Assembly (NCBI GenBank): GCA_020722005.1
Contig: DYLP01000012.1
Location: forward strand, 1 to 60,182
Direction of reading: 5' to 3'
DNA: 60,182 nt
From: Melioribacter roseus
Lineage (GTDB): Bacteria; Bacteroidota; Ignavibacteria; Ignavibacteriales; Melioribacteraceae
Of the stretch, positions 1-60,182 are shown piece after piece (positions within the stretch are counted from its first letter, which is position 1; the number at the start of each line of letters is the position of its first letter). The notes beneath the pieces are model-generated. The model was not told where the DNA came from and did no database searches. It was given only the letters and a program-made list of their open reading frames with translations. The position numbers and the translations under genes are program-made.

Positions 1-86
1 ATCTCGTCAAACAGTTTTTTGGAAAATATTTTTTACAATTGACAAATAATTTATACTTTGCAATGCCATAATTAATCGATAGTGCC

Positions 87-743
87 ATGGAAGAGCTCAA
101 TTTTCCAAATTTATTCGACGAAGGGAGTTCCGGTGAAAAACCGCCGGAGAGGAAAAAATTGGAACGCTCGTCCTCAGATTATCTAGTCTCTGGTCTATGC
201 GGTGGACTTGGTAGATATTTCAATATCGACCCTGCAAAAATACGAGTAACTTTTATGTTTTCTCTTTTGCTGGGGGGTTGGATTATCCTTTTGTATTTTA
301 TTGCTTCAATTATGATTCCTCTCGAGCGCTCTTCATCTTTAATAGTAACAACTAGAAAAAACAATCTGGTATTTCTTAGCAGCATAATGATGACTGCTGG
401 ACTATATCTTTATCTAACAGATTTTAACCTTACGCACAGGACTTATTTCCTTCTGGACAATCGCTCCACCATGATGGGCGGAATATTAATGATTACTGGA
501 ATTTATATCACTATTAAAAATAAACATATAGTTTCTGCACAGGAAAACAATCCAACAAAATTTTACAGGTCACAAAAGAATAAAATTGTGTCGGGTCTGT
601 GCGGTGGCTTGTCCGAATATCTTTCTGCGGAAGTTACATTAATTAGGATTTTCTTTTTAATTAGCGTGTTGATGAGCGCAGGATTTACTTTAATTATTTA
701 TCTGCTGTTGTTATTCTTTATAGAAAAGAAAACGGAACCGTAA
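87..743 (+). CDS. PspC-domain membrane protein with two PspC modules
   Basis: Membrane protein of 218 residues with two copies of the PspC fold. The first is at about residues 25-80 (LVSGLCGGLGRYFNID) and the second at about 160-215 (IVSGLCGGLSEYLSAE). Each has the GLCGGL motif followed by hydrophobic segments. Between them lie two more predicted membrane segments. PspC proteins take part in envelope-stress sensing, but a psp operon (pspA, pspF) is not present here, so the role is inferred only from the family. The next gene starts 3 bases after the stop and is also a membrane protein, which suggests one transcript. Confidence 0.85.
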   Translation: MEELNFPNLFDEGSSGEKPPERKKLERSSSDYLVSGLCGGLGRYFNIDPAKIRVTFMFSLLLGGWIILLYFIASIMIPLERSSSLIVTTRKNNLVFLSSIMMTAGLYLYLTDFNLTHRTYFLLDNRSTMMGGILMITGIYITIKNKHIVSAQENNPTKFYRSQKNKIVSGLCGGLSEYLSAEVTLIRIFFLISVLMSAGFTLIIYLLLLFFIEKKTEP

Positions 744-746
744 ATT

Positions 747-1256
747 ATGAAATTTAATTTCAGAACAATCACTGGAATATTGTTATTCACATCAGGATTC
801 TTACAGATAATCGACATCTATTCAGGAGTTGATTATTACGAACAGGGATTCATTCTTGTTCTGGCACTGTATGGAATTTCAATAAATTATTTTTCTCTTA
901 AAACAAGCAATAGAAGAATCATGCTTTTCTCCGTTTTTGTATTCCTCACGTCAATTCTAATGCTCTGTCTAAAATTATATAATATCAGTCTGAGTTCAGA
1001 AGTAATAATTTTCTCGAGTATGTTTATGACCTCTGCATTCATGCTTATTCTTTATATCGACAACCCGGAAGAGAAAATATTCTTATATGGATTTATAATT
1101 GGTGTTATTACAACAATTGGATCTTTTTACATTCTACAAATCACCAATGTACATAAAGTGGCAGGAAAAGTTATCGGTTATTCAATGAAAATATTACCTG
1201 CCGTATTAATTGCCGGGGGCTTAAGCTTGTTTTTAAAGAGAAAACAATTTGATTAG
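747..1256 (+). CDS. Small integral membrane protein, unknown function
   Basis: Protein of 169 residues made almost entirely of hydrophobic segments, about five predicted membrane helices, ending in a basic LFLKRKQFD tail. No enzyme motif is visible. It follows the PspC gene by 3 bases, so the two are probably co-translated and may act in the same membrane complex. It resembles in style the LiaI/LiaF-like small membrane proteins that accompany PspC domains, but I cannot assign it to that family. Confidence 0.65.
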   Translation: MKFNFRTITGILLFTSGFLQIIDIYSGVDYYEQGFILVLALYGISINYFSLKTSNRRIMLFSVFVFLTSILMLCLKLYNISLSSEVIIFSSMFMTSAFMLILYIDNPEEKIFLYGFIIGVITTIGSFYILQITNVHKVAGKVIGYSMKILPAVLIAGGLSLFLKRKQFD

Positions 1257-1267
1257 TCAATACTGCC

Positions 1268-2302
1268 TTACTTTGGAAAGGACGCCGACATATACTCGTT
1301 AACTGAAGGCGTAGGCGATCCCGTATTTGATTCTATTGTGATTTTCAAAGACTCTATATTTTCTTTTGGAATAATTGGAAACGAAGTTAAGTGAATGAAC
1401 TCGTTACCCATAGGTTGATAAACTCCCATCGAATATGATACTCCCCTGCTGACAAGCCACAATTGATACCCTTGATTGGCGAGCAATGGTTTGACATTCC
1501 TGAATTGAATTAGTCCTTCTTTTGCATCAAATGATAAAAGCACTTTAGCTGAGGCATTTTCAGAAGGCACGGTCGATTTTAAGTTAACAATTGTAATGTC
1601 GCCATAATTGAAAAACTCGATCAATCCGATATAATTATTAACAAAATTATTTGTTCGAGCAAGTTCACTTCGATATACATTCACATCCTGTTCTAAGTCC
1701 AATAATTTTTGATTTAATTCTTCAATTGATGTAAACGAATAGTAGCCAGCCAAAGAAAACAGGACAAGCGACAAAACAATTGCAAACCAGCCAACTATGC
1801 TGCCTGTTTTACCAGCAGGACGCTGGGCAGTTTTAATTTGTGATTGCTGGCTGGTAAAATATCTACCCGCCTCTTCGGGCAATACAGAACGGTCAATTGT
1901 TCCGGTCTTTTTACCTGCCGTAGCTTCTGATGATTCATCGGTTTTTTCTTTTTGTTCTGTCTTTTTAAGATTAGTAAGTTGAAAACTTGCTTTCGTTCCC
2001 ACTTTAGTAATACGACTTGACGACTTCAGGGCAGTTTCTTTTTTTTCTTCCCTGATGCGAGTTTTAATCTCGTCTTTCATGCCGATAAGCCGTCTCGCCA
2101 CTTCGTCTTTCAAAGACAGATCGGGCTTTTCAAGATCGAGTATGATGGGAATTAACGATACAATATTTTGCAGCTCCTGCAGCTCGCCTTCGGGCAATTC
2201 ACCACCAGCATCGATATAATCCTTGAAGTGGATAAAATTATCCCTGTCCATACAACCAACCGCAAAGGCGGCGATCATCTCGTGAACTGCATTCTTTGCC
2301 AT
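1268..2302 (-). CDS. RskA-like anti-sigma factor, membrane-bound
   Basis: Protein of 344 residues. It has an N-terminal cytoplasmic region (about 1-100) that would bind the sigma factor, a charged linker rich in Lys/Glu/Thr, one membrane helix at about 167-190 (IVGWFAIVLSLVLFSLAGYY), a short coiled coil, and a C-terminal RskA-type domain at about 235-340. The classical zinc motif HxxxCxxC is not visible in the N-terminal region. It starts one base after the stop of the sigma factor gene, so the two form a coupled sigma/anti-sigma pair. The RskA fold in the periplasm is usually the signal-responsive part; the signal is unknown. Confidence 0.8.
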   Translation of the reverse strand: MAKNAVHEMIAAFAVGCMDRDNFIHFKDYIDAGGELPEGELQELQNIVSLIPIILDLEKPDLSLKDEVARRLIGMKDEIKTRIREEKKETALKSSSRITKVGTKASFQLTNLKKTEQKEKTDESSEATAGKKTGTIDRSVLPEEAGRYFTSQQSQIKTAQRPAGKTGSIVGWFAIVLSLVLFSLAGYYSFTSIEELNQKLLDLEQDVNVYRSELARTNNFVNNYIGLIEFFNYGDITIVNLKSTVPSENASAKVLLSFDAKEGLIQFRNVKPLLANQGYQLWLVSRGVSYSMGVYQPMGNEFIHLTSFPIIPKENIESLKITIESNTGSPTPSVNEYMSASFPK

Positions 2303-2303
2303 C

Positions 2304-2882
2304 TTATTCCTTTGCCAGGTTATCTCTGAAATTATAGAGAGATGTCATCACTTTATTCCGTACTGTCTCAATAGGAACGTTCAATTTATTTGCAATCTCG
2401 TCGATAGTATAACCTTCGTAATAAGCAAGATGCAAAACGTACTTCTGTGTATCGGTTAATTCCGAGAGCGCTTCTTCAACTTTGAGTTTAAGGCTATTTG
2501 CAGTTTCGAGGTCAAGGCTGTCCATTCCAGGTAAAAATGTGGGAAGTATAAAATAATCTTCGTATTCGTCGTCGTAGATCTGAGAAATTGATTCAGATTT
2601 TCGACTGCGCCGTAGAAAATTGACAGCTTTATTTCTGGTAAGTGTTACAAGCCAGGCATAAACATTACCATTTGTAAAATCGAATTTGTTGCTCTTCTTC
2701 CAGATAATCGAATATATTTCTACCAGAAGCTCTCTGGCAGATTCTTCATCGGGCGCAATTTTTTTTACAATCGTGTATAGTAGCGGCGAATATCTGTCGT
2801 ATAATTCTTCCAGGGCGCGAGATTCGAACTTCGCAATCTCCTGCATTAATTCTATATCGCTATAATTCTTGAATTGATTCAA
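2304..2882 (-). CDS. ECF-type RNA polymerase sigma factor (SigK-like)
   Basis: Sigma-70 family ECF factor with region 2 (ELMQEIAKFESRALEELYDRYSPLL and WLVTLTRNKAVNFLRR) and region 4 (LSELTDTQKYVLHLAYYEGYTIDEIANKLNVP). The open frame extends to 2999 but its first 39 residues look non-coding. I prefer a TTG start at 2882, preceded by GGAAG 9 bases upstream. It places the start just before the conserved SDIELMQEIA segment. An ATG at 2846 is the alternative. It pairs with the downstream RskA-like anti-sigma gene and diverges from alaS. Confidence 0.85.
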   Translation of the reverse strand: MNQFKNYSDIELMQEIAKFESRALEELYDRYSPLLYTIVKKIAPDEESARELLVEIYSIIWKKSNKFDFTNGNVYAWLVTLTRNKAVNFLRRSRKSESISQIYDDEYEDYFILPTFLPGMDSLDLETANSLKLKVEEALSELTDTQKYVLHLAYYEGYTIDEIANKLNVPIETVRNKVMTSLYNFRDNLAKE

Positions 2883-3060
2883 CTTAATCCGCTTCCATTG
2901 CCTATTCAAAACTATGATATGCGGTACAAATTTACAACTTATTTTAGATAAATAATATGCAATTACATGGCTTCGACTTTTTAACAGACAAACAGCCATC
3001 CATCAATAAGTAGACACACAATGTTTTTATTATATTTACACCTAAAAAAAATGGAACATT

Positions 3061-5676
3061 ATGACATCGAATCAGATAAGACAGCAGTTTCTCGATTTCT
3101 TTGCAGAAAGGGGCCATAAAATAGTGCCGAGTGCACCGGTAATTCCTCACGGCGACTCCACTCTATTGTTTACGAATGCGGGAATGAATCAATTCAAAGA
3201 TGTTTTTATCGGCACTGGCAGCAGAGAATATAAGAGAGCAGCCGATACTCAAAAATGCATCCGTGTTTCCGGGAAACATAACGACCTTGAAGAAGTGGGA
3301 CACGACACATATCATCATACTTTTTTCGAAATGCTCGGCAACTGGTCGTTTGGGGATTATTATAAAAAGGAAGCAATTGCCTGGGCATGGGAATTATTAA
3401 CCAAAGTATGGAAACTTCCAAAAGAAAGATTATGGGCTACAGTTTTTCGAACAGACGACGAAGCTTATCAATACTGGAAATCAGAAACAGACATTAATCC
3501 GAATCATATACTGAGATTCGACGAAAAAGACAATTTCTGGGAGATGGGAGAAACCGGTCCTTGCGGTCCCTGTTCAGAAATTCATATCAATTTAAGCGAC
3601 GATTACGACAATCCTAAATTGGTCAACGCAGGCAGTCCACTTTGCATCGAAATCTGGAATCTCGTCTTTATTCAGTATAATAGAGATGATACAGGAAAAT
3701 TAATTGAGCTTCCATCAAAACATGTCGACACAGGAATGGGTTTCGAACGCATTACAGCAGTACTTCAAGGCAAAAAGTCAAATTATGATACAGATATTTT
3801 TACACCCATTATTTCCACAGTTGAAAATTTAAGCGGACATAAATACGACTACACATTACAAGCCGAAGACAAATCAGGACAAGGAATAGTCAATGTAGCA
3901 ATGCGCGTTATAGCAGACCACATACGTACGCTTACTTTCGCAATTGCAGACGGAGCAATACCTGGCAACGACGGACGCGGCTATGTACTAAGAAGAATTT
4001 TGAGAAGAGCTTCTCGATACGGCAGAAAAATTAATTTAAAAGAACCTTTCCTTTTCAAAATTGTGGATACTGTCGTCAGAAACTTTTCACATGTATTCCC
4101 AGAAATAAAAGAAAATCAAAATAACATCGAAAAAATAATTAAAGCTGAAGAAGAAAGTTTCAATACCACTTTAGACCGTGGACTGGAACTTTTTGATTCG
4201 CTTATTGATAAACTCAAAGCAGAAAAACAAACGGTTATTCCCGGTAGTGAGGTTTTCAAGCTTTATGATACTTACGGTTTTCCGGTTGATCTGACAAACG
4301 TAATGTCGCGCGAACAGGGTTTCACAATCGACGAGGACGGATTCAATAAGCTCATGGCAGAGCAAAAAGAACGAGCCAGGAAATCTGCACGCGAAAAATC
4401 AACAGCTATTAATCTTGTAAACCATTCGAAAGACGATTTTATATTTATCAAGGCAACCGCCACTCAATTTACCGGTTACGACGAATTAATAACAGACGCT
4501 CAGATAATAGGATTGAAATATGATAATGACAATATTTTTATAATTTTCGATAAGTCTCCTTTTTATGTAGAATCTGGCGGACAGGTAAGTGATACTGGCT
4601 TTATTATTGTCGAGGACAAAAAATTATCCGTTTTAAATGTGGCTAAGCTCGACGATATGATAGTTCATGTTGTTAATAAATCGGAAGAAGTAAAACTCGC
4701 ACCCGGAATAAATGCAACTCTCCACGTAGATGAAAAGAGACGATGGCACATAATGAGAAATCATTCGGCAACTCACTTTTTGCACAAAGCGCTGCGCGAT
4801 ATTCTCGGTACTCATGTGCAACAGTCCGGTTCATATGTGGGTCCTGACAGACTCCGTTTTGACTTCAGTCACTTCGAAAAGCCGAGCCGTCAACAATTGG
4901 AACAGATTGAATCGCTTATAAACGAAAAGCTAAGAGAGAATTTGCCCCTTATTCATCATAGAGACATTCCATTCGAACAGGCAAAAGAGATGGGAGCTTT
5001 GATGTTCTTCGGTGACAAGTACGGTGAAAAAGTGAATGTGGTTCAATTCGGTGATTATACGATGGAATTCTGCGGAGGAACACATGTAAAGAACAGCTCG
5101 CAAATCGGACTTTTTAAAATCATCAGCGAATCGTCAATAGCTAGTGGTATAAGAAGAATAGAAGCAGTTACTGGCGCAGGCGTCGAACAATTCATAAAAG
5201 AACAAGAATTAAAATTTGCACGTCAGGAAGAGCTTTACAATTCTCTTTTGGAAGAGAAAAAGAAACTCGAAAAAGAATTATCCGAACTAAAATTAAAAGA
5301 TAAACTTGCCGCGCTGGATAACATTATCGACAACCCCATTGAAATTAACGGCATAAAACTTTTTAAGGGCAGAGTAACCGTCGACAATATGGAACATTTG
5401 AAAGCAATGGGCGATGAACTACGATTAAAAATGAAAAGCGGTGTCGGTTTATTGATATCAGAAATCGACGGCAAAGTTGGTATTGTATGCGTAGTGTCAG
5501 ATGATTTGATTAAACAGAGAAAATTATCTGCCGGACAACTGGTAGGTAGTGTCGCTAAAGTAGCAGGCGGTGGCGGAGGTGGAAGACCTCACCTTGCTAC
5601 AGCTGGCGGCAAGGACATCACTCGTGTTGATGATGCTCTTAAATCCGTCGACGATTTATTAAGAGAAATGCTCTAA
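3061..5676 (+). CDS. alaS: Alanyl-tRNA synthetase
   Basis: Cytoplasmic class II synthetase that charges tRNA-Ala, 871 residues, the usual length. The N-terminal catalytic domain starts with the typical TSNQIRQQFLDFFAERGHKIV segment and carries LLFTNAGMNQFKDVF and ETGPCGPCSEIH. The editing domain has the zinc ligands of HSATHFLHKAL (HxxxH) and CGGTHV. A coiled-coil linker is followed by the C-Ala domain ending VAGGGGGGRPHLATAGGKD. The gene stands alone between a divergent sigma gene and a convergent dehydrogenase gene, and is followed by a 19-bp inverted repeat with a T-run that should terminate it. Confidence 0.98.
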   Translation: MTSNQIRQQFLDFFAERGHKIVPSAPVIPHGDSTLLFTNAGMNQFKDVFIGTGSREYKRAADTQKCIRVSGKHNDLEEVGHDTYHHTFFEMLGNWSFGDYYKKEAIAWAWELLTKVWKLPKERLWATVFRTDDEAYQYWKSETDINPNHILRFDEKDNFWEMGETGPCGPCSEIHINLSDDYDNPKLVNAGSPLCIEIWNLVFIQYNRDDTGKLIELPSKHVDTGMGFERITAVLQGKKSNYDTDIFTPIISTVENLSGHKYDYTLQAEDKSGQGIVNVAMRVIADHIRTLTFAIADGAIPGNDGRGYVLRRILRRASRYGRKINLKEPFLFKIVDTVVRNFSHVFPEIKENQNNIEKIIKAEEESFNTTLDRGLELFDSLIDKLKAEKQTVIPGSEVFKLYDTYGFPVDLTNVMSREQGFTIDEDGFNKLMAEQKERARKSAREKSTAINLVNHSKDDFIFIKATATQFTGYDELITDAQIIGLKYDNDNIFIIFDKSPFYVESGGQVSDTGFIIVEDKKLSVLNVAKLDDMIVHVVNKSEEVKLAPGINATLHVDEKRRWHIMRNHSATHFLHKALRDILGTHVQQSGSYVGPDRLRFDFSHFEKPSRQQLEQIESLINEKLRENLPLIHHRDIPFEQAKEMGALMFFGDKYGEKVNVVQFGDYTMEFCGGTHVKNSSQIGLFKIISESSIASGIRRIEAVTGAGVEQFIKEQELKFARQEELYNSLLEEKKKLEKELSELKLKDKLAALDNIIDNPIEINGIKLFKGRVTVDNMEHLKAMGDELRLKMKSGVGLLISEIDGKVGIVCVVSDDLIKQRKLSAGQLVGSVAKVAGGGGGGRPHLATAGGKDITRVDDALKSVDDLLREML

Positions 5677-5702
5677 TGTTACAATTCATTCTTAATTAAT
5701 GG

Positions 5703-5780
5703 AGGTTGTCTAAAAAGTAATTGTTCAATTAAATAATTCGTGTCTCATTCCTTAAAAAAAGATTACTTTTTAGACAACCT
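5703..5780. repeat. Long inverted repeat, copy 1; likely terminator of alaS
   Basis: Perfect 19-bp arms (AGGTTGTCTAAAAAGTAAT and its complement at 5762-5780) enclose a 40-base centre that contains an ATTCGTG core. On the plus strand the hairpin is followed by TTTTTTATTTT, so it reads as a rho-independent terminator for alaS. It begins 4 bases after the stop codon of the convergent dehydrogenase gene. Related copies lie at 11808-11885 and 34367-34460, so this is a dispersed repeat family and not only a local terminator. Confidence 0.8.
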
Positions 5781-5783
5781 TTT

Positions 5784-7148
5784 TTATTTTATCCATATCG
5801 TTTTAATATTCACAAATTCTTTCATTCCATAGTGAGACAATTCTCTTCCATAACCCGATTTTTTTACGCCTCCGAATGGTAAGCGAGGATCGCTTTTGAC
5901 CATTCCGTTTATGAAAACTGAACCGGATTCAATTTTATGAGCGAGGTACTTGCCTCTTTCAATATCTTTTGTCCAGATTGAAGCACCGAGTCCAAACGAA
6001 GTATCATTTGCAATATCTATTGCTTCCTCTTCAGTTTTAAACTTAATTACCGAAGCAACCGGCCCAAAAATCTCTTCTTCGTATGCAGGCATTCCCTTTT
6101 TGATGCCAGTAAGTATCGTTGGTTCTATAAAGAATCCATTTCCAGTTAAACGCTTCCCGCCTGTAATTATTGTTGCTCCTTTTTCAACAGATTTTTTAAT
6201 TTGTGCTTCGAGCTCCAGAAGTAAATCTTCTCTTGCAATTGGTCCTAAGTCACAATCTTTTTCCATCGGATTGCCTACTTTTAGGCGACTTATATTATCG
6301 ATAAATTTTTCCATAAATTCATCGTACACCTCTTCTGCTACAATAAACCTTTTGGCTGCGATGCAACTCTGACCGTTATTAATTATTCTGGCTTTTACAC
6401 CGACCGACGCAGACTCGGCAACATCAGCGTCTTTTAATATGATGAACGGATCGCTACCGCCTAATTCAAGAACCGTTTTCTTTAATTTTTTTCCACATTC
6501 CGAAGCAACCATACTTCCTGCGAATTCGCTACCTGTCAATGTTGCCGCTTTAATCAAATTGTTGTCAATTACATTTTTTACTGAATTGGAAGGAATGAGC
6601 AGGGCTCTGAATAAATTTTCGGGAAATCCGGCTTTGAGAAAAACGTCTTCGATTGCAAGCGCACACATCGATACATTTGATGCATGTTTCAGTACTGCTC
6701 CATTACCCGCCGTCAATGCTGGCGCTGCAAACCGGAACACCTGCCAGAAAGGAAAATTCCACGGCATTACGGCAAGTATCACTCCAAGAGGCTCAAACGA
6801 AACAAAACTTTCGGAAGCATCTGTTTCAATAATTTCGTCTGCTAAAATATTTTTTGCATTTTCTGCATAATATTGACAAACCCATGCACATTTTTCGACT
6901 TCGGCTATTGATTGGGTAATTGGTTTTCCCATTTCGCTTGTTATTATCCTGGCATAATTTTCCTTTTCTTTTAATAACTGCACGCCAGCATTTTTTATCA
7001 GTTCACAGCGTTTTTCTAAATCATATCTTCTCCATTTAAGATACGCTTCGTTGGCGGCGATAATAATTTTTTCGACTTTTTCCGGACTCATTTCCGGAAA
7101 TTCTTTAATTAAATCTCCAGTTGCTGGATTGACCGATTTCAACGGCAT
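5784..7148 (-). CDS. NAD(P)-dependent aldehyde dehydrogenase, succinate-semialdehyde type
   Basis: Oxidises an aldehyde to the acid. The 454-residue length and the opening VNPATGDLIKEFPEM match the short GabD/Sad succinate-semialdehyde group, but the substrate is inferred. Counting from the chosen start, the catalytic Glu is E228 in LELGGSDPF and the nucleophile is C262 in NNGQSCIAAKR. The open frame extends to 7217. The ATG at 7148 is preferred because GGAGG lies 6 bases before it and because the upstream 23 residues do not look like the family. Convergent with alaS and divergent from the PhoH gene. Confidence 0.92.
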   Translation of the reverse strand: MPLKSVNPATGDLIKEFPEMSPEKVEKIIIAANEAYLKWRRYDLEKRCELIKNAGVQLLKEKENYARIITSEMGKPITQSIAEVEKCAWVCQYYAENAKNILADEIIETDASESFVSFEPLGVILAVMPWNFPFWQVFRFAAPALTAGNGAVLKHASNVSMCALAIEDVFLKAGFPENLFRALLIPSNSVKNVIDNNLIKAATLTGSEFAGSMVASECGKKLKKTVLELGGSDPFIILKDADVAESASVGVKARIINNGQSCIAAKRFIVAEEVYDEFMEKFIDNISRLKVGNPMEKDCDLGPIAREDLLLELEAQIKKSVEKGATIITGGKRLTGNGFFIEPTILTGIKKGMPAYEEEIFGPVASVIKFKTEEEAIDIANDTSFGLGASIWTKDIERGKYLAHKIESGSVFINGMVKSDPRLPFGGVKKSGYGRELSHYGMKEFVNIKTIWIK

Positions 7149-7250
7149 ATTTGCCTCCGGTAAATTAATTTTTCCTTTTGCATTAAAATTTTGTATGTTC
7201 GAAAAGAAATTACACATAATATCGAAAACAAAAAATAATTTTGTTCTATT

Positions 7251-8591
7251 ATGAAAAAGAAAAATCCCAAGACGTTTGTGCTCGACACAAACGTTATTTT
7301 ACACGACCCCACCTGCATAAATCATTTTGAAGAAAACGACATAATTATTCCGCTGGTTGTAATAGAAGAGCTAGACCATTTCAAGCGGGGCAATCAAGTA
7401 ATCAATCTAAATGCGCGCGAGTTTGCGCGCACGCTCGATTCTATAACGGGCAACGACATTTTCAATGGCGGAATTTCGCTTGGCAAAGGGAAAGGTAAAA
7501 TCAGAATTGTAATTACAAAAGGACTCGCAAAAGAAATTCAAGAAGTCTTCAGAGAAGACAACGTAGACCATCGTGTATTGAGTACCGCCTACGAAGCAAA
7601 ACAAAAATTTGACGGTAAACATAAAGTAATTCTCGTCAGCAAAGATGTAAATTTAAGAATGAAAGCCAAGGCGCTTGGCATTCCTGCAGAAGATTACACG
7701 ACTGACCGCATTCCAAACGTGGAAGAACTTTACAGCGGTAAAGAAATAATCGAAAACTTCGAAGACGATATACTTCAAAAACTTTATCAGCCACCTTACG
7801 AAGTGGAAGCAAATAAAATCATAAAAAAATATAATATTGAAATCGTACCTAACAAGTATTTTATATTGAGAAATGCGAACCGCTCAATACTGGCGTACCT
7901 CGATGCAGAAATGGAAGCATTTCACAGAATTGACAAGGAAACAGTTTACGGAATAAAACCGAGAAATGCTGAACAAACTTTTGCCGTTAATGCTTTAATC
8001 AATAAAAATATTCCGCTTGTGACTTTAACGGGCAAAGCTGGCACTGGTAAAACATTGCTAGCTCTCGCCAGTGCTTTGCAGGTAAGAAGAGATTACAGAC
8101 AAATTTATGTGGCGCGTCCGGTTGTCCCGCTGAGTAATAAAGATATCGGATTTTTACCGGGAGACGTCGAAAGCAAACTGGCTCCGTATATGCAACCGTT
8201 ATGGGACAACTTAAAAGTTGTACAGGACCAGTTCAACGAAACGGACAAGAACTATCAAATGATTAACAACATGCTCAAAGAAGAAAAGCTGGTAATAGAA
8301 CCCCTGAGTTATATTCGAGGACGCAGTCTACAACGAATCTATTTTATAGTTGACGAAGCACAAAACCTTACTCCCCATGAAGTCAAAACTATTATTACCC
8401 GAGCTGGCGAAGGTGCCAAGATTGTACTGACCGGCGATATCTATCAAATTGACCATCCATATCTCGACGCACAATCAAACGGTCTTTCTTATTTAATAGA
8501 ACATTTTAAAGGTCAAAAGTTGTATGCTCACATTAATCTGGAAAAAGGAGAGCGTTCTTTACTTGCCGAATTGGCAAGCAATCTACTCTAA
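7251..8591 (+). CDS. PIN-PhoH family ATPase (PhoH2-like)
   Basis: Fusion of an N-terminal PIN ribonuclease domain (about 1-150, with FVLDTNVILHD and VSKDVNLR acidic residues) and a C-terminal PhoH ATPase domain (about 235-446). Walker A is TGKAGTGKT near residues 260-268, and Walker B is IYFIVDEAQN. The family (YlaK/PhoH2) is linked to RNA unwinding and cleavage, so it probably acts on RNA. No antitoxin-like small gene precedes it. The start is 102 bases from the divergent dehydrogenase start. The next gene follows by 21 bases and is probably co-transcribed. Confidence 0.92.
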   Translation: MKKKNPKTFVLDTNVILHDPTCINHFEENDIIIPLVVIEELDHFKRGNQVINLNAREFARTLDSITGNDIFNGGISLGKGKGKIRIVITKGLAKEIQEVFREDNVDHRVLSTAYEAKQKFDGKHKVILVSKDVNLRMKAKALGIPAEDYTTDRIPNVEELYSGKEIIENFEDDILQKLYQPPYEVEANKIIKKYNIEIVPNKYFILRNANRSILAYLDAEMEAFHRIDKETVYGIKPRNAEQTFAVNALINKNIPLVTLTGKAGTGKTLLALASALQVRRDYRQIYVARPVVPLSNKDIGFLPGDVESKLAPYMQPLWDNLKVVQDQFNETDKNYQMINNMLKEEKLVIEPLSYIRGRSLQRIYFIVDEAQNLTPHEVKTIITRAGEGAKIVLTGDIYQIDHPYLDAQSNGLSYLIEHFKGQKLYAHINLEKGERSLLAELASNLL

Positions 8592-8612
8592 TAAATTTCT
8601 TGTGGAGGAACT

Positions 8613-11600
8613 ATGAAAAGAATAATCTTCCTGTTTATTCTCTCGTACTCTATTTTAACTGCACAAAATAAACTTATACGTTTTCCTGCTTTGAATAACG
8701 ACGGTTCGTTAATAGCATTTTCTTATCAGGGTGATATCTGGACTGTTCCATCGCACGGTGGACAAGCAATACGACTGACTGTACATGAAGGTTACGAGAG
8801 CAATCCGATTTTCAGTCCTGACGATAAACAGATTTCATTTTCAGGGGAACGATTCGGTAATTATGATATTTTTATAATGCCAGCAAACGGAGGAGTACCC
8901 AAACGTTTAACTTATCATTCAGCAAATGATAACATTTCATCATTCACGAAAGATGGGAATATTTTGTTCAATACATATCGTGAATTTAGAAAAATTGAGC
9001 GCCCCCCTGAAATTTACATTATCTCGAAAGGCGGTGGCACCGAGAAAAGATTATTAGGTGCGCAAGGCTACGAACCCTCGTTATCCCCGAACGGAAAATT
9101 TATCGCCTTCGTAAGAGCAGACATCAATCCCGTTGAAAGACTTGAATATAATGGACCGTCAAACCGTGAAATCTGGATTTACAATTTCGAAAATGACAAA
9201 TATACCAAACTTAATCTTTTCCAAACTAACGACATTCAACCCCGATGGAAAGATGACAACACTCTATACTTCCTCAGTTCGGAATCGGGGCAATATAACA
9301 TTTACAGGCTTAAACTTGACGAAAACGGCAATCAGACATCACGACCGGAAAAGATAACTAACTTCAAAGACCATTCTGTAAGGCATTTCAATATTTCCGG
9401 AGATGGCAATTTCATTGTATTTGAACAGCATAAGTCAATTTATCTACTTGATACTCGCACAAATGATTACCATAAAGTAGACATTAATATCGGTGCCGAC
9501 TACCGCTACGACCCTGTTGAGTTCAAAACTTTTTCCAGGTCAGCAACTGAATATGCAGTCTCCCCAAATGGTAAATTAATGGCTTACGTTGTACGGGGAG
9601 AAATCTTTTTAAAAGAGAACAACAAAGAGAAGAGTAAATCGATCAATCTGTCGGATTCTCCATTTAACGACAAAGGAATTGCGTGGCTCAATGATACTAC
9701 GTTAATATTTACCTCCGACCGCGGAGATAATAATTTCGAATTGTATTTAATCAGGTCTTCTGACAGAAACAATACTGATTTATTCAAAACACTCAAGCGG
9801 GAAATCATACGTTTGACAAACTCAAAAGAAGACGAAGTAGCTCCGGTTATTTCAAACAAAAGGGATAAGATTGCTTACCTCATTGAAGGTGAAAGGAAAA
9901 AACTAATTACAGCTTCGATTGATAGCAACGGTAAAATGAGCAATGCAATCATCTTACAAGAAGGTTGGGCAGAACCGCACGGTGTATGCTGGAGTCCCGA
10001 TGATAAATGGCTGGCTTATTCAATGGACGATTTGTATTTCAATGAAGAAGTATTTGTTCAAGCTGCGGATAATTATTCTCCGGCAGTTAATGTAAGTATG
10101 CATCCGCGCTCCGATTTCAGCCCACACTGGAGTCAAGACGGTACAAAACTTGCATTTATATCTGAACGTCACAACAGGAACAACGATGTTTGGTTCGTAT
10201 GGCTGAAAAAATCGGATTGGGAAAAAACAGAAGAAGATTGGGAAGAAACTGAAGACACTAGTAAGAACAAAAAGAATAACATTGATCTTATAATCGATTT
10301 CGAAAATATACATGAACGACTGGTACATATTACCGACTTCTCAGGCAACGAAAACGACGTGGTTATTTCCTCCGACGGCAAAACATTTTATTACACGGCA
10401 GAGAATACTTCCGCCAAAGGACGGGACATTTTTTCAATTAAATGGAACGGGAAAGACGTAAAGGCATTAACCCACTCGGGTGTTAATCCCTCTAACCTTT
10501 ACATTACTAATGATGGTCAACTTTATTACATGAAAGAAGGCGGGAATATTGCCCGGATCGACACAAAGAAAGATAAAAGCGAGGACCTTAAGTTTGTTGC
10601 AGAAATGTTCGTCGACCATTTGCGTGAAAGAGAACAAATTTTTGAAGAAGCATGGCGAGCTTTAAGAGACAATTTTTATGACCCAAACTTTCACGGAAAA
10701 AATTGGCATGCTCTAAAAGATAAATACAAAGAACTCTGTCTTGCCGCTTCGACAAATTACGATTTCAGAGATATGTTCAACTTGATGCTCGGAGAACTAA
10801 ATTCAAGCCACATGGGATTCCGTAATCAGGATCTTATCGAAACCCAGAAAGACGAGACAGGTTTACTCGGAGTCGAATTATTTCCTGTTGACGATGGAAT
10901 GCTTGTAAACCACGTGGTGACTGGTTCGCCCGCCGATAAAAATGAAAGCAAACTTTACAAGGGTGAAATAATTACTTCGGTTAATGGAATTGCTATAAAT
11001 GGTAATTCCAACTTTTATCAATTCCTCAACAAAACCGCCGACGAAAAAATATTACTCACCGTAAAGGGTACCGACGGAAAGACCAGAGAAGTAGCAATTC
11101 GCCCTGTTAAATCACTGGGAGATCTGTTATATAAAGAATGGGTCGACAGCAGAAAAAAATTAACAGAGGAATATTCAAATGGTCGATTGGGTTACATTCA
11201 TATTCAGGGAATGAACATTCCAAGCCTGGAAGATTTTGAAAGAGAACTTACCGCGGCGGGATACGGAAAAGAAGGTTTAGTAATCGACGTACGCTATAAC
11301 GGAGGCGGCTTTACCACAGATTTACTTATGACAATACTGAATTACAAACAGCACGCATACACAATTCCACGCGGAGTCGCAGAAAATCTGGAAAAAGAAA
11401 AGAAAAAATTCAGAGATTATTACCCGACCGGAGAACGCCTTGTATTTACTGCCTGGCTCAAACCTTCGGTTGCTTTATGTAACGAAGGAAGTTACTCGAA
11501 TGCAGAAATATTTTCACATGCTTATAAAAATTTAGGAATCGGCACCCTCGTCGGCTCTCCTACGAATGGTTCGGTTATCTCTACAGGCGCAAGGACATTG

Positions 11601-11792
11601 ATTGATGGTTCTTTCGTGAGGCTACCTTTTAGAGGCTGGTTCGTAAAAGCAACCGATAAAAACGAGGAATTGGGTCCCGCTATTCCGGATATTATTGTCG
11701 AGAATCCACCCGACTGGCTTGAAAAAGGGATCGACCCACAGCTAAAAAAGGCTGTCGAAATTTTACTTGAACAAATTGACAATAAAAAGTAA
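8613..11792 (+). CDS. Tricorn-like S41 peptidase, exported
   Basis: Protein of 1059 residues with a signal peptide (about 1-17, ending LTAQ), beta-propeller repeats of TolB/WD40-like type (about 25-590, with FSPDDKQISFSGE-type units), a helical core region, a PDZ domain near 745-835 (LLGVELFPVDDGMLVNHVV) and a C-terminal S41 peptidase domain. The serine nucleophile is in GSYSNAE near residue 962. The family degrades peptides and unfolded proteins, here probably in the periplasm. An acidic stretch near 535-550 is low-complexity. The start is supported by TGGAGGAACTATG. Confidence 0.93.
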   Translation: MKRIIFLFILSYSILTAQNKLIRFPALNNDGSLIAFSYQGDIWTVPSHGGQAIRLTVHEGYESNPIFSPDDKQISFSGERFGNYDIFIMPANGGVPKRLTYHSANDNISSFTKDGNILFNTYREFRKIERPPEIYIISKGGGTEKRLLGAQGYEPSLSPNGKFIAFVRADINPVERLEYNGPSNREIWIYNFENDKYTKLNLFQTNDIQPRWKDDNTLYFLSSESGQYNIYRLKLDENGNQTSRPEKITNFKDHSVRHFNISGDGNFIVFEQHKSIYLLDTRTNDYHKVDINIGADYRYDPVEFKTFSRSATEYAVSPNGKLMAYVVRGEIFLKENNKEKSKSINLSDSPFNDKGIAWLNDTTLIFTSDRGDNNFELYLIRSSDRNNTDLFKTLKREIIRLTNSKEDEVAPVISNKRDKIAYLIEGERKKLITASIDSNGKMSNAIILQEGWAEPHGVCWSPDDKWLAYSMDDLYFNEEVFVQAADNYSPAVNVSMHPRSDFSPHWSQDGTKLAFISERHNRNNDVWFVWLKKSDWEKTEEDWEETEDTSKNKKNNIDLIIDFENIHERLVHITDFSGNENDVVISSDGKTFYYTAENTSAKGRDIFSIKWNGKDVKALTHSGVNPSNLYITNDGQLYYMKEGGNIARIDTKKDKSEDLKFVAEMFVDHLREREQIFEEAWRALRDNFYDPNFHGKNWHALKDKYKELCLAASTNYDFRDMFNLMLGELNSSHMGFRNQDLIETQKDETGLLGVELFPVDDGMLVNHVVTGSPADKNESKLYKGEIITSVNGIAINGNSNFYQFLNKTADEKILLTVKGTDGKTREVAIRPVKSLGDLLYKEWVDSRKKLTEEYSNGRLGYIHIQGMNIPSLEDFERELTAAGYGKEGLVIDVRYNGGGFTTDLLMTILNYKQHAYTIPRGVAENLEKEKKKFRDYYPTGERLVFTAWLKPSVALCNEGSYSNAEIFSHAYKNLGIGTLVGSPTNGSVISTGARTLIDGSFVRLPFRGWFVKATDKNEELGPAIPDIIVENPPDWLEKGIDPQLKKAVEILLEQIDNKK

Positions 11793-11807
11793 ATAAAATA
11801 AAGATTG

Positions 11808-11885
11808 AAGGGGCTGTCAGCGAATATTCATGAAAATTCGTGAAGCTAATAATCATAGTTCTTAAAAACTTTTAGACAGCCCTTT
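11808..11885. repeat. Long inverted repeat, copy 2, between convergent genes
   Basis: Arms AAGGGGCTGTC (11808-11818) and GACAGCCCTTT (11875-11885) pair over 11 bases with one G-T pair. The centre contains ATTCATGAAAATTCGTGAAGCTAAT, related to the cores of the copies at 5703 and 34367, and the right arm side carries CTTTTAGACAGCCC, which matches CTTTTTAGACAACC of copy 1. It sits between the stop codons of two converging genes and could terminate both. Confidence 0.7.
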
Positions 11886-11894
11886 ACTTTTACA

Positions 11895-13250
11895 TCAATC
11901 GAGAACCTTCACATATAAGTCTTTTATCCGTTCTAAATTTCTTACCTGAACATCAATCGGAGGTAAAATCTCTTTGCTCCCTGTTAGTGGCTTTATTTGA
12001 TAGAGTTCAAACAACTTATCTACCGCCTGGAACAAGTTAATATTAGGGAAATAATTATCCCTGAAGAAATGGATTAATTTCATAGTTTTAAAAGCATCCA
12101 TCCAGAGAAATTTTTGTTTTTTTATTTGTCCCGGAACTACAGAATTTTTTACAATTTTCTTCCATGCTTGCGGAAAATTTTGTTCAACAAGAAATTTTTC
12201 AATACCTTCATGAACAAAAGCTGCCGCTCTTAACATCTCCTCGATATTTATTATATCATCACGATAGTACACAGCATCCCATTCTTTCAGCACTTCAAAT
12301 GTCGCGGGATTATAGACGGACAATATCGAATCGTCTTTACCCTGTTCTTTAATGTTTTTACAGAATTCGTTAATACTTCTGCCAGTGCCGAACGGAACTC
12401 GCCACGATATTCTACCTGCTGGTTTTACTATAGAGCCTGATATAAATTTTATTTCAGTAAGCTTTCTCAATTTTTCAAGAAAGTAAAAATCTTCTCCGGC
12501 TTTCTTTTTGTTCATTCCTCCTGCCTTACAATAATACTCGGCAGTACAAACCATAGTCGAGCCGATAGTTTGATAGGCATAAGGCGAGTTCGAATATTTA
12601 AGCATCAGCACATAATATCTTAGAAATATTTCGTAAGTAATAGCCGCGCTCTTTTCGATTTCATCATCAGGCAGAGTATGTTCGTAGTCGACACAAGCAG
12701 CATTAAGATTTCTTTGATTAAAACCATCCACTATCTCGATCAGATAATTATTATCCACCGTACAATCGGCATCAAGACAAATCATAATTTTACTTTTGTC
12801 GCTTGAATAATCAAACTTTGTAAGTGCCAGGTCCATTCCGGTTTTACGTGCATAACCCACGCCGGCGTGTTTATCGGGCAATTCGTTTCCCTGAGTAGAA
12901 GCGTCTACAATTGCCAAATCCAAACCTGATTCGATAATTTCCCGTTTCAACCGTTCATCTGTAATTTTCTTTTGAATAAGATTTTTAAGCATTTCAAGAC
13001 TGCGGCGATTATTTTCTTTGATTCCCTCGCCGGCTCTATCGGAATTGTTTATTACGAAGAGGAACAATGTTTCGTCAAGATACTTTTTTTTGAGTTCAGC
13101 AAGTGAATTCAAGAGTCTAATCAGATTATCGTATTCGTCAATTGCAGGTATGATAACAATGTTATTGTACAGATTTTCCTTCCGGGGGAAAATCGATCTG
13201 TTTAATTCTAACTGCTTATATTTTTTAATGAAGTCTGGTAGATTACTCAT
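11895..13250 (-). CDS. Family 2-like glycosyltransferase
   Basis: Cytoplasmic GT-A fold enzyme of 451 residues. The N-terminal nucleotide-sugar domain begins NIVIIPAIDEYDNLIRLLNSL, and the metal-binding DxD motif is in MICLDADCTVDNNYLIEIV. A later GGMNKKKAGEDFYFLEKL segment matches the ED region near the acceptor site. There is no membrane helix. Its acceptor and sugar are unknown. The start codon overlaps the end of miaA by 8 bases, so it belongs to the same operon as miaA and the upstream signalling gene, although the functions look unrelated. Confidence 0.85.
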   Translation of the reverse strand: MSNLPDFIKKYKQLELNRSIFPRKENLYNNIVIIPAIDEYDNLIRLLNSLAELKKKYLDETLFLFVINNSDRAGEGIKENNRRSLEMLKNLIQKKITDERLKREIIESGLDLAIVDASTQGNELPDKHAGVGYARKTGMDLALTKFDYSSDKSKIMICLDADCTVDNNYLIEIVDGFNQRNLNAACVDYEHTLPDDEIEKSAAITYEIFLRYYVLMLKYSNSPYAYQTIGSTMVCTAEYYCKAGGMNKKKAGEDFYFLEKLRKLTEIKFISGSIVKPAGRISWRVPFGTGRSINEFCKNIKEQGKDDSILSVYNPATFEVLKEWDAVYYRDDIINIEEMLRAAAFVHEGIEKFLVEQNFPQAWKKIVKNSVVPGQIKKQKFLWMDAFKTMKLIHFFRDNYFPNINLFQAVDKLFELYQIKPLTGSKEILPPIDVQVRNLERIKDLYVKVLD

Positions 13251-14148
13251 TGAAGTAATATTTCTTTATTATGCCTGTTGCCTTTTCGATATCGGCTCCT
13301 TCGAGCCAGTGGATATTAATTCCCTCTCTTTCCATTTTACGGTACCATGTCATTTGTCTTTTTGCGAAGTGATGTATAGCACTGTTAAGTTTTTGAAACA
13401 TGTCGTTATAATTCAATTCTCCCTTTAGATAAAGAGCCAGATATTTGTATTCGAGACCAAAGAATTCGAGTTTTTCGTATGTCAATCCAGACTCAATCAA
13501 ACTCTCCGCTTCTTCGACCATCCCTTCTTTAAGCCTTTTTTTCAGGCGTTCTGTGATACGTTTTTTTATTTCACTTCTCTCATATCTTATTCCGAGTACG
13601 AGGGAATTGATTTTTACTTTTGCAGGTTCTTCACGACTGCTTTTGACAATTATTGCTTTTATCGTTCTATCGCGGTCAGTCAAGTCCGTTGAGTTATGGA
13701 GCTCAGGACTAATTTCCAGCAGCATTTTTTTTAATTCATCATCTGTAAATTTATTCAGCTCGTCGTATCTGGAAAAATCAGCCCTGCCAAGTCGATAACC
13801 TCTTAATATCGAATGGAGATAGAGTGGAGTGCCACCGACGAGAAAAGGAGTTTTATTGTATCGAACGACCTCTTCGTACACTCGATAAAACAATTGATTG
13901 AAAGTGTAGAGATTAAATTCTTCGGTTGGTTCGGCTACATCAATGAGATGATACCTGATTTGTTGCCCATTTACGATATAATCATCTAAATCTTTGCCTG
14001 TACCGATATTCAAACGACAGTAGACCTGGCGGGAATCTGCAGAAATAATTTCACCGTTAAATCGATATGCCAGCTGTGCAGCGAGTCTCGTTTTGCCCAC
14101 AGCAGTCGGTCCCAGAATGGTAATCAGATTATACTTCATCCCTTTCAC
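13243..14148 (-). CDS. miaA: tRNA dimethylallyltransferase
   Basis: Transfers a dimethylallyl group to A37 of tRNAs that read UNN codons. The P-loop is GPTAVGKTRLAAQLA near residues 14-28, followed by SADSRQVYCRLNIGTGK and LVGGTPLYLHSIL. C-terminal FFGLEYKYLALYLKGEL and FAKRQMTWYRK are family marks. Length 301 is usual. The frame opens with GTG at 14148, overlapping the upstream stop as GTGA. An ATG three codons later (14139) is equally possible. Confidence 0.96.
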   Translation of the reverse strand: MKGMKYNLITILGPTAVGKTRLAAQLAYRFNGEIISADSRQVYCRLNIGTGKDLDDYIVNGQQIRYHLIDVAEPTEEFNLYTFNQLFYRVYEEVVRYNKTPFLVGGTPLYLHSILRGYRLGRADFSRYDELNKFTDDELKKMLLEISPELHNSTDLTDRDRTIKAIIVKSSREEPAKVKINSLVLGIRYERSEIKKRITERLKKRLKEGMVEEAESLIESGLTYEKLEFFGLEYKYLALYLKGELNYNDMFQKLNSAIHHFAKRQMTWYRKMEREGINIHWLEGADIEKATGIIKKYYFNE

Positions 14149-16295
14149 AAACCGGAAACATACGGTATGGTAATAATCACCGTTGTACCTTCGCCAAGCG
14201 AGCTTTCAACTTCAATTTTGCCGTTGTGCGCTTCAACTATCTGCTTGGTTATAGAAAGACCAAGACCTGTGCCTTCTTTTTTGCCCTGTGTAAAGAAAGG
14301 TTCGAATATTTTTTCTTTCAGACTGTCGGCAATACCCAATCCAGTATCGCGTAATAAAATTTTTACGACGCCCTTCTTTTCGTCTTTTTTCGTCGACACT
14401 TCGATAGTACCTCCCTCGGGCATGGCGTCGCACGCATTTTTAATAATATGAGTATAACACTGATAAAATTCTTTAACGTCAATTTTTACGTTTACATCTT
14501 TATCGAATTCATTTTTAATGCTGCAATTTCTCGACTCCACGTAAGTGCCGATTCGCGAAGCATAGTCGTTCAATGTCTTGTTAAGACTTATATTCATTGT
14601 CCGCAAAATCGATTTTCCTTCAGAATAACTCGACGTTGTTTGGACCAGGTCGGCAACGTGGTTTAACTGTTCGAGCAGCATATCAATAATTTGAATGTTA
14701 TCCTGAGATAAATCTTTATTTCTCAAGTGTTCGGCGTAACGTTTACTTACCAAAATCGGCTTTTTAATATCCTGGATAAGGAAGTTAGCCATTTTGCCGA
14801 GCGATCGAACTCGTTCTACCTTAAGGAGCCGTTCTACCATTTCGGCGTTTTGCAGTGCTATGGCTGCGTGTATCGACATAGCATTTAAAACTTCCTCGTC
14901 ATCTTTTGAAAATTCGCCGTGTTTACTGTTGAGTAATTGAAGCACTCCGATTATTTCGCCTTCTCTGTTTTTGATTGGAAAAGTAAGAGCGTTTCTGGTT
15001 TCATATCCGCTGGTTTTATCGAAATCCGACTTATAGCGAATATCTCTCGACACATCTTTGATATTAAGAACCTCTCCCGTCTTTGCCACATATCCAGCCA
15101 TCCCTTCGCCAATTTTTAGTCTGATCTCTTTGATTTCTTTACCCATCGCAATCAAAGACCAGAGTTCGTTTTTTTCTTGATCGATCAGATAGAGTGTACC
15201 GCGGTCGGCTTCGGCAATATCTGTGGCTGCTTCAACAATATTTTTCAATACTTCGTCTATCTTGACTGTGGAGTTAACCATCTCGGCTGCTTTGATAATT
15301 TTTTTCAGTTGAGCAATATCCATTTTATTTCCCTCTTCTTTTTTACTTTCCTTTTGTGTATTCCTATCGCCCTCGTTTATATTTTCCCGTGCTGGTTCTT
15401 TAAAATTGTTTTCTTCTTCGTGAATTATTTCTGGCGTATTGTCATTGCTCTTTTCAAAAGTTTGCTCAACTTTTGTTTCTTTGATTTCTTCTGCAGCATT
15501 TCTGGAATTGTCTAATAAATCAGGAATAAATTTATTTTCGTCTTCTTCTGCATTGACTTTCTCAGTTTCTTCCTGCCCGGCAAGCAAATCGAAAATTGCC
15601 TCGTCGAGTTCTTCTTTGACTGTTTCCTCTTTGAAATCAACAATATTTTGCAATTCAGATTCTGGTCTGGAAATTCCATCTTCATCTAACAGCAGGTCAA
15701 AATTGAAATCTTCGCCCTGGTTTTGATCCTTCTTGCTCTCGGTGTCTTCTTCAGGAAAATCAATCGAAGTCAGGTCGCTTATATCTTTATTTTCTGGTAA
15801 TTGTTTATCGTCAATTGGCTTAAAAATTTCCTGTGTATTTGAATCTTCTTCGCCTTCGAGAACTTCATTGTCGAAAGTAGAATTTCTTACTTTTTCTTTT
15901 TCTGTGGGCTGTTCGGTCAAATTCGTTTTAATATTCTCGTCGATCTGAAGCAAATAATCGATTTCCTCTTTTGAAAGTGCAATCAGGTATGAATCGGATA
16001 ATGCAATGGCGATTGCAGTTCTCGAAGTGCCTTCGAGTATTTCATCCTGTCCAAAGAATTCGTTTTCCTCGAAAATGTATGCTTTCGATTTACCCAGTAG
16101 TTTCTTTTTAATCAAATTAACTTTACCCGAAATAATTAGATAGACGGAATCGGCGGGTTCGCCTTCTCTGTAAATCGATTCGCCTTCATTGACAGTAAAA
16201 AGCTTCCCTTTTATTTTATCTGCTTCGATTTTAGATATATCGACATTTTTGAGTAACTTATTCCTGCTTAATCTGCTTATTAATTGATTTTCCAT
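14145..16295 (-). CDS. cNMP-binding / GAF / histidine-kinase-like ATPase lacking the phospho-acceptor His
   Basis: Signalling protein of 716 residues. An N-terminal cyclic-nucleotide-binding-like domain (about 10-120, GESIYREGEPADSVYLIISGKV) is followed by a highly acidic Glu/Asp linker (about 125-325), a GAF domain (about 345-490), a dimerisation helix pair, and a GHKL ATPase domain (about 600-716) with N-box HIIKNACDAMPEGG, DTGLGI and GTGLGLSI. The H-box reads MANFLIQDIKKPI: where a kinase has His, codon CAG at 14774-14772 gives Gln508. The ATP site looks intact, so it may act as a regulatory ATPase, or phosphorylate by another route. Its stop overlaps the miaA GTG. Confidence 0.88.
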   Translation of the reverse strand: MENQLISRLSRNKLLKNVDISKIEADKIKGKLFTVNEGESIYREGEPADSVYLIISGKVNLIKKKLLGKSKAYIFEENEFFGQDEILEGTSRTAIAIALSDSYLIALSKEEIDYLLQIDENIKTNLTEQPTEKEKVRNSTFDNEVLEGEEDSNTQEIFKPIDDKQLPENKDISDLTSIDFPEEDTESKKDQNQGEDFNFDLLLDEDGISRPESELQNIVDFKEETVKEELDEAIFDLLAGQEETEKVNAEEDENKFIPDLLDNSRNAAEEIKETKVEQTFEKSNDNTPEIIHEEENNFKEPARENINEGDRNTQKESKKEEGNKMDIAQLKKIIKAAEMVNSTVKIDEVLKNIVEAATDIAEADRGTLYLIDQEKNELWSLIAMGKEIKEIRLKIGEGMAGYVAKTGEVLNIKDVSRDIRYKSDFDKTSGYETRNALTFPIKNREGEIIGVLQLLNSKHGEFSKDDEEVLNAMSIHAAIALQNAEMVERLLKVERVRSLGKMANFLIQDIKKPILVSKRYAEHLRNKDLSQDNIQIIDMLLEQLNHVADLVQTTSSYSEGKSILRTMNISLNKTLNDYASRIGTYVESRNCSIKNEFDKDVNVKIDVKEFYQCYTHIIKNACDAMPEGGTIEVSTKKDEKKGVVKILLRDTGLGIADSLKEKIFEPFFTQGKKEGTGLGLSITKQIVEAHNGKIEVESSLGEGTTVIITIPYVSGL

Positions 16296-16313
16296 AAAAT
16301 TATCTTAGTCGTT

Positions 16314-16946
16314 ATGAAAAAATTTGAAATTGAAAGAGCACTCATGCATCTGAGCAGAAACGATAAGGTGCTATCAACGTTAATAAAAAACAACGGAATT
16401 TGCAATTTACCGACACACAAAAAATACTTTATTGCTCTCTTAAGAGCAATAATTGGTCAACAATTATCGATTAAAGCCGCCGATTCAATAAACAGGAAAT
16501 TTTTGTCATATTTCGACAATTCACCTACCCCAGATTTAATTCTTTCCACAAAAGACGAAATGCTCCGTTCGCTCGGTCTTTCGAATGCAAAAGTGAAATA
16601 CGTGAAAGACCTGGCATTAAAAGTAAAAGACGGTACAGTCAGACTTCAAAAATTTTTGAACAAATCCGACGAAGAAATTATTGCCGAGCTTACAAAAGTC
16701 AAAGGCATTGGTGTTTGGACTGCACAGATGTTCTTAATATTTACGCTGGGCAGACCTGACGTGTTACCCGTTGACGATCTTGGAATAAGAAAGGCAATAA
16801 TGTTAAATTACGGCTTTAAAAATTTGCCTTCTGGCGAGGAAATAGTCAGACTGGCAAAAAATAATGGATGGTCGCCCTTTTCCACTATAGCTTCGCTTTA
16901 TCTGTGGAAAAGTCTCGACACTAATTTTGAAACTATTTTAAGTTAA
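16314..16946 (+). CDS. DNA-3-methyladenine glycosylase II, AlkA/HhH-GPD type
   Basis: Removes alkylated bases from DNA. About 210 residues from the ATG at 16314, chosen over an in-frame start at 16284 because the shorter form begins MKKFEIERALMHL as in the family. The motif AIIGQQLSIKAADSI is typical, the helix-hairpin-helix is LTKVKGIGVWTAQMFLIF, and the catalytic Asp is in LPVDDLGIRKA. It lacks the extra N-terminal domain of E. coli AlkA. Its start is only 18 bases from the divergent kinase-like gene start. Confidence 0.93.
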   Translation: MKKFEIERALMHLSRNDKVLSTLIKNNGICNLPTHKKYFIALLRAIIGQQLSIKAADSINRKFLSYFDNSPTPDLILSTKDEMLRSLGLSNAKVKYVKDLALKVKDGTVRLQKFLNKSDEEIIAELTKVKGIGVWTAQMFLIFTLGRPDVLPVDDLGIRKAIMLNYGFKNLPSGEEIVRLAKNNGWSPFSTIASLYLWKSLDTNFETILS

Positions 16947-16960
16947 CGGCATCATACCAG

Positions 16961-17530
16961 ATGAATGAACAGCAATTAATCGAGGCGGCTCAAAACGGCG
17001 ATAGAAAAGCTCTGGCAGAACTGGTTAAAATGTACGAGCAGACAGTCTATAATTTTTCATTCAAACTATGCCGAAATCGAGAAAGAGCCGAGCACACAAT
17101 GCAAGAAACATTTTTAAGCATGGTCAAGAACTTGCACCAGTTCTCGGGGCAGTCGAAACTTTCCACCTGGCTCTACCGCGTCGTTGCAAATCACTGTTTG
17201 ATGCTGGCACGTTCTGAAAACAGGTATGGGTTTTCATCTTTCGACGATGACGAAACTTACATCGACGAAAAAGAAATTGCCGAATGGAAAGTGACTCCCG
17301 ACAAGATTACCGAGAACAACGAGCTAAAACTGATTCTTGACGAATCGATTCAAAAACTTGCGCCGGAATACAGAGTGATCTTTATGCTCAGGGATGTCGA
17401 AGGTTTATCGACCGAAGAGACAGCCAGGCTGCTCGATTTAACAGTGCCGGCAGTCAAATCGCGTCTACACCGTGCGCGCGCTTTTTTAAGGAATGAATTA
17501 AGCGAGAGATTTGCACATGAACTCAAATAA
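16961..17530 (+). CDS. ECF-type RNA polymerase sigma factor
   Basis: Sigma-70 family ECF factor of 189 residues with region 2 (ALAELVKMYEQTVYNFSFKLC and WLYRVVANHCLMLAR) and region 4 (LAPEYRVIFMLRDVEGLSTEETARLLDLTVPAVKSRLHRAR). It lies 14 bases after the glycosylase gene, and its end overlaps a small zinc-type anti-sigma gene. Its regulon cannot be read from the window. Confidence 0.93.
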   Translation: MNEQQLIEAAQNGDRKALAELVKMYEQTVYNFSFKLCRNRERAEHTMQETFLSMVKNLHQFSGQSKLSTWLYRVVANHCLMLARSENRYGFSSFDDDETYIDEKEIAEWKVTPDKITENNELKLILDESIQKLAPEYRVIFMLRDVEGLSTEETARLLDLTVPAVKSRLHRARAFLRNELSERFAHELK

Positions 17531-17768
17531 AATATCGTGCAAAGAAGTGATGTATCACATTTGTGATAATCTCGGTGAAGATTTAGAATCCCCGCGTTGT
17601 ATTGAGATCAAAACCCATCTGGAAAATTGTGAGAATTGCCAGCACTTTTTCCAGAACATCGAACTGACAATTCAATTTTATAAAAAATATAACGTCGACT
17701 TACCTAAGGATGCCCACAATCGACTAATCGATTTTCTTGGATTAAACGACTGTATAGACAAAAAATAA
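17517..17768 (+). CDS. Small zinc-finger anti-sigma factor (zf-HC2 type)
   Basis: Cytoplasmic protein of 83 residues with the zinc anti-sigma motif HxxxCxxC in THLENCENCQHFF. No membrane segment, so it is a soluble anti-sigma or a redox/metal sensor. The frame can open with TTG at 17511, but the ATG at 17517 is preferred. It overlaps the end of the sigma factor gene by 14 bases, which indicates translational coupling and makes that sigma factor its partner. Confidence 0.85.
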   Translation: MNSNKISCKEVMYHICDNLGEDLESPRCIEIKTHLENCENCQHFFQNIELTIQFYKKYNVDLPKDAHNRLIDFLGLNDCIDKK

Positions 17769-17776
17769 AAACGAAT

Positions 17777-18358
17777 TCACCTCATCATGCCGCTCAATGC
17801 TTCTTTAATCAAATCTTCGAGTGCAATCGAAGGATTTTTATCCAGAACAGTCCTTACAGATTTTTCAGCTGTCTTTTGATTGTAGCCCAGATTAACCAGT
17901 GCCGCAATCGCATCACCAGCAATTTGTTGGAAATCGACGGCTTGTTCAATTTCACCTGCAGTTTTTATTTTGTCCTTCAATTCTAAAATCAATCTTTCAG
18001 CAGTTTTTCTTCCAATTCCCGGTGCAGATACAATTCTCGAAACATCCCCTGCAAGAATTGCTCTTTTCAACTCATCCACTTTTATGCCGGATAAGATACC
18101 GAGAGCTGTTTTCGGTCCAACGCCGCTCACACCAATAAGCAATTCGAAGAACTCTTTCTCTTCTTCATCGTAAAAACCGTATAAATCGAGTGCGTCATCT
18201 TTAACGACGAGATGTGTATACAATTCGGCTTCTTCTCTTGCGTTGATTTTTTCGTACGTGATAATTGAGATATTCAATGTATAACCAACTCCATTTACGT
18301 CAAGAATTAATTGAGTCGGTTTGATTGAAATAATTTTTCCCCTTAAATATCCAATCAT
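17777..18358 (-). CDS. ruvA: Holliday junction branch migration protein RuvA
   Basis: DNA-binding subunit that places the RuvB motor on Holliday junctions, 193 residues. The N-terminal OB-fold begins MIGYLRGKIISIKPTQLILDV. Two helix-hairpin-helix motifs follow, LLIGVSGVGPKTALGILSG and IVSAPGIGRKTAERLILELKD. The C-terminal domain III (AIAALVNLGYNQKTAEKSV) contacts RuvB. The start overlaps the ruvC stop as ATGA. ruvB is not in the window. Confidence 0.97.
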   Translation of the reverse strand: MIGYLRGKIISIKPTQLILDVNGVGYTLNISIITYEKINAREEAELYTHLVVKDDALDLYGFYDEEEKEFFELLIGVSGVGPKTALGILSGIKVDELKRAILAGDVSRIVSAPGIGRKTAERLILELKDKIKTAGEIEQAVDFQQIAGDAIAALVNLGYNQKTAEKSVRTVLDKNPSIALEDLIKEALSGMMR

Positions 18359-18897
18359 AATATTACCCTGTCTGGGTTTTTTTCAATATATTCTTTCCAG
18401 TTGCGACTTTTGGATTTAGAAGTAATGGATTTGTATTTAAATGCATGACACACAGCAACAGCCAGTGCATCGGTTTCGTCGTATTTCAAATTATCAGTTT
18501 TGATGCCGCAGATTTTTGAAATCATAAATTGAATTTGTTGCTTGGACGATGAACCTTTTCCGCAGATTGCTTTTTTGATTTCTCTCGGCGAATATTCCCG
18601 AACATTCAAATTATTCTGTGCTGCAGTCAATAACGATACGCCTCTGGCATAACCGATTTTAAGCGCCGACTGTACATTTTTACCGTAGAAAGCTGTTTCG
18701 AGAGCAAATTCGTCAGGTTTATATTTTTTAATAGCTGCCGTTAGATCGTCGTGTATTTTTTTTAGTCTGAATGCAAAATCGTCTACTGCAGGAATACGGA
18801 TAATACCCGAAGAGATGTATGAAATTTCGTTTTCATTAAAATCGATGATCCCGAAACCCGTTATTAGAGTGCCGGGATCAACACCTAAGATTCTCAT
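18355..18897 (-). CDS. ruvC: Holliday junction resolvase RuvC
   Basis: Endonuclease that cuts Holliday junctions, 180 residues. The RNase H-like fold opens with MRILGVDPGTLITGFGII (first catalytic Asp in GVDPG), followed by EFALETAFYGKNVQSALKIGYARG with the second acidic residue, and ends YDETDALAVAVCHAF with the last catalytic Asp pair. It sits between yebC and ruvA in one tight operon. Confidence 0.97.
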   Translation of the reverse strand: MRILGVDPGTLITGFGIIDFNENEISYISSGIIRIPAVDDFAFRLKKIHDDLTAAIKKYKPDEFALETAFYGKNVQSALKIGYARGVSLLTAAQNNLNVREYSPREIKKAICGKGSSSKQQIQFMISKICGIKTDNLKYDETDALAVAVCHAFKYKSITSKSKSRNWKEYIEKNPDRVIL

Positions 18898-18898
18898 T

Positions 18899-19630
18899 TT
18901 ATTGTTCTTCTACAAAGTCGGCATTTGTAAAAACATTTTGAACGTCGTCGTTGTCTTCAAGCGACTCGATTAACTTCATTAATTTTTCGGCTTCTTCTCC
19001 TTTAATAGCAATCTGATTTTTTGCTATCCACTGTAACGACGCATTTTCAACTGGTAAACCTTTTTCGACCAAAGCGCGTCTTACCGCCTCAAAAGACTCG
19101 AGAGTTGTAACTACTTCGAAAAATTCCTCTTCGGTTTGCAAATCGTCGGCTCCGGCATCAATAATAATTTCCATCATTTCGTCTTCCGACATCCCGTCAC
19201 GCTTAACGGTTATAATACCTTTTCGTTCGAACATCCATGCGACGGAATTCGATTCGCCGAGGCTGCCACCATTTTTCGAAAAGATATGACGAATTTCGGC
19301 GACGGTTCTGTTTTTATTATCCGTGGCAGCTTCGACCAATATTGCAATGCCGCCTGGACCGTAGCCTTCGTAAACCACCTCGTGATAAGTAGCTCCTTCT
19401 AATTCGCCTGTAGCTTTTTTAATTGCGCGTTCAATATTTTCGGCAGGCATATTGGCTGCTTTGGCATTATCAACTGCCAATCTGAGTCGTGGGTTTGCTT
19501 CCGGATCGCCACCGCCCTGACGAGCAGCAATTGTAATTTCTTTAATTAGTTTAGTAAATAATTTACCTCTCTTGGCATCTAATACGGCTTTTTTCCTTTT
19601 AATTGTTGCCCATTTTGAATGTCCGGACAT
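18899..19630 (-). CDS. yebC: YebC/PmpR family protein
   Basis: Protein of 243 residues opening [25 protein letters not shown], the signature of the YebC family, with [22 protein letters not shown] in the middle domain. Members are described as transcriptional regulators and, for some, as factors that help ribosomes through difficult motifs. The gene next to ruvC is the classical position of the regulator-like paralogue. Good Shine-Dalgarno GGAG before the ATG. Confidence 0.95.
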
Positions 19631-19633
19631 AAA

Positions 19634-21358
19634 TTACTCCTTTATATTATTTTTGATTTTCAAGTCCTTTATACGTATTTGTGGAAATTCTTTGCCGTCT
19701 TTATTAATTGTTTCAATTGTATATACAATATCCACTAAATCTCGGTCTTTATCAATATAATCTGCATAAAAACCTAGATTGAATCCAATAGCATCGAATA
19801 CTTTGTCGTTACTGTTTTGTTTGAAAGAAGTTACTATGTGATTCATGCCGACAACTTTTGGAGGATAGACCAGACTAACATTCTCACTTAAGAAAACAGG
19901 GCGCATATTGCCTGGACCAAAAGGAGCGAACTGTCGGAGAATACGTAAGAACTTAGGCGATATTTCGGAAAACGAAAGTTTTAAGTCGATCGTAATTTCC
20001 GGATAGATATCTTCTTCGTTCATCGACTTGCAAAGAATATCGTTAAAGCGTTTTTTGAACTCATCCAGTTTATCGATTGAAACTGCAAGTCCTGCGGCTG
20101 CTTCGTGACCTCCGAATTGAAGCAGTAGATCTTCACAGCTTTGGAGAGCTTCGTAAATATTGAATCCGGGTATGCTACGCGCAGAACCCTTAGCAATACC
20201 ATCAACAGTAGTGAGCATTATTGCAGGACGGTAGAATTTTTCGACAAGACGCGAAGCCACTATTCCGATTACACCTGGATGCCATTCAGGGTCGTGCAGT
20301 ACTATTCCCATATTAGTATTCAGGTCGATCTCTTTTTCGACAATGCTGACGGCGTGACTGAATGTGGCTTCGTCGATTTCCCTTCTTTTTGAATTTTCCT
20401 CTTCGAGTATTTTTGCCAATTGGCTTGCTTTTAAAGGATCGTTCGTAGTAAATAGTTCAACGGCTCGATGAGCATCACCGAGTCTGCCAACGGCATTAAT
20501 CCTGGGGGCAATTGTAAATACAATTTGGCCGGCGGACAAATTTCCCAGTTCCATTCTTGCCGAACGGATCAGGGCTTCGATTCCAGGTCTCGGATTTTTA
20601 TTGATTATTTCGAGACCTTCTCGAACAAGTATTCTATTTTCATCTACAAGTGGAACTATATCAGCAGCACTTGCGAGCGCCACCAAGTCGAGATATTTAT
20701 AAGCCATTTCTTTTTTGCCAATTCTATCGCCGATTGCAGTAGCCAGTTTAAAAGCGACTCCTGCGCCTGAAAGACTTTTGAAGGGATACGTATCGGTTGG
20801 TTTGAGGGGGTCAAGCACTGCATAAGCTTCTGGTAATTGTTCTTTAGGTTGATGGTGGTCGCAAACAATAACGTCAATTTTATGAGATTTGGCGTGTTGA
20901 ATTTCCTCAACAGCCGTAATGCCACAATCCACTGAGATAATTAGATTAACACCCTGCTCGTTTAGATAATCGATGCTTTGATTCGAAATTCCGTAGCCTT
21001 CTGTAAGACGGTTGGGAATATAAGTCATTACATCGGCGCCCAGTTCTTTAAGGAACAGATACATCAGAGCTGCCGAGCAAGTGCCGTCGACGTCATAGTC
21101 GCCATAGACGCAAATTTTTTGGTTGTTTGTAATTGCCTCGATAACCCGTTGGGTGGCTTGCTGCATACCATCCATCATAAAAGGGTCGTGAAGCGAGCCG
21201 AGCGAAGGACGGAAAAACGTCTTAGCTTCAAAAAAGTTGGTAATTCCTCGTTGAATCAGGAGGATGGCTAAAGCTTTCGAAATATTGAGACTGTCCGCTA
21301 GCGATAGAATTGATTTTTCATCTGGTAAATCTTTTAATTTCCAGCGTTTAGATTTCAT
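19634..21358 (-). CDS. recJ: Single-stranded-DNA-specific exonuclease RecJ
   Basis: 5'-3' exonuclease of the DHH family, 574 residues. Phosphoesterase motifs seen are CVYGDYDVDGTCSAALMY, VICDHHQPKEQLP (the DHH motif) and LSGAGVAFKL. The DHHA1 domain contains GIVASRLVEKFYRP and LLQFGGHEAAAGLAV, followed by an OB-fold domain from about residue 460. First gene of the block recJ-yebC-ruvC-ruvA, with gaps of a few bases, so recombination and repair functions are transcribed together just downstream of the RNase P RNA gene. Confidence 0.97.
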   Translation of the reverse strand: MKSKRWKLKDLPDEKSILSLADSLNISKALAILLIQRGITNFFEAKTFFRPSLGSLHDPFMMDGMQQATQRVIEAITNNQKICVYGDYDVDGTCSAALMYLFLKELGADVMTYIPNRLTEGYGISNQSIDYLNEQGVNLIISVDCGITAVEEIQHAKSHKIDVIVCDHHQPKEQLPEAYAVLDPLKPTDTYPFKSLSGAGVAFKLATAIGDRIGKKEMAYKYLDLVALASAADIVPLVDENRILVREGLEIINKNPRPGIEALIRSARMELGNLSAGQIVFTIAPRINAVGRLGDAHRAVELFTTNDPLKASQLAKILEEENSKRREIDEATFSHAVSIVEKEIDLNTNMGIVLHDPEWHPGVIGIVASRLVEKFYRPAIMLTTVDGIAKGSARSIPGFNIYEALQSCEDLLLQFGGHEAAAGLAVSIDKLDEFKKRFNDILCKSMNEEDIYPEITIDLKLSFSEISPKFLRILRQFAPFGPGNMRPVFLSENVSLVYPPKVVGMNHIVTSFKQNSNDKVFDAIGFNLGFYADYIDKDRDLVDIVYTIETINKDGKEFPQIRIKDLKIKNNIKE

Positions 21359-21375
21359 ATCATTTCAGAATAGGG

Positions 21376-21800
21376 AACAGATGAATCGTGTCTGTAAGCC
21401 GAATTCTGTAATCCGCCAGGGGCGGACGGCAGTTATTTATCTTGACCCGGTATTACTACCGGGTTCCAGCGGTCTACCCGAAGGTACTAAAGGCGAACAA
21501 CCTCTTTCCCGTCAAAACGGGAAGACCTTCTGCTTGACCTTGCTCCAGGTGGGGTTTACCTTGTCCTGCCAGTGACAGGATCCCGTAACGGGACCTTCGA
21601 CATTACTGCCGAAGCGGTGAGCTCTTACCTCACCTTTTCACCCTTACCCCAACTAAAGTCAGGGCGGTCTGTTTTCTGTGGCACTATCCGTGTTCCGGAT
21701 AAACCGGAACCCCGGGTGTTACCCGGCACCTTGTTCTGCGGAGTTCGGACTTTCCTCCCCTTACATATCGGGGCAACTGCCCAACACGATTCATCTGCTC
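21376..21800 (-). ncRNA. rnpB: RNase P RNA, bacterial type A
   Basis: Ribozyme component of RNase P, about 425 nt, on the minus strand. Read on that strand, the 5' part contains the conserved GAGGAAAGTCCG (complement of 21746-21757) followed by the CAGAACAAGGTGCCGGGTAA type region. The 3' part contains ACAGAATTCGGCTTA (complement of 21395-21409), which forms helix P4 with the 5' element. The ends pair as helix P1 (GATGAATCGTGT against ACACGATTCATC). Frames open through this region on the other strand and are not genes. Ends are approximate. Confidence 0.95.
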
Positions 21801-21933
21801 TTCTTCTGCTCTTATTATTTATACATTACTTTTTCAATTGAGACAAATATAATAAATTTAATCCCACTCCGCACTATCAAAATTCTGACTTTTCAATTAC
21901 ACCTGTCTGCGAAAAAAGTTTCAGAAAGGAGAT

Positions 21934-23073
21934 TTAGTTGCTCATCAAATTGGCGATAAAACGCATGTTTTTGGAACTCGAATTCGATATGATGATTTTA
22001 ATTACCGCAGTCAATGGCACTGAGAGAAACATTCCCACAATTCCCCAGATATAACCCCAGAGCATAAGTGAAATCAATATTACAAGCGGATTCAATCCCA
22101 AACGATCGCCAAAGACCATTGGTTCGACTATGTTTCCGAGTATGTTTTGTATAAGAATTAATGTTGCTGTAACAAGTATTGTGTAACCGAATGATTCGAA
22201 TTGTATCAAAGTCATCAATGCCGGTAATATTACTGCTATTATCGAACCAATATTGGGAATAAAATTCAGCAGAAATGCAAGCGTTGCCCATACCACATAA
22301 AACTCTACTCCGTAAAGCCACAATACCAGTCCTATTAGAATACCGAGCGTAAAACTTATTAGAAACTTTGTTATGATATATTTTTGCACCTGGCTCGTAA
22401 TGTCTTTGAAAGTCCTTTTTAATTTCATTTCTCTTTGAATGGTCATAGTAGCAAGCTGGTCGTCTATCGATTTTTCATACAATCCTTCTTTAAGACTTTT
22501 TTCTTGCAATTCCTTTTTCAGTTTTTTCACAGTCGTCTTGACATTCTTTTCGACGTATCGAATTCTGATTGCTTCGAATATTTTTTCGTGACCGCTGCTG
22601 ATAAAAATGAAAAAGAAGAGAATCAGAAAAAGACTCACAAAAATATTGAGAGTCGAGGAGAACAATCCGCCCACTATTGAACCATAATCAATATTTTCAA
22701 TCGTTTTTAGAAATTCTCGCATCATCATATCGTTCATGCCAATGGAATGCATGCCTTCCTGAAATAAACGGATTATCTTTTCCTGATATTGGGGCAAAAC
22801 TTCGCTGAAACGTACAAACCGCCCTACAATTATCTGAACCACTCCGCCAAATAGAGCAAGTGTAATTATTATATTCAACAAGATTATAACAGGAACAGGA
22901 ATCTTCTTTTGTTTGAGGAATCCGTTCATCGGTTCGAAAACGAAATAAAGGAAGTACGAAATTACGAAGGGAATAAAGATGTGTCGTAATTCTTTTAACA
23001 CCATAAAAATTATTACAAGACCTATAACCGATATAAAAAAGGTAACTGCCGGGTCGATGTTTTTTTTCTTCAT
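21934..23073 (-). CDS. AI-2E family inner-membrane transporter
   Basis: Integral membrane protein of 379 residues with about eight membrane segments in the TqsA/PerM/YhhT pattern: two N-terminal helices, a long cytoplasmic middle region (about 165-230), and a C-terminal group including FLLNFIPNIGSIIAVILPALM and LNPLVILISLMLWGYIWGIVGMFLSVPL, the family signature. Members export small solutes; some are Na+/H+ antiporters, and the substrate here is unknown. The frame can open at a TTG at 23088, but the ATG at 23073 has AAGGG 7 bases upstream and is preferred. Confidence 0.92.
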   Translation of the reverse strand: MKKKNIDPAVTFFISVIGLVIIFMVLKELRHIFIPFVISYFLYFVFEPMNGFLKQKKIPVPVIILLNIIITLALFGGVVQIIVGRFVRFSEVLPQYQEKIIRLFQEGMHSIGMNDMMMREFLKTIENIDYGSIVGGLFSSTLNIFVSLFLILFFFIFISSGHEKIFEAIRIRYVEKNVKTTVKKLKKELQEKSLKEGLYEKSIDDQLATMTIQREMKLKRTFKDITSQVQKYIITKFLISFTLGILIGLVLWLYGVEFYVVWATLAFLLNFIPNIGSIIAVILPALMTLIQFESFGYTILVTATLILIQNILGNIVEPMVFGDRLGLNPLVILISLMLWGYIWGIVGMFLSVPLTAVIKIIISNSSSKNMRFIANLMSN

Positions 23074-23315
23074 ATCTGCCCTTATCAACTATCAAAATAT
23101 AATGAATTCTTTTCTAAGTAAGAGTGAGGTGTACCGCTTAACAAATAATTTTATGACAAATTTTTACACTGACAAAATTAGATAAATTTATTATCGTTAT
23201 ATACGAGTATGAGTTTATATTGAGAAAAATTGTTGCACTTATGAAAATTAACTAATCCCAAAATCATATCTTACGATAATAAGTTAGGAAATAATTTTAT
23301 CCGCTCGGAGGTTCT

Positions 23316-24044
23316 ATGGAACAGCTGAACTTAAATATCTTTAATATCTTTATTACCTCTGCAGACGATGCAGAATTAGCAGAATATAAATTGCTGGCAG
23401 CACTGAAAAATTACAAAGAAGAATTCCATAAATATCGGCTCTATCCATTCTTCGGTGAAATTGTTGATGTTAGCAACCAACTACGTCAGCTAATTTACAG
23501 CAAAGAAGAATTTAATAAACACCGTTCAAAAAAAATAACCGGCATTGATCTGGAAAATCAACAATTGATTTACGAATACACCGAAGAGACCCTGAGCGAA
23601 GAAAAAATATCGCGCGTCTTTTCATTTATTGAATGGGCTCTGCCAAAGATTAAAGAAACTCTGGAAGAAGGAGCGGCAATTTATGATTTCGTTGAAAGCA
23701 ATATTGAGATAAAAGAAATTGGTTTGCTCCCGATTTACAAAGACGAAGGTTACTTTTTCGTAAGGAACAATCTGGAGCGAATGCTCTATATCTATAAATT
23801 TTCAATGGCAAAGGTTGTCAATTCAAACGTTCCATTCCAGTCGCTAAAAACAAATTTCGTTGAAGTCTTCAAAGAAGAAACAGCAGTTGTACCGCCGGAG
23901 GCAATTAAACTGGAATTAATCAAAAAATATCCGGACCTGCCAAATCCGGCGACATACAATCTTGATACGGATGTCGATTTCCCGTTCAACGAGACTGTGC
24001 TTCCAGTAGCAAAGCGTAAGTTTATTCGCTTCCTTGCCGCTTAG
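23316..24044 (+). CDS. Protein of unknown function
   Basis: I do not recognise this 242-residue protein. It has no signal peptide, membrane segment or catalytic motif that I can see. The sequence is rich in Glu, Lys and aromatic residues, predicted mostly helical in the first 150 residues, with a proline-rich part near 195-225. A strong ribosome site CGGAGGTTCTATGG supports translation. Its 3' end overlaps by 23 bases the end of a radical SAM pseudogene on the other strand. It stands alone with about 220 bases of AT-rich DNA upstream. Confidence 0.7.
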   Translation: MEQLNLNIFNIFITSADDAELAEYKLLAALKNYKEEFHKYRLYPFFGEIVDVSNQLRQLIYSKEEFNKHRSKKITGIDLENQQLIYEYTEETLSEEKISRVFSFIEWALPKIKETLEEGAAIYDFVESNIEIKEIGLLPIYKDEGYFFVRNNLERMLYIYKFSMAKVVNSNVPFQSLKTNFVEVFKEETAVVPPEAIKLELIKKYPDLPNPATYNLDTDVDFPFNETVLPVAKRKFIRFLAA

Positions 24045-24774
24045 GTACGGAACGTAAGAAAATGCCGAACTGCTTTTGTTCCTCGAGGCGGCACGACCAT
24101 ACGAGGTTTCCGTTCCATACCGTAATATCCGGACAGCCGTCGCATATGCTCTGCCGTCCGTCCTGCATAAAATCGACCGGCTGAATGAAAAGGATTGTCC
24201 GCATGTGAACTTTTCGGAAAATATTTAACGGATTTTTAAGATAATTTGCAAATGCCTTTCGAACTCTTTTGTCGAACAGGAAAGCGAGTAGCATCGTGGA
24301 GCGCCCCATCGATGCAAGAGTCGGAGACGCATACGAAAGATATGTTCACTTCAGAAGATGATGAAAAGTCATCACCATTTCCATGAACTTTGCGCCTCCA
24401 TAACCGTAAATTTCTCCTTTCGAACCAAAGCGTTCCGTCAAAACCATTTGAAAGAATCAACTTTTTCAGTGCCGTTGAGGTAAGCAGATGGACTAAATTC
24501 GGGATAGATTTTCTGCGCTTCGGCTACCATATCGATAGAAAGGATATCAATTTTTCGTTCGTTATCAGAATGATACGCAATAGTCTGCCAGATGATTTTT
24601 TGCCCGCCCGCATACCAATCAAACGGTAGATTCGGAACGACGTGACGAAACGCAATGAAAACCGTCGTATGCAAGATTACACATTGCAGTTGGTTCAAGC
24701 CACGAAATTGCATTATCTGCCAGATTCCATGGTAACCGATATAATTCCCTGTGATTTACCGCCTGACTGTTCAT
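24022..24774 (-). pseudogene. Radical SAM protein remnant
   Basis: Starts well (GGGTCAAAATG at 24774, MNSQAVNHRELYRLPWNLADNAISWLEPTAMCNLA, shown here in pieces) up to the first Cys of a CxxxCxxC cluster near 24680. At that point the reading frame changes and the core of the domain is gone, which indicates a deletion. The C-terminal half continues as VPNLPFDWYAGGQKIIWQ, then a one-base loss near 24440 shifts frame, then an in-frame TGA at 24348-24346 breaks LLK*TYLSYASP. The end is readable (FIQPVDFMQDGRQS, CDGCPDITVWNG, CRLEEQKQFG). Radical SAM identity rests on the N-terminus and the C-terminal Cys motif. Confidence 0.75.
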
Positions 24775-24896
24775 TTTGACCCTCTTTATTATTTTTGATA
24801 ATATCTATTTCGTCTTGCTTGAAATAGCATAATCAAACTGTCTTAGAGGGAGCCAATCGAAAATTTTATATAAGTTTTTGAATGTAAGTAAGGTAA

Positions 24897-25389
24897 TTAT
24901 TTATTAAATGTAGCATTTGCCCACGTATAAAATTCTACCAGATTATATATAATTATTTCTTCGTTTTTATTTTCTTCAGTTGAGTATTTATTTTGTTTCA
25001 CCGATTTTTTAAGCCACTCTATTGCGCCATGTTTCCATCCTTTTCCATCGATTAAAATCATTACGGTATTTTCAGGCATTGCTTCTATTGCATTCAAATA
25101 AAGGTATGGCAATTTTTCATCCACCGATCCAGAAACTTGTTGCCATTTACATTCGATACGAATATTCAGGTTATATTTCTTAGATTTAAGTAGAAATTCA
25201 GTTTTACCTTTATGGTTATATATTGTATCAAAAGGAACGTTTTCCAGTAAAATCTCATCACCGTATTTTTCTTTATTTTTTCCCAGTCCCGGTATTTTAC
25301 AAGTTCAAATCCTTTTGCTGTTAATACGGTTTTAACAGTTGTCTCAAGGAGATTTCCTGAGATGTTACTTTTTTTTTACCTTTTTTCAT
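24897..25389 (-). pseudogene. PD-(D/E)XK endonuclease next to Dam methylase, two frameshifts
   Basis: The ATG at 25389 directly follows the stop codon of the methylase (TAGATG). The start reads MKKGKKK, then frame is lost in a run of nine A. Adding one A restores SNISGNLLETTVKTVLTAKGF. A second loss in a run of six A (GGGAAAAAATAAAG) is also fixed by one A, giving NKEKYGDEILLENVPFDTIYN. The frame then runs to the stop with RIECKWQQVSGSVDEKLPY (E-x-K nuclease core) and VMILIDGKGWKHGAIEWLK. With both bases restored the product is 164 residues. Frame shifts in A-runs could also be sequencing error or phase variation. Confidence 0.8.
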
Positions 25390-26379
25390 CTATACAATAG
25401 AATAATTTGTAATAACAATTTCATTAATTGAACCTCGTTTATTGGAATCGGAATTTATCATTCGCTTCGCAGGTACTCTTAATATATTATAACCAACATA
25501 TAATTTATCAAAAAAATCATCATCCGGGTTTATGTTTTTCGGATCGGAGTTACTTAACATCAACTTCAGACCTTTGCTGTCGAGTTCTCTGAACAAAGCT
25601 GCTAATTGAATTTGCTCGTTATCACTAAAATCATACTTGCTATACGCTTTAAAATTCGCAGTTTTGCTTATTGGTCTATAAGGTGGGTCAAAGTAAATGA
25701 ATGCTTCTTCTTTTAAGTCAGAAACAACTTGTTTAAAATCTGCAACCTTAATTTCTGCAATCTGCAATACCTGGCTTACGGCTAATAAATTTTCTTCATC
25801 ACAAATAGTAGGATTATCATAGTCGCCGTGCGGTGTATTAAATTCACCCTTTGAATTTACTCTATAAAGTCCGTTAAAACATGTCTTGTTCAAAAAGATA
25901 AGCTGTGCAGCTCGAGGTATCCACTTTTCAGAATAATGGCTATAATCAATGTTGAAACGTTGCAAATTATATTTGGTTCGTTGAGCATAATAAAAATCTT
26001 TTCTTCGGTCCTTGTCAAATTTTAGATAATATTTCTGGTAATTATATAAGAACTCAAGGAGTTTAGATACATCTCTTTGAATTACAGTGTAAGTTAATAT
26101 CAGTTCTTCATTTATATCATAAAGGTAAGCGCTCTTAATGTCGTAATTCTGCGCAATATCGAAAAAAACTGCACCGCTTCCTAAAAATGGTTCGTAATAA
26201 GTTCCTATTTTCCTCTCTTTAAGTTCATGCGGATACAGTTCCTGAAATTTGTCGAGCAACTGACTTTTACCGCCTGCCCATTTTAAGAAAGGACGGGCTC
26301 CGACTTTATAAACATTAAAAAGGTCTCTGACTTCAGTAGCACTAATCTTGGGGTTTATATTTTCTAAGGGAGAATTCAT
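25390..26379 (-). CDS. DNA adenine methylase, D12 class (Dam/DpnM-like)
   Basis: N6-adenine methyltransferase of 329 residues. AdoMet-binding motif FLKWAGGKSQLLDKF lies near residues 33-47, followed by YYEPFLGSGAVFFDI and the catalytic DPPYRPIS near 235-242. Domain order is that of the alpha group (Dam, M.DpnII), which usually modify GATC. The specificity is inferred. It is coupled to a broken PD-(D/E)XK nuclease gene, so it is the surviving half of a restriction-modification pair, or a solitary methylase at present. Confidence 0.92.
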   Translation of the reverse strand: MNSPLENINPKISATEVRDLFNVYKVGARPFLKWAGGKSQLLDKFQELYPHELKERKIGTYYEPFLGSGAVFFDIAQNYDIKSAYLYDINEELILTYTVIQRDVSKLLEFLYNYQKYYLKFDKDRRKDFYYAQRTKYNLQRFNIDYSHYSEKWIPRAAQLIFLNKTCFNGLYRVNSKGEFNTPHGDYDNPTICDEENLLAVSQVLQIAEIKVADFKQVVSDLKEEAFIYFDPPYRPISKTANFKAYSKYDFSDNEQIQLAALFRELDSKGLKLMLSNSDPKNINPDDDFFDKLYVGYNILRVPAKRMINSDSNKRGSINEIVITNYSIV

Positions 26380-26837
26380 ATTATTAACTCATTCATTCAA
26401 TTCCGTGCAAATTTGTAGGGATTGACAATATTAGAATACAATGTAATAAATTTATGCATTATGTATTAAAGTATATTTTTGTGAAAGCAGTTATTTTTTA
26501 CCGAATTGCAAGACCACTAATTTCGGGTTTTTGAATTTTGCCTAACCGGAATTTGATTGTCCGGCACATCTGCATAAAGGATCAGTTTAATTTGTCCAGA
26601 GTCGCTGAATTATTAAAACTATTAGAGTTAACAAGTAATCGGCAGACTCTCCGACATAATTCCATATACTATTGAATGAATTATAATCTGGTTTACAAAT
26701 CGTTTGGTTATTAACGGATTTTATGTTTGATATTGAATTAAATACCTTTTTAATTTGCCTTTTTTAACTGATATCGAACATATTATATATTTTTATTCGA
26801 ATCAAGGCGGCAAAATACCTATTTCACAATAAAAAGT
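26380..26837. other. Gene-free AT-rich stretch
   Basis: About 460 bases without a convincing gene. It holds the upstream region of the methylase at its left edge and the 3' flank of the large glycoside hydrolase at its right edge. The part at about 26530-26680 has less biased composition and short fragments that look like eroded coding sequence, but no frame longer than about 35 codons and no recognisable motif. I see no RNA gene, terminator hairpin of good quality, or insertion-sequence end. Confidence 0.5.
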
Positions 26838-29780
26838 TTATTTCACCAGCATCATAGCCCTCGTTAATTCCGCATTATCAGAAATGAGTCGGTAGAAATA
26901 AATACCCGCGGAGAGTTGGGAGGCATCGAACAAGACAGAATAATCTCCCGCTTTGTGATAACCATCAGCAAGTGTTTTTACTTCCCTGCCGAGAACATCG
27001 TAAACCTTCAGTGATACAAAACTTTCTCTTCCAATTGTGTATTCAATTTGAGTGGAAGGATTAAATGGATTCGGGTAATTCTGCATTAATTTGTAATCGT
27101 ACGATTTTATGCTTTCGTCATTCATTGAAGTAGAGATGCCTTCGCCGTATGCTTCCACACCGAACCAGAGCGTATTTAAAACCGATTGATTCAAATCGAC
27201 GGTAAACTTACCATCAGCACCTGGACGAACCGTAAAAGCATCCGAATAAATCTCTTTCCCTTTTGTATCAAGAGGAATAATTTTAATTGAATCTGCGGAG
27301 ATATTTAGTTCGAGCGTCAGTTCGAGCGGAAGAATTTCGGTGGGACTTACGCCCCAGCTGTTTTTGAGAGTTGTGTTATTATTGTACCAGGTCATTCCTT
27401 TGTTTTGAATTCGAGATGCAATAGTAATCAAAGATTTTCTCGATGTCGAAAGTGAATTGCCATCGAGCGAAATCCAGGTAACGACTCCAAAGTCATTGTT
27501 GTTGCGCGTGCCAGTAATTTTCAAGCTGCCTAAACTTTTGTTCAATAAACCATTAAAGTAGCCTCCGAATCCAACAAATTGATCTGTAATTATTGTAATC
27601 GTTCCTCTTTCGGCGTCCCATTCGATTTCTTCCGTATCGGTTTTGTACGGATTGGAAGGAGATTGCTCCAGACTTTCAAAGCTTGTTGTATGATTACTGA
27701 AATAAGATTCCGTTTTTACCGAATGCTTCAATGCAAGTTTTCTATCGAAATAAGTAGGACCTGTCCATCCTGAGGCATCCTCTCTCGCCATATTATAGAG
27801 AGTATCAGCAGTGTAGGAAAGATATACCGGATTTGAAGACGGTTTTATGAGTCCATTCCTGAATACATACGCAATAGTCGGGAAGAAAGACATTAGAACC
27901 GAATTTCTGTTGATTGCGAAATAATTGTTGATTTTATCGACGCCAAAATCGTAAGCTTCGTCGTAGGCAAAATACATAAAGCCATCGGCATCGTTGAATG
28001 ATGCATAGCCAGTAGAAAAGAGAATCGATTCAACCTGATAACGATTCGGGAAAGCATGGTTGTATTCGCTTACTGTAAAAGGTTTCCCTTTGATTGGTAC
28101 TCCCGCATAAAGTGCAGGAATTGTCCCGCCGTTAATATCTTTAACCATGGGTGTGTTATTGATCAGCCAATCGGTAGAGGACCACGGTTCGTTTGGAAAT
28201 TGCGGATGGTCCCAATAAGCGTGATTGTCGACATAATCGCCGTCGGACATAGCAGCCAGATCGGCAGTACCGGCATTCCAGTTCGTAGTTAAAATCGGAA
28301 CTTTGACGCCAATCGTATCTTTTAGAAATGCCATCATATCTTTGAAATATTGACGTTCGAGATTGATATAGAATTCCGACATATCTTTAACGCGTTGAGA
28401 AGAAAATTGAACCGCCTTGCTATAATCGATTCTCGCGACATTACCCGATTCAAGCGATTCGCCTTCACGAAGTCCTTCAATTCCAGCCGAAGAAAAACTA
28501 AAATCGTCGAACCAGTATGTATTGGTCTCCAATCCCAGATTAAAGGACAAGCGTGTATGTCCGTTATTGTCTTCCGGCGCCCGAAAGCTGAAAGAAAATT
28601 CTTGCCAATCGGAATTTAAATTAAGAGACATTCCGGAATAATAAGTATACGGGGAACCGTCGTTCATAACGCTTACATTAATTTGTGTCGCCGTGCTTGA
28701 CATGGCAGCGAATTTAATCGTGTATGTAGAATCTTTTTTAATAGTTGCGGAAGGAAATTTAAATTGAATGTGCCAATTCTGGTCGGAAGATTTTGTCACT
28801 TCAACCCTGGCGCTTTTGTTTCCGCTGAAAGATACATTCGTATCGATTGAAAAAACTGCCGTTGCGCCCTGATGTTGCTCGAGTTGCCATTTGCCTTTCG
28901 AACCGGATTCGAATCCTCCGTCATCAATTTGTTCGTCGACACCAGTTTCTTTTGTGTAACTATTCCATGCATTTTTCAGTTCCACATCGTTTTGATATTT
29001 TTTTCGAAGGAAGTCGATCCACAAACTGTCGAGCATTTTTGAATATCTGTATGGCAATTCTCCGCCTTCGGCAATCGGTTTGAGATTATTATCCCGCCAG
29101 AAACGATAGAGCGAATTTTCGTTAGTAATTTCGAGCATAGCCATTACGGGGTCGTCCTTCAAAGCCAGACCAGTATAAGGATTTACGTGCGTAAGAAGTT
29201 GGCGGGCATATTCTTTATGCAAACTTTTAATGTACGGATCAAAAAAGTTTACAGCCTTTCCAAATTCTGGCAACGAATCATAGTCAGGCACATTGTCGTT
29301 AATTCTAAATGTACGGGATACATGTAAATTCATATTGATATAAATGCCGTTGCGTTTCAATTCATTAATCAGATATTCAAGGATATCGAGATAATACGAA
29401 TTGAGTTCCCGTGTCGAAGTTTTTCCTGCAAGGCTGCGGTCAGACCAGGGATTGTCTAAGTGATGGAGTCGAACCAGATTAATGCCAAATTTGCGCATTC
29501 TGCCGGCAAGTAACTCACATCGCTCACGAGGGGGAAATGCAGCATCGGCTCCTAAATTTGTTCCCCAGAACCGTATTCGTTCTCCATTACGATTAAAATT
29601 ACCTTCGTTGTCTATTGAAATAAAATCTTTTATTTCTTTCACCGGGAATTGTGGAAGAAAATTTTCCGATGCAGTATCGTCCGATGGAAGATAAAAATTA
29701 AATCCACCAGTAAAATTCTGCGCAATTAGAGATGATAAAGGAAGTACTAAAACAATAAGTAATTGCTTCGGTAATTTCAT
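26838..29780 (-). CDS. Clan GH-A glycoside hydrolase with inserted carbohydrate-binding module and type IX sorting domain
   Basis: Exported enzyme of 980 residues. Signal peptide at 1-20 (ends SLIAQ). A TIM-barrel hydrolase follows with acid/base candidate E221 in LEITNENSL and nucleophile candidate E572 in TVSEYNHAFPNRY. Between them, about 285-432, lies a CBM4/9-like module (DDGGFESGSKGKWQ to TYWFDDFSFS). A beta-rich region follows, and residues about 895-980 form a type IX sorting domain (LMQNYPNPFNPSTQIEYT, VYDVLGREVKTL, SAGIYFYRL). The GH family is not certain; it is beside GH5 and GH3 genes, so a beta-glucan or beta-mannan substrate is likely. It follows GH5 by 11 bases. Confidence 0.85.
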   Translation of the reverse strand: MKLPKQLLIVLVLPLSSLIAQNFTGGFNFYLPSDDTASENFLPQFPVKEIKDFISIDNEGNFNRNGERIRFWGTNLGADAAFPPRERCELLAGRMRKFGINLVRLHHLDNPWSDRSLAGKTSTRELNSYYLDILEYLINELKRNGIYINMNLHVSRTFRINDNVPDYDSLPEFGKAVNFFDPYIKSLHKEYARQLLTHVNPYTGLALKDDPVMAMLEITNENSLYRFWRDNNLKPIAEGGELPYRYSKMLDSLWIDFLRKKYQNDVELKNAWNSYTKETGVDEQIDDGGFESGSKGKWQLEQHQGATAVFSIDTNVSFSGNKSARVEVTKSSDQNWHIQFKFPSATIKKDSTYTIKFAAMSSTATQINVSVMNDGSPYTYYSGMSLNLNSDWQEFSFSFRAPEDNNGHTRLSFNLGLETNTYWFDDFSFSSAGIEGLREGESLESGNVARIDYSKAVQFSSQRVKDMSEFYINLERQYFKDMMAFLKDTIGVKVPILTTNWNAGTADLAAMSDGDYVDNHAYWDHPQFPNEPWSSTDWLINNTPMVKDINGGTIPALYAGVPIKGKPFTVSEYNHAFPNRYQVESILFSTGYASFNDADGFMYFAYDEAYDFGVDKINNYFAINRNSVLMSFFPTIAYVFRNGLIKPSSNPVYLSYTADTLYNMAREDASGWTGPTYFDRKLALKHSVKTESYFSNHTTSFESLEQSPSNPYKTDTEEIEWDAERGTITIITDQFVGFGGYFNGLLNKSLGSLKITGTRNNNDFGVVTWISLDGNSLSTSRKSLITIASRIQNKGMTWYNNNTTLKNSWGVSPTEILPLELTLELNISADSIKIIPLDTKGKEIYSDAFTVRPGADGKFTVDLNQSVLNTLWFGVEAYGEGISTSMNDESIKSYDYKLMQNYPNPFNPSTQIEYTIGRESFVSLKVYDVLGREVKTLADGYHKAGDYSVLFDASQLSAGIYFYRLISDNAELTRAMMLVK

Positions 29781-29791
29781 AAACGTCCTCT

Positions 29792-30817
29792 TTACTTAAT
29801 TAATTCAAATAAATAAGAATTCTTTGTACGGATGTAATTTCGTATTGTTTTACCAGAAAGCGTGAGCTCGGATTCGTTCCATCCGCCTGTAGTTGCAGCC
29901 CCTGGTATTAATGCAGCAGAGCTTTCGTTCTTATCCATAATCGACCAATTGCAATTACTCAATTTATTTTTTTCCATAAAGTCGAACCAGAGATTTGCTT
30001 CGTTCAAGTCGATATTTCCGTCGCCACTTGCCTCGCTTAGTCCATATTCTGTTACAAACAAAGCGGCTCCGTTTGCAAGTGCGCTGGAAGCTTTTGTTCT
30101 GTTAGGTTGTCTGTGTGTGCTGGAATAAAAATGGAGTGAATATGCAACGTTGATATCATCAATTGGATCTTTTGCAGCAATATCCACATCCTGCGACCAA
30201 GTGGAATTCCCGACAACAATTAAATTATCCGGGTCGTATTCTCTAATTGTTTTAATAACTTCAACTGCATACGGCTTAATTGTTTTGCTCCAGGAAACTT
30301 GCATCGGTTCGTTATAAATTTCGTATATGAGGTTAGGTCTGTCGCCATATTTTTGTGCAAGCGATTTGAAGAATTCCTTAGCCTCTTCGAGATGGTTTTC
30401 GGCATGATGGTCGTGCCAGTCGACAATCACATAAATGCCGAGATTTATTGCCGCATTTATAATCGTTCCAGCCTTTTGCATTTCAGTTTCAGGATTGGAA
30501 AGATAACCGCCGTTTTCAATGCCAATTGCTGCTCTAACTACCGTACATTTCCAGTCGTCTCTAAGCCATTTAATACATTCCTCATTATAATATTTCCCGC
30601 CCCATTGACTCCAGAACAAACTCATTCCTCTCAATACAACCGCAGTGTCAGCTCTGCCAACAATTTTATTTCCGTCTACTTTCAAAGGTCCTATTAATTC
30701 AACAATTGTTTTCGGAGTGATATTTTCTTCAGGATTGGTAACCGCCTGATTTTCTTCTTTGCAATTGAGGAAGAAAAATGAAGTAATTATAATAAGAATA
30801 ATATTTTTAAGGAACAT
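29792..30817 (-). CDS. GH5 endoglucanase lipoprotein (GH5_2-like)
   Basis: Cuts beta-1,4-glucan internally. 341 residues from the ATG at 30817, which has GGAG 5 bases upstream; a GTG two codons earlier is less likely. Lipobox FFLNC puts the lipidated Cys at residue 19, so it is membrane-anchored. Catalytic residues are acid/base E170 (IYEIYNEPM) and nucleophile E257 (LFVTEYGLS), with IVDWHDHH and LHFYSSTHRQ typical of the GH5_2 group. Eight bases downstream of GH3, in one operon with it and with the 980-residue hydrolase. Confidence 0.93.
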   Translation of the reverse strand: MFLKNIILIIITSFFFLNCKEENQAVTNPEENITPKTIVELIGPLKVDGNKIVGRADTAVVLRGMSLFWSQWGGKYYNEECIKWLRDDWKCTVVRAAIGIENGGYLSNPETEMQKAGTIINAAINLGIYVIVDWHDHHAENHLEEAKEFFKSLAQKYGDRPNLIYEIYNEPMQVSWSKTIKPYAVEVIKTIREYDPDNLIVVGNSTWSQDVDIAAKDPIDDINVAYSLHFYSSTHRQPNRTKASSALANGAALFVTEYGLSEASGDGNIDLNEANLWFDFMEKNKLSNCNWSIMDKNESSAALIPGAATTGGWNESELTLSGKTIRNYIRTKNSYLFELIK

Positions 30818-30831
30818 TACCACTCCAATTT

Positions 30832-33042
30832 TTAATTAATTAGTTCAAATTCTGTTTCCAGCAAATCTTTTGAATTAGGACCTACCATAAGTTTGAATCT
30901 TCCCGGCTCGAGCGAATAATTCATATTAATGTCGAAAAATTTCAAACGTTCAGTTGGCAATTCAAATTCGACAGTTTTTGTTTCGCCGGGTTTTAAATTA
31001 ATTTTCTTGAAATCTTTTAATTCTTTCACCGGACGTGTAACACTTGCAACTAAGTCCCTTATATAAACCTGCACAATTTCTTTCGCTTCATATTTGCCGG
31101 TGTTGGTTACATCTACGCTGAATTTTACAAAATCTCCAGCTTTTATTTTTTCTGTTTTCAGCTTTAGATTAGAATATTCGAATGTGGTATAACTGAGACC
31201 GTAACCAAAAGGATAAAGAGGCTCAAGACTAAAGTCGATATAATATGAAGTAAAGCGCGGATTTTCGGGATTGTAGGGGCGTCCTGTATTTTTATGATTG
31301 TAGTAAAGCGGAATTTGACCAACTCCTTTCGGAAACGTGACTGTGAGTTTACCACTCGGCACAAAATCGCCGAAAAGTAGATCGGCAATTGCGCTGCCAT
31401 GTTCGCAACCGAGATACCACGATTCGATAATTGCAGGGATATTTTCAGAAACCCAATTAATCGTCAAAGGTCTGCCGTTCATTAAAATGGCAATAACCGG
31501 TTTGCCAGTTTTATGAATTTCTTTAATCAATTCTTCCTGAACTCCTGGTAAATCGAGCGTGGCTCTCGAATGTGCTTCGCCACTCATGTCGCGTGTTTCT
31601 CCAATTACAACTATTGCTACGTCAGATCGATTAACGGCATCGATAGCTTCTTCAAATCTGGATTTATCTTCACTATCAACCTTGCATCCTTCCGCATAAT
31701 TAATTTTAATCCTGTTACCGACTTTATTTTTTAATCCTTCGAGAATCGACACCACAGTTTCAGGAATTCCTTGCTGGGCCCATGGTCCAAGCGGGTCTTC
31801 TTTTGAGGCTGCCAATTCGCCAATTACTGCTATCGATTTTATATTCTCATTCAAAGGGAGCAGATTGTTTTCATTCTTGAGTAATACAACCGATTCGAGT
31901 GCAACTTGTTTTGCTGCCCGTCGTAAATCTTCGCCAAGTGTCACTTTTACTTCGCGTTCCGGATTGCAGTATTTGTATGGATCATCGAACAAGCCGAGTT
32001 TAAATTTAGCTTTCAGGATTCTTCTGACAGCATCATCGATATATTTAATATCGACTTTCCCTTCTTTCACAAGTTCAGCCAGATAAAGGTGATATCCGTT
32101 ACTCTCCATATCCATATCGATCGAAGCTTCGATTGCGATTTTTGTGGCTTCCTTTAAATCATGTGCAATTCCGTGAACAAGAAATTCACCAATTGTATTC
32201 CAGTCCGTTAATACAAATGCGTCCGAATGCCATTCGTTTCTGAGAATTTGTGTCAACAATAATTTATTGGCAGAAGATGGAACGCCACCAATTTCAGTAA
32301 AAGCTGACATTAAAGAACCAACACCTGCATCAACTGCAGCCTTGAAAGGTGGCAGATAAATTTCTCTTAATGTCCGTTCCGATATATCAACTGTGTTATA
32401 ATCTTTTCCGCCTTCGACAGCTCCGTACCCGGCGAAATGTTTGGCGCAGGCGAGTATTGTATTGTCGTCCTTAAGATTTTTTCCCTGATAACCTTTTACT
32501 CGAGCAGCAGCCATTACTGAACCGAGGTACGGGTCTTCGCCGCTTCCTTCCATAATTCTTCCCCATCTCGGGTCTCTGGCTATATCGACCATAGGACTGA
32601 ATGTCCAGTTAACTCCTGCTGCCGAAGCTTCAATTGCCTGCACACGAGCGGAAAGTTCAACTAAATCGGGGTTCCAGCTGCAAGCTTCCGCCAGTGGTAT
32701 CGGAAAAGTTGTTTTGTAACCGTGTATTACGTCGAGTCCAAAAATTAATGGAATGCCCAGCCGGCTCTTTTCTACGGCAATTTTTTGAAGCCGCCTTGTT
32801 TGCTCGACTCCAATTATATTTAAAAAAGAACCAATTTTGCCCTGTCTTATCAATTCTTCATGTCCTTCTTTCGGTTCTCTGGTTTTTGTTCCCGTATCCC
32901 ACCCAGCACTATATTGTACCAGTTGACCTACCTTTTCTTCGAGAGTCATCAATGCGAGGACAGAATCGACTTTTTGTTCGAGTGTTTTATTTTGTGCAAA
33001 TACATATGTACTCACAAAAAATAAAAGGAGATATTTTTTCAT
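30832..33042 (-). CDS. bglX: GH3 beta-glucosidase
   Basis: Releases glucose from the non-reducing end of beta-glucan oligosaccharides, probably in the periplasm. 736 residues with signal peptide 1-16 (ends VFAQ). The catalytic TIM barrel has KHFAGYGA near 201 and nucleophile D280 in FVLTDWNTIG. The alpha/beta sandwich domain (about 395-600) and a C-terminal fibronectin-III-like domain (about 640-725) complete the BglX architecture. There is no type IX sorting tail. Ribosome site AGGAG upstream. First gene of the GH3-GH5-hydrolase operon. Confidence 0.95.
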   Translation of the reverse strand: MKKYLLLFFVSTYVFAQNKTLEQKVDSVLALMTLEEKVGQLVQYSAGWDTGTKTREPKEGHEELIRQGKIGSFLNIIGVEQTRRLQKIAVEKSRLGIPLIFGLDVIHGYKTTFPIPLAEACSWNPDLVELSARVQAIEASAAGVNWTFSPMVDIARDPRWGRIMEGSGEDPYLGSVMAAARVKGYQGKNLKDDNTILACAKHFAGYGAVEGGKDYNTVDISERTLREIYLPPFKAAVDAGVGSLMSAFTEIGGVPSSANKLLLTQILRNEWHSDAFVLTDWNTIGEFLVHGIAHDLKEATKIAIEASIDMDMESNGYHLYLAELVKEGKVDIKYIDDAVRRILKAKFKLGLFDDPYKYCNPEREVKVTLGEDLRRAAKQVALESVVLLKNENNLLPLNENIKSIAVIGELAASKEDPLGPWAQQGIPETVVSILEGLKNKVGNRIKINYAEGCKVDSEDKSRFEEAIDAVNRSDVAIVVIGETRDMSGEAHSRATLDLPGVQEELIKEIHKTGKPVIAILMNGRPLTINWVSENIPAIIESWYLGCEHGSAIADLLFGDFVPSGKLTVTFPKGVGQIPLYYNHKNTGRPYNPENPRFTSYYIDFSLEPLYPFGYGLSYTTFEYSNLKLKTEKIKAGDFVKFSVDVTNTGKYEAKEIVQVYIRDLVASVTRPVKELKDFKKINLKPGETKTVEFELPTERLKFFDINMNYSLEPGRFKLMVGPNSKDLLETEFELIN

Positions 33043-33181
33043 AACTTTAACCCTGTAGATTAATAAAACAATAAAAGCCTTCCAGAGCAGAAAGGACTAA
33101 CAAGTTAATAACAATTATAATTTTGAAACCAAATGTAGATATCTATAACAGCAATACACAAAATAAATACGCAAAAAATTC

Positions 33182-34147
33182 TTACTTTTTATCCAATTCG
33201 TTCCAAATTAAAGCTGCAGCACCCATAATTCCAGCTCCTTTTCCAGGAAGCTCCGAAGGAATAATCTTAACCTTATTCTTGAAAATATTGAGCATCTGTT
33301 TTTCCATATACATTTTCGTCGGTTTGATAATCAAGTCTCCTGCAAGAGCCAGTCCTCCGTAAAGTATTATTGCTTCGGGACTCAAATGAACCACAGTATC
33401 CGCCAATTTGAATCCGAGTACTTTTGCCGTGTAATCAAAGGCTTCGAGAGCAATTTTATCTCCTTTAAGGGCAGCATTGTAGATATCCTTTGCCGAAAAT
33501 TTTTCGCAATTAAATTTTCTTAGTAAACTCGGGTACGGGTATTTCGCCATTAACTCGAGAGCCGTTCTTTTGATTCCGGTAGCTGAGGCATAAGTTTCGA
33601 GACAGCCCAATCTGCCACATCCGCACAATCTGCCGTTCGGGTCGTAGGTAGTATGCCCAAGTTCACCTGCAAATCCGTCGCTGCCGTATACAAGATTTCC
33701 GTCGACGACAATGCCGCTACCGAGTCCAGTGCCCAATGTAATTACAATAAAATTTTTCATTCCTTTTGCTGCACCGAAGGTCATTTCGCCCAAAGCAGCT
33801 GCATTTGCGTCGTTAGTAATAGCCACCAGTAATTCGGTAAATTCTTTTATAAGTTTTACTACATTGACTTTACCCCAATTCAAATTGGGCGGTTTTTCTA
33901 TAGTTCCTTTATAATAGTTTGCATTCGGTGCGCCGATGCCAATTCCGACTAATTCATATTTTTTTTCAAACCTCTTAAATGATTTTACTGCTGTCTTAAA
34001 TATTCTTTCGAACAATTGACGCGCTTGCAATTCCGCTTTTGTAGGTAGCGATGCATCGTAAATCAACTTTCCTTTTCGATCAACAAATCCAAATGCGGTA
34101 TTTGTCCCCCCAACATCAATTCCCATAACCAACTGAATTTTGCTCAT
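33182..34147 (-). CDS. ROK-family glucokinase
   Basis: Phosphorylates a hexose, most likely glucose. 321 residues with phosphate-binding motif DVGGTNTAFG (11-20), catalytic D113 in ITNDANAAALGE, and the ROK zinc motif CGCGRLGCLE (175-184). No DNA-binding domain is fused, so it is an enzyme and not a NagC/XylR-type repressor. It sits within the beta-glucan cluster, 139 bases upstream of GH3, and would act on glucose released by both glycan clusters in the window. Confidence 0.93.
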   Translation of the reverse strand: MSKIQLVMGIDVGGTNTAFGFVDRKGKLIYDASLPTKAELQARQLFERIFKTAVKSFKRFEKKYELVGIGIGAPNANYYKGTIEKPPNLNWGKVNVVKLIKEFTELLVAITNDANAAALGEMTFGAAKGMKNFIVITLGTGLGSGIVVDGNLVYGSDGFAGELGHTTYDPNGRLCGCGRLGCLETYASATGIKRTALELMAKYPYPSLLRKFNCEKFSAKDIYNAALKGDKIALEAFDYTAKVLGFKLADTVVHLSPEAIILYGGLALAGDLIIKPTKMYMEKQMLNIFKNKVKIIPSELPGKGAGIMGAAALIWNELDKK

Positions 34148-34366
34148 TTTAATATTTCTCCTGCTCTGCGAAAAAATGGTAAACTAATTTATTATACAAA
34201 TTTTATGCCTTTAACAATGGATAGAAAACGGCATTTTTTAAGCAAAAATGAGATTCGGGTTATTAAATTAATACAAATTGTTATTAATTTAATAAATTTT
34301 TGGGAGGGATTACGGTTCGGAGATACGTTCAACTAATCAAGGACCATTAATAGAAAAAGTTTTCCT

Positions 34367-34460
34367 GGGTAACTAAAAAGTAATGTTTTTAATACAGAAG
34401 CTACGAATTCCACTAATTTTTTACGAATTTATTGTTGAACAATTACTTTTTAGTCACCCC
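34367..34460. repeat. Long inverted repeat, copy 3, downstream of a lipoprotein gene
   Basis: Arms GGGTAACTAAAAAGTAAT (34367-34384) and ATTACTTTTTAGTCACCC (34442-34459) match at 17 of 18 positions. The centre has GAAGCTACGAATT and TTACGAATTTATTGTTGAACAA. Read on the minus strand, CTAAAAAGTAATTGTTCAA is identical to copy 1 at 5710-5728. It lies 30 bases beyond the stop of the lipoprotein gene transcribed on the minus strand and upstream of the ROK gene, so it can separate their transcripts. Confidence 0.75.
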
Positions 34461-34489
34461 AAAAGTATTAAGAAAACCTATCATAACAA

Positions 34490-35236
34490 TCACTGAATTA
34501 ATTTCAGAGAAAATTCAAGTTCAAGAGGTTCAAACATGTTGGCAAACCTTTGCAAACGGCTTCCTATGCGATTTCCTCTCATACCACCTACGAATCCACC
34601 TGGCATTTGAGGCATGCTTTCGGTTTCGGGTTTTTCCGTCTCGAGTTTCATTGTAATTATTTTATCATTTCCGGGTTTAATTAATCCAGTTTCAATTGGT
34701 AGCTTTAATTCGTAAACAATTTCTGAATTAAACTGATTTATTTCCGCCTTAATTCCATATTTATTATCGAATTTATTTATTAATGCCAGAGGATAATTTT
34801 CTTCGTTTACGATTTCAATTTCTTTCTGATTCTCCAAAAATTTGTGTAGTCGCTCTTCGAAAAATTTTCTCATCTCATCTCTGTCCACCAACATTTCTCT
34901 ATTGAAATTCTCGCGGATTCCTTCTCGATAGACCATCGGAAACTTCAGTCCGATTTTATTATTATCTGATTCAACCCACAATGTAAGCCCACCTCTTAAT
35001 ACGGGCATAAAACTTCTGAAGTCGTTGAAAGTAAAACAAATGAATAAATTCTCGTTGTCGTTTGTATAAGCTACGCCGATGTTTTTATCGTCGAAGTTAA
35101 AAAAATTGCCTTTCCATTCTGAAGGATTGGCATCAACTGCAACATTTGTTACGTCGCTCTTTTCTAGAAGTGTTGACGAAGAGCAGGCAAAAATAATTAG
35201 TGGTAAAAAGATTACACCCAATCTCAAACTTTTCAT
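34490..35236 (-). CDS. Lipoprotein with CBM9/DOMON-like domain, unknown function
   Basis: Exported lipoprotein of 248 residues; lipobox LIIFAC gives Cys18. The region about 28-200 has the pattern of a CBM9-like/DOMON beta-sandwich (NVAVDANPSEWKGN, GVAYTNDNENLFICFTF, LTLWVESD). The C-terminal part is unusual: residues about 206-229 are rich in Met, Gly and Arg (PQMPGGFVGGMRGNRIGSR). Its position 62 bases after GH9 suggests it helps bind cellulose or glucan chains at the membrane, but DOMON-like folds also bind heme, so function is open. Confidence 0.7.
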   Translation of the reverse strand: MKSLRLGVIFLPLIIFACSSSTLLEKSDVTNVAVDANPSEWKGNFFNFDDKNIGVAYTNDNENLFICFTFNDFRSFMPVLRGGLTLWVESDNNKIGLKFPMVYREGIRENFNREMLVDRDEMRKFFEERLHKFLENQKEIEIVNEENYPLALINKFDNKYGIKAEINQFNSEIVYELKLPIETGLIKPGNDKIITMKLETEKPETESMPQMPGGFVGGMRGNRIGSRLQRFANMFEPLELEFSLKLIQ

Positions 35237-35298
35237 AACTCACCCCGTTTAAATTTTTATCTCTTTGACAAATAGATTTCGGTTTGGGTTTATAGACT

Positions 35299-36981
35299 TC
35301 ATTTAAAATAGCCGCTCACAAATACGAGCGGAGCATTCCAGTTAATTGCGATTTCATTTGAAGACCAACTTCCAGTATCGTCTACGAAACAGAGTGCAGG
35401 GGGAGTATTTTGATTAAACAATTTTTGTAAGACGGGGTCTTGCAAATTTTGATTCGGACCGCCTGACAATAGTCCTGGCACAGGCTCTACAATTCCGTCC
35501 GATGCACTGGGTCGATGATGCGGATTGCGAACGTAATCCGTACCGATTCCGGTAACAAACGAAATTTTATGGGCGTTCGCTCCTAAAATGTAATTAAGCT
35601 GTTCCAATGCTAAGTTGTAGAAATTTTTCTCTCCCGTTATTTCGTTAGCAATTATTAAAATGAGTGCATTGTTCAAAACATCAGAATTAGAACCCCATCG
35701 ATATTCGCCGGGCAATATTGTAACACCGTAACCGTCTTTATTACTTTTGGCCAAAAGGTATTCTGAATAAACCAGCAATTCAGCTTTGATTTTATCCGTA
35801 ATTTCATCTGGAATATTTCTCTTAGAACTATTTATTAGAATTGTGAAATAAGCCAGGTCATTCAATTGCGACCAGCTTATCGATTTAAAGTGAAAATTAT
35901 TTTTGCGGGCATATTTTGTAAAATAATCGAGATATTCCTTGTCGCCTGTTGTTATAAAGAGTTCTGCGGCAGCCCACGCTCTTTCATCTGAATCATCGTT
36001 GTCGCCATATTCACCAGTAACTGTACCAACGGGATTTTTAAATCCTCCCGTCGGTATTATTTCCGGATTGTTCGATAAAAATTGCCAGGCAGAAATTGCT
36101 GTATTCAAATATTTCTTTGCAAGATCTTTGTTATAGTCACTTATTAATCGGGAAGCCTTAGCTAAGATGGCTGCAAAATCGGCGGTTGCAGTGGACGATA
36201 TTTGATAAATCAAACGTCCCGACTTAACGTCTTTATCGGGCATAATGAAATCTTCGAATTTTCCTTTTGTAACTTTAGTAAAAACCGCGCCGTCCTCTCT
36301 CTGCATTTTCAGCATCCAGTTGATTTCAAAAATAGCTTCGTCTAAAATGTCGGGAATACCGTTACTGCTTTCTGGAATATTCAAGATATCGCTCAGGAAT
36401 TTGGCGGGGAAAAATTCGTATGCCATCAATAAAGTGCCGACGGTAACTCCAGCATTCACAACATATTTACCATAGTCGCCCGCATCGTGCCATCCACCTG
36501 TTACATCTTTAAAACCAGAACCAGCTAACGGATGAAAATTAGCGTCTTTTGTATGACATTTTCCGTGAGCATATTCTCCGGCATATTTACCTTCGAGGTC
36601 TATACCGCATCTTTGAAAATAATACGATTTTAATGACGCATTAAATAAATCATTATAAACGGTATCTGATATTTCGAAAGTCGGTGATTTTTTTCCATTT
36701 GCAAGCACAATATAATATTTACCCGGAGTATCGAAACCGGAAAAGTCTCCTTTATAAATATCCATCCCTGTAGCTGGGTCGTTTTTTACTTTTAATTCAA
36801 TTGCTCCTTTAAATACTAACTTGCCGCCGAGAACATCACGTAGAAAAAATGAATCGGCTGGTTCGTTTATAAAAAAATACTTTGGCGCATCGATTAAAAA
36901 TCCCACCTGATTAATCGAAAAGTCGCCAGCCTTCGTTAAAAATGAGATAAAGAAGAAGAGGATAAATGCAAACTTTTTCAT
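35299..36981 (-). CDS. GH9 endoglucanase
   Basis: Hydrolyses cellulose or mixed beta-glucan with inversion. 560 residues: signal peptide 1-18, an N-terminal CelD-type immunoglobulin-like domain (about 20-105, INQVGFLIDAPKYFFI), and the (alpha/alpha)6 GH9 barrel. The Asp pair D166/D169 is in GGWHDAGDYGKYV, HHRPSASDG precedes the last third, and the acid E543 is in SSNEIAINWNAP. It ends at that point without sorting tail or extra module, so it is probably periplasmic or loosely surface-held. First gene of the minus-strand beta-glucan cluster. Confidence 0.95.
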   Translation of the reverse strand: MKKFAFILFFFISFLTKAGDFSINQVGFLIDAPKYFFINEPADSFFLRDVLGGKLVFKGAIELKVKNDPATGMDIYKGDFSGFDTPGKYYIVLANGKKSPTFEISDTVYNDLFNASLKSYYFQRCGIDLEGKYAGEYAHGKCHTKDANFHPLAGSGFKDVTGGWHDAGDYGKYVVNAGVTVGTLLMAYEFFPAKFLSDILNIPESSNGIPDILDEAIFEINWMLKMQREDGAVFTKVTKGKFEDFIMPDKDVKSGRLIYQISSTATADFAAILAKASRLISDYNKDLAKKYLNTAISAWQFLSNNPEIIPTGGFKNPVGTVTGEYGDNDDSDERAWAAAELFITTGDKEYLDYFTKYARKNNFHFKSISWSQLNDLAYFTILINSSKRNIPDEITDKIKAELLVYSEYLLAKSNKDGYGVTILPGEYRWGSNSDVLNNALILIIANEITGEKNFYNLALEQLNYILGANAHKISFVTGIGTDYVRNPHHRPSASDGIVEPVPGLLSGGPNQNLQDPVLQKLFNQNTPPALCFVDDTGSWSSNEIAINWNAPLVFVSGYFK

Positions 36982-37113
36982 AATATGCCCCGTGAAATCT
37001 GGTATTAAACTTTATCCAAAAATAATTAAAATTATCGAAAATATGTCAATGAACTGCAATGCTTTATGGAGACGAACAAGTTTTCATTACGAAAGAAGGA
37101 GTTAATAAAAAAT

Positions 37114-37148
37114 CGGCGTGATATGCCTCAAGCAGGACATACACGCCG
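37114..37148 (-). terminator. Rho-independent terminator of the GH13 amylase gene
   Basis: On the minus strand the sequence CGGCGTG ... CACGCCG forms a 7-bp GC-rich stem, extended by four more pairs after a bulge, and is followed directly by ATTTTTTATT. It begins about 50 bases after the amylase stop codon and closes the alpha-glucan locus. Confidence 0.8.
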
Positions 37149-37198
37149 CAAATGAATTGCATACCTTTGGGGCTATATTGGTGACCCGGTAACAGAGA

Positions 37199-40063
37199 TT
37201 ATTTAATTAATACGACCTTCTGCGTTTTAATAAATCCGTTCAGATTGTAATTGACGAAATATGTACCACTCGTTAAGCCTAACTTGTCGGCATTCAGATA
37301 ATATGAATGTTTGCCAGAGGATTGATTCTCGTCGATAAGAACGCCAATTTCCTGACCGAGGATATTATATAATTTAACTACAACTCTTCCATTTGTTGGC
37401 AGAGACCATTCCAGTGTAGTGCCGGGATTAAAAGGGTTCGGATAATTTTGACTGACAGTAAAATCTTTTGTTATGCCATTTATCTCAGTTTCCGTCTTTG
37501 TAATAATTTCCTTGCCATCATACGGTGCGGGCAATTTTACTGATGTGTACAGATGGAACTCGCCTGGTTGTAGACTGACGAACATACTCTCGTTTCCCAC
37601 CAATAAGCTATCGCCTGTAAAATAGTCGTACCAGTAACCGTTCTGTGGAAAAGAAAAATTAGCCGAGCGAGAAACTACGTCGAAATTGCCGATAATTTTC
37701 ACATTCATTGCCGAATCTAAAAGAGTAATTTCTTTTGTCGCTCCGGTTACATTCATGTTAAAATTATCCGTTGAAAAGACCGAATAATTTTTTTTCAATT
37801 TTATTAGTTTTGCAAAAAAGCGGAAAAGTTTCTGACGTTCTGATTGCTGGGGTTGAGTATAATAGTCCCATCGAATCGGCTTTTCTCCAAGTCTACCATT
37901 AAAATCAATTGAATAATCGTAACCGAGTTCTTCAAACTGCCACAACATTTTAGGTCCTGGAACGGTAATAAAAAATGCAGCTGCTAATTTTATTCTCGAA
38001 AGGGCATAATTCAATTTTTTAATATCGTAAGCGCCGGAAGAATTTCCCCAATTTAAATTTTTATACATTAGTCTTTCTTCATCGTGACTTTCCATGTATC
38101 CGACCAGATACGGCTTTGAAAATCCCCGTGTTTTATAAGAAATTCTATTGAAATTCGACTTGCCGCCATCATTCCATCCCATTGTAGCTTCTGAATAATT
38201 ATAATTCAGATTGCCCCAGGGCATCATTCCATAATCGGAAAGCTCTCTTTCTTCTTTATCATCCGCAAAATGTTCAAGGATAACATAGGCTTCAGGGTGA
38301 AATTCCCATACTTTATCAGCCATTCTTTTCAATATTTTAATTCGCGCTGCATCATAGCTGCCGCCGTCACCCGGAGTGTTTGTAAATCCCTTTGTAAAAT
38401 CGAATCTAAATCCGTCAACCTTAAATTCATTCAACCAGTAGGAAGTCACTCTATCAACATAATACTTTGTATGATTGCTTTCGTGATTGAAATCGTAACC
38501 CCATGAAAAGACCGGATTCGGCGATACCTGATTGAACCAGGGACTATTGGCAGCAGGTCTTCCCTGCGTGGTATCCCAGTACATTCTCACCATCGGGTTT
38601 AATCCGTATACATGATTTAACACTACGTCTAAAATCACTGCAATATTGTTGGAGTGGCAAGAATCAATTAATTCTTTCAACTTTTCTGCAGGACCATAAT
38701 ATTTATCTACAGCAAAATGCATCATAGAATTATATCCCCAACTCGAATTGCCTTCGAATTCCATAATTGGCATAAGCTCAATTGCATTGATTCCAAGTTT
38801 TTTAAAGTAACTGATTGTATCTATTAATGTTTCGAAGCTATGAGTCTGTACAAAATCTCTTACAAGCAATTCATAGATAACCAGTTTCTCTTTGTACGTT
38901 TTTTTAAATTCCGTTACCTTCCAATTATAACTTTTCGGAGTTGTGTTAAAAACTCCCACAATATTTTCAGTTTTACCGTAAGGATATGCTTTCAAGTTCG
39001 GATAAACTGTAGCGGGGATGTAAGAGTCGTTCCAGGGGTCGAGTATTTTTTCGGAATAAGGATCGGGTATTCTAATACTACCGTCCACCAGATATTGAAA
39101 TGCATATTCGTTTCCGGGTGCAAGATCGTTTAATTTTATCCAGTAAATAACGCTGTCGGGTCGCACTTCATATTTATTCATCAAATAATTGTTATCGACT
39201 TTCCAGTCGTTAAAGTCGCCCAGGACATAAATAAATTTTTTATAAGGTGCGAACAGTACAAGATAAATTCCGTCTTCCTTATAATTAATTCCGTGTTGAA
39301 GGCCTTCGGGGAGTTGCATTTCAGGAATTTGTGGTACATTTACAACGGCGAACTCAGCTGTATCTTTTAAGCCAGTAACGTCTTCTGCAATAATTTTAAC
39401 ATAATTTGTATTTTGTTCAGGTATGAATGTATACTCAATTGAATCGGATTCGATCTGGCTAATTAGTTGATTATTAATAAATAAACGTATATGTCTTGTT
39501 GTAGTACCGATTGCGGCAGTTTTTGCAGAGATCAATACCGATTGATTATTTATGGTAAAATAGGGTGAGCGCATCGGGTCGCCGAAATAGTTATCAACTT
39601 TTGGTGATTTTACTACAACAGTTATTCCGGGGTCATAAATCGGTACAAAGATATCTTCGGTTTGTTTTGAACCGTCGCTGCTACGGAGGACAAAACAGAG
39701 TTGGATAATATCCAATGAAGAATTACTTACATTATAAAACTTTCTCGGGTTTTCGATCGTAATCCGATAGACGTTTTCTGCTATTCTATTGAGTTTTGGT
39801 TGGACTGAATTATTACCCCAATTGCCAATCACATTCTGCCATGCCGTTACCTTCCCGTTATTATCTCTTAACGTAACGCCGGTATGGGCGTAGACATCTC
39901 CTTGATAACCTGCAATTTTATTTTGATGAGTAGCATTGGTTACATCAAAAGTGATTGTAATCGTGTCGGTTTGAGTTGGGTACTGAGGGACAGTAGTAAA
40001 CAAAGTTTGAGAAAACAGACCGCTTTGAAATAAAAATAAGAGAATAATTATTCTGAGTTTCAT
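37199..40063 (-). CDS. Secreted GH13 alpha-amylase with CBM48 and type IX sorting domain
   Basis: Cuts starch or glycogen outside the cell. From the ATG at 40063 it is 954 residues; the frame opens earlier at 40162 but the later start gives a clean signal peptide (MKLRIIILLFLFQSGLFSQ). Modules in order are an N-terminal beta domain of unknown family, an immunoglobulin-like segment, CBM48 (LVLFAPYKKFIYVLGDFNDWK), the GH13 barrel with nucleophile Asp in DGFRFDFTKGF, acid Glu in VILEHFADD and third Asp in ESHDEERL, and a C-terminal type IX sorting domain (SQNYPNPFNPGTTLEWS). It is separated from susE by a strong palindrome. Confidence 0.93.
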   Translation of the reverse strand: MKLRIIILLFLFQSGLFSQTLFTTVPQYPTQTDTITITFDVTNATHQNKIAGYQGDVYAHTGVTLRDNNGKVTAWQNVIGNWGNNSVQPKLNRIAENVYRITIENPRKFYNVSNSSLDIIQLCFVLRSSDGSKQTEDIFVPIYDPGITVVVKSPKVDNYFGDPMRSPYFTINNQSVLISAKTAAIGTTTRHIRLFINNQLISQIESDSIEYTFIPEQNTNYVKIIAEDVTGLKDTAEFAVVNVPQIPEMQLPEGLQHGINYKEDGIYLVLFAPYKKFIYVLGDFNDWKVDNNYLMNKYEVRPDSVIYWIKLNDLAPGNEYAFQYLVDGSIRIPDPYSEKILDPWNDSYIPATVYPNLKAYPYGKTENIVGVFNTTPKSYNWKVTEFKKTYKEKLVIYELLVRDFVQTHSFETLIDTISYFKKLGINAIELMPIMEFEGNSSWGYNSMMHFAVDKYYGPAEKLKELIDSCHSNNIAVILDVVLNHVYGLNPMVRMYWDTTQGRPAANSPWFNQVSPNPVFSWGYDFNHESNHTKYYVDRVTSYWLNEFKVDGFRFDFTKGFTNTPGDGGSYDAARIKILKRMADKVWEFHPEAYVILEHFADDKEERELSDYGMMPWGNLNYNYSEATMGWNDGGKSNFNRISYKTRGFSKPYLVGYMESHDEERLMYKNLNWGNSSGAYDIKKLNYALSRIKLAAAFFITVPGPKMLWQFEELGYDYSIDFNGRLGEKPIRWDYYTQPQQSERQKLFRFFAKLIKLKKNYSVFSTDNFNMNVTGATKEITLLDSAMNVKIIGNFDVVSRSANFSFPQNGYWYDYFTGDSLLVGNESMFVSLQPGEFHLYTSVKLPAPYDGKEIITKTETEINGITKDFTVSQNYPNPFNPGTTLEWSLPTNGRVVVKLYNILGQEIGVLIDENQSSGKHSYYLNADKLGLTSGTYFVNYNLNGFIKTQKVVLIK

Positions 40064-40203
40064 ACTTTCTTCGATATTGATTAGAAAATAATTCTTCGAG
40101 CTATTACTTCCTGCTTGCAGACAATTCATAGAGAATATTGACTTCAGGAGAAACGGGCTCATTATTCATTTTAGTCCAATTAACCTGATCAGCTTTAATA
40201 AAC

Positions 40204-40230
40204 GAAGGCTATCTCATTGAGATAGCCTTC
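40204..40230. terminator. Perfect palindrome between susE-like gene and amylase gene
   Basis: GAAGGCTATCTCA and TGAGATAGCCTTC form a 13-bp stem around a single base. It starts 14 bases after the susE-like stop codon (minus strand). On that strand it is followed by GTTTATTAAAG, a weak T-run, so it may be a terminator, an mRNA 3' stabiliser or a partial block that lowers amylase expression relative to SusCDE. Confidence 0.65.
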
Positions 40231-40243
40231 TTAAACATGTCAA

Positions 40244-41305
40244 TCAGTTTTTCTTTATCGTATAAGTAAGCTTAACAGGGTCGAACCGTATAGTATAATT
40301 TCCCGCTTCGGTTAGAGGAATATTATCGCCTCCGGGATTGAGTGTACCGTCGCCACCTGTATCACCATAGTTTAATGCCCAGTCATCGTTTGCTCTGAAT
40401 TTAAACTCGCCGGCATTAAAATCTGCTGTTATTTCCCATACTTTTCTTTGTCCGTTATAAAACATATCGACGTCTTGTGACCAATCATAAGGAGGCACGG
40501 CAGAACCGATAATTCCCCAGTCATCGGTTTTAGTAAGTGAAATTGTCAAAGCATCAACGTTCACATCAAATTTATATGTTCCAGCATCAACTACATAGTT
40601 ACCACCGTTTGGATCTAATATACCTGAATAGTCGTTACCCAATTTTGTTAATGTTCCACCATAATTTGGACCATTCCAGTTAGGCGAGAGAGTCACTTTG
40701 AATTCGGTAGTAGGATTATCGCCGTCTTTGAGACGGATAATTCCCTGATAGACCGAATTAAATCCGTATGAGAATAATCTGCCGTTTTCAGCACCTGGCG
40801 ACCAACCTTGATAAGATCCGGGGACATAAATCATTGGGTAGTTAATCACTGCGTCGTATGGTACAAATGTAGCAGACTTAACTTCTGAATAGACTGTTTC
40901 GACATTGGGACTGACAGAGGCTGCTACTCTGTAATAGACAGTCACATTTTCCCCAATGGAATAATTCCACGATAATATAAGTGTATTAATAGCGTCGATA
41001 GTAGCAGTTCCATTTAATTGTTGAGTTGTAATAAGATTTGCTACATTTTCTGAGAAATCGTTCTTCGGCGATAACTGTACTATATAAGTAATCGAAGCCT
41101 TGAAACCGAAATCCGCTTCGGACCAGGAGAATCTGACAAGACTGTCGGCATTATTAACATTAAATTGAACATTTAAAGATAAATTAGCCAATTCGGGCCC
41201 TGCAGGATTTGCACTTATAGTTGGTTCTGTAATATCCCGTTCGCACGAGATCATAAGAAGACCAACTAACACAATTATTAAAGTTGCTAATGTTATTTTT
41301 TTCAT
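40244..41305 (-). CDS. SusE-like starch-binding outer-membrane lipoprotein
   Basis: Lipoprotein of 353 residues; lipobox LLMISC gives Cys21. The N-terminal part (about 30-150) is the SusE immunoglobulin-like spacer, followed by two SusE/SusF-type starch-binding modules, the first near 155-255 (MIYVPGSYQGWSPGAENGRLF) and the second near 260-353 (WGIIGSAVPPYDWSQDVDM, FKFRANDDWALNYGD). Surface binding of maltooligosaccharides is inferred from the family. Follows SusD by 18 bases. Confidence 0.9.
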   Translation of the reverse strand: MKKITLATLIIVLVGLLMISCERDITEPTISANPAGPELANLSLNVQFNVNNADSLVRFSWSEADFGFKASITYIVQLSPKNDFSENVANLITTQQLNGTATIDAINTLILSWNYSIGENVTVYYRVAASVSPNVETVYSEVKSATFVPYDAVINYPMIYVPGSYQGWSPGAENGRLFSYGFNSVYQGIIRLKDGDNPTTEFKVTLSPNWNGPNYGGTLTKLGNDYSGILDPNGGNYVVDAGTYKFDVNVDALTISLTKTDDWGIIGSAVPPYDWSQDVDMFYNGQRKVWEITADFNAGEFKFRANDDWALNYGDTGGDGTLNPGGDNIPLTEAGNYTIRFDPVKLTYTIKKN

Positions 41306-41323
41306 TTTTATCTTCCTTAAATA

Positions 41324-42940
41324 TTAATAACCTGGGTTTTGAACGAGATTCGGGTTAGCGTTAAGATCATTTATTGGAATCGGATAAAGGTCTCGGTACG
41401 ATGGCGTCTGAATACCTTCTTTAACTTTTCCTTTCCACTGCCATACATAAGATCCATTACTAAATTGTCCAAAACGAACTAGGTCTGTTCTACGATGTCC
41501 TTCCCAGTATAATTCACGTCCCCGTTCATCAAGTATAAAATCGAGAGTAAGATCTGATGCCGTTATATTCCCGGAAGCATTTCCGTAAGCACGCTGTCTC
41601 AATGCATTAATATAACCAACCGCCGTTCCGATATCACCACCAGCGCCTCCTCTTAATACTGCTTCTGCATACATAAGGTAAGCGTCGGCAAGACGGAACA
41701 TCGGGAAATCAGTGCTTACAAATGTAGCATGAACATTGGGAGCGGGACCTCCGTTCGAGCTGATATTCTTAAATTTAGTAACACCGATTCCTTCTGTAAA
41801 CGTACTTACATTATTGATATCCCATTTCCAAGTTGATTTATCGAAAAAGAACATAGCTCTTTTATCAGGTCCCTGATATTGAGGATTGGAATTAAAATCG
41901 CTTTCTTTAAGATTAAATTTAGAAACGAAATTTTTTATCGTTCTTATACCGCCCCATCCACCGTCAATTCCATTCAACGGCATTCCTCCGCCATTGGAAG
42001 CATGCACAATAAAAGTCATTCCTCCGTATTGTTGTGTATTTTGTCCGTCGAATGTAATCGGGAAAATAATTTCAGGACTTGAATTATTGTCGGCAGTGAA
42101 TAGATGTTCATAACTGTTATCAAGAGAATATCCAGATGAAATAACTTTATTCAAATATGTAAGAGCGTCTGAATATCGTTCCGTTCCAGTATATACTTTT
42201 GCATTGAGATAAAGTTTAGCCAGCAGGAACCATGCAGCCCCTCTGTCTGCCCTTCCATATTCATTTTGTCGTGGAGAAACTAAATCATTTTCGATTTCTT
42301 TTAGCTCATTTTCAATATACTCGAAAAGTTCGGTACGTGTAATTCTTTTTGGGAAAAATGCTCCTGGCAAGTCATTTTCTGTAACAAAAGGAACATTACC
42401 GAACATATCGATAGCGTGCCAATATGAAAGGGCTCTCAGAAAACGAGCTTCGGCTTTATAAGTTTTCAATTCGGCCTGAAACGCACCTGAAGTAGTATCT
42501 ATTGCACTGTTGGCATTTCTAATAAACTCATTACAAATTGAAATTGTATAGAATATTCTTGAATATAGAGCGGAAATAAAGACATCATTAGGCGACCAGG
42601 TTTGCCAGTGAAAATCTTTTATTGTTGCATCATCCCATGCAATAATAGCTTCATCCGTCGATAGTTCCTGGAGGCCCCAGTACTGGCGAAGGTAGTTTCC
42701 AAAATTCTCGTCGATACCAGAAATATCAGGATTACCTCCTCCACCGCCGGTTTGACCGCTAAGTGCATAGCTGGCATATAGTTTAGCCAATGCCTTTTTA
42801 TATGCCGACTGATCCTTAAATACGTTATTCAATGTATTTACATTCGGATCTATTGGTTCTACATTCAAATCATTTACACACGATGTAAAAAAGAATGTAG
42901 AAATTATTAATGCCGATATAAATAAAGTAATTTTTTTCAT
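41324..42940 (-). CDS. SusD/RagB outer-membrane glycan-binding lipoprotein
   Basis: Surface lipoprotein of 538 residues that forms the lid on the SusC porin. Lipobox FFFTSC gives Cys21. Tetratricopeptide-like helices in the N-terminal half (YKAEARFLRALSYWHAIDMFG, AAWFLLAKLYLNAKVY) and the C-terminal RagB signature (PMFRLADAYLMYAEAVLRGG, ERGRELYWEGHRRTDLVRFG, LYPIPINDLNANPNL) are clear. It follows SusC by 24 bases. Confidence 0.96.
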   Translation of the reverse strand: MKKITLFISALIISTFFFTSCVNDLNVEPIDPNVNTLNNVFKDQSAYKKALAKLYASYALSGQTGGGGGNPDISGIDENFGNYLRQYWGLQELSTDEAIIAWDDATIKDFHWQTWSPNDVFISALYSRIFYTISICNEFIRNANSAIDTTSGAFQAELKTYKAEARFLRALSYWHAIDMFGNVPFVTENDLPGAFFPKRITRTELFEYIENELKEIENDLVSPRQNEYGRADRGAAWFLLAKLYLNAKVYTGTERYSDALTYLNKVISSGYSLDNSYEHLFTADNNSSPEIIFPITFDGQNTQQYGGMTFIVHASNGGGMPLNGIDGGWGGIRTIKNFVSKFNLKESDFNSNPQYQGPDKRAMFFFDKSTWKWDINNVSTFTEGIGVTKFKNISSNGGPAPNVHATFVSTDFPMFRLADAYLMYAEAVLRGGAGGDIGTAVGYINALRQRAYGNASGNITASDLTLDFILDERGRELYWEGHRRTDLVRFGQFSNGSYVWQWKGKVKEGIQTPSYRDLYPIPINDLNANPNLVQNPGY

Positions 42941-42964
42941 CTTTTTTTTTCCCTTTTTTAAATA

Positions 42965-45900
42965 TTAGTAGTTAAGGCTGATAGTCATCATGTATGTACG
43001 CGGACGCGGATAGATATTATTATCAATTCCGTTAACTACTTCAGGATCCAATCCGCTATACTCGGTAATTACGAATACATTTTGTATCGACAAACCAATA
43101 CGCCCGCCAATATTATTTCCGAACAACGAAGAAAAATTATAACCGACGCTAATAACATCCATTCTAAAGAACGAAGCATTCTCCAAATAGAAACTAGACC
43201 AGTATTGAGCAGTAGTAAAGTTCGTCTTTTTAACATCTGTTAAAATATTCGACAGGAATCCGCTTTGATTATAAATCTGTTGATAGAGAGCCCTGTTGGA
43301 AGCATTATTATTGTAGACATAATTACCCAAACTTAATCTGCCCGAGAAACTAAAGTCGAAATTTTTGTAATTAATTCTCGAGGAAATTCCAATCAGGTAA
43401 TCGGGATCGGGCGATTTCATATAATATTTGTTCAATTCGTTTCCGGCTACGTTACCTCCCTGCCCGCTTTTATCTACATAAAGACCTTCAATCGGATTAC
43501 CGTTCTGGTCGTATACCTGGGTAAACAAGAAAAATACTCGAGCCGGATATCCGACTATAAATTTCTGAACCGTATTCCCGACCCCACCAGATATACCACC
43601 CGTATTGACGCCGGGATATTCTGGATCGTCGGTCAATGTAAGTTTGGTAATTTCATTTTTATTGTAAGTCATATTGATACCAAAATCCCACGAGAAATCC
43701 GATTCTAGTATTGGAGTTACATTCAGTCCGAGTTCAATACCTTTATTTACCATCGAACCAACATTAGTCAATAAGTAGTTCGAAAAATTGCTACCTACCG
43801 GGATGGGAATGCTGTTCAATAAATTGTCAGAGTTATTCTTGTAAACATCGATTGAACCTGTAACCTGGTTATTAAAAATGGAAAAATCGAGACCTGCATT
43901 TAATGATGTGAGAACTTCCCACTTGATATTTGCATCATAAGCATCTGGTCGTAGTGTGGGATAAAACTGATCGCCGAATTGATAATAAGCCCCGGCAGTA
44001 CTCGAAGTATAAGTAGGAATATATGGATAATAATTACCTCCGATGTCCTGCTGACCGGTTTTACCCCAACTAATACGAAGCTTAAGTTCGTTTACTATAT
44101 CGGATTTACCAATAAACGGTTCTTCTGTCATTTTCCAGGCTACAGCAACAGCCGGGAAAGTACCCCATCTATTATTTTCTGCAAATCTTGACGAACCGTC
44201 GTATCTAATTGTAGCAGTAAATAAATACTTGTCTAATAAAGTATAATTTAATCGCCCGAAAAATGAGATCAAGAAATATTCGTTTTTATAAGGAGTGGTT
44301 CTTGCACCCGGGATAGTGGGATCCCAAGCGCGATTAGAATTTTCTCCTTCGTTATAAAAATGCTGATAAGAATATCCACCTGTGAAATCGAATTTATTTA
44401 TTCCCAATTCTTTCTTGTAATTCAAATAAAAGTCTAATAAACTATTAGTCTTTTTCTGCCAGTACTCTCTTATTTGATATTCTGGTTCTCTATAGGACCA
44501 CGAAGCTAATGTATCTGTAATGTCGCTTCCATCTGTCTTATAATAGTCGTAGCCCAAGTTTAATGTTGCTTTTAATCCCGGAACATACGGAATGTTATAA
44601 TCGAATTTACCACCTACAATATAGCGATTTGCATTCGACGTATTGTCACGGTATTCCAGACGAGCCACAGGATTATGGGTTGCTATATTATTAGGCAATC
44701 CATTAAGTGGATCACCAGAACTAAGTTCTGTCCATGCAGTATAACCACCATAACGAGTGTTTCCGTTTTTAATTGGTTGTGTTGGATCAAACTCTACAGC
44801 CGAACCAATTGCATCCGTATTCGAAAAATTATTACCTATCCAGGACGCAGTTCCGTTTATTTCCATTGTTAGATTCCCGTCTAACAAGGAAGGAGTTAAG
44901 TTAAGTGTTATATTTTTTCTATCGATATTGTTATACTTTAGGATACCATCCTGATATAAATACCCGAGAGAAAGACGGTATGGTACCGAACCTATTGAAT
45001 GACGAATACTAATATTGTGTTCTGTTTCAGGCGCCACTTGGTAGATTTCTTTTTGCCAATCGGTATTAGCATTCCCCAAACGTTCCAATGCAGCTGAAGT
45101 TAAACCATGATTTTCCACTCTGTCCTGGACCATTGCTCTGAATTCATCGCCATTGAATACGGATATATATTTGTAAGGAGACGATAATGAGAAATTACCC
45201 GTGTAATTAACCATCATTCTTTTGGTTCCTGCCAGACCCTTTTTAGTCTTGATTATAATTACACCATTAGAAGCTCTCGAACCGTATATAGCAGTAGCCG
45301 AAGCATCTTTAAGTATTGTAATCGATTCGATATCGTTTGGATTGATTGTCGAAAGTGGATTTGCCATTCCTCCTATACCTGTACTCTCCAGAGGAATATT
45401 ATCAATTACAATTAGCGGATCGTTATTTGCCGTAATAGACGAACCTCCTCGTATTCTAATTTGAGCAGCTGCGCCGGCTTCACCATTTAAAGTATTGGCA
45501 ATTACTCCCGGCGCTTTACCGATTAACAATTCCTGAGGCGACGTTATAACACCCTTATCAAAATCCTTTGCCGATATTGCCGCAACAGAACCGGTAGCAT
45601 CGGCCTTTTTAACCTCGCCATATCCAATACCGACCACTACAACTTCTGTCAATTGTTCAGCCTTCACATTCATTGCAATTTCCAGATATGTCTGGTCTAC
45701 AATTGTGATTTCTACTGTTTCGTAGCCTACACTTGAGATAACCAGCATAGAACCTTTTTTTACTTTTAATCTGAATTCTCCTTTTACATCGGTCGCCGTA
45801 CCGTTAGTAGTACCTTTTTCAATGATATTGGCACCAATTATTGGAGAACCATCTTCAGCATCCACAACTTTTCCGCGTAGTTCCCATTCTTGAGCATAAA

Positions 45901-46078
45901 TTATGGAGCTTGCTTGCAGTAATAAAAACACTATAAGCCACAGAATTCCTTTGCTTATAGTCGAACTGTTTGTTCTTTTAGCGGATAGCGCACTGCTTTT
46001 ACTAAGCGCTAAACTTAAATGGCTATCAGCTTTTTCGCATTTGTTCACCATCAAGTTTTCATTTTTGGGTTTCGTCAT
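42965..46078 (-). CDS. SusC/RagA TonB-linked outer-membrane transporter
   Basis: TonB-dependent porin of 1037 residues for oligosaccharide import. A long N-terminal segment (about 40 residues) precedes the signal helix ILWLIVFLLLQASSIIYAQ. Then comes a carboxypeptidase-regulatory-like domain (LRGKVVDAEDGSPIIGANI), the plug domain (LIGKAPGVIANTLNGEAGAA, IRIRGGSSI, ILKDASATAIYGSRASNGV), and the beta barrel ending in TYMMTISLNY with the terminal aromatic. The ATG at 46078 has a strong site GGGAGGAAAATATG, so the long leader is real. It is the first gene of SusC-SusD-SusE. Confidence 0.96.
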   Translation of the reverse strand: MTKPKNENLMVNKCEKADSHLSLALSKSSALSAKRTNSSTISKGILWLIVFLLLQASSIIYAQEWELRGKVVDAEDGSPIIGANIIEKGTTNGTATDVKGEFRLKVKKGSMLVISSVGYETVEITIVDQTYLEIAMNVKAEQLTEVVVVGIGYGEVKKADATGSVAAISAKDFDKGVITSPQELLIGKAPGVIANTLNGEAGAAAQIRIRGGSSITANNDPLIVIDNIPLESTGIGGMANPLSTINPNDIESITILKDASATAIYGSRASNGVIIIKTKKGLAGTKRMMVNYTGNFSLSSPYKYISVFNGDEFRAMVQDRVENHGLTSAALERLGNANTDWQKEIYQVAPETEHNISIRHSIGSVPYRLSLGYLYQDGILKYNNIDRKNITLNLTPSLLDGNLTMEINGTASWIGNNFSNTDAIGSAVEFDPTQPIKNGNTRYGGYTAWTELSSGDPLNGLPNNIATHNPVARLEYRDNTSNANRYIVGGKFDYNIPYVPGLKATLNLGYDYYKTDGSDITDTLASWSYREPEYQIREYWQKKTNSLLDFYLNYKKELGINKFDFTGGYSYQHFYNEGENSNRAWDPTIPGARTTPYKNEYFLISFFGRLNYTLLDKYLFTATIRYDGSSRFAENNRWGTFPAVAVAWKMTEEPFIGKSDIVNELKLRISWGKTGQQDIGGNYYPYIPTYTSSTAGAYYQFGDQFYPTLRPDAYDANIKWEVLTSLNAGLDFSIFNNQVTGSIDVYKNNSDNLLNSIPIPVGSNFSNYLLTNVGSMVNKGIELGLNVTPILESDFSWDFGINMTYNKNEITKLTLTDDPEYPGVNTGGISGGVGNTVQKFIVGYPARVFFLFTQVYDQNGNPIEGLYVDKSGQGGNVAGNELNKYYMKSPDPDYLIGISSRINYKNFDFSFSGRLSLGNYVYNNNASNRALYQQIYNQSGFLSNILTDVKKTNFTTAQYWSSFYLENASFFRMDVISVGYNFSSLFGNNIGGRIGLSIQNVFVITEYSGLDPEVVNGIDNNIYPRPRTYMMTISLNY

Positions 46079-46124
46079 ATTTTCCTCCCGCTATTATGGA
46101 ATTATATTGATTTAGTAATTAAGT

Positions 46125-46150
46125 TAGTTTGTTTCTCTTGAATCAAACTA
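46125..46150. promoter_or_regulatory. Inverted repeat upstream of SusC gene, possible operator
   Basis: TAGTTTG and CAAACTA form a 7-bp inverted repeat with a 12-base spacer, about 47 bases upstream of the SusC start. It lies in the 132-base gap after the GH13 gene, the only sizeable gap inside the locus apart from the one before the amylase, so a promoter or operator is expected here. The evidence is the symmetry and position only. Confidence 0.3.
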
Positions 46151-46210
46151 TATCCCCCCTTTGGTCGTTAATTAAACTTTCGGACTTCGACTTAAATTTT
46201 ATCATGTTCT

Positions 46211-48007
46211 TTATTTTAATATCATTATCTGATAAGCATTAAGCAAAATCTTTTTGCTACAGTCAATTTTATTTCCTGTAATTAGGTCAGTCATAGTTCC
46301 CCTGTCGTTGAATTCAAATTCTTTTGGTTTGCCTTTGATGTTTGCAACAATCGTTAACCCTTCACCATCAAGGATTCTTTTATATGCGAGAATATTATCT
46401 GCAGAAAATTCTCGCATAAATATCAGTTCTCCCAGCGACAAAGGCTTATTGCCGTTCCTTATTGCCGTCATTTTTTTATACCAATCAAAAAGCGACTGGT
46501 CAAAATAGACTGAATCTGCAGGTCGAGTTTTTCCAAAGGGATGTGATTTTTCGACTTCGTAATTCAATTCCTTCCAGACCATTGGTTTGCGACAATCGGG
46601 GTCGTCGCCGCCCCACATTCCAGCTTCGTCACCATAATAAATGTGAGGCGCACCCGGCAGCGTAAATTGCAGAGCTACGGCAAGTTTTTGTTTTTCCCTT
46701 TCTACTTCATTCGGTTTCCTGACGTCGAAATTCGGATTTTGTCCCGGATTGCCGGCATGGTCGTACATGTTGTCCGGATTAACAATCAACGAAGCCAGCC
46801 GTTCAGTATCATGACTCCCCATCAAATTCATCATTACATAATAATTAACTCCATATTGATTCATCATAGTTCTGATTGTGTCGATAAAGCCGCTGACATC
46901 GGTAAAATATTTTTCTGAAAAAATCAGGTCTTTTATTGCGCGCGTAAATCTGTAATTCATCACGGCATCGAATTGAGTTTGTAGCCACGGTGTGGCATCA
47001 AACATTTCATAATTATTCCAGTCTTTCCACCATACTTCCCCGACCAGATAAGCCTCCGGATTAATTTCCCTGACCCACTTTCTGAATTTCATCCAGAATT
47101 TATGATTAACCATTTCTGCCACATCGAGTCGCCACCCGTCAATACCGTCTTCGGCATTGCCATCGTTGTTTGGATCCATCCATCTCTTTACTATATAATG
47201 GATATGTTCCGCTGGTCCTTCAACTATACCGTTTTCGTTTTCCCTTATTTCCGGTAAATCTTTAACACCGTACCAGCCTTCATAATCAAATTCGTTTTCA
47301 GGAGTGAGTGGGTCGTCCCACTTTTTGATAGTATACCAATCTTTAAAACGTGAGTTGTGTTGATTTTTTATTATGTCCCGAAAAGCCCAGAAAGTTGTAC
47401 CTGTATGATTGAATACTCCGTCGATGATTATTTTAATATCTCTTTTGTGAGCTTCTTTAATTAATTCAAGAAAAAGTTTATCCGCAGATGTCCATTCCCA
47501 CGTAGAAGGGTCGGCTGGATTTTCTTTTTCCCAGATTGTTCTGTCGCCTTCAGGATCGGGTCCAAAGTTATTGTCGATATGATGGTACATCGAAGCATCG
47601 TATTTATGGAGCGAGGGCGACTCAAAGACAGGATTGAGATAAATTGCCGTTATGCCAAGTTCCTTCAAATAATCGAGTTTGTCAATAATTCCCTGAATAT
47701 CCCCGCCGTATCTTCTCAAGCCGGCATTTCGATAGAAATCGAATCCGGTCGATTTTTCCCATGGTTGAAGCTTATACCAATCGGAAGTCCATGGATGAAT
47801 TTGCCAGCTTTCCGGAGTAAAATACGGCCAGCCACCTTTCATGTCTTCTAGTTTCGGATCGTTCGATTTATCGCCGTTATTGAAACGTTCGGGAAAAATC
47901 TGATACCAGACAGCTCCTTTTGCCCACTGCGGTGGTTCATCGAATTTTGATTGTCCAAATACAAATGAAGTCGTAACAAATATTAATACAACAGTAACAA
48001 TTTTCAT
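46211..48007 (-). CDS. Periplasmic GH13 alpha-amylase/neopullulanase-like enzyme
   Basis: Degrades maltooligosaccharides or cyclodextrins. 598 residues with signal peptide 1-18 (ends FVFGQ). The GH13 barrel has IKIIIDGVFNHTG, nucleophile D295 in DGWRLDVAEMVN, acid E324 in YLVGEVWWKDW and D400 in LMGSHDTERL. Opening residues QWAKGAVWYQIFPERFNNGD resemble the cyclomaltodextrinase/neopullulanase group and SusA. No sorting tail. It follows the GH31 gene by 7 bases. Confidence 0.94.
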   Translation of the reverse strand: MKIVTVVLIFVTTSFVFGQSKFDEPPQWAKGAVWYQIFPERFNNGDKSNDPKLEDMKGGWPYFTPESWQIHPWTSDWYKLQPWEKSTGFDFYRNAGLRRYGGDIQGIIDKLDYLKELGITAIYLNPVFESPSLHKYDASMYHHIDNNFGPDPEGDRTIWEKENPADPSTWEWTSADKLFLELIKEAHKRDIKIIIDGVFNHTGTTFWAFRDIIKNQHNSRFKDWYTIKKWDDPLTPENEFDYEGWYGVKDLPEIRENENGIVEGPAEHIHYIVKRWMDPNNDGNAEDGIDGWRLDVAEMVNHKFWMKFRKWVREINPEAYLVGEVWWKDWNNYEMFDATPWLQTQFDAVMNYRFTRAIKDLIFSEKYFTDVSGFIDTIRTMMNQYGVNYYVMMNLMGSHDTERLASLIVNPDNMYDHAGNPGQNPNFDVRKPNEVEREKQKLAVALQFTLPGAPHIYYGDEAGMWGGDDPDCRKPMVWKELNYEVEKSHPFGKTRPADSVYFDQSLFDWYKKMTAIRNGNKPLSLGELIFMREFSADNILAYKRILDGEGLTIVANIKGKPKEFEFNDRGTMTDLITGNKIDCSKKILLNAYQIMILK

Positions 48008-48014
48008 ATTATAC

Positions 48015-50408
48015 CTAATATTTTAATTCAATTGTAATGTTATCCGAAGCCGGAAGCTGAACGTTTAATTGATTATTTCTAAAATGAAAATCATCCGTTT
48101 TATTTCCGTTAACAATTAATATACGAGGCTTCTTAATGCCCACGAATAGGAACTCGTATTTTTTCACACTGCTTTTATAAGCGTCGTGTTCTTTGGAAGT
48201 TTTAAGCAATATTCTATTGCCGTCCGTATTAAGAATAAACTTAGTAAGAGAATATTGACCTTTTTTATATTCATAAGAAATACCGTCGTCTTCATAGAAT
48301 GAGTATTCCGAGTTTGCAGTCGGAAAAATTACAAATTGAAGTGAGTCAATCTCTTTTTCGCCGACGTAATTTACTACTTCCTGCATTGGAATTATTCCGC
48401 CGGATTTAATAAATAGCAAAATTTCATCGAGCGGAACTTCTTTAATTATCCAACTTCCGCCGTCAATTACGCTATTGTTTATCCAGTCGTACCACTTTCC
48501 TTCAGGCAGATAAAGCTTTTTGAATTTATCGTATGAAATTAACACTGGAGCGACCAACAAATTTTCACCAACCATGAATTGGTATTGTGCTTCGTAACTG
48601 TAAGCATTTTCGTCTTCAGGATAGTTAACGAACATGGCTCTCATAATCGGCAAACCAGATAGAGATGAATTATAAAATTCATTATACCAGAACGGAAGCA
48701 TTCGGTATCTCGTTTCAATGGCTTTGCGCACATCTTTTTCAACAAATTCGCTGAAGTTATAAGGTTCGCGTTGACGGGTATCGACAGCTGAATGACCTCG
48801 GAAAAACGGTGTAAATGCACCCAGTTGATACCATCTTCTGTAGAGATTATCCGATGGCTCGCCAATAAAGCCGCCTACGTCCGACCCAATAAATGGTACA
48901 CCGCTGAGACCCATACCGAGCGACATCGTACAGGCGAGGATGAGATGTTCGTCATTGGCAACATTATCGCCCGTCCATACTGCAGCGTATCTTTGAATAC
49001 CAGCATAGCCAGCGCGTGTTAAAACAAAATGCCTTCTGTCTGAATATCTTTTTAATCCTTCTGCGGTAGCACGTGCCATCGATAGTCCGTAAACGTTATG
49101 AATTTTTTTATGTGTAGCTTTAAACCCGTTGTCGTCAAAAAGTACGATATCCGGAAAATTTTGTCCCCATACAGCAGGCTCATTCATATCGTTCCAGAAA
49201 CCATCAACTCCCTGTTTAAGAAAAAGCGATAGTTTATCGCCCCACCATAGTCGTGTTTCTTTTTTAGTGAAATCCGGGAAATATGCCCAGCTTGGCCATA
49301 CTTCTCCCTGATAGTATTCGCCGTCGGGATATTTTGCAAAGAGGTCCTTTTCAACTCCTTCTTTTGCCACAAAATAGTTCGAGTCGACTTTAACTCCCGG
49401 GTCGATAATCGGAACGATTTTATATCCCATTTCCTTCAAATCCGAAAGCATTTTTTCGGGTTGAGGAAAACGTTCTTTGTTCCATGTAAATACCCTGTAT
49501 TCATCCATATAATGGATGTCGAGATAGAGAACGTCACACGGAATATTACGATCTCTAAGAGCATTAGCAACTCTACGCACCGACGATTCGGGATAATAGC
49601 TGTACCTGCTCTGCTGATAGCCGAGCGCCCACTTTGGAGGCACTTCCATTCTACCGGTCAATTTCGTATAATCGGAAATAACTCTTTTGATGTCCGGTCC
49701 GTATATAAAATAATAATCCATTTCACCCTTTTCTGCACCGAACCAGTAAAAGCGATTATTACTTGCGCCAAAATTGAAATGCGATTTGTAAGGATTATCG
49801 AAAAATATTCCGTAGGCTTTGTAATTATTGATTCCGATAAAGAAAGGAATCGATTGATACAATTCATCCTTGCGTGTATCGTATGCAGGAAAGTCGCTAT
49901 TCCAGAGAGTATATTGTTTACCGTTTTTTAACAGTCCGTCGGATTTTTCGCCAAGTCCGTAAAACTTTTCGTTCGTGTTTAACTCTTTGAAACATCTGAT
50001 ATCGTCGCCGTCGAAAGCAACTCCAAAGCTTTTGTGGTCTGCATTGATAAGATTATTATCTTTGTCGTAAATCGATACGCGGCAGGGATTTTTAGTGATC
50101 TTAACGATTAGTTCCGTAGTGGCAATAACAAATTCATCATTCGACTCCTTAAAATTGAAATTGGATTTTCCCGGCATTTCATAAATCACTGCATATGACG
50201 GAGCGGGGTCAAAATCGTTTTTTTGTGTATATCTGAATCTAATTATATTCCCGTCAAGTACATAAAGATTGAATTTTGCATTTTCAAGTGTAAATTCAAT
50301 ACGATTATCGAACTTTTTATAATTTGTAACTTTTCCAGTAAATTTGAATTCCGCAGTAATTTCAGCGACACACAAGAACAACAATAGTACGATTACAAAT
50401 TTTTTCAT
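48015..50408 (-). CDS. GH31 alpha-glucosidase
   Basis: Releases glucose from malto- or isomalto-oligosaccharides, probably in the periplasm (signal peptide 1-19). 797 residues: an N-terminal galactose-mutarotase-like beta domain (about 25-240), the barrel with nucleophile D407 in DGFWNDMNEPAVWG, acid/base D481 in AAVWTGDNVAN, and the C-terminal beta domains. The motif GLGEKSDGLLKNG is typical of the family. It resembles SusB only in role; the family is different. Follows the symporter gene by 15 bases. Confidence 0.95.
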   Translation of the reverse strand: MKKFVIVLLLFLCVAEITAEFKFTGKVTNYKKFDNRIEFTLENAKFNLYVLDGNIIRFRYTQKNDFDPAPSYAVIYEMPGKSNFNFKESNDEFVIATTELIVKITKNPCRVSIYDKDNNLINADHKSFGVAFDGDDIRCFKELNTNEKFYGLGEKSDGLLKNGKQYTLWNSDFPAYDTRKDELYQSIPFFIGINNYKAYGIFFDNPYKSHFNFGASNNRFYWFGAEKGEMDYYFIYGPDIKRVISDYTKLTGRMEVPPKWALGYQQSRYSYYPESSVRRVANALRDRNIPCDVLYLDIHYMDEYRVFTWNKERFPQPEKMLSDLKEMGYKIVPIIDPGVKVDSNYFVAKEGVEKDLFAKYPDGEYYQGEVWPSWAYFPDFTKKETRLWWGDKLSLFLKQGVDGFWNDMNEPAVWGQNFPDIVLFDDNGFKATHKKIHNVYGLSMARATAEGLKRYSDRRHFVLTRAGYAGIQRYAAVWTGDNVANDEHLILACTMSLGMGLSGVPFIGSDVGGFIGEPSDNLYRRWYQLGAFTPFFRGHSAVDTRQREPYNFSEFVEKDVRKAIETRYRMLPFWYNEFYNSSLSGLPIMRAMFVNYPEDENAYSYEAQYQFMVGENLLVAPVLISYDKFKKLYLPEGKWYDWINNSVIDGGSWIIKEVPLDEILLFIKSGGIIPMQEVVNYVGEKEIDSLQFVIFPTANSEYSFYEDDGISYEYKKGQYSLTKFILNTDGNRILLKTSKEHDAYKSSVKKYEFLFVGIKKPRILIVNGNKTDDFHFRNNQLNVQLPASDNITIELKY

Positions 50409-50423
50409 TGCATCTCCCGTGTT

Positions 50424-52001
50424 TTAACTGAAAAACAACCAGATACCGATTGTAAGAAAAAGAACGACGCCCGAGAATACGATTGTTTTTTTATCGTAGA
50501 CTCCTGCCGGGGTTGTAAGTTTAAGAATCGGATTAGCATAACGCGACTTCATAATTGCATTAAACAGAAACATCACCGTCAAAGTGAAAACAAAAAGCAA
50601 TATTGCAAAATGGAGATAGTTGATATTAATCAGGAACAAGAGAGCTCTATTGCTAACATAACCGCCTCTGTTCATCGATTCAATTGCAAATCGAAACAAG
50701 CCAACAAGTTCACCTGCTGTCATTGCCAGGAAAATCGATTTAAAGTTGATATTTTTCACAAAAAGTGCGGCAATAAATACGGCGGTTATTGGTGCACTCA
50801 CGTAAGCTTGGGTACTCTGAAGTAATAGATAAATATGATTGTTAATTATTTTGACGAAAGGCACAAGCACCAATGTTGCCACTACAACAATAATAGTAGT
50901 CATTCTTCCTACCAGAACCAGAGTTAGTTCCGTAGCGTCCGGATGCGACGGCTTATAAAAATCAATTGTATAGACGACCGCTATACTGTTGAATGCAGCC
51001 GACAGGGACGACATCATAGCTCCAAAGAATCCGGCTATAATCAGTCCTTTAATTCCTGCAGGTATAATATCGCTCACTAATAGCGATGTATAAGCGTAAT
51101 TGCCTTTAAGTTCCGGATAGAGAACAACTGCTGTCATTCCCGGAATTACGAACAGGAAAATGGGAAAAATTTTAAGAAATCCTGCAAAGAGCGTACCTTT
51201 GCGAGCATCTTCAAGACTTCGAGCGGCAAGAATCCTTTGAACCATATAATTATCCGCACACCAATACCAGAATGCAATTATCGGAGCGCCGAAGAGAATG
51301 CCCGTCCACGGAAATTCCGGATCGTCCATCGGTTTAAACATCTGGAAATAGTCCGCCGGTAACTTTTGAAACAACTGCCCCACTCCACCAATTTCCCTTA
51401 ATCCGATTAACGCAAAAATTGCCGAACTAAAAAGGAACAATACTCCCTGAAAAATCTGTGTTCTTATTACAGCCGAAAATCCCCCGATCAAAGTGTAAAT
51501 TCCGCTGGCGAGGATTATTATAATTGCAGACGAAAACAAACTCCATCCCAGAACGGCATTGAATAAAATTCCGCCAGCAAAGAGAGTCACAAGAATTTTT
51601 GTAAAAAAATGCGAGAAAATTGTAAGACCCGCAAAAAATTTCCTGTTTTTTTCTCCGTAAACAATTCCGAAAAACTGAGGAGAAGTTAATACACCCGACT
51701 TTTTATATAACGGCGCCAGTGCCCATCCTAATAAAACCAAAAGGAAAATTGCAATCAGTTCGTATTGACCTACAGCCAATCCTCTCTGAGAGCCCGATTC
51801 AGCCAATCCGATTAAATGTTCGCTCGATATATTCGTAACAAATAACGAAAACCCTACTATAACCCAGTTTAAATTCCTGCCCGCCAGAAAGTAATCGTCA
51901 ACCCCTTTGTCTTTGAATTTAGTATAAAGTCCGACTGCTATGATTACCAGGAAATATCCGATAATTATTATGCTGTCATATATGTTTATCACATTATTCA
52001 T
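50424..52001 (-). CDS. Sodium/solute symporter, SSS family (sugar type)
   Basis: Inner-membrane symporter of 525 residues with about 13-14 membrane segments. The SGLT-like sequence YFLAGRNLNWVIVGFSLFVTNISSEHLIGLAESG lies near 36-69 (N-terminal signature and sodium site region), and AFWYWCADNYMVQRILAARS and GFFGAMMSSLSAAFNSIAVVYTIDFYKP are characteristic. Being first in an operon with GH31 and GH13, it probably imports glucose or maltose from the periplasm with Na+. No Shine-Dalgarno site is visible at its start. Confidence 0.92.
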   Translation of the reverse strand: MNNVINIYDSIIIIGYFLVIIAVGLYTKFKDKGVDDYFLAGRNLNWVIVGFSLFVTNISSEHLIGLAESGSQRGLAVGQYELIAIFLLVLLGWALAPLYKKSGVLTSPQFFGIVYGEKNRKFFAGLTIFSHFFTKILVTLFAGGILFNAVLGWSLFSSAIIIILASGIYTLIGGFSAVIRTQIFQGVLFLFSSAIFALIGLREIGGVGQLFQKLPADYFQMFKPMDDPEFPWTGILFGAPIIAFWYWCADNYMVQRILAARSLEDARKGTLFAGFLKIFPIFLFVIPGMTAVVLYPELKGNYAYTSLLVSDIIPAGIKGLIIAGFFGAMMSSLSAAFNSIAVVYTIDFYKPSHPDATELTLVLVGRMTTIIVVVATLVLVPFVKIINNHIYLLLQSTQAYVSAPITAVFIAALFVKNINFKSIFLAMTAGELVGLFRFAIESMNRGGYVSNRALLFLININYLHFAILLFVFTLTVMFLFNAIMKSRYANPILKLTTPAGVYDKKTIVFSGVVLFLTIGIWLFFS

Positions 52002-52272
52002 AGGGCATATTTACAATCAAATTAAATACCAATCCGAAAGTCGTTTTAATTACAATAGAAGCATATTTTAAATGAGGGGTAGAATTATCGATTATTATAT
52101 TTATAATTCGGCATTATTATAATAATAAGCGACGAAGAGGCATTTAACCACTGAGTTTCTTGTTTTCTTATGTCAATTATCTATTTGTATTAATTGGTTA
52201 ATCTCGTTTTTTTTAAAGAAAATTCTTTTAACTTAGAGTTCAAATTTTAATGAAAAATGAAAGAGGTATAAA

Positions 52273-53523
52273 ATGTTTGACGACAACTACAAATTCACGG
52301 CAGTCGATCGTTTTTTAAGATATGCAAAAATCGAAACTACATCTGACGAAGAATCGACCGCTTTTCCGAGCGACCCGAGACAGCTCGAATTATCAAAACT
52401 TTTGGTAGAAGAATTAAAAGAGATTGGAATGCATGACGTTGAGATGGACGAATACGGTTATGTAATGGCAACCCTGCCTTCGAACGTCGATAAAGACGTG
52501 CCGGTAATCGGCTTTATTGCTCATGTCGACACATCGCCGGCAGTCAGTGGTAAAAACGTAAAACCTGTAATACATAAAAATTATCAGGGGGGCGATATTA
52601 TATTGCCAGGCGACACCACTAAAATAATCAAAGCCGAAGAAAATCCGGAATTGAAAGATATGATAGGCTTCGACATTATAACGAGCGACGGTACGACACT
52701 GCTGGGTGCCGACGACAAAGCCGGCATAGCCGAAATAATCGATGCGATGAATTACTTGATTCAACATCCGGAAATAAAGCACGGCAAAATACGCGTATGT
52801 TTTACTCCCGACGAAGAAGTTGGACGCGGAACCGAAAAATTCGACTTTAAAAAATTCGGCGCAAATTTCGCTTACACAATCGACGGCTCGACTCGTGGCG
52901 AAGTTGAAACCGAAACTTTCAGTGCCGACGCTGTTGTTATAAAATTTCACGGCAAAAATGTGCACCCCGGCTATGCAAAAAACAAAATGATAAACGCAAT
53001 AAAAATTGCGGCTTATTTTATTGACTTACTGCCAAAGGACAAACTTTCGCCCGAAACCACCGAAAAACGAGAAGGCTATGTTCATCCGACTTCTGTTACC
53101 GGCAACGAAACCGAAACTGTGGTAAAATTTATAATTCGCGATTTCGACGCCGAGAAATTAAAAGAATATGAGTCCCTACTGAAAGAACTATCCCAAAAAG
53201 CCGTAGCAAATTATCCCGGTTCCTCCTTCGATTTTGATGTGATAGAACAATACAGAAATATGAAATACATTTTAGACCAGCATCCACAGGTTGAAGCCTA
53301 TGCAATCGAAGCGCTGAATCGCTTGGGTATTAAACCGATCAAATCGGCAATCAGAGGCGGCACTGACGGAGCACGTCTCAGTTATATGGGTCTTCCCACT
53401 CCAAATCTTTTTGCAGGCGGGCATAATTTTCATGCATATATTGAATATATTGCCGTTCAGGATATCGAAGCAGCAGTTAAAATGATTGTAACTCTTACTC
53501 AAATATGGGCAGAAAAAGAATAG
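52273..53523 (+). CDS. pepT: Peptidase T (tripeptide aminopeptidase)
   Basis: Cytoplasmic M20 zinc aminopeptidase that removes N-terminal residues from tripeptides, 416 residues. Metal ligands are in FIAHVDTSPAVSG, TTLLGADDKAGIAEI and CFTPDEEVGRGTEKF, with the second half carrying AIRGGTDGARLSYMGLPTPNLFAGGHNFH. Site AGAGGTATAAAATG. It is divergent from the symporter gene, with 271 bases of AT-rich DNA between, which must hold both promoters; I cannot point to a clear box. Confidence 0.96.
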   Translation: MFDDNYKFTAVDRFLRYAKIETTSDEESTAFPSDPRQLELSKLLVEELKEIGMHDVEMDEYGYVMATLPSNVDKDVPVIGFIAHVDTSPAVSGKNVKPVIHKNYQGGDIILPGDTTKIIKAEENPELKDMIGFDIITSDGTTLLGADDKAGIAEIIDAMNYLIQHPEIKHGKIRVCFTPDEEVGRGTEKFDFKKFGANFAYTIDGSTRGEVETETFSADAVVIKFHGKNVHPGYAKNKMINAIKIAAYFIDLLPKDKLSPETTEKREGYVHPTSVTGNETETVVKFIIRDFDAEKLKEYESLLKELSQKAVANYPGSSFDFDVIEQYRNMKYILDQHPQVEAYAIEALNRLGIKPIKSAIRGGTDGARLSYMGLPTPNLFAGGHNFHAYIEYIAVQDIEAAVKMIVTLTQIWAEKE

Positions 53524-53585
53524 TATGATTGACATAAATTGACAGTCAATCAGAATAATTAATAAAGTAATTGCCGAGATTATGG

Positions 53586-55325
53586 ATGAGCTGGTTTATT
53601 GGCGCCGTCGGTAATATTGAAGATGAATTAAAACAAAGTATTACTAATATTACCGACACGAAACTAAGTACTTATGATGAAGAAAATTTTTATCTATTAT
53701 CAGGCGGTATTAGTCCCACTCATATTTCATCAACAAATACCGACGGCGGATTTATAGTTGCAGGAAGTGGAATTACATCAAATGAAAAGAAAAAATTTCT
53801 GTCACGTGACGACTGGCAGAGATTACTCGAAAATCGCACTGACTTGTACAAGCTGGATGGTCATTTTGCATTGGTATTTTGGAACAAGCACACTGTAGAA
53901 TTACATACTGATATCATAGGCTTAAGAGACATTTATCTATTTCGAACACCAGCTGATGCTATTGTTTTCTCTACTCGTATTGACTGGATATTAAAACTTC
54001 AGAAAACCGAACTAGACTTTCAAAAGTTTGGCAGCCGCTGGTTATTATTCAGTCAATTAACAACTGAATCGATATTTAAAAATATCATACGATTAGTTGC
54101 AGGAAAATCCTTAATAATTAACCGACACTCGTTCGAATTAGAACACCATCAGCACAACTGGCAACCGGTAATTAATTCCAACGATGGCATTGAATTAAAT
54201 TTCGAATCCAGATTAAAAGAACTAACTATTTTCCCTCTAAATGACAATACAATTTCTCTTAGTTTATCAGGCGGGCTCGATTCCCGAACACTTTTTTCAT
54301 TGCTTGCAAATATTAATGCGGGGAAATGGGACACACATTCATTCGGTTTGAATGAACATCCCGATCCAATAATAGCAAAAAGAATTTCCAAATTTTTCGG
54401 AATAGAACATCGACAAATTTTCAATTCTAACACTGATAATTTAGTAAATGAGTTAGAAGATTTCTTGTTGCAAACAGTGATAAATACTTCGGCGGTTTCC
54501 TTTCTTCAACTGCGACATTACTCACTTTTGAAGAATAGCTCCGAAATTGTAATTGACGGAGCCTTTGGGGAAATTTATAGAAAAGAATTTTTGAAAAAGC
54601 TACGAATTCTCGGTCCTGCACCTCTAAAGGGAAAAAACATAGATAAGTTATACGAATTGTTTTATTCACCCAAGCCCGACTTTTTCTCAAAAGATATAAT
54701 AAAGCTAATGTCCGATGGCGCGCGACTTCAAATTGAAGAAATTATCGATAGCCTGCCGGATATCAGGAATATCGGTATTGATAATTATTCTAACATATTA
54801 GCCATTAAAACGAAGATACCAAATCATTTCTGCTGTGAACAGTCGAGAATCGATTCAATTGTTAAATCTTACATGCCGTACGTACAACCATCATTATTAA
54901 ATTTTTATTTTTCTTTAAACAACCCTCCTAAAAATATTCTGAAAGAAATCATAAAACATCAGCGCCCTGAATTAAGAGGATTTCCACTTGTAAAGGGAGA
55001 AACTGTTTATCCGTATCAACTAAGTGGAATAGGTGCTAATATTTACAAAAGATTAAAAGAAATATTTTTTAGAAAATCATTTCAAAATGCATACATTCCA
55101 GTATTTAAAGAATTATTACTAACGTATCTCAACGAATTAATCAAAACCAACCAATTATTTAATCCGGATATTTATGATAAAAGCAAGATAATGGATTACC
55201 TTGAAAGGGCGAATAATGGTATTATGGAAAGCGAAACGATTCTTTTCCTCGATTGGCTTTTATCTTTTGAATTATTTTATCGTCAAGTAAAAAGTTCATC
55301 ATTAGTAAATGTAAACATTTTATGA
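53586..55325 (+). CDS. Asparagine-synthase-like protein with altered glutaminase nucleophile
   Basis: About 579 residues in two domains. The N-terminal half has the fold of a class II glutaminase (LDGHFALVFWNKHTVELHTDIIGLRDIYLF), but the protein begins MSWFIGAVG: the catalytic Cys2 is Ser2. The C-terminal half is an AsnB-type ATP-pyrophosphatase ligase with SGGLDSRT (residues 228-235). Because the glutaminase Cys is lost, it should use free ammonia or another amine; similar proteins form amide or peptide bonds in natural-product pathways. The frame also opens at a TTG at 53571, which would bury the Ser further inside. The stop overlaps the next start as ATGA. Confidence 0.8.
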   Translation: MSWFIGAVGNIEDELKQSITNITDTKLSTYDEENFYLLSGGISPTHISSTNTDGGFIVAGSGITSNEKKKFLSRDDWQRLLENRTDLYKLDGHFALVFWNKHTVELHTDIIGLRDIYLFRTPADAIVFSTRIDWILKLQKTELDFQKFGSRWLLFSQLTTESIFKNIIRLVAGKSLIINRHSFELEHHQHNWQPVINSNDGIELNFESRLKELTIFPLNDNTISLSLSGGLDSRTLFSLLANINAGKWDTHSFGLNEHPDPIIAKRISKFFGIEHRQIFNSNTDNLVNELEDFLLQTVINTSAVSFLQLRHYSLLKNSSEIVIDGAFGEIYRKEFLKKLRILGPAPLKGKNIDKLYELFYSPKPDFFSKDIIKLMSDGARLQIEEIIDSLPDIRNIGIDNYSNILAIKTKIPNHFCCEQSRIDSIVKSYMPYVQPSLLNFYFSLNNPPKNILKEIIKHQRPELRGFPLVKGETVYPYQLSGIGANIYKRLKEIFFRKSFQNAYIPVFKELLLTYLNELIKTNQLFNPDIYDKSKIMDYLERANNGIMESETILFLDWLLSFELFYRQVKSSSLVNVNIL

Positions 55326-56170
55326 AACACCTCAAACGGGCAACAGATATTACTCTGGGAATAAATATTTTCCTGTTTTTGATCAAAGCAGTAGTGGGAG
55401 TATTGTCGAATTCAATCGCTGTAATTTCTGAAGCTCTTAATTCATTTACAGATATTCTTGTATCGATTGGAATTAAAATTGCAGTCAAAATTTCGAAAGA
55501 CAAACCGGACTCAAAGCATCAATTCGGCCATAATGCAGCTCAGCCGATAGCAGCTTTCATACTGGCGGTTTTTGCATTTGTCGTAGGAATTAATATCGTC
55601 GAAGAATCAATTAAAAGATTGATAGAACCCCAAGCAATCAACCCGATCCCAGAAGTCTATATTGTTCTTATGATTACTATCATTACAAAAATCATTTTGA
55701 GCAGATATCAGGTGAATATCAGCAGAAAATACAAAAGTCCGGCTATCAAGGCAGCCTCAGTCGATAGTATTAATGATGTCATGGCTTCTGGAATTGCATT
55801 GATTGGATTTCTGGGCAGTGTTTACAATCTCGAATATTTTGACAGCACTGCAGGTATTATGGTCGCAATGTTTATTTTTAAATCGGGTTACGAAGTCGGT
55901 CGTGAAAATATCGATTATTTAATGGGTCGTTCGGCACCAGCAGAATTCGACTCCCAACTGAGAAAGATCACAATGCAAGTTCACGGCGTTAAAGGAATAA
56001 ACGACCTCCGCTCACATTTCGTAGGCGACAAATATCACATTGAGATTCACATAGAAGTAGACAAAGATATTCCCACCTCCATATCTCACGACATTGGTAA
56101 TAAAGTGCGCCAAACACTCGAAGAACTCGACGAAATTCACAAGGTGTTTGTACACGTCGACCCGGTATAA
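55322..56170 (+). CDS. Cation diffusion facilitator metal exporter
   Basis: Inner-membrane exporter of 282 residues with six membrane segments and a C-terminal cytoplasmic ferredoxin-like domain (about 205-282, with VHGVKGINDLRSHFVGDKYHIEIHIEVD). The transport site residues are N40xxxD44 in TM2 (EALNSFTDIL) and D148xxxD152 in TM5 (AASVDSINDVM). His is usual at the first position in zinc transporters, so this pattern points to manganese or iron. It starts inside the stop of the asparagine-synthase-like gene, thus is co-translated with it. Confidence 0.93.
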   Translation: MKHLKRATDITLGINIFLFLIKAVVGVLSNSIAVISEALNSFTDILVSIGIKIAVKISKDKPDSKHQFGHNAAQPIAAFILAVFAFVVGINIVEESIKRLIEPQAINPIPEVYIVLMITIITKIILSRYQVNISRKYKSPAIKAASVDSINDVMASGIALIGFLGSVYNLEYFDSTAGIMVAMFIFKSGYEVGRENIDYLMGRSAPAEFDSQLRKITMQVHGVKGINDLRSHFVGDKYHIEIHIEVDKDIPTSISHDIGNKVRQTLEELDEIHKVFVHVDPV

Positions 56171-56229
56171 ATTGAATTTTTGTCAATAATTTTTGTTATT
56201 ATTCGTGCCAATATTATGAAGTGTAAAAA

Positions 56230-57906
56230 TTGAAAAAACTAAATTTACTGGAAGTACTAAATTCAAGCTGTGAAAAATACAGCAGCAACATTGCCGTATC
56301 GTATATCGATCAACCCCCGCTGACATATAAGAAATTTAAAGAAAAAGTAGAGAACGTTTCCGCATATCTCAAATCAAACGGTATTACAGCGGGCGATAAA
56401 GTAGCTATTCTGAGCGAGAATCAACCCAACTGGGCGGTCACTTATTTTGCAATTACAACAATGGGCGCAATTGCCGTTCCGATTATGACTGAATTCAGCT
56501 CTTCGGAAATACAACATGTACTAAGGCACTCCGAATCGAAAGCAATTTTTGTTTCGTCCAAACAGTTTTCTAAGATAGAAGATTTCGACAGCAAAAATTT
56601 ATTACTCCGAATATTAATTGACGATTTTTCGATAATACCCGAGAACACAAAAAGCGACATCTTGAAAGAAATATTAAACAGCGGTAAAAAAGAATTTTCA
56701 AAAATTAAAGAAGCCGCTTTGAAATTCATTGGTTTATTATCCGACGAAGTAGAAGAGGAAAATCCGGCTTTGATACTTTATACTTCGGGCACTACCGGTC
56801 ATTCCAAGGGAGTTGTACTAACGCATAAAAATATTGTTTCGAATGCACTCGACACTCTATCGATCGTAGAAGTTACTTCGACCGACAGATTGCTCTCAAT
56901 TCTACCCTTATTCCATACAATTGAATCGACATTGGGACTGGTAACGCCCTTCATCGCAGGGGCATCGATAACATATTTATCGAAACCACCGACGGCAACC
57001 GTTCTTCTTCCGGCTCTTCAAAAAGTAAAACCGACTGTTATACTCGCCGTTCCTTTAATTATCGAAAAAATTTATAAGTTACGAGTATTGCCCGAGATAA
57101 AAAAGAAACTGATAACCCGGAAATTATATAGTTTATCCTACTTTAGAAAAAAAATCAATAAAGTTGCCGGCAAAAAATTAATGCAAACATTCGGTGGAAA
57201 TTTGAAGATGTTGTGCCTCGGCGGAGCGGCTCTTGCTGCAGACGTTGAATTGTTCCTAAAAGAATCGCAGTTCCCTTATGCTGTTGGTTACGGTTTAACC
57301 GAGACTTCGCCACTTGCAACTGGGACAAAACCGTCACTTGTAAAATTCAGGTCGGCAGGCAAAGCTCTTCCGAATGTGAGCATCAAAATCGACAATCCAG
57401 ACCCGACAACGGGAGAAGGCGAAGTCTTGATCAAAGGATCCAATGTGATGAAAGGTTATTTCAAAGATTTAGAAAAAACAAAAGAAGTGTTTACGGAAGA
57501 CGGATGGTTCAGAAGCGGTGACCTCGGATTTATTGACGAAGACGGTTACTTATTTATTAAAGGTCGTTCTAAAAATGTAATTATCGGTCCAAACGGAAAA
57601 AATATTTATCCCGAAGAAATCGAATCACTAATAAATGAATCGACTTATGTGCTGGAGTCGCTTGTTGTCGAAAGCAATGGTCAGCTGATTGCACGTGTCT
57701 TCCTAAATTACGACGTTATCGATAAAGAAACTAAAGATATGGACGACTCTCAGTCACGACAATTCATCCAAAAATTATTGAACGACATTTTAACAAACGT
57801 TAATTTGCGTGTCAATAAATTTTCGCAATTAAATAAAATTATTGAGCAACAGGAACCATTTGAAAAAACACCTACTCAAAAAATCAAAAGATATCTCTAC
57901 ACATAG
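56230..57906 (+). CDS. Long-chain acyl-CoA synthetase (AMP-binding)
   Basis: Activates fatty acids to acyl-CoA through acyl-AMP, 558 residues. AMP-binding motif LILYTSGTTGHSKGVVLTH lies near 180-200, YGLTETSPLATGT near 355-367, and the hinge region DGWFRSGDLGFIDEDGYLFIKGRSKN near 422-447. The start is TTG at 56230 because a stop codon lies in frame just upstream and no ATG is available nearby. The gene stands 59 bases after the metal exporter. Confidence 0.93.
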   Translation: MKKLNLLEVLNSSCEKYSSNIAVSYIDQPPLTYKKFKEKVENVSAYLKSNGITAGDKVAILSENQPNWAVTYFAITTMGAIAVPIMTEFSSSEIQHVLRHSESKAIFVSSKQFSKIEDFDSKNLLLRILIDDFSIIPENTKSDILKEILNSGKKEFSKIKEAALKFIGLLSDEVEEENPALILYTSGTTGHSKGVVLTHKNIVSNALDTLSIVEVTSTDRLLSILPLFHTIESTLGLVTPFIAGASITYLSKPPTATVLLPALQKVKPTVILAVPLIIEKIYKLRVLPEIKKKLITRKLYSLSYFRKKINKVAGKKLMQTFGGNLKMLCLGGAALAADVELFLKESQFPYAVGYGLTETSPLATGTKPSLVKFRSAGKALPNVSIKIDNPDPTTGEGEVLIKGSNVMKGYFKDLEKTKEVFTEDGWFRSGDLGFIDEDGYLFIKGRSKNVIIGPNGKNIYPEEIESLINESTYVLESLVVESNGQLIARVFLNYDVIDKETKDMDDSQSRQFIQKLLNDILTNVNLRVNKFSQLNKIIEQQEPFEKTPTQKIKRYLYT

Positions 57907-57960
57907 AAGAAACTATTTTAATTTGTCAATGTATTAATACCAAATAATTCGGAATACTCA

Positions 57961-60033
57961 ATGAAAAAATTAACTCTGTTACTCAGTTTCATATTGCTGG
58001 TCGGCTCTATCGAAGCACAAAATGTGGAAGATGTAATTAAGAAGAACCATACCATCGATTCTTCGAGAGTAATTCTTCCGGAAGAAACGAACGAACGTGT
58101 GGCTCAGGTAATAACAAGGATTCTCAGCCGTTACCATTTTCGCAAAGAACCTCTTTCAGATACACTTTCATCACTCATATTCGACGAGTATATAAAAAAT
58201 CTGGACAATTCAAAACTATATTTTCTAAAAAAAGATATAAATCAATTCGAACAGTATCGTTACGAATTCGACAATTATCTTGAAACAGGCAATCTGAATG
58301 TTCCATACGAGGTATTCAATCTTTATAAAAAAAGATTGGGCGAACGCGTAAAATATGTAGAAAAAATTCTCGAGCATGAATTCGATTTCACTGTAGACGA
58401 ATATTTTCAACCCGATAGAGATAGTGCCGACTGGGCAAAAACAGAAGAAGAATTAAACGAATTATGGAGACTGCGATTAAAAAACGATGCTCTGAATCTG
58501 ATACTTTCCGGTAAAGATTGGAAGGGTGCGGTTGATGTATTATTAAAGCGCTACAGAAACTATCACAAAATCATTCTGCAATACGAGTCCGAAGACGTTT
58601 TTTCAGTATTTATGAATTCTGTAACTCAGGTTTACGACCCGCATTCAGATTACCTATCGCCTTCAGCATCGGATAATTTCGATATCAGCATGAAGCTTTC
58701 GCTCGAAGGTATTGGAGCCACACTGCGTCAGGACTACGACTACACTGTAGTAGTTAGCATAGTACCCGGAGGTCCAGCTGATAAGTGCAAACTTTTACAC
58801 GCCGAAGATAGAATTATCGGCGTGGCTCAGGGCGAAGATGGCGAAATGGTCGATGTCATTGGCTGGCGGCTCGACGATGTTATTAAATTAATTCGGGGCA
58901 AAAAAGGCACACTGGTTCGTCTATTGATTCTAAAGGCTGAAGATGGAAACAACGCACAGCCCACAGAAATTAAAATTGTACGCGACGAAGTTAAACTCGA
59001 AGAACAGGCTGCCAAAAGTGAAATTATCAATATTAAAGAAGATGGCCTCAATTTCAAACTGGGCGTTATTAAACTTCCATCATTTTATAGCGACTTCGAA
59101 GCTCAACAAAAAGGCTTGCAAGATTACCGAAGTACTACACGCGACGTTAAAAAAATACTCGACGAGTTTAATAAAGAAAAAGTCGACGGAGTTATTCTTG
59201 ATTTAAGAAATAACGGCGGCGGCTCTCTCCAGGAAGCTATTAATCTTACCGGGCTATTTATTAAAGCCGGTCCAGTCGTGCAGGTAAAAAATATTATGAA
59301 TATAATCGAAGTCAACAGTGATCGCGATTCAGCAATTTACTACGATGGTCCTCTGGCAGTGCTCGTCAATCGTTTCAGCGCATCGGCTTCCGAGATTCTA
59401 TCAGGCGCAATTCAGGATTACGGACGCGGACTTGTAATAGGAGAAAATACATTCGGTAAGGGCACCGTTCAGAACTTGCTCGACCTGAACAGCCAAATTC
59501 CGATTAAAGACAAAAAACTGGGGAAACTGAAATTAACAATTGCCAAGTTTTATCGCATTACAGGCAATTCAACACAAAACAAAGGGGTTCAACCCGACGT
59601 GGCATTTCCTTCTCCTTACGAAGCTAAGGAATTCGGGGAAAGCGCTTCCGATAGAGCATTGCCGTATGACACTATCAACCCCGTGCCTTACGAACCGTAT
59701 GATAACTTTACAGCTTCGATTCCCATGCTGACACAGAAACATGTAAAAAGAGCTCATAAAGACCCCGAGTATCAATTCCTTATAGAAGAGATTCAGAATT
59801 TCAAAAAGAATAGAGAAAAGAAACTTTTCACATTAAACCTTGAAAAGAGAAAAGCCGAAAAAGAAAAAGCCGACGCCGATAAAAAAAGAAGAGACGAAGA
59901 GAAGGCAAAATTACTCGGTATCGATATAAAAGAAATGCAAGAAACCTCTTCAGAAAATTCATGGATCAAAGACTACGAATTGAAAGAAACCGGCAGGATT
60001 TTAGCGGACTTTATTTTAACCAAAGTCGGTTAA
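57961..60033 (+). CDS. prc: C-terminal processing protease Prc/Ctp, S41A
   Basis: Periplasmic serine protease of 690 residues that trims or degrades proteins from the C-terminus. Signal peptide 1-19 (ends IEAQ). An N-terminal helical region (about 20-210) precedes the PDZ domain (about 240-335) and the S41 domain with the Ser/Lys dyad: Ser in SASASEIL (473-480) and K500 in NTFGKGTVQ. The C-terminal extension is highly charged, with a Lys/Glu-rich helix near 620-650, as in the E. coli Prc type. Followed by a strong hairpin. Confidence 0.95.
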   Translation: MKKLTLLLSFILLVGSIEAQNVEDVIKKNHTIDSSRVILPEETNERVAQVITRILSRYHFRKEPLSDTLSSLIFDEYIKNLDNSKLYFLKKDINQFEQYRYEFDNYLETGNLNVPYEVFNLYKKRLGERVKYVEKILEHEFDFTVDEYFQPDRDSADWAKTEEELNELWRLRLKNDALNLILSGKDWKGAVDVLLKRYRNYHKIILQYESEDVFSVFMNSVTQVYDPHSDYLSPSASDNFDISMKLSLEGIGATLRQDYDYTVVVSIVPGGPADKCKLLHAEDRIIGVAQGEDGEMVDVIGWRLDDVIKLIRGKKGTLVRLLILKAEDGNNAQPTEIKIVRDEVKLEEQAAKSEIINIKEDGLNFKLGVIKLPSFYSDFEAQQKGLQDYRSTTRDVKKILDEFNKEKVDGVILDLRNNGGGSLQEAINLTGLFIKAGPVVQVKNIMNIIEVNSDRDSAIYYDGPLAVLVNRFSASASEILSGAIQDYGRGLVIGENTFGKGTVQNLLDLNSQIPIKDKKLGKLKLTIAKFYRITGNSTQNKGVQPDVAFPSPYEAKEFGESASDRALPYDTINPVPYEPYDNFTASIPMLTQKHVKRAHKDPEYQFLIEEIQNFKKNREKKLFTLNLEKRKAEKEKADADKKRRDEEKAKLLGIDIKEMQETSSENSWIKDYELKETGRILADFILTKVG

Positions 60034-60037
60034 CAGT

Positions 60038-60094
60038 AGCGCTTTCTCGATACTAATTCTAATTTATTCACTAATATCGGGAAGGCGCTTTTTC
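60038..60094 (+). terminator. Rho-independent terminator after prc
   Basis: AGCGCTTTCTCGATA pairs with TATCGGGAAGGCGCT (60075-60089) over 15 positions with two G-T pairs, around a 22-base loop, and is followed by TTTTT. It starts 4 bases after the prc stop codon. The remaining 88 bases of the window are AT-rich and show no gene. Confidence 0.85.
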
Positions 60095-60182
60095 ATATCC
60101 ATTTCTATTTCACGTCTCTTAAAAATATTTAAAAGAATTTAAATTTCTTTAAATACACTTCACCTTATCTTTCGTTTCTGGT

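Follow-up and report, generated by a model that had tools for sequence, protein, structure and literature searches.

A Dam-type methyltransferase gene beside a frame-broken PDDEXK_11 nuclease gene in Melioribacter roseus: a two-gene restriction-modification system probably in decay

Is a nuclease gene that follows an intact Dam-type methyltransferase gene, but whose reading frame is broken in two runs of A, the remnant of a decaying restriction-modification (R-M) system, a switched gene in its off state, a gene rescued by slippage, or an intact gene misread in the assembly? The question is raised by a locus of Melioribacter roseus, which lies in a stretch of 60,182 nucleotides (hereafter the window) that makes up the whole of one contig (C45) among the 79 into which a 2.66-Mb genome is assembled (Table 1). 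Degraded nucleases have been described beside solitary methylases, with decay starting at the nuclease (Seshasayee et al., as cited in an excerpt of PMC6471742), and homopolymer phase variation is known for Type I and Type III R-M systems (excerpt of PMC12707154). Slippage on nine A in transcription is known in many bacteria (excerpt of PMC1088944), and some R-M genes that look frameshifted in published genomes have proved to carry sequencing errors (excerpt of PMC3488263).

Table 1. Features of the locus in the window, with the runs of A given as read on the coding strand of the nuclease gene.
Feature	Position	Strand	Evidence
Left flank, conserved, 242 aa, 93% identical in same-genus genome	23316..24044	+	
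Radical-SAM pseudogene, downstream of nuclease	24022..24774	-	Comparison with same-genus genome
Nuclease gene, PD-(D/E)XK (PDDEXK_11), putative partner restriction endonuclease, two frame changes	24897..25389	-	PF20472, three-frame translation
Open C-terminal nuclease piece with IECKWQQ core	24897..25283	-	Frames, PF20472
A6 run (T6 on +), second frame change, 5' of catalytic core	25276..25281	-	Three-frame translation, alignment
A9 run (T9 on +), first frame change, few codons past nuclease start	25369..25377	-	Three-frame translation
Dam/DpnII-type N6-adenine DNA methyltransferase, intact, 329 aa	25390..26379	-	TIGR00571, PF02086, 2dpm
Right flank, conserved, 980 aa, CBM_4_9 and Por_Secre_tail, 83% identical in same-genus genome	26838..29780	-	

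The methylase ORF is without internal stop and matches TIGR00571 (dam) over its full length (E 4.1e-78, 262.7 bits, curated cut-off 114.85) as well as PF02086 (E 1.8e-57), and its closest solved structure is the DpnII methylase 2dpm (E 5.9e-54, over residues 23-327). It is the only D12 methylase above cut-off in this genome, and it is predicted to methylate GATC. The tetranucleotide occurs 96 times in the window against 201 expected, and 181 times against 306 expected in 80 kb of a same-genus genome that has no Dam, i.e. it is avoided there too; its scarcity does not discriminate between the readings of the locus. Full-length similarity is common to the window Dam, M.DpnII (DpnM) and the Dam family, and the gene for M.DpnII is likewise paired with a nuclease gene in an R-M system. 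The ORF carries a DPPY motif, which we take to be a further likeness to these proteins. Unlike M.DpnII, the window Dam has a PDDEXK_11 protein as its partner, and a DpnII-family nuclease was not found in this genome.

The preliminary description had placed the ATG of the nuclease gene directly after the methylase stop, and the ATG at 25389 indeed abuts the Dam stop codon. The C-terminal piece of the nuclease matches Pfam PF20472 (PDDEXK_11) with an E-value of 1.7e-42 and 145 bits (cut-off 23.7), and a six-frame family search recovered both pieces at the locus (25253-25369 and 24906-25280). Three-frame translation places the nuclease sequence in three frames, which switch at the A9 and A6 runs, and both frame changes were confirmed by alignment to an intact relative. 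Two one-base losses had been proposed for these runs; the frame changes stand, while a one-base loss in the A9 run is not callable with confidence, and the size and sense of its length change are not settled, because the relatives are without an A9 run and differ in length there. The IECKWQQ core, described earlier as intact, is among the family-invariant residues (27 columns, defined from an alignment of 29 intact relatives), all 27 of which are retained in the window pieces.

An active Type II R-M system would consist of an intact methylase adjoining an intact endonuclease, whereas here the endonuclease frame is broken twice. The sole ORF of at least 60 aa within the nuclease gene (24897-25124) starts with a GTG beyond the catalytic core, and the C-terminal frame has no ATG, GTG or TTG 5' of the core. 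As judged from these frames, no protein with the catalytic core is predicted to be obtainable from a normal start. Among the closest loci, intact nucleases with a clear start have 162-163 aa, and more distant ones reach up to about 170 aa. When an intact relative was modelled with AlphaFold2 (pLDDT 88), its best structural match was BstEII (VIA-align, Z 9.6, 132 residues, rmsd 3.7), and many further restriction enzymes followed at lower scores; Foldseek matched the model to no PDB entry at E 0.001 or better, and a PDB sequence search with the nuclease piece gave no more than one uninformative match (E 1). The structural match supports a restriction-endonuclease fold for the model, not a specificity.

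That no other damage is visible, as had been stated, is true inside the nuclease gene but not next to it, where the radical-SAM homologue has three more, mutually independent lesions: about 470 bp are deleted internally, one base is lost near 24441, and there is a nonsense codon. The size of the deletion was taken from BLAST coordinates, as a MAFFT alignment misplaced the N-terminal piece of the radical-SAM gene. The reference for this comparison was a same-genus genome in one contig of 3.3 Mb (G001), which is collinear with the window and has an intact radical-SAM homologue of 407 aa (L069, 3443-4666). Between the same two flanks, this genome carries the 407-aa gene, a 237-aa gene with a weak match to Type II restriction enzymes (PADLOC, E 1.4e-8), and a gene for a 1042-aa Type ISP/IIG-like restriction-methylation protein, and neither the window Dam nor PDDEXK_11 has a match in it. 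At L069 4771-9043, the Type ISP/IIG-like R-M protein and the 237-aa restriction-type gene stand in place of Dam and PDDEXK_11. On gene order, the site is an apparent exchange (swap) point for R-M genes. A second PDDEXK_11 gene, a DpnII-family gene or a Type ISP gene was not found among the 79 contigs of the Melioribacter genome. The locus thus combines an intact methylase and a degraded adjoining nuclease with no cognate elsewhere among the PDDEXK_11 and DpnII families, as expected of a solitary methylase that arose by decay. Elsewhere in the window, a bacterial class A RNase P RNA (21379-21792, minus strand; Rfam RF00010, 269 bits) sits in a GC-richer gap separating a 574-aa and a 384-aa gene.

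Relatives of the pair were collected from a scan of species genomes (42 loci) and, in addition, from plasmid, viral contig and whole-genome searches. In most loci a Dam-family gene lies directly upstream of PDDEXK_11, and the pairing is found again in different phyla and on a plasmid: WP_203115844.1 from an Alicyclobacillus plasmid shares with the window nuclease both the family and the position just after a Dam-family methylase, and differs from it in that the window copy is frame-broken. In the order to which the window belongs the nuclease is rare, with a match in 6 of 164 genomes, five of them above the curated cut-off. A search of a phage collection gave no match, and one of viral contigs gave one distant match. 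No paper naming PF20472 was found in a limited literature search. In four cyanobacterial loci (L039, L041, L042 and L044), the Dam-family gene is not upstream of the PDDEXK_11 gene but downstream of it, on the opposite strand, and the two converge.

For a count of intact and broken copies, 25 distinct loci were retained, the window included, in which Dam is about 65% or more identical. Left out were L075 and L076 (the same DNA as L006 and L021), L029 and L082 (contigs that begin inside the nuclease), and those in which Dam is below about 57% identity, lies on the other strand or was not found (L002, L024-L028, L030-L035, L038-L047, L050, L078, L079 and L084-L086). The distant loci were not classed for intactness, and L030, L038, L045 and L046 are without an ATG near the expected start. 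Dam is without a stop in all 25 loci (in L005 and L017 it is partial, as the contig starts inside the gene), while the nuclease is broken in eight, namely the window, L017, L020, L036, L037, L090, L007 and L013. The lesions comprise an A8 run that is off-frame after the start (L017), an in-frame stop (L020), small mid-gene losses (L036, an isolate genome with a stated coverage of about 294-fold), an internal deletion (L037) and a one-base change past the core (L090). In L007 and L013, about 1.1 kb with a relative of the 237-aa gene of the same-genus genome lies between Dam and a nuclease remnant, which looks like a nuclease swap beside a retained methylase. The two inserts (L007 2200-3330 and L013 1450-2560) are 74% identical to each other and belong to two separate lineages.

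Mapped on the Dam tree, in which L008 and L009 were both kept though their Dam rows are identical, the broken-nuclease label requires seven changes, at least three of which are forced by well-supported branches, and its clustering does not exceed that of shuffled labels (a value as low came from 343 of 500 shuffles). Because the eight broken loci are scattered over the tree in this way, loss of the nuclease with retention of Dam has probably happened several times.

The age of the break in the window was approached through the substitutions in the nuclease pieces, in a comparison that excluded L036, L037 and L090 (whose frame is broken within the part compared) as well as L009, L075 and L076. 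Against 16 intact relatives, the window nuclease has a pN of 0.168 and a pS of 0.804, close to the 0.128 and 0.802 of intact-intact pairs. These values, together with the complete set of invariant residues, suggest that the break is recent and that the pieces still look constrained. The ratio of nuclease pN to Dam pN has a median of 1.01 for the window, above the intact-intact median of 0.83, yet single intact loci span 0.70-1.20 and the window lies inside this spread; therefore, the age is bounded only roughly.

How far the breaks could be homopolymer errors of the assembly, which would leave the nuclease intact and the R-M system working, was judged from the remainder of the window. In favour of such errors, both frame changes lie in A-runs and nothing else in the nuclease is broken, the nuclease and 38 other window ORFs contain no run of nine apart from the A9 run, and the precedent from published genomes cited above applies. 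Against them, the 38 other ORFs contain 145 homopolymer runs of at least six, none of which breaks a frame, as compared with two of the four such runs in the nuclease (Fisher p 0.0005). This contrast shows that the breaks are local and says nothing special about A-runs, because slippage prefers runs under every explanation. Two errors in one gene of 0.5 kb and none in 55 kb would also be odd. Apparent non-triplet indels within intact genes, seen between the window and the same-genus genome, were mostly offsetting nearby pairs or at gene ends, and a cleaner test of synteny was whether each ORF of the same-genus genome is recovered in one piece. This held for 37 of the 40 ORFs of at least 100 aa in the shared stretch, while one (radical SAM) is in three pieces and two are absent. 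Four ORFs other than the radical-SAM gene have one stop each, in every case among the first 18 residues, where the predicted start is over-long, and these stops were not taken as damage. That the damage is clustered locally speaks for real decay over careless sequencing, and decay is favoured further because the radical-SAM lesions, which are not of the homopolymer kind, include a large deletion, which homopolymer error could not produce. Sequencing error, which had been put forward from the start as one reading, is hence disfavoured, no other gene of the window being frame-broken at a run, and we regard it as unlikely, though less firmly so for the A9 run.

Phase variation, also proposed in the preliminary description, would have slipped-strand changes in an A-run toggle the restriction gene while Dam stays constantly on. 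The A9 run lies a few codons past the start, where a switch works best, and a homopolymer frame break near the start codon is a likeness to the phasevarions (excerpt of PMC12707154), although these are Type I and Type III systems, whereas here the tract is not conserved, the gene has two breaks and the window is known from one genome sequence. Phase variation was examined by seeking the tract in relatives, and neither its length nor its position is conserved: start-region A-runs longer than six occur in the window (A9) and in L017 (A8), both off-frame, and are of at most six in the other 23 of the 25 loci, so that a run of at least eight is found in two of 25. Intact relatives have A6-A8 runs elsewhere in the nuclease gene with the frame unbroken, most broken relatives carry other kinds of lesion, outside A-runs, and one switch would not restore the window gene, as its second break lies in an ordinary A6 run. 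Phase variation is very unlikely for the window copy, because a switch tract should be common to relatives and a switchable gene should be without a second break. At L017 816-1298, the nuclease frame is fully open, but the A8 run puts the ATG that adjoins the Dam stop out of frame; the frame change, read by eye, is opposite in sense to that of the window. Of all the loci, this one remains the strongest candidate for an A-tract switch, and it weakly keeps alive an occasional switch of this kind. A variant in which some Dam-PDDEXK_11 members evolved an A-tract just after the nuclease start (A9 in the window, A8 in L017, a Bacteroidales locus) that serves restriction as a contingency switch, with methylation staying on and the window copy as the switched-off form that later acquired a second break, is if anything slightly more doubtful still. 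It is hardly credible that RNA polymerase or the ribosome rescues a little full-length nuclease by productive slippage on the A-runs, as two separate slips would be required, the later one on a run of only six A, relatives do not share the tract, and the opposite sense of the L017 change does not fit a common frameshifting mechanism; the slippage-prone nature of nine-A runs in transcription speaks for it.

We therefore consider a recently inactivated restriction gene beside a retained methylase, i.e. a two-gene Type II R-M system in decay, to be the probable state of the locus, and prefer it over a switch or an error because of the wrecked neighbour, the 145 unbroken runs elsewhere and the eight of 25 loci with a broken nuclease. 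The very recent inactivation considered at the outset gains support from the pseudogene next door, from the repeated loss of the nuclease beside a retained Dam in close relatives, and from the constrained look of the pieces. Counted against decay are the position of both breaks exactly in A-runs, expected equally from slippage, phase variation and sequencing error, and the off-frame A8 run at the same place in L017, where the rest of the frame is open.

As suggested by families, gene order and fold, Dam of the intact relatives would methylate the GATC sites of the host, and the small PD-(D/E)XK enzyme would cut unmethylated invading DNA. In this genome, the nuclease would recently have lost its frame at the two A-runs, leaving no core-bearing protein from a normal start, at a putative R-M swap site where the radical-SAM gene beside it decayed too. 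The methylase was kept and is presumably now a solitary methyltransferase, so that only methylation could remain. An intact methylase with a degraded nuclease has been reported before, where restriction genes decayed next to solitary methyltransferases (Seshasayee et al., in the excerpt of PMC6471742); to such cases the window adds a broken nuclease in several related copies and the decay of an adjacent gene. The frame break itself is ordinary, and the locus is a further instance of R-M decay of an already known type. It would offer a clear recent snapshot of this decay, in which the nuclease goes first and the Dam-like methylase stays, and it appears to link PDDEXK_11, a nuclease family that seems not to have been characterised, with Dam as the usual partner.
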